Shown here: positions 1 to 13,528 of the stretch, piece by piece
How the letters are laid out: every line of letters begins with the position of its first letter
Position numbering within the stretch: position 1 is the first letter of the stretch
Assembly: GCA_021163155.1 (NCBI GenBank)
Contig: JAGGXI010000060.1
Span: forward strand, 1 to 13,528
DNA from: Candidatus Aerophobota bacterium
GTDB taxonomy: Bacteria > Aerophobota > Aerophobia > Aerophobales > JAGGXI01
Direction: 5' to 3'
Length of the DNA stretch: 13,528 nt
Notes under the pieces: generated by a model
What the model was told of the DNA's origin: nothing
Seen by the model: the letters and a program-made list of their open reading frames with translations, nothing else
Databases searched by the model: none
Made by a program: the position numbers and the translations under genes

Positions 1-114
1 ATTTAAAACCTTTTCTATATCCTGTCCCTCATCAAGAGCCTTTTGAGTTAACTCTTTTACTTCATCAGCTTTTCCGTTGATAACATTCTCTTTAAGCTCA
101 TTTAAATCTACCAT
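1..114 (-). CDS. Corrinoid (B12-binding) methyltransferase partner protein, N-terminal 38 residues only
   Basis: This is the start of a gene that runs off the left edge. The visible residues begin MVDLNELKENVINGKADEV and continue with KELTQKALDEG, the helical N-terminal cap domain typical of MtbC/MttC/MtgC-type corrinoid proteins. In that family the cap is followed by a cobalamin-binding domain with a DxHxxG motif, which lies outside this window. Such proteins carry the methyl group from an MttB/MtbB-type methyltransferase on the cobalt of a corrinoid in the cytoplasm. The ATG start is well supported by AGGAGG at 119-124, four bases upstream. The MttB homologue at 5574-7007 is on the same strand and is a plausible partner, although other genes and a repeat hub lie between them. 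The family call is from the N-terminus alone. Confidence 0.72.
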   Translation of the reverse strand, partial: MVDLNELKENVINGKADEVKELTQKALDEGQDIEKVLN

Positions 115-228
115 TTTTCCTCCTGAAGATTTTTATGGTAATATCAAAATATTTTAACAATTTCCCTTTTAATTTTTTGTAAATACTCAGTGAACACCCT
201 GTTCAGAAAGAGATTTACAGTCGAGTTT

Positions 229-336
229 GATCGGTAAGGCAGGGCAGCCGCAACCTTTACCCCGCTAAATAGTAGTAACATCTAATGGGGTTTAGGTTGC
301 GCAGAAGAGACGCAGGCTCTGAGCCTCGCGGCTACC
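229..336 (+). repeat. Dispersed palindromic repeat, family R1, copy 1
   Basis: The module runs from gatcggtaag to gcggctacc. It contains the inverted pair gccgcaacct / aggttgcg and a compact hairpin AGGCTC-t-GAGCCT near its right end. A second copy in the same orientation lies at 7653-7770, and a shorter inverted copy at 13425-13496. The internal string catctaatggg(g/a)tttagg also resembles the stem-loop at the iorB/acdA junction (3034-3062). Confidence 0.8.
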
Positions 337-443
337 AATTTTACCCTTTATCTTCCCTCTGCGTAGGAGAAATATTACCTTTGGGACGTAGTCCACTGAA
401 TATTTACAATTTTTTATTATCAGCCAGCTTTTGCACGAAATTT

Positions 444-489
444 GTTGTACACCTCTTACGTTCAATTTTAGATATTTTTTTAATCTTAT
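444..489 (+). repeat. Short dispersed repeat, family R4, copy 1
   Basis: The segment begins gttgtacacctcttacgt and ends in a T-rich tail. It matches 7411-7456 in the same orientation with only a few differences. Here it is followed directly by R3, whereas at 7411 it is followed directly by R2, so the repeat hubs are mosaics of the same modules in different orders. Confidence 0.7.
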
Positions 490-490
490 A

Positions 491-635
491 TGAGGTGATT
501 TAAGAACTTCTTTCCCTGTATTTTTAACCTACTTCAACCCACTTGTGGGTAGGGGCGAGGCTAATCGCCCTTTGTGAAGCAAGAGTTAAAAAGCGATTGG
601 GAGGCTAAAGCCTCTCCTACTCAGGTGGAGAACTT
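491..635 (+). repeat. Dispersed repeat, family R3, copy 1 (two-hairpin module)
   Basis: This is nearly identical to 13128-13292 in direct orientation, except that a 20-base segment is missing here after caaccca (535-541). It contains three hairpins: ACCCAC-tt-GTGGGT; GGGCGA...TCGCCC; and GGGAGGCT-aa-AGCCTCTC. The last two form a core of roughly 75 bases that is also found inside the MITE-like elements at 7031-7275 and 9179-9423. Confidence 0.85.
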
Positions 636-758
636 GTAATAGTTTAGTTTTACTAACTATAAAAGAGTAATATAATTTACTACACTTTAGAAGTTCTGTC
701 AAATACTAGGTAGATCTTTTGCTTCTTCTATTTCTCACGAGAACTTTAATGAGCTCTT

Positions 759-869
759 ATAATCCTTTAGGCTGACAGCAATCTGTCCTATATACCGAAA
801 GGATTGCTTTTGTTTGAATCACAGATTCCACATTTATTGAGGTAGGGAACGGCCGCGACCGTTCCCTAC
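759..869 (+). repeat. Dispersed repeat, family R2, copy 1, ending in a strong hairpin
   Basis: The segment runs from ataatcc, through ggctgacagc and ctgtcctatatacc, to a hairpin with perfect 11-bp arms GTAGGGAACGG (842-852) and CCGTTCCCTAC (859-869). A direct copy is at 7455-7559, where the hairpin has one arm mismatch. No T-run follows the hairpin on either strand, so it does not look like an ordinary intrinsic terminator. Confidence 0.85.
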
Positions 870-1000
870 TTTATAAAAGGATTTTCCTGTAAAAGCTAGC
901 AATTATTTTAGCGAAATTGAATTTACTTTATCTCACCTTTTTATAGAATTTAGCAAATTAATTAAAAAAAGCAAGTCCATTATCGAGAAAAATATAAGTT

Positions 1001-1681
1001 TTACAAAATTATTCGAGCGTCAATTACTTGAATACCCTTTTTAAATACAAATATAGGATTTAAATCTATTTCATTAATCTCAGGATTTTCCATAGTTAAC
1101 TGAGAAATTTTTATTAAAATTCTTTTTATCGCTTCAATATCTTTGGGAGATTCACCTCTTGCTCCTCTTAAGATTTTGTATCCCTTAATTTCGGCAATCA
1201 TCTCTTGTGCATCCTTTTCTTCTAAGGGAAGAATACGGAAAGAGACATCTTTTAATATCTCTACAAAAATTCCCCCTAATCCAAACATTACTACAGGGCC
1301 AAAGTGAGGGTCTTTCGTCATTCCTACGATGACCTCTGTTCCTTGAGGAACTACAGGAGATACTATTACCCCAAAAATTTTTGCTTCTTTATTATATTTT
1401 TTTGCCTTCGAAATAATCTCCTTATAAGCTAATTTTGCCTCATTCTCATTTTTAATACCTATCTTTACTCCTCCAGCATCTGATTTATGGATAATATCTG
1501 GAGAGACAATCTTCATTACTAGAGGATAGGCAATCTCTTTAGCTATTTTACTTATTTCATCTTCATTTTTTATCAATTTAAAATCAGGAACAGATATTTT
1601 ATATTCCTTTAATAACCCTTTCGCCTCCGTCTCCAATAAAGATCTTTTCTCTTTTTTTGCTCTCTCAATAATCTTATGCAT
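1001..1681 (-). CDS. acdB: ADP-forming acyl-CoA synthetase, beta subunit (ATP-grasp)
   Basis: This 226-residue protein is the ATP-grasp subunit of a two-subunit ADP-forming acetyl/acyl-CoA synthetase. With the alpha subunit it makes ATP from ADP, phosphate and acyl-CoA, releasing the free acid. Key sequence: YPLVMKIVSPDIIHKSDAGGV, whose His (residue 65) matches the phosphate-relay His of ACD beta subunits, then GTEVIVGMTKDPHFGPVVMFGLGG (quoted in part as the ATP-grasp core) and a C-terminal EIDLNPIFV. The length matches the roughly 230 residues usual for archaeal beta subunits. I chose the ATG at 1681, which overlaps the end of acdA by 8 bases and has GAAGGGA upstream; a TTG at 1696 would add five residues. 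Translation is probably coupled to acdA. It is the last gene of the probable mttB-ior-acd operon. Confidence 0.9.
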   Translation of the reverse strand: MHKIIERAKKEKRSLLETEAKGLLKEYKISVPDFKLIKNEDEISKIAKEIAYPLVMKIVSPDIIHKSDAGGVKIGIKNENEAKLAYKEIISKAKKYNKEAKIFGVIVSPVVPQGTEVIVGMTKDPHFGPVVMFGLGGIFVEILKDVSFRILPLEEKDAQEMIAEIKGYKILRGARGESPKDIEAIKRILIKISQLTMENPEINEIDLNPIFVFKKGIQVIDARIIL

Positions 1682-3017
1682 CTTTTGTCCCTTCAAGATT
1701 TGAAGTATATAAAACTATTTTTTGAATAACCTTAGCACATCTTTCTCCTGTCCCATAATTGGGAATTCCATAGCTATTTAGCTCTTCAATTCCCTTTTTT
1801 ACTAATCTACCAGCCATAAAGCTTGCAAATATAGGCTTTTTTATTTTATCTTTAACTTTGCCTAATGCTTTAGCAATTTTTGTAGAATCCATATAAGCGG
1901 TAGGAACAAAAATTGCAATTATAGCATCATATTCTGAGGCTATTTCCTCGCAAACAAAAGCAAAATTTTCTGCACTTCCATAAGCTAAAAGGTCAAAAGG
2001 ATTTCTTAAAGAGATATTAGAAGGAAGAGAGGTTTTAAGTCTATCTTTTAAACTCGGAGAAGGCTCAGGTACAGCCAAACCCAACTCTTCTAATTTATCG
2101 GTAGTCATTACTGCAGGCCCTCCCGAATTTGTCACTATAGCAATCTTATTTCCCTTAATTTTTTGATAATAGATTAAACCCCGACTTAAGTCAAACATTT
2201 CTCTCACATTATCTACTCGCAGAATACCGCTCTGTTTAAAAGCAGCATCGTATATCCTATCCTCTCCTGCTAAAGAGCCTGTATGAGATGAAGTAGCTCG
2301 CATTCCAGCCTTGCTTTTACCTGACTTAATGACAATAATTGGCTTTTTAGGCAAAGTCTTCTTAGCTTGAGCTAAAAACTTTCTCCCATCTTTTAATCCT
2401 TCAATATATACAGCGATAACTTTAGTCTGATAATCATCTTGAAGATATTTAATTAAATCTGCTTCATCCACATCACATCTGTTGCCATAGCTTATAAATT
2501 TTGAAAAACCAAAACCCATCTCTTCCGCCATCATTAAAACTACTCCTCCAAGTGCACCACTTTGAGTAATAAAAGCTGTCTCACCTTTAAGAGCACGAAC
2601 CTCTATACTGGCAAAGAGATTGTATTCAGTATTCATTATCCCGGCACAATTTGGACCTATAATCCTCATATTATACTTTTTAGCAATCTCTCTTATTCTT
2701 TCTTCTCCCTTAATATTCCCCACTTCAGAAAACCCTGCGGAGATTATAATTACAGACCTAACACCCTTATTACCTAATTTCTCTAAAATAGAAGGAATAA
2801 ATTGAGAGGGAATAGCAATAACTGCTAAATCAATATCTAAATCTTTAAAGTCTTTTTTGATATTTAATCCAAATATCTGGTCACCAGTGTGACTTATAGG
2901 ATATACTTTCCCTTTAAATCCTCCCTCAGTTATATTCCTCACCAGATCAGATCCTGTTTTTCCTTCCTTCATTGAGCCAAAAATGGCAACAGAATGAGGA
3001 TTAAAAAATTTTTTCAT
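1674..3017 (-). CDS. acdA: ADP-forming acyl-CoA synthetase, alpha subunit (CoA-binding)
   Basis: This 447-residue protein is the CoA-binding and succinyl-CoA-ligase-like subunit of ACD. An N-terminal CoA-binding Rossmann domain (about residues 1-125) ends in GPNCAGIMN (121-129). The ligase-like domain follows, with TQSGALGG (151-158) and the catalytic SSHTGSLAG (243-251), where His245 corresponds to the phosphorylated active-site His of Pyrococcus ACD alpha. The separate alpha and beta chains follow the Pyrococcus arrangement rather than the fused form. The ATG at 3017 has an AGAGGT ribosome site at 3025-3030, just below a stem-loop that overlaps the end of iorB. With IorAB it would complete 2-keto acid to acyl-CoA to acid plus ATP. 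The acyl specificity cannot be read from sequence. Confidence 0.92.
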   Translation of the reverse strand: MKKFFNPHSVAIFGSMKEGKTGSDLVRNITEGGFKGKVYPISHTGDQIFGLNIKKDFKDLDIDLAVIAIPSQFIPSILEKLGNKGVRSVIIISAGFSEVGNIKGEERIREIAKKYNMRIIGPNCAGIMNTEYNLFASIEVRALKGETAFITQSGALGGVVLMMAEEMGFGFSKFISYGNRCDVDEADLIKYLQDDYQTKVIAVYIEGLKDGRKFLAQAKKTLPKKPIIVIKSGKSKAGMRATSSHTGSLAGEDRIYDAAFKQSGILRVDNVREMFDLSRGLIYYQKIKGNKIAIVTNSGGPAVMTTDKLEELGLAVPEPSPSLKDRLKTSLPSNISLRNPFDLLAYGSAENFAFVCEEIASEYDAIIAIFVPTAYMDSTKIAKALGKVKDKIKKPIFASFMAGRLVKKGIEELNSYGIPNYGTGERCAKVIQKIVLYTSNLEGTKDA

Positions 3018-3033
3018 ATAGTTTACCTCTTTC

Positions 3034-3062
3034 CCCCATTAGATGTTTACTATCTAATGGGG
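3034..3062. promoter_or_regulatory. Perfect stem-loop at the iorB-acdA junction
   Basis: The 11-bp arms CCCCATTAGAT (3034-3044) and ATCTAATGGGG (3052-3062) pair perfectly around a 7-base loop. On the minus-strand transcript the stem covers the last codons and stop of iorB and sits only three bases before the acdA ribosome site. It could stabilise mRNA ends or tune acdA translation. The right arm plus its flank (catctaatggggttta-like) also occurs in repeat R1, so this may be a small repeat insertion. Confidence 0.7.
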
Positions 3063-3634
3063 TTTACTACCTCATACCCTTTATTAAAAGCAGCAATATT
3101 CTTATCTATTTCCCGGGGAATACTTTTTCTTAAAACATTAAGAATGCATTCCTTATCAAATGAGGAGATAGAAGAGAGAGCACCAAGTAAAACATTATTT
3201 TCTGCAATAGGAAGCCCTACTTCCAATGCTATTTTTTCTGCGTCTATCCAGATTATCTCTGCTTTTGCATCATTAAGTAACTTTATTATCTCTTCCTGTT
3301 TTGGATATCTCTCTGGATGAGCCATCATATCTATAGGATAAACCTTTTTTTTATTTAAAATAACCACTCCTTTTGGCTTTATAAGCTCTAAAGCTTTTAA
3401 TACTTCAGAGAGCTCCATTATTACCATTATATTAGAAGATAAAGGAGGGATTCTTGGTCCAAAGACATCGCCAATTCTAACCTCACAATGAACAGGTCCT
3501 CCTCTTTGAGCTAATCCTATCTCCTTATAAAACTTAACTCTTTTACCTTTTTCCATTGCGTAACGGGCAATGATTTCTGATAGTCTAACCACTCCCTGTC
3601 CACCTACTCCTGCTAAATAGATATTATACTGCAT
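3050..3634 (-). CDS. iorB: Indolepyruvate ferredoxin oxidoreductase, beta subunit
   Basis: This 194-residue protein is the small subunit of the IorAB 2-keto acid:ferredoxin oxidoreductase. It belongs to the pyruvate-ferredoxin-oxidoreductase gamma-domain family. The hallmark AGVGGQGVV is at residues 8-16, and AQRGGPVHCEVRIG, at about 43-56, is the family's second signature. The length is close to the roughly 200 residues usual for the family. The ATG overlaps the iorA stop by 11 bases and has GAGGTGAT upstream inside iorA, which suggests translational coupling. The last residues (VNPIR) and the stop lie in the stem-loop/repeat sequence at 3034-3062, so the C-terminus may be repeat-derived. 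The complex usually oxidises aryl pyruvates such as indolepyruvate and phenylpyruvate to aryl-acetyl-CoA. Confidence 0.92.
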   Translation of the reverse strand: MQYNIYLAGVGGQGVVRLSEIIARYAMEKGKRVKFYKEIGLAQRGGPVHCEVRIGDVFGPRIPPLSSNIMVIMELSEVLKALELIKPKGVVILNKKKVYPIDMMAHPERYPKQEEIIKLLNDAKAEIIWIDAEKIALEVGLPIAENNVLLGALSSISSFDKECILNVLRKSIPREIDKNIAAFNKGYEVVNPIR

Positions 3635-5471
3635 CTTTTATCACCTCTATTGCCTCCTCAGGGCAAACATCTTTACATAAACCACATCCATTACAAGAGG
3701 ATGTAATCTCCATTAAACCTTTTTTATCCTTAGGATGAAATATCATCGCCGGGCAGGCTAATGAACTTAAGCATACCCTACAACCAGTGCATTTATCAGG
3801 ATTTACCTTTAGTTTTGGTAAATTAACTTTTCTTCTCCTTGATTGAAGAGCACACTCACGACGAGAGACTACTACAGATACTCCTGGATGCTCTATTGCC
3901 TCTGCTATTACATCTATTGACTCTTTTAAGTGATAAGGGTCAATTACACTTATATCTTTTGCACCGCATCCTTTACATACCTCTACAATATCTATTCTCA
4001 TAGGATTGGTATCTTTTAAAGGAATAGTTCCCGGGTTCTCCTGAAAGCCTGTCATAGCTGTCCATCCATTATCTAAAATGATAATAGTTAAGGAAACATT
4101 TTGATATACTGCATTGATAAGAGGAGGTATACCAGCATGGAAAAAGGTAGAATCTCCTATGGTTGCAAGGACTGGTTTTTCAATACCAGCCCATTTAAAT
4201 CCTTGAGCTAAACCTATACTTGCCCCCATAGCTACTTCAGTCCAACAAGTCTCAAAAGGCTTGTTCATTCCTAAAATTGTACATCCTATATCCCCAGTAA
4301 CAATAATATCCTTTTTTTTATACTTTAATTTTTTAATAGCTTTATTTATAGCATAGTATGTTCCCCTATGAGGACATCCTATACAAAATGAGGTGGGACG
4401 CTTAACTTCAAGTTCTTCTGCTCTTTTTATGATTTCTGAATTTTGTTCAGATTCAAGCTTTACTTTAAGAAGAGCTTCGAGAGATTTTTTTATTTCTTTA
4501 AAGGAATAACTTCCCATCATAGAGAGAGTGCCATCAAACTTTCCTAAAATATCTATTTTTTTACCTGAAAGAAAAGAGATTCTCATAACCTCTGCTTCTA
4601 TAAAAGGCTCTAATTCTTCTAATACAAGCAGTTTATCTATATCTTTTAAGAATTCTTTTATCTTCTCATCAGGTAGAGGATTCACTATACCTATCTTTAG
4701 CCAGGAGAGCTTTAAATTGTATCTATTTACTGCTTCCTGAAAATTCTCCCAGGCTGCTCCAGAGACAATTACTCCATATTTTCCCTCTAAATGCACTTGA
4801 TTAACTCTTGAGTCTACAATTTTAGAGGCTTCATTTAACCTTGTAAGTGAATCCTGATGCTGGTTCATACACCAGGATGCTTTAGGCTTAGTATATTTGG
4901 AGATATCCCGCTCAAAATGGGCTTCTCTTTTTAGCTCTACTCTTTTGCCTATCTTTACATCAGAGGCAACATGAGAGATGCTTGCCGTTGACCTTAAAAA
5001 AACGGGTCCTTTAATCTTCTCAGAAACCTCGAAGGCAAGCTTTACAAAATCTAAACTCTCCTGCTGAGAGGAGATATCAAGCATAGGAGCTACTCCAAGT
5101 TTAGCATAGTATCTTGAGTCCTGTTCCACCATACCCGCACTTACTCCCGGGTCATCAACAACATAAATAACCAATCCCCCTCTACAACCACTATAAATAA
5201 TGGAGCATAGGGAATCAGAGGCAACATTTAATCCTGACATCTTCATGGTAACAATGGCTCTTTTCCCTGCCCAGCTAGCAGCAGTAGCAATCTCAGAGGC
5301 CACTTTCTCATTTACACTCCACTCTATATGAATTCCCAATTCTTTTGCTTTGGGCAACAAAGTCTGGATTACCTCTGTTGAAGGAGTGCCCGGGTATCCA
5401 CAAACTACCTCTGTTCCTGATTCAATTATTCCTTCAGCAACTGCTTCATTTCCTGTTAATAGTTTCTTCAA
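3624..5471 (-). CDS. iorA: Indolepyruvate ferredoxin oxidoreductase, alpha subunit
   Basis: This 615-residue protein is the large, thiamine diphosphate-dependent subunit of IorAB. The N-terminal pyrimidine-binding domain begins LLTGNEAVAEG and contains GYPGTPSTEV (25-34). A middle transketolase-like domain follows. The TPP domain has CIGCPHRG (363-370), GDIGC (393-397) and GDS(439-441)...DN(467-468), the GDG-X-N-type motif with Ser in place of the second Gly. The C-terminus is a two-cluster ferredoxin: Cys561/564/567/573 and Cys593/596/599/603. All eight cluster cysteines are present, so the protein should be active. Start: TTG at 5471 with a perfect AGGAGGT (5477-5483) five bases upstream; no ATG is better placed. 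It reduces ferredoxin while making acyl-CoA, which the ACD encoded downstream can use. Confidence 0.95.
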   Translation of the reverse strand: MKKLLTGNEAVAEGIIESGTEVVCGYPGTPSTEVIQTLLPKAKELGIHIEWSVNEKVASEIATAASWAGKRAIVTMKMSGLNVASDSLCSIIYSGCRGGLVIYVVDDPGVSAGMVEQDSRYYAKLGVAPMLDISSQQESLDFVKLAFEVSEKIKGPVFLRSTASISHVASDVKIGKRVELKREAHFERDISKYTKPKASWCMNQHQDSLTRLNEASKIVDSRVNQVHLEGKYGVIVSGAAWENFQEAVNRYNLKLSWLKIGIVNPLPDEKIKEFLKDIDKLLVLEELEPFIEAEVMRISFLSGKKIDILGKFDGTLSMMGSYSFKEIKKSLEALLKVKLESEQNSEIIKRAEELEVKRPTSFCIGCPHRGTYYAINKAIKKLKYKKKDIIVTGDIGCTILGMNKPFETCWTEVAMGASIGLAQGFKWAGIEKPVLATIGDSTFFHAGIPPLINAVYQNVSLTIIILDNGWTAMTGFQENPGTIPLKDTNPMRIDIVEVCKGCGAKDISVIDPYHLKESIDVIAEAIEHPGVSVVVSRRECALQSRRRKVNLPKLKVNPDKCTGCRVCLSSLACPAMIFHPKDKKGLMEITSSCNGCGLCKDVCPEEAIEVIKDAV

Positions 5472-5483
5472 TTAGTACCTCCT
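5472..5483 (-). promoter_or_regulatory. Ribosome binding site that fixes the TTG start of iorA
   Basis: The minus strand reads AGGAGGT-actaa-TTG. The full-length SD and its five-base spacing support TTG as the initiator. The rest of the 102-base gap to mttB contains no convincing promoter, so readthrough from mttB is likely. Confidence 0.8.
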
Positions 5484-5573
5484 AAATACTAAGAGTTTAA
5501 TCACAAATTTGGCTACAGTTTTATTTTTCCACTTTTATAATCCCGAAAATATCGTAAAGAGAAACAAGAGGAA

Positions 5574-7007
5574 TTAAATTTTAATATTCTCTTCTCTCTT
5601 TCTTATAATCTCTGCTAATCTCTCTTTAATTTTAGAAGGAACAGGCTCTGAAGTATATTCTTTAAGAATTTTCTTCACTCCTATATTCAATTTATCAAAA
5701 AGAGTTTTTTTACCACCCTCAACCCAGGTGTGATATCTCTGTCTATCTAAATATTTAGGGTACCATATCTTTCTAAAATTTTTTAATGTAGCCTCCTCCT
5801 CGAGAAAGTGACCACCTGGTCCTACCTTATTAATTACATTTAGTGCCAGTGTCTCTGTATTCACCTTAACTCCTTCTAGTATTTTCTTAACTTCTCCAAT
5901 AATCTCATCATTTAATAGAATAGCTTCAAAAGAAGAGGTCATCCCTGATTCAATGTATCCTATATCATGAACTAAGTTTGCTCCACTTAAGCCTCCCATT
6001 AAACAAGATGAAGCTATTTCAGCTCCGGCCTGTTGGTCGAGAACTTTAGCATCACTAATTCCGCCAACACTAAAAATAGGAAGGTTATAATATCTTGCCA
6101 AACCACAAGCAGCAGCATCCATAAGAAGAGTCTCAGGTGCTGCATATGCATCTATTGTAGTAGACATATCCATTACGTCAAAGCCTATGCCATAGATAAA
6201 AGGAGCTCCTTTTCGTTTTAACTGGTGCATTACTAAACCACTTAAAATTTCAGCATTGCCTGTAGCTAACATTCCGGCTAAAGTGATTGGCCCTGTTGCT
6301 CCGGTCAAAATTGCCGGGCAATAAGTTACGGGAATATTTTTCTCAGCAATCAGAAGTAGCTTTTGCACTGCAGGCTTACTATGCTTTAAAGGAGAGGTGG
6401 GTTCATCATAAAGGATTAAAAATGGATGTCTTTGTAGCTCTTCAAGATTTCCACTTACTGCTGTAGCCATTTTTAGTATGTCTTCAAGTCCACATTTATC
6501 ATATGCTGTAAAGATTATAGGTTTCTTTGTATTAGAGACCATAGCCTCAAAGTGATGTCTATCTGATGTAGCAGGGGGAACATCAGAAGCACAACCCACA
6601 GACATCATAAAATCAATATTAGAAAGGTAATCACAGAATAAACTTGCTTTGATTACATCCTCTTTTACTGCTGGTCGCCTTTCTCCTGTAAACACATCAA
6701 TAATGTTAGGACAATCTGAGCCTGTACCAAAATAGACTTTATCTTCACCTAGAAAGAGGGCAGGCTCTCCCTTACGATTATATATAGTTATTTTTGATGG
6801 TGTCCCAGACAATGCTTCTTCTACTAAACGAGAAGGCATTTTTACTATATTATCACTTACAACATCTGCTCCTGCCTCTTTTAAAAGAGATATAGCCTCT
6901 GCATCAAAAACCTTTACCCCTGTTTTCTCTAAAATTTTCAAGCTGGCCGAATGAATCTCTTTAATCTGGTTATGAGATAATACTTTGAAACTAACTCTTT
7001 GTAGCAC
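5574..7007 (-). CDS. MttB-family corrinoid-dependent methyltransferase without pyrrolysine
   Basis: This 477-residue protein belongs to the trimethylamine methyltransferase (MttB) superfamily, TIM-barrel enzymes that move a methyl group from an amine to a cob(I)alamin protein. The N-terminus (LSHNQIKEIHSASLKILEKTGV) is the usual helical entry, FGTGSDCPNIID lies at 93-104, and GPGGHFLEEEATLKNFRKIWYP (starting at residue 396) is the family's C-terminal signature. The frame has no internal amber codon, so it belongs to the non-pyrrolysine group whose characterised members act on quaternary amines (MtgB on glycine betaine, MtpB on proline betaine, MtcB on carnitine). The substrate cannot be assigned here. 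The start is GTG at 7007, with AAGGAGGA eight bases upstream. It probably heads the operon with iorAB and acdAB. A corrinoid protein is encoded at 1-114. Confidence 0.92.
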   Translation of the reverse strand: MLQRVSFKVLSHNQIKEIHSASLKILEKTGVKVFDAEAISLLKEAGADVVSDNIVKMPSRLVEEALSGTPSKITIYNRKGEPALFLGEDKVYFGTGSDCPNIIDVFTGERRPAVKEDVIKASLFCDYLSNIDFMMSVGCASDVPPATSDRHHFEAMVSNTKKPIIFTAYDKCGLEDILKMATAVSGNLEELQRHPFLILYDEPTSPLKHSKPAVQKLLLIAEKNIPVTYCPAILTGATGPITLAGMLATGNAEILSGLVMHQLKRKGAPFIYGIGFDVMDMSTTIDAYAAPETLLMDAAACGLARYYNLPIFSVGGISDAKVLDQQAGAEIASSCLMGGLSGANLVHDIGYIESGMTSSFEAILLNDEIIGEVKKILEGVKVNTETLALNVINKVGPGGHFLEEEATLKNFRKIWYPKYLDRQRYHTWVEGGKKTLFDKLNIGVKKILKEYTSEPVPSKIKERLAEIIRKREENIKI

Positions 7008-7021
7008 TTTTATCTCCTCCT
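7005..7021 (-). promoter_or_regulatory. Ribosome binding site that fixes the GTG start of the mttB homologue
   Basis: The minus strand reads AAGGAGGAGATAAAA-GTG, with GGAGG eight bases from the start. No ATG or TTG competes within the SD window. Confidence 0.75.
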
Positions 7022-7030
7022 TTTAAGTAA

Positions 7031-7275
7031 ATTTTAACCCGGATTCGGCAATTTGAATAATGACCGTTAAGTTTATCCTAAAATACTGCTCTGAGTCTAA
7101 TCTTCATGAAAATTAAATTTTTTAAAATTTTTTAGGAGCAAAAAATATTTTTCTTTTTTGGGTGGGGGCAACTTCAGTCGCCCTTTGCAAAATAAAAATT
7201 AGAGTCTATTGGGAGGCTAAAGCCTCCCCTGCCCAAGCTAATCACTCTAACAGTTTGCCGAATCTGGGTTTAAAT
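7031..7275 (+). mobile_element. MITE-like 245-bp element, copy 1
   Basis: The 21-bp ends (7031-7051 and 7255-7275) are inverted repeats matching at 19 positions, with the core aaccc(g/a)gattcggcaa. The inside is non-coding and includes a GGGAGGCT-aa-AGCCTCCC hairpin (7211-7228) and the two-hairpin core of repeat R3. A second copy of the same length lies inverted at 9179-9423, on the other side of the proline racemase-like gene. It sits between the promoter at 7377-7404 and the mttB homologue, so it would form most of that transcript's leader. No transposase is inside, which fits a non-autonomous element. Confidence 0.82.
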
Positions 7276-7342
7276 ATTTATACTAATTCTTTAGCTATCT
7301 ACTAATAAATAATAGATTAGTCTCATTTTTCTCTTTAGCTTA

Positions 7343-7365
7343 TTTATTCCATATTATGGAATAAA
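7343..7365. promoter_or_regulatory. Operator-like perfect palindrome
   Basis: The arms TTTATTCCATA (7343-7353) and TATGGAATAAA (7355-7365) are perfectly complementary around one base. It lies immediately downstream of the -10 box at 7377-7382, covering about +5 to +27 of the predicted transcript. That is a classic position for a repressor operator. No regulator is encoded in the window, so the binding protein is unknown. Confidence 0.65.
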
Positions 7366-7376
7366 TTTCTATTTTA

Positions 7377-7404
7377 ATTATAATCCGACAATTTATTTTG
7401 TCAA
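7377..7404 (-). promoter_or_regulatory. Consensus sigma70-type promoter upstream of the mttB-ior-acd genes
   Basis: The minus strand has TTGACA (7399-7404), a 16-base spacer, and TATAAT (7377-7382): both boxes are perfect consensus. Transcription would start near 7370 and run leftward through the palindrome and MITE copy 1 into the mttB homologue, giving a leader of roughly 360 bases. Confidence 0.75.
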
Positions 7405-7410
7405 CCAACT

Positions 7411-7456
7411 GTTGTACACCTCTTACGTCCGATTTTAAATATTTTTTAAATCTCAT
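7411..7456 (+). repeat. Short dispersed repeat, family R4, copy 2
   Basis: It begins gttgtacacctcttacgt and is a direct copy of 444-489. It runs straight into R2 copy 2. Confidence 0.7.
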
Positions 7457-7559
7457 AATCCTTAGGCTGACAGCGATCTGTCCTATATACCAAAAGGATT
7501 GATTTTAAATCACAAATTCCACATTTATTGGGTAGGGAACGGTCGCAACCGTCCCCTAC
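7455..7559 (+). repeat. Dispersed repeat, family R2, copy 2
   Basis: This is a direct copy of 759-869, sharing ggctgacagc, ctgtcctatatacc, the string ttccacatttattg and the terminal hairpin. The hairpin here is 7532-7542 with 7549-7559 and has one mismatch. Differences from copy 1 are scattered single bases and short indels, as expected for an old duplication. Confidence 0.85.
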
Positions 7560-7652
7560 AACAAACAATGTATAGGAGAACTTTAATGAGCTCCCAACTT
7601 ATTAATCTTCCCCTATATGTTTATGTGATAATTAAGCATCTGAGTTTACACG

Positions 7653-7770
7653 ACAAAGGACGGTAGCCGTAACCTTTACCCCCCTAAATAATAGTAACAT
7701 CTAATGGGATTTAGGTTGCGCAAAGAAAGATTATTACATAATAACACAGGCTCTGAGCCTTGCGGCTACC
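7653..7770 (+). repeat. Dispersed palindromic repeat, family R1, copy 2
   Basis: It matches 229-336 in direct orientation (ggtagccgtaacctttacccc ... caggctctgagcc ... gcggctacc, with differences). A short AT-rich insertion sits between the two conserved halves (about 7724-7744). Confidence 0.8.
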
Positions 7771-8078
7771 ATTTTCGGTTCTTTCACGTTCTATTTCCTC
7801 AATTAACTTAAGACACTCTTCTGTAAGAGTGGCATCCCGCTAAACAGAGAAATATATCTTCTCTTTTACAACCTTTCCATAAGAAAAATGGGAAGTGTGG
7901 AGGGCTAATTAGTGGTAAACTTTCAACCATAATAGGTGGCAAGTTTCATCGGAATATCTAATAAAATTACCTTTTCTTAATTTTTCTCTTTTCTTTGAAT
8001 TTATATATTAGTATATTAAAACCTTTAATTAATTGCTCCTTATCTTTATTCGCTTTTTTATAAACTCTATAATAATAA

Positions 8079-9104
8079 CTACAACTCAAACCCATTTTTC
8101 AATGGATCATCAGGGTCGATGATAAATTCACAAATACCTGTTATCCATGCTGAACCAATGATTTCTGGAATAACTGTCTCTATCCCCCAGAGATTTTTTT
8201 TCTCAATTAGTCTACTACGGAACTCTGTGCCAATAATACCTTGATGAATCACTTCCTCACCCAAGCTAATTTCCCCGTTTGTATACTTTAATGCCATATG
8301 TGCTGAGGTTCCTGTTCCACAGGGGCTTCTGCAAATTACACCTTCAGGGGGAATGGTAACACTTTTGGCGATGTTTCCTTGCTCTTCTACTATCCTCACT
8401 AAACTTACCAGCCCCTCCCTGCCTGAGGGATATACTATCTTTTGACTTTCCTTTATGGCTTCCATAATCCTCAAAGATAATCTTACTAATTCATCCTTAT
8501 TCTGCTTTTTTAACGTTAATCCAAGCCTTTCTGCTTTTACTATAGCAAGAAACTCACCGCCATAGGCTATATCTACTTCTACATCGCCTTTTCCCGGGAG
8601 CGAAACCGAGAGAGTGCGGTAATAAAAAGAAGGAACATTAATTACCCCAACTTCTTTTACTTTACCTTTGCTAATTTTAGCTGTAGTTGAGACTAATCCT
8701 GCAGGAGTATCGAGCTTCACATTGACATTATCACCTTTTGCCTTTATCATCCCTAACTCAATTAAGGTAGTAACCACTCCTATTGTTACTGTCCCACACA
8801 TATCCCAGAATGCAGCGGGAGACGTGAAGACTGCTCCTATATCTGCTTTTTGTGAGACAGGTTCTGTCAATACCGCCCCCTCCATATCATTATAACCTCG
8901 TGGCTCCCGCATAAGAGAATGCATCATCGTCTTCCATTCTCTCTCAAGCCATTTCTTCTTTTCTTGCATACTCTTACCCGATATCTTTTTTGGTCCTCCT
9001 AAAATAACTACTCTAGTTGGATCACCAGCTGTATGAGAATCTACAGTAGTAACAATACTCGAACTTCTTAACTTCTTTAAATGCTTTGGTGAAATTTCTA
9101 ACAT
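8079..9104 (-). CDS. Proline racemase family protein with altered substrate-contact residues
   Basis: This 341-residue protein belongs to the proline racemase / hydroxyproline epimerase family: cytoplasmic, cofactor-free enzymes using two cysteines as acid and base. VDSHTAGDPTRVV (21-33) is the family N-terminal signature. Both catalytic cysteines are present: Cys103 in DMCGTVTIG and Cys262 in SPCGTGTSA. The usual MCGH motif is MCGT, and the usual DRSPCGTG is CRSPCGTG. In characterised racemases that His and Asp contact the substrate nitrogen. REPRG is followed by Y rather than the usual H. These changes argue against plain proline or hydroxyproline as substrate. The ATG at 9104 has an AGAGGGAAGAG purine-rich site upstream. 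A promoter formed at the end of the flanking MITE is listed separately. The gene is monocistronic and bracketed by two inverted MITE copies. Confidence 0.88.
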   Translation of the reverse strand: MLEISPKHLKKLRSSSIVTTVDSHTAGDPTRVVILGGPKKISGKSMQEKKKWLEREWKTMMHSLMREPRGYNDMEGAVLTEPVSQKADIGAVFTSPAAFWDMCGTVTIGVVTTLIELGMIKAKGDNVNVKLDTPAGLVSTTAKISKGKVKEVGVINVPSFYYRTLSVSLPGKGDVEVDIAYGGEFLAIVKAERLGLTLKKQNKDELVRLSLRIMEAIKESQKIVYPSGREGLVSLVRIVEEQGNIAKSVTIPPEGVICRSPCGTGTSAHMALKYTNGEISLGEEVIHQGIIGTEFRSRLIEKKNLWGIETVIPEIIGSAWITGICEFIIDPDDPLKNGFEL

Positions 9105-9169
9105 TATTACTCTTCCCTCTTATTTAGTTTAAATTTCCTAAAAGACTGCATAGCCAAAAATTTAACTTT

Positions 9170-9198
9170 ATTATAATGTTTTAACCCAGATTCGGCAA
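9170..9198 (-). promoter_or_regulatory. Promoter of the racemase-like gene, with its -35 inside the MITE end
   Basis: The minus strand reads TTGCCG (9193-9198), 17 bases, then TATAAT (9170-9175). The -10 is perfect and lies just outside the MITE. The -35 matches consensus at four of six positions and lies in the element's terminal inverted repeat. The predicted leader is about 60 bases. This assumes an ordinary sigma70-like factor. Confidence 0.55.
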
Positions 9199-9423
9199 TC
9201 TATTAAATCTCTCTCTGGGCAGGGGAGGCTTTAGCCTCCCAATAGACTTTAGTTCTTATTTTGCAAAGGGCAACTGAACTCACCCCTCCCCAAAAAAGAA
9301 AAATATTTTTTGCGCCTAACCTAAAAAGATTTAAAAAATTTAATTTTTATGAAAATTAGACTTAGAGCAATATTTTAGGATAAACTTAGTGATAATTATT
9401 TAAATTGCCGAATCTGAGTTCAA
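9179..9423 (-). mobile_element. MITE-like 245-bp element, copy 2 (inverted)
   Basis: This is homologous along its whole length to 7031-7275, read in the opposite direction. The ends carry the same inverted repeats, aacccagattcggcaat at the left and attgccgaatctgagtt at the right. It shares the internal strings taagtttatcctaaaata and attgggaggctaaagcctcc (as complements) with copy 1. Scattered substitutions show that the two copies have diverged. Confidence 0.82.
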
Positions 9424-9491
9424 AACTGATAGAAAAGCCAATTTTTAATTTTTATACCCTTTTTTTATAAGTTCATCCCAGATTTAGCAAT

Positions 9492-10838
9492 TTAACTAAT
9501 AAGTTTATATTTCCACTTTCCCTGATAAAACCGAAAACCCATAAATAATCCCTCAATTATATTAGAGACAGCAATTCCTATCCATATTCCAGTAATAGCC
9601 AATTCTAAATTGTTGGCGAGAAATATTACTAAAGGAATACGAATCAAAAAAAGAGTTAATACATCAATTACCATAGGAGAAAAAGAATCACCTGCTCCTT
9701 GCATAGCTCCAGCTAAAATTATACTCAAAGCTATAAATACAAAGGTTACTGCCATAAATCTAAGATAACTCGCGCCTATTTTTATTACTTCGGGATTGTT
9801 GTTAAAACCTGCTACTATCAAAGGAGCGAAAAAGGAGATAATTACTGCTAAAACTATCATCATAATCTCGTAAAATCCTAAAGTTAGCCATGCACTCCTT
9901 TCAGCTCTTTTTGGTTTATTTGCCCCTAAATTTTGGCCTACTAAAGTAGCTGCTGATTGAGCCAGACCAAAACCGGGCATCTGAATAACCATCATTAATC
10001 TTATTCCAATACCATAGCCAGCTATGGCAAAGGTGCCATAAAAGGCTACAATTCTCATTAAAATAAGGCTGGATACATTCCACACAAGTTCTGTTATAGA
10101 AGTAAATATCCCTATCTTAAGAATTTGTTTAATTACTTTTAATTCTATTTTGGGAATCTTTAAATTTATATGGAGAAAGGATTTTCCCGTAATAAAAATA
10201 AAGAAAAGGATAAACATTTCTACAATTCTGGATATTACTGTAGCTATAGCAGAACCAGCCACTCCCAGACAAGGAAACCATCCCGGACCAAAAATAAACA
10301 GAGGGTCTAAGATAACATTTAACCCGATAGAAAATATTAAAACCTTAGTAGGAGTAATAGTATCTCCTGCTCCTCTTAAGGCAAAAACTAAAGTTATAGA
10401 GGGAAATATTACTAATGCTCCAAGACAAAGAATTTTAAAATAGGATACCCCTAAAGCTAAAACCTCATTTTTTGCTCCCATAGCTTTGAGCACAAATTCA
10501 GCAGAGAAAAAGCCTACTATAGCTATAATTATCCCTCCCGTAAAAGACATTAAAAGAGATTGAATAACTACACTATTTGCTTTTTCAAATTCCTTACTTC
10601 CGGTAAATCTGGCTACCATAGCCATCGTACCAACGGATATTCCCTCAATTGCTATCCAGATTATATCCAGAATAGTCCCACCTAAAGACACAGCAGCTAT
10701 TGCAGAAGGTCCAAGTTTACCAACAAACACCATATCTACGATGTCAAAGCTTCCCCAGATAACGTTTCCTATTATTAAAGGCAGGGATAAATACCAAATA
10801 TTACGAGCTATACTTCCTTTAGTTAAGTTCATCTTCAT
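9492..10838 (-). CDS. MATE family efflux transporter
   Basis: This 448-residue membrane protein has the length and hydrophobic pattern of a 12-helix MATE exporter (DinF/NorM-like). These exporters use a Na+ or H+ gradient to expel cationic drugs or metabolites. The N-terminus LTKGSIARNIWYLSLPLIIGN leads into helix 1. DMVFVGKLGPSAIAAVSLGG, at about residues 35-54, is the typical helix 1-2 loop signature, and the second half repeats the pattern (SAATLVGQNLGANKPKRAERSAW). The substrate cannot be predicted. The ATG at 10838, or a second one at 10832, lacks a clear SD. The remnant IS3 element ends only 44 bases upstream, so the gene may have been cut off from its original promoter. A GA-dinucleotide run lies in that gap. 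Confidence 0.92.
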   Translation of the reverse strand: MKMNLTKGSIARNIWYLSLPLIIGNVIWGSFDIVDMVFVGKLGPSAIAAVSLGGTILDIIWIAIEGISVGTMAMVARFTGSKEFEKANSVVIQSLLMSFTGGIIIAIVGFFSAEFVLKAMGAKNEVLALGVSYFKILCLGALVIFPSITLVFALRGAGDTITPTKVLIFSIGLNVILDPLFIFGPGWFPCLGVAGSAIATVISRIVEMFILFFIFITGKSFLHINLKIPKIELKVIKQILKIGIFTSITELVWNVSSLILMRIVAFYGTFAIAGYGIGIRLMMVIQMPGFGLAQSAATLVGQNLGANKPKRAERSAWLTLGFYEIMMIVLAVIISFFAPLIVAGFNNNPEVIKIGASYLRFMAVTFVFIALSIILAGAMQGAGDSFSPMVIDVLTLFLIRIPLVIFLANNLELAITGIWIGIAVSNIIEGLFMGFRFYQGKWKYKLIS

Positions 10839-10943
10839 TATAATTGTATTGTTCTATGTGTGAGAGAGAGAGAGGACTAAGGTGGACCCATTCCCTTAGA
10901 CAAAAAACTGCCATGTTTAAGCTACAATTTGAGTCTGTTTATC

Positions 10944-11565
10944 TTATTTGTTTTTGTCAAAATATATCTCAGCAGGCATTCTGTAATTGAGAGATTGATG
11001 TGGCCTCTCATGGCTGTAAAAGTTCATGTAATCACGGATTCCCTGCTTTGCCCCACGGACGCTCTGATAATCTTTAATGTAAACTCTTCATACTTTACAG
11101 ATCTCCATAATCTTTCATTGAAGATGTTATCCATGGCTCTACCTCTACTATCCATACTGATCTGGATACTTCTCTGTTTCAGTTGTTTGGTGAAGTCTAA
11201 ACTGGTGGACTGAGAGCCCTGATCAGAGTTGAAGATCTCAGGAGTGCCAATAGTAAGTGCTCTTTCTAAAGCCATTATACAGAAATCAACATCCATGTCA
11301 ATAGACAGCTCCCAGGAGAGCACATAGCGGTTAATCCAGTCCATTATGGCTACTAAATAAAGCCATCCATGCCTCAATCTGATATATCTTATGATTTGGA
11401 TGAGGCTTACTTAAATGAGGCCCTTGATAGATGGTCTCAATACCTTATAGTAAACCGTTGATCTCCCTATTCCTAATAGATCTGCCTGTCTGGCTATAGG
11501 TATTACTTTACTTTCGTGCTCTATGAGCAAGACCTTCCTCCTCACTGATAAGTTCAGATTTTTTT
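10944..11565 (-). pseudogene. IS3-family OrfB transposase (DDE integrase core), broken
   Basis: The frame is restored piecewise. Part 1, after the slippery site, reads NLSVRRKVLLIEHESKVIP then ARQADLLGIGRSTVYYK. The next recognisable part is IYQGPHLSKPHPNHKIY, then a jump to RHGWLYLVAIMDWINRYVLSWELS, then FNSDQGSQ with the second catalytic Asp, then RAMDNIFNERLWRSVKYEE with the catalytic Glu. Two in-frame segments expected for the family appear to be missing: about 60 residues after STVYYK, and about 24 residues after HKIY, which carried the first catalytic Asp. A one-base deletion after VKYEE shifts the tail; in the other frame it reads VYIKDYQSVRGAKQGIRDY to the stop at 10944-10946. The enzyme would be inactive. 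Confidence 0.85.
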
Positions 11566-11834
11566 AAGCCAGTCAACTTCCACCTTCAACTGTCCAATCT
11601 GCTTATAGAGCTCCTCGATGAGCATATCTTTATCCTTATCTCGTTTTTGCCTCTTGCCCATGAATGATTCTCTTCTCCCCTCAGTAGCTATAGACTTCCA
11701 TCTTCTTATCTGACCGGGATGAACTTTATACTTGCTGGCTATTTCAGCTGAAGTTTTCTCTTCTCTTCCTTAAGAGCTTCTAATGATACTTTCGCCTTAA
11801 AGACTGGTGGATGTTTTTTCCGGATATTTCCCAT
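11554..11834 (-). pseudogene. IS3-family OrfA (helix-turn-helix), frameshifted
   Basis: The ATG at 11834 has a perfect AGGAGGT (11840-11846). The frame reads MGNIRKKHPPVFKAKVSLEA then stops early after KRKLQLK. In the adjacent frame it continues as TSAEIASKYKVHPGQIRRW and on to DWLKKI and TGA at 11554-11556, so one base has been lost near residue 26. The rejoined product is the HTH_Tnp_1-type DNA-binding subunit with a C-terminal coiled-coil segment. The total of 281 bases is one short of a multiple of three, as that predicts. Confidence 0.82.
11559..11565 (-). promoter_or_regulatory. Programmed -1 ribosomal frameshift site of the IS
   Basis: The run of seven A (minus strand) follows DWL in the OrfA frame. 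A -1 slip joins CTT-AAA-AAA to AAT-CTG-AAC and opens the OrfB frame. This is the standard IS3-family mechanism for making the OrfAB fusion, and it remains intact although both frames are damaged. Confidence 0.75.
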
Positions 11835-12078
11835 AGTGAACCTCCTATTTTTATTTTACCTGTAACTTAATGCACTGTCCAGTTTTTGGGGTCCACTATA
11901 GAGGAATGTTTACAAGCGTAGGCAGCTCAAAAACTTTTAGCTGGTTTAAAAAATTATTTTCCTTATGCAAAAGTTCATTATTGTATAAAAAAGGTATATC
12001 TAAAATAACTCATAATAATCTTGACATAATCTGGCATTACAAAGTAAAACATATTTTATAATTTTGCTCTATAGTTAG

Positions 12079-13047
12079 TCAAATTCTGTGGCAAGCAACA
12101 AAATGGTCTTTACTGACATTTTTAAGTTCTGGTTTTTCCTTTCTGCATATAGGCATAGCATAGGAACAGCGAGGATGAAATCTACACCCAGCTGGAGGAT
12201 TTATTAAGCTCGGCACCCGACCCCCAAGAATTATCCTTTTTCTTCTTTTATTTGGGTCTGGTACAGGAACAGCGGATAATAGTGCTTGTGTGTAGGGATT
12301 AAGAGGGTTAGAGAACAACTCTTTAGTTTCGGCTAATTCGAGTAACTGCCCTGCATACATAACTCCAATCCGACTACTCATATACCTTATCACACTTAGA
12401 TCATGAGATATAAATAAATAAGTAAGTGAATAATGAGCTTGAATTTTTTTGAGAAGGTTAAGAATTTTTGCTTGAACCGAGACATCAAGTGCAGAAGTAG
12501 GCTCATCAAGGATTAAAAAAGTTGGATTTAAGGCAAGAGCTCGTGCAATTCCTATGCGCTGTCGCTGTCCACCGCTGAATTCATGTGGATATCGATATAA
12601 GTGTTCCTCTTGAAGACCTACACTTTTCACTAATCCCAACACTTGTTTTCTAATTTCTATGCCTCTTGCTACTTTATGGATAACAAATGGTTCTCCAACT
12701 GTCTTCAGTATAGTCCTTCTGGGATTTAGTGATAAAAAAGGGTCTTGATAGACCATTTGTATATTTTGCCTTATTTTTTTCATCTCTCTCGTATTTAAAG
12801 AGAGTAAACTATTACCATTAAAAAAAATTTTACCAGAAGTAGGCTCAATAAGCCTCAATATAGTTCTGGCCAGTGTAGATTTACCACATCCAGATTCTCC
12901 AATTAAACCAAAAGTTTCAAATCTTTTTATGGATAAGTTTATATTATCAACAGCATGAACAAATTCTTCCTTACCACCAAAAATTCCTTTTTTTCTTATA
13001 GGAAAAAACTTACAAAGATTTTCAATTCTTAAGATTGAGTTAGCTAT
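12079..13047 (-). CDS. Oligopeptide/dipeptide ABC transporter ATP-binding protein (OppF/DppF type)
   Basis: This 322-residue ATPase would energise peptide (or related solute) import at the inner face of the membrane. Walker A GESGCGKST is at 50-58, the Q-loop Gln at 101, the signature FSGGQRQR at 157-164, Walker B LILDEPTSALD at 178-188 and the H-loop His at 215. The C-terminal oligo_HPY region has cysteines 288, 294, 301 and 319, the set that binds an iron-sulfur cluster in this family. The only standard start codon (TTG at 12858) would remove Walker A. The upstream frame is open back to a TAG at 13048-13050, and an AAGGAGGT site points to an ATA codon at 13047, so I annotate AUA as the start (or an ATG altered by error or mutation). 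No permease or partner ATPase lies in the window. Confidence 0.85.
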   Translation of the reverse strand: MANSILRIENLCKFFPIRKKGIFGGKEEFVHAVDNINLSIKRFETFGLIGESGCGKSTLARTILRLIEPTSGKIFFNGNSLLSLNTREMKKIRQNIQMVYQDPFLSLNPRRTILKTVGEPFVIHKVARGIEIRKQVLGLVKSVGLQEEHLYRYPHEFSGGQRQRIGIARALALNPTFLILDEPTSALDVSVQAKILNLLKKIQAHYSLTYLFISHDLSVIRYMSSRIGVMYAGQLLELAETKELFSNPLNPYTQALLSAVPVPDPNKRRKRIILGGRVPSLINPPAGCRFHPRCSYAMPICRKEKPELKNVSKDHFVACHRI

Positions 13048-13062
13048 CTAAATTACCTCCTT
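13045..13062 (-). promoter_or_regulatory. Perfect ribosome binding site in front of an ATA codon
   Basis: The minus strand reads AAGGAGGT-aatttag-ATA. The seven-base spacing is ideal. No ATG, GTG or TTG lies in any frame at a usable distance, and the frame is closed by TAG immediately before the ATA. Confidence 0.7.
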
Positions 13063-13127
13063 ATAATAGTCTGTAACATAAATATAATAAATAATATCGC
13101 CTTTTCTCGATATCTATGCCCTACTTC

Positions 13128-13292
13128 TGAGGTTATTTAAGAATTTCTCCCCCTCTATTTTTAACCTACTTCAACCCACCAAAATTTTAGACAACCCACT
13201 TGTGGGTAGGGGCGAGGCTAATCGCCCTTTGTGAAGCAAGAGTTAAAAAGCGATTGGGAGGCTAAAGCCTCCCCTACCCAGGTGGATAACTT
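13128..13292 (+). repeat. Dispersed repeat, family R3, copy 2
   Basis: This is a direct copy of 491-635 with very few differences, plus a 20-base segment between two caaccca strings (13172-13178 and 13192-13198). The hairpin GGGAGGCT-aa-AGCCTCCC is perfect here, whereas copy 1 has one changed arm base. Confidence 0.87.
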
Positions 13293-13424
13293 TAATGAGC
13301 TCCTAATTCTTTTTAAAAAGTATAAATTCTCTAAAGATAGGAAAAATAGAGTAGTAAAGAGTAATATCTTATTTTTTTAAGGCTTTGTCCATTATTTGTA
13401 CACCAACTTTTGCACGAAAAAAAT

Positions 13425-13496
13425 GGTAGCCGCGAGGCTCAGAGCCTGCGTAAAACAGCGCAACCTGAAGGTTGCGGCTACCTTACTTTACCGATC
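13425..13496 (-). repeat. Dispersed palindromic repeat, family R1, copy 3 (inverted, short)
   Basis: It runs from ggtagccgcgaggctc to ttaccgatc, the reverse complement of the two ends of copy 1. The central part (the taaatag...ctaatgggg segment) is replaced by a minimal hairpin CAACCT-ga-AGGTTG. This suggests that the outer arms are the conserved unit. Confidence 0.75.
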
Positions 13497-13528
13497 AATC
13501 TTGATAGTGCAAGGATAACTACAGCTTA

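Follow-up and report, generated by a model that had tools for sequence, protein, structure and literature searches.

Results

Gene content of the locus

The window, by which we mean the whole 13,528-bp stretch of DNA analysed, encodes on its minus strand, in this order, a MATE-family transporter, a racemase-like protein (P0001), an MttB-superfamily methyltransferase, IorA, IorB, the alpha and beta subunits of an acyl-CoA synthetase and, at the contig end, the start of a corrinoid protein. From its ORF, a Pfam profile and alignments, P0001 (8079–9104, minus strand, 341 aa) is a protein of the proline-racemase family with an apparently rebuilt substrate pocket. It matches Pfam PF05544 over its full length (E 1.8e-93; 313.6 bits against a cut-off of 27), which places it in the superfamily, and bears the motifs FWDMCGT (Cys103, Thr105) and ICRSPCGTG (Cys258, Cys262).

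The adjoining MttB gene (5574–7007; PF06253, E 1.3e-100) has no in-frame stop and is thus of the non-pyrrolysine type. It is separated from P0001 by 1,071 bp containing repeats and a consensus promoter, so that co-transcription of the two genes is doubtful. Further along lie the alpha (3624–5471; TIGR03336, 647.1 bits with a cut-off of 650.9) and beta (3050–3634; profile match) subunits of an indolepyruvate ferredoxin oxidoreductase-like enzyme of 2-oxoacid oxidation, the alpha-type (1674–3017; TIGR02717) and beta, ATP-grasp (1001–1696; PF13549) subunits of an ADP-forming acyl-CoA synthetase, and the truncated corrinoid (B12-binding_2) protein (1–114; PF02607; ORF MVDLNELKENVINGKADEVKELTQKALDEG), which is the likely methyl acceptor. 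Other corrinoid proteins and one RACo-type activase are encoded elsewhere in the genome. The MATE-family transporter gene (9492–10838; TIGR00797) is located upstream of P0001 and possibly belongs to the same module. All these genes are on the minus strand. An Rfam search of the window gave no matches.

Inverted copies (83%) of a dispersed repeat of about 250 bp flank the racemase-like gene (7032–7286 and 9168–9424), and further copies occur at L005:3297–3549 and L137:2899–3134; the repeat may be MITE-like and may have moved the gene. At 10878–11900 an IS3-type transposase survives in remnants with a broken frame, 77% identical to a copy on contig C47 (L006).

Paralogues in the same genome

The genome (1.83 Mb, 119 contigs) contains three copies of the PF05544 family. 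P0002, on contig C79, is 78% identical to P0001 and likewise has MCGT, with Tyr in place of Asp; P0003, on contig C47, shows the canonical MCGH and DRSPCGTG and about 45% identity. P0001 and P0002 are under purifying selection (dN 0.113, dS 0.87, dN/dS 0.13 over 340 codons), and the same ratio rules out that they are decaying pseudogenes. Clear DNA similarity between their two loci covers only the gene itself (8064–9110, 80%), besides a weak match inside MttB, and the two neighbouring MttB proteins are 51% identical with saturated dS. The racemase gene was therefore probably duplicated, or converted, independently of its MttB neighbour, landing beside two different MttB genes.

On contig C79, genes for a permease, the ATPase and a second permease of an amino-acid-type ABC transporter precede P0002, which is followed after 37 bp by MttB and then by an SBP_bac_3 binding protein, a C69 peptidase, an aminotransferase, a PLP enzyme and an OCD/mu-crystallin protein. 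The amino-acid ABC transporter, aminotransferase and C69 peptidase genes are compatible with ordinary amino-acid catabolism too. Contig C4 of this genome carries a third pairing of a racemase fold with MttB: a very distant proline-racemase/DapF-like gene with ACGG ... ACGTGT, under the Pfam cut-off (L138:3817–4791, plus strand), directly precedes an MttB gene (4881–6032, plus strand), with a saccharopine-dehydrogenase-like gene upstream.

A rebuilt substrate pocket

The best solved relatives of P0001 are proline racemases, AsProR (7pb3, E 2.4e-74) and a structure in entry 6j7c, followed by TcPRAC (1w61). As stated in the sequence-only reading, both catalytic cysteines are retained: Cys103 (codon 8796–8798) and Cys262 (8319–8321) align with Cys130 and Cys300 of TcPRAC, within the MCG and RSPCGTG motifs that carry the two acid/base cysteines, or their Ser/Thr variants, of the superfamily. 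The two substitutions that it had described are equally apparent in the alignment to 1w61, with Thr105 (8790–8792) replacing His132, a contact of the substrate nitrogen (PMC4113996), and Cys258 (8331–8333; Tyr in P0002) replacing Asp296, the other nitrogen contact. The amine contacts are thus lost as proposed, and the alteration extends beyond them, with Glu75 (8880–8882) replacing Phe102, which packs on the proline ring (PMC1964878), Trp100 (8805–8807) replacing Leu127 and Pro252 (8349–8351) replacing Phe290; all these codons are on the minus strand. In the study of TcPRAC and hydroxyproline epimerase, the substrate is packed by Phe102 and Phe290, with Leu127, His132 and Asp296 assisting (PMC1964878).

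P0001 therefore has MCGT and CRSPCG instead of the MCGH and DRSPCG signatures of proline racemase proper, lacks its pocket residues Phe102, Leu127 and Phe290, and scores 333.3 bits with the NCBIfam equivalog PRK13969, under the cut-off of 556. Cys262 occupies the second catalytic site, where trans-3-hydroxyproline dehydratase (t3HypD) has Thr. By signatures, pocket and equivalog score, we class P0001 as a member of the proline-racemase superfamily that lies outside proline racemase proper.

Our family sample comprised 110 genes at 103 loci, obtained from 1,808 genome searches (some genomes being searched repeatedly, and some searches being made for other families), together with five sequences from PDB alignments; the comparison set consisted of the 113 members other than the pair P0001/P0002. 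Asp occupies the Asp296 position in all 113, and His the His132 position in 109. Within the sampled family members, the double loss of His and Asp is confined to P0001 and P0002, and the residues of the pair at the five pocket positions named in the literature (Glu75, Trp100, Thr105, Pro252 and Cys/Tyr258) are seen in none of the 113 others. In a comparison of 70 sequences, 33 of the 341 positions carried residues unique to both paralogues, among them all three literature positions that the sequence-only reading had not mentioned; by our own arithmetic, which assumes independence, the chance of this is about 8e-4. Tyr71 is also unique to the pair, in place of a near-constant His. One further family member (L071:5982–7010, plus strand, in genome G100) is also odd, with MCGE instead of MCGH and a Trp where Phe290 would be; it keeps Asp and sits on a long branch.

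The PCGTG loop and the catalytic cysteines are intact in both paralogues. As judged from these alignments, the part of the pocket that holds the nitrogen and the ring has been rebuilt in the pair, with the proton-transfer machinery unchanged. The geometry of the active site was taken solely from alignment (a single-sequence model gave a pLDDT of 35). Thr105 by itself is weak evidence, because characterized members with Ser for His use ordinary hydroxyproline: B9K4G4, a t3HypD, and B9JQV3, a 4-hydroxyproline 2-epimerase (4HypE), have Ser for His with Asp kept, and act on hydroxyprolines (PMC4113996). Our argument is built on the loss of Asp and the change of the whole pocket, not on Thr alone.

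The subfamily that has lost both contacts was found in one genome only. No close relatives of P0001 were found in the genome-contig and viral-contig collections, and when 84,980 species genomes were scanned for [D/N]MCGTx[T/S..]IG, a test of that exact motif only, 18 stretches came back, none of them in family members.

Recurrent pairing with MttB in another phylum

MttB was present in the fetched stretch at seven of the 103 family loci. Five of these, in five sampled genomes, belong to another phylum, that of genome G341. At L178 the genes encode OpuAC, a ProV-type ATPase, a permease, an opine-dehydrogenase-like protein, MttB, the racemase, a corrinoid protein and a pterin methyltransferase; L181 and L182, with MttB, a BCCT betaine transporter and the racemase, are near-duplicates (racemases 97% identical). 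L179 carries an SSS symporter, the racemase, two successive MttB genes and a corrinoid protein, and L183 the racemase, a branched-chain-type ABC transporter and MttB. The link to the neighbouring MttB drawn in the sequence-only reading is therefore genuine and repeated, at a second locus in the same genome and at five in another phylum, in the company of genes for betaine transport and corrinoid chemistry. Of the five MttB-linked racemases of that phylum, four keep both His and Asp, and that of L179 has Ala for His; thus, linkage to MttB does not require the loss of these residues. The relatives that keep them may act on the demethylated amine.

Two other genes in these clusters can be mentioned. 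The octopine/opine-dehydrogenase-like gene of L178 (8663–9916, minus strand) lies within the cluster of betaine uptake, MttB, racemase and corrinoid genes. At L179 (187–1970, minus strand), downstream of the double MttB/racemase cluster, are genes for a B12-binding small subunit and a MutL-like protein, which by eye are of the glutamate/methylaspartate mutase type.

Phylogenies of the MttB and racemase proteins

In a tree of 29 MttB-superfamily sequences, all eight MttB proteins from the seven racemase loci share a single clade (100/100, stem 0.53) with two further proteins, which come from other genera of the order to which the window belongs. This clade leaves out MtgB (2qne), the pyrrolysine MttB and the other MttB proteins of the same genome and order. 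One of the two further members, at L127, is encoded beside an OpuAC/ProV/ProW betaine transporter. The gene of the other (L126:2–1399, plus strand) ends about 30 bp ahead of an Asp/Glu-racemase-like gene (1432–1968, plus strand; PRK07475, E 2e-61). The non-pyrrolysine MttB proteins characterized so far demethylate quaternary amines, namely glycine betaine, proline betaine, carnitine and gamma-butyrobetaine (PMC8604678).

In the racemase tree, P0001 and P0002 group with the canonical P0003 (88/89), among the Cys/Cys racemases and not in the t3HypD clade. Without constraints, the tree keeps them apart from the MttB-linked racemases of the other phylum (98/97). That the two groups were recruited independently is nevertheless not proven, since the tree constrained to a single origin of both MttB-linked groups was not rejected (p-AU 0.099).

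Discussion

Our results point to P0001 as a two-cysteine racemase or epimerase of the alpha carbon working in a corrinoid-dependent quaternary-amine pathway, on a putative amino-acid betaine or the still N-methylated product of its partial demethylation, a reading to which we give as much credence as doubt. An N-methylated amino acid is the most likely class of substrate, given the MttB, corrinoid protein and betaine transporters found around the family. The sequence-only reading had suggested a substrate whose nitrogen cannot be held by the usual His and Asp. The loss of both contacts and the link to MttB support this suggestion in part; it gains little from the loss of His alone, and in the other phylum the contacts are mostly kept by the MttB-linked relatives.

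The enzyme would descend from a proline racemase recruited to the pathway, and its substrate would be an alpha-amino-acid betaine, or an N-methylated product, of the proline-betaine type or derived from another N-methylated amino acid. One thiolate of the Cys103/Cys262 pair would take the proton from the alpha carbon, and a proton would come back on the opposite face from the other thiol. Both enantiomers could thereby feed a stereospecific MttB methyltransferase and later enzymes; alternatively, the product would be inverted for later steps. The pocket of P0001 and P0002 would lack both of the hydrogen bonds that hold an N-H group, and Glu75, Trp100 and Tyr71 could form an acidic and aromatic seat for the methylated ammonium; as read from the alignment, these changes would be in keeping with an ammonium group that is quaternary, or methylated and bulky. 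MttB would hand the methyl group to the corrinoid protein, and the carbon skeleton may exit as a 2-oxo acid via the adjacent IorAB and acyl-CoA synthetase, being oxidized for ATP.

The order of these steps could also be reversed. P0001 would then racemize the amine, tertiary or secondary, that demethylation by MttB leaves behind (for instance N-methylproline), or the free imino acid, and not the betaine. The operon association is compatible with either order, and an N-H substrate would suit the His and Asp that all but one of the five MttB-linked relatives in the other phylum keep; both N-H contacts are absent in the genome studied here, which is harder to square with a secondary amine, and we consider this order possible but doubtful for P0001. 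It is rather unlikely that P0001 racemizes or epimerizes some other amino acid, whose free amine would be bound by a carboxylate relocated from Asp296 to Glu75, with the MttB proteins handling related methylated substrates or being incidental. Glu75 is indeed unique to P0001 and P0002, the P0002 cluster includes the SBP_bac_3 amino-acid-type transporter, aminotransferase, PLP-dependent enzyme and OCD genes, and IorAB comes next in the window; the repeated occurrence beside a single MttB clade and betaine transporters would, however, be left unexplained.

The sequence-only reading had also allowed for a dehydratase; such an enzyme, or an eliminase, would act from the alpha carbon like t3HypD. 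Dehydratases do exist in the family, and the OCD/mu-crystallin gene near P0002 belongs to the family of pyrroline-2-carboxylate reductases, but both cysteines are kept in the pair, the second site being Thr in t3HypDs (as in 38 of the 113 other members; PMC4113996), and the tree places the pair away from them, so that this option is disfavoured and appears very improbable. That P0001 is an ordinary proline racemase tolerating Thr and Cys/Tyr can practically be set aside: its closest relative in the genome is the canonical P0003, and active family members with Ser for His exist, but every other member compared has the Asp, all the proline-pocket residues named in the literature are changed and the genome already has its canonical copy.

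Returning to the preferred reading, of a racemase or epimerase in the quaternary-amine pathway, we tentatively propose that a cofactor-independent amino-acid-betaine racemase of the proline-racemase fold, its N-H contacts exchanged for the acidic and aromatic seat, and one MttB clade make up a 'racemise and demethylate' module present in at least two bacterial phyla. Among the papers searched, none linked proline racemase to MttB/betaine, trimethylamine methyltransferase or quaternary amine, and the gene module has apparently not been described until now; with this pairing, a racemase specialized for methylated (betaine) amino acids may be coming to light for the first time. In a survey of 2014, most members of the superfamily were limited to three reactions, whose substrates are all proline or hydroxyprolines (PMC4113996). 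If our reading is true, P0001 adds a fourth kind of substrate, and the module accounts for the use of either enantiomer of an amino-acid betaine by anaerobes. It also offers a handle on the substrates of uncharacterized MttB proteins, of which Eubacterium limosum alone encodes 40 more of the non-pyrrolysine type (PMC8604678), one clade now being predicted to act on chiral amino-acid betaines.

P0001 and P0002 are variants within a known enzyme family. They share the superfamily fold with 4HypE and t3HypD, some of which have Ser for His (PMC4113996), but these enzymes keep Asp, and t3HypD is without the second Cys. The neighbours of the hydroxyproline enzymes are DAAO, DHDPS and aldehyde dehydrogenase (PMC4113996), as opposed to MttB for P0001. 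The MttB betaine systems (MtgB, and MtpB, MtcB and MtyB of E. limosum) likewise combine a non-pyrrolysine MttB with a corrinoid protein, and at L178 the resemblance includes the pterin methyltransferase and betaine transporter; in contrast, the MtyB paper mentions no racemase (PMC8604678). The proline racemases TcPRAC (1w61) and AsProR (7pb3) are homologous to P0001 over the full length and share with it the Cys/Cys pair, the PCGTG loop and the Cys/Cys part of the tree. They differ in that His132, Asp296, Phe102, Leu127 and Phe290 are all replaced in P0001, and in that the P0001 and P0002 genes sit with MttB. The nearest parallel in chemistry is HpbD, reportedly described by Zhao and colleagues in 2013 as a 4-hydroxyproline betaine 2-epimerase of the enolase superfamily. 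The reaction that we propose for P0001 is of the same kind, a betaine being inverted at its alpha carbon, but HpbD, with its unrelated fold and metal-dependent chemistry, would be a functional analogue only.
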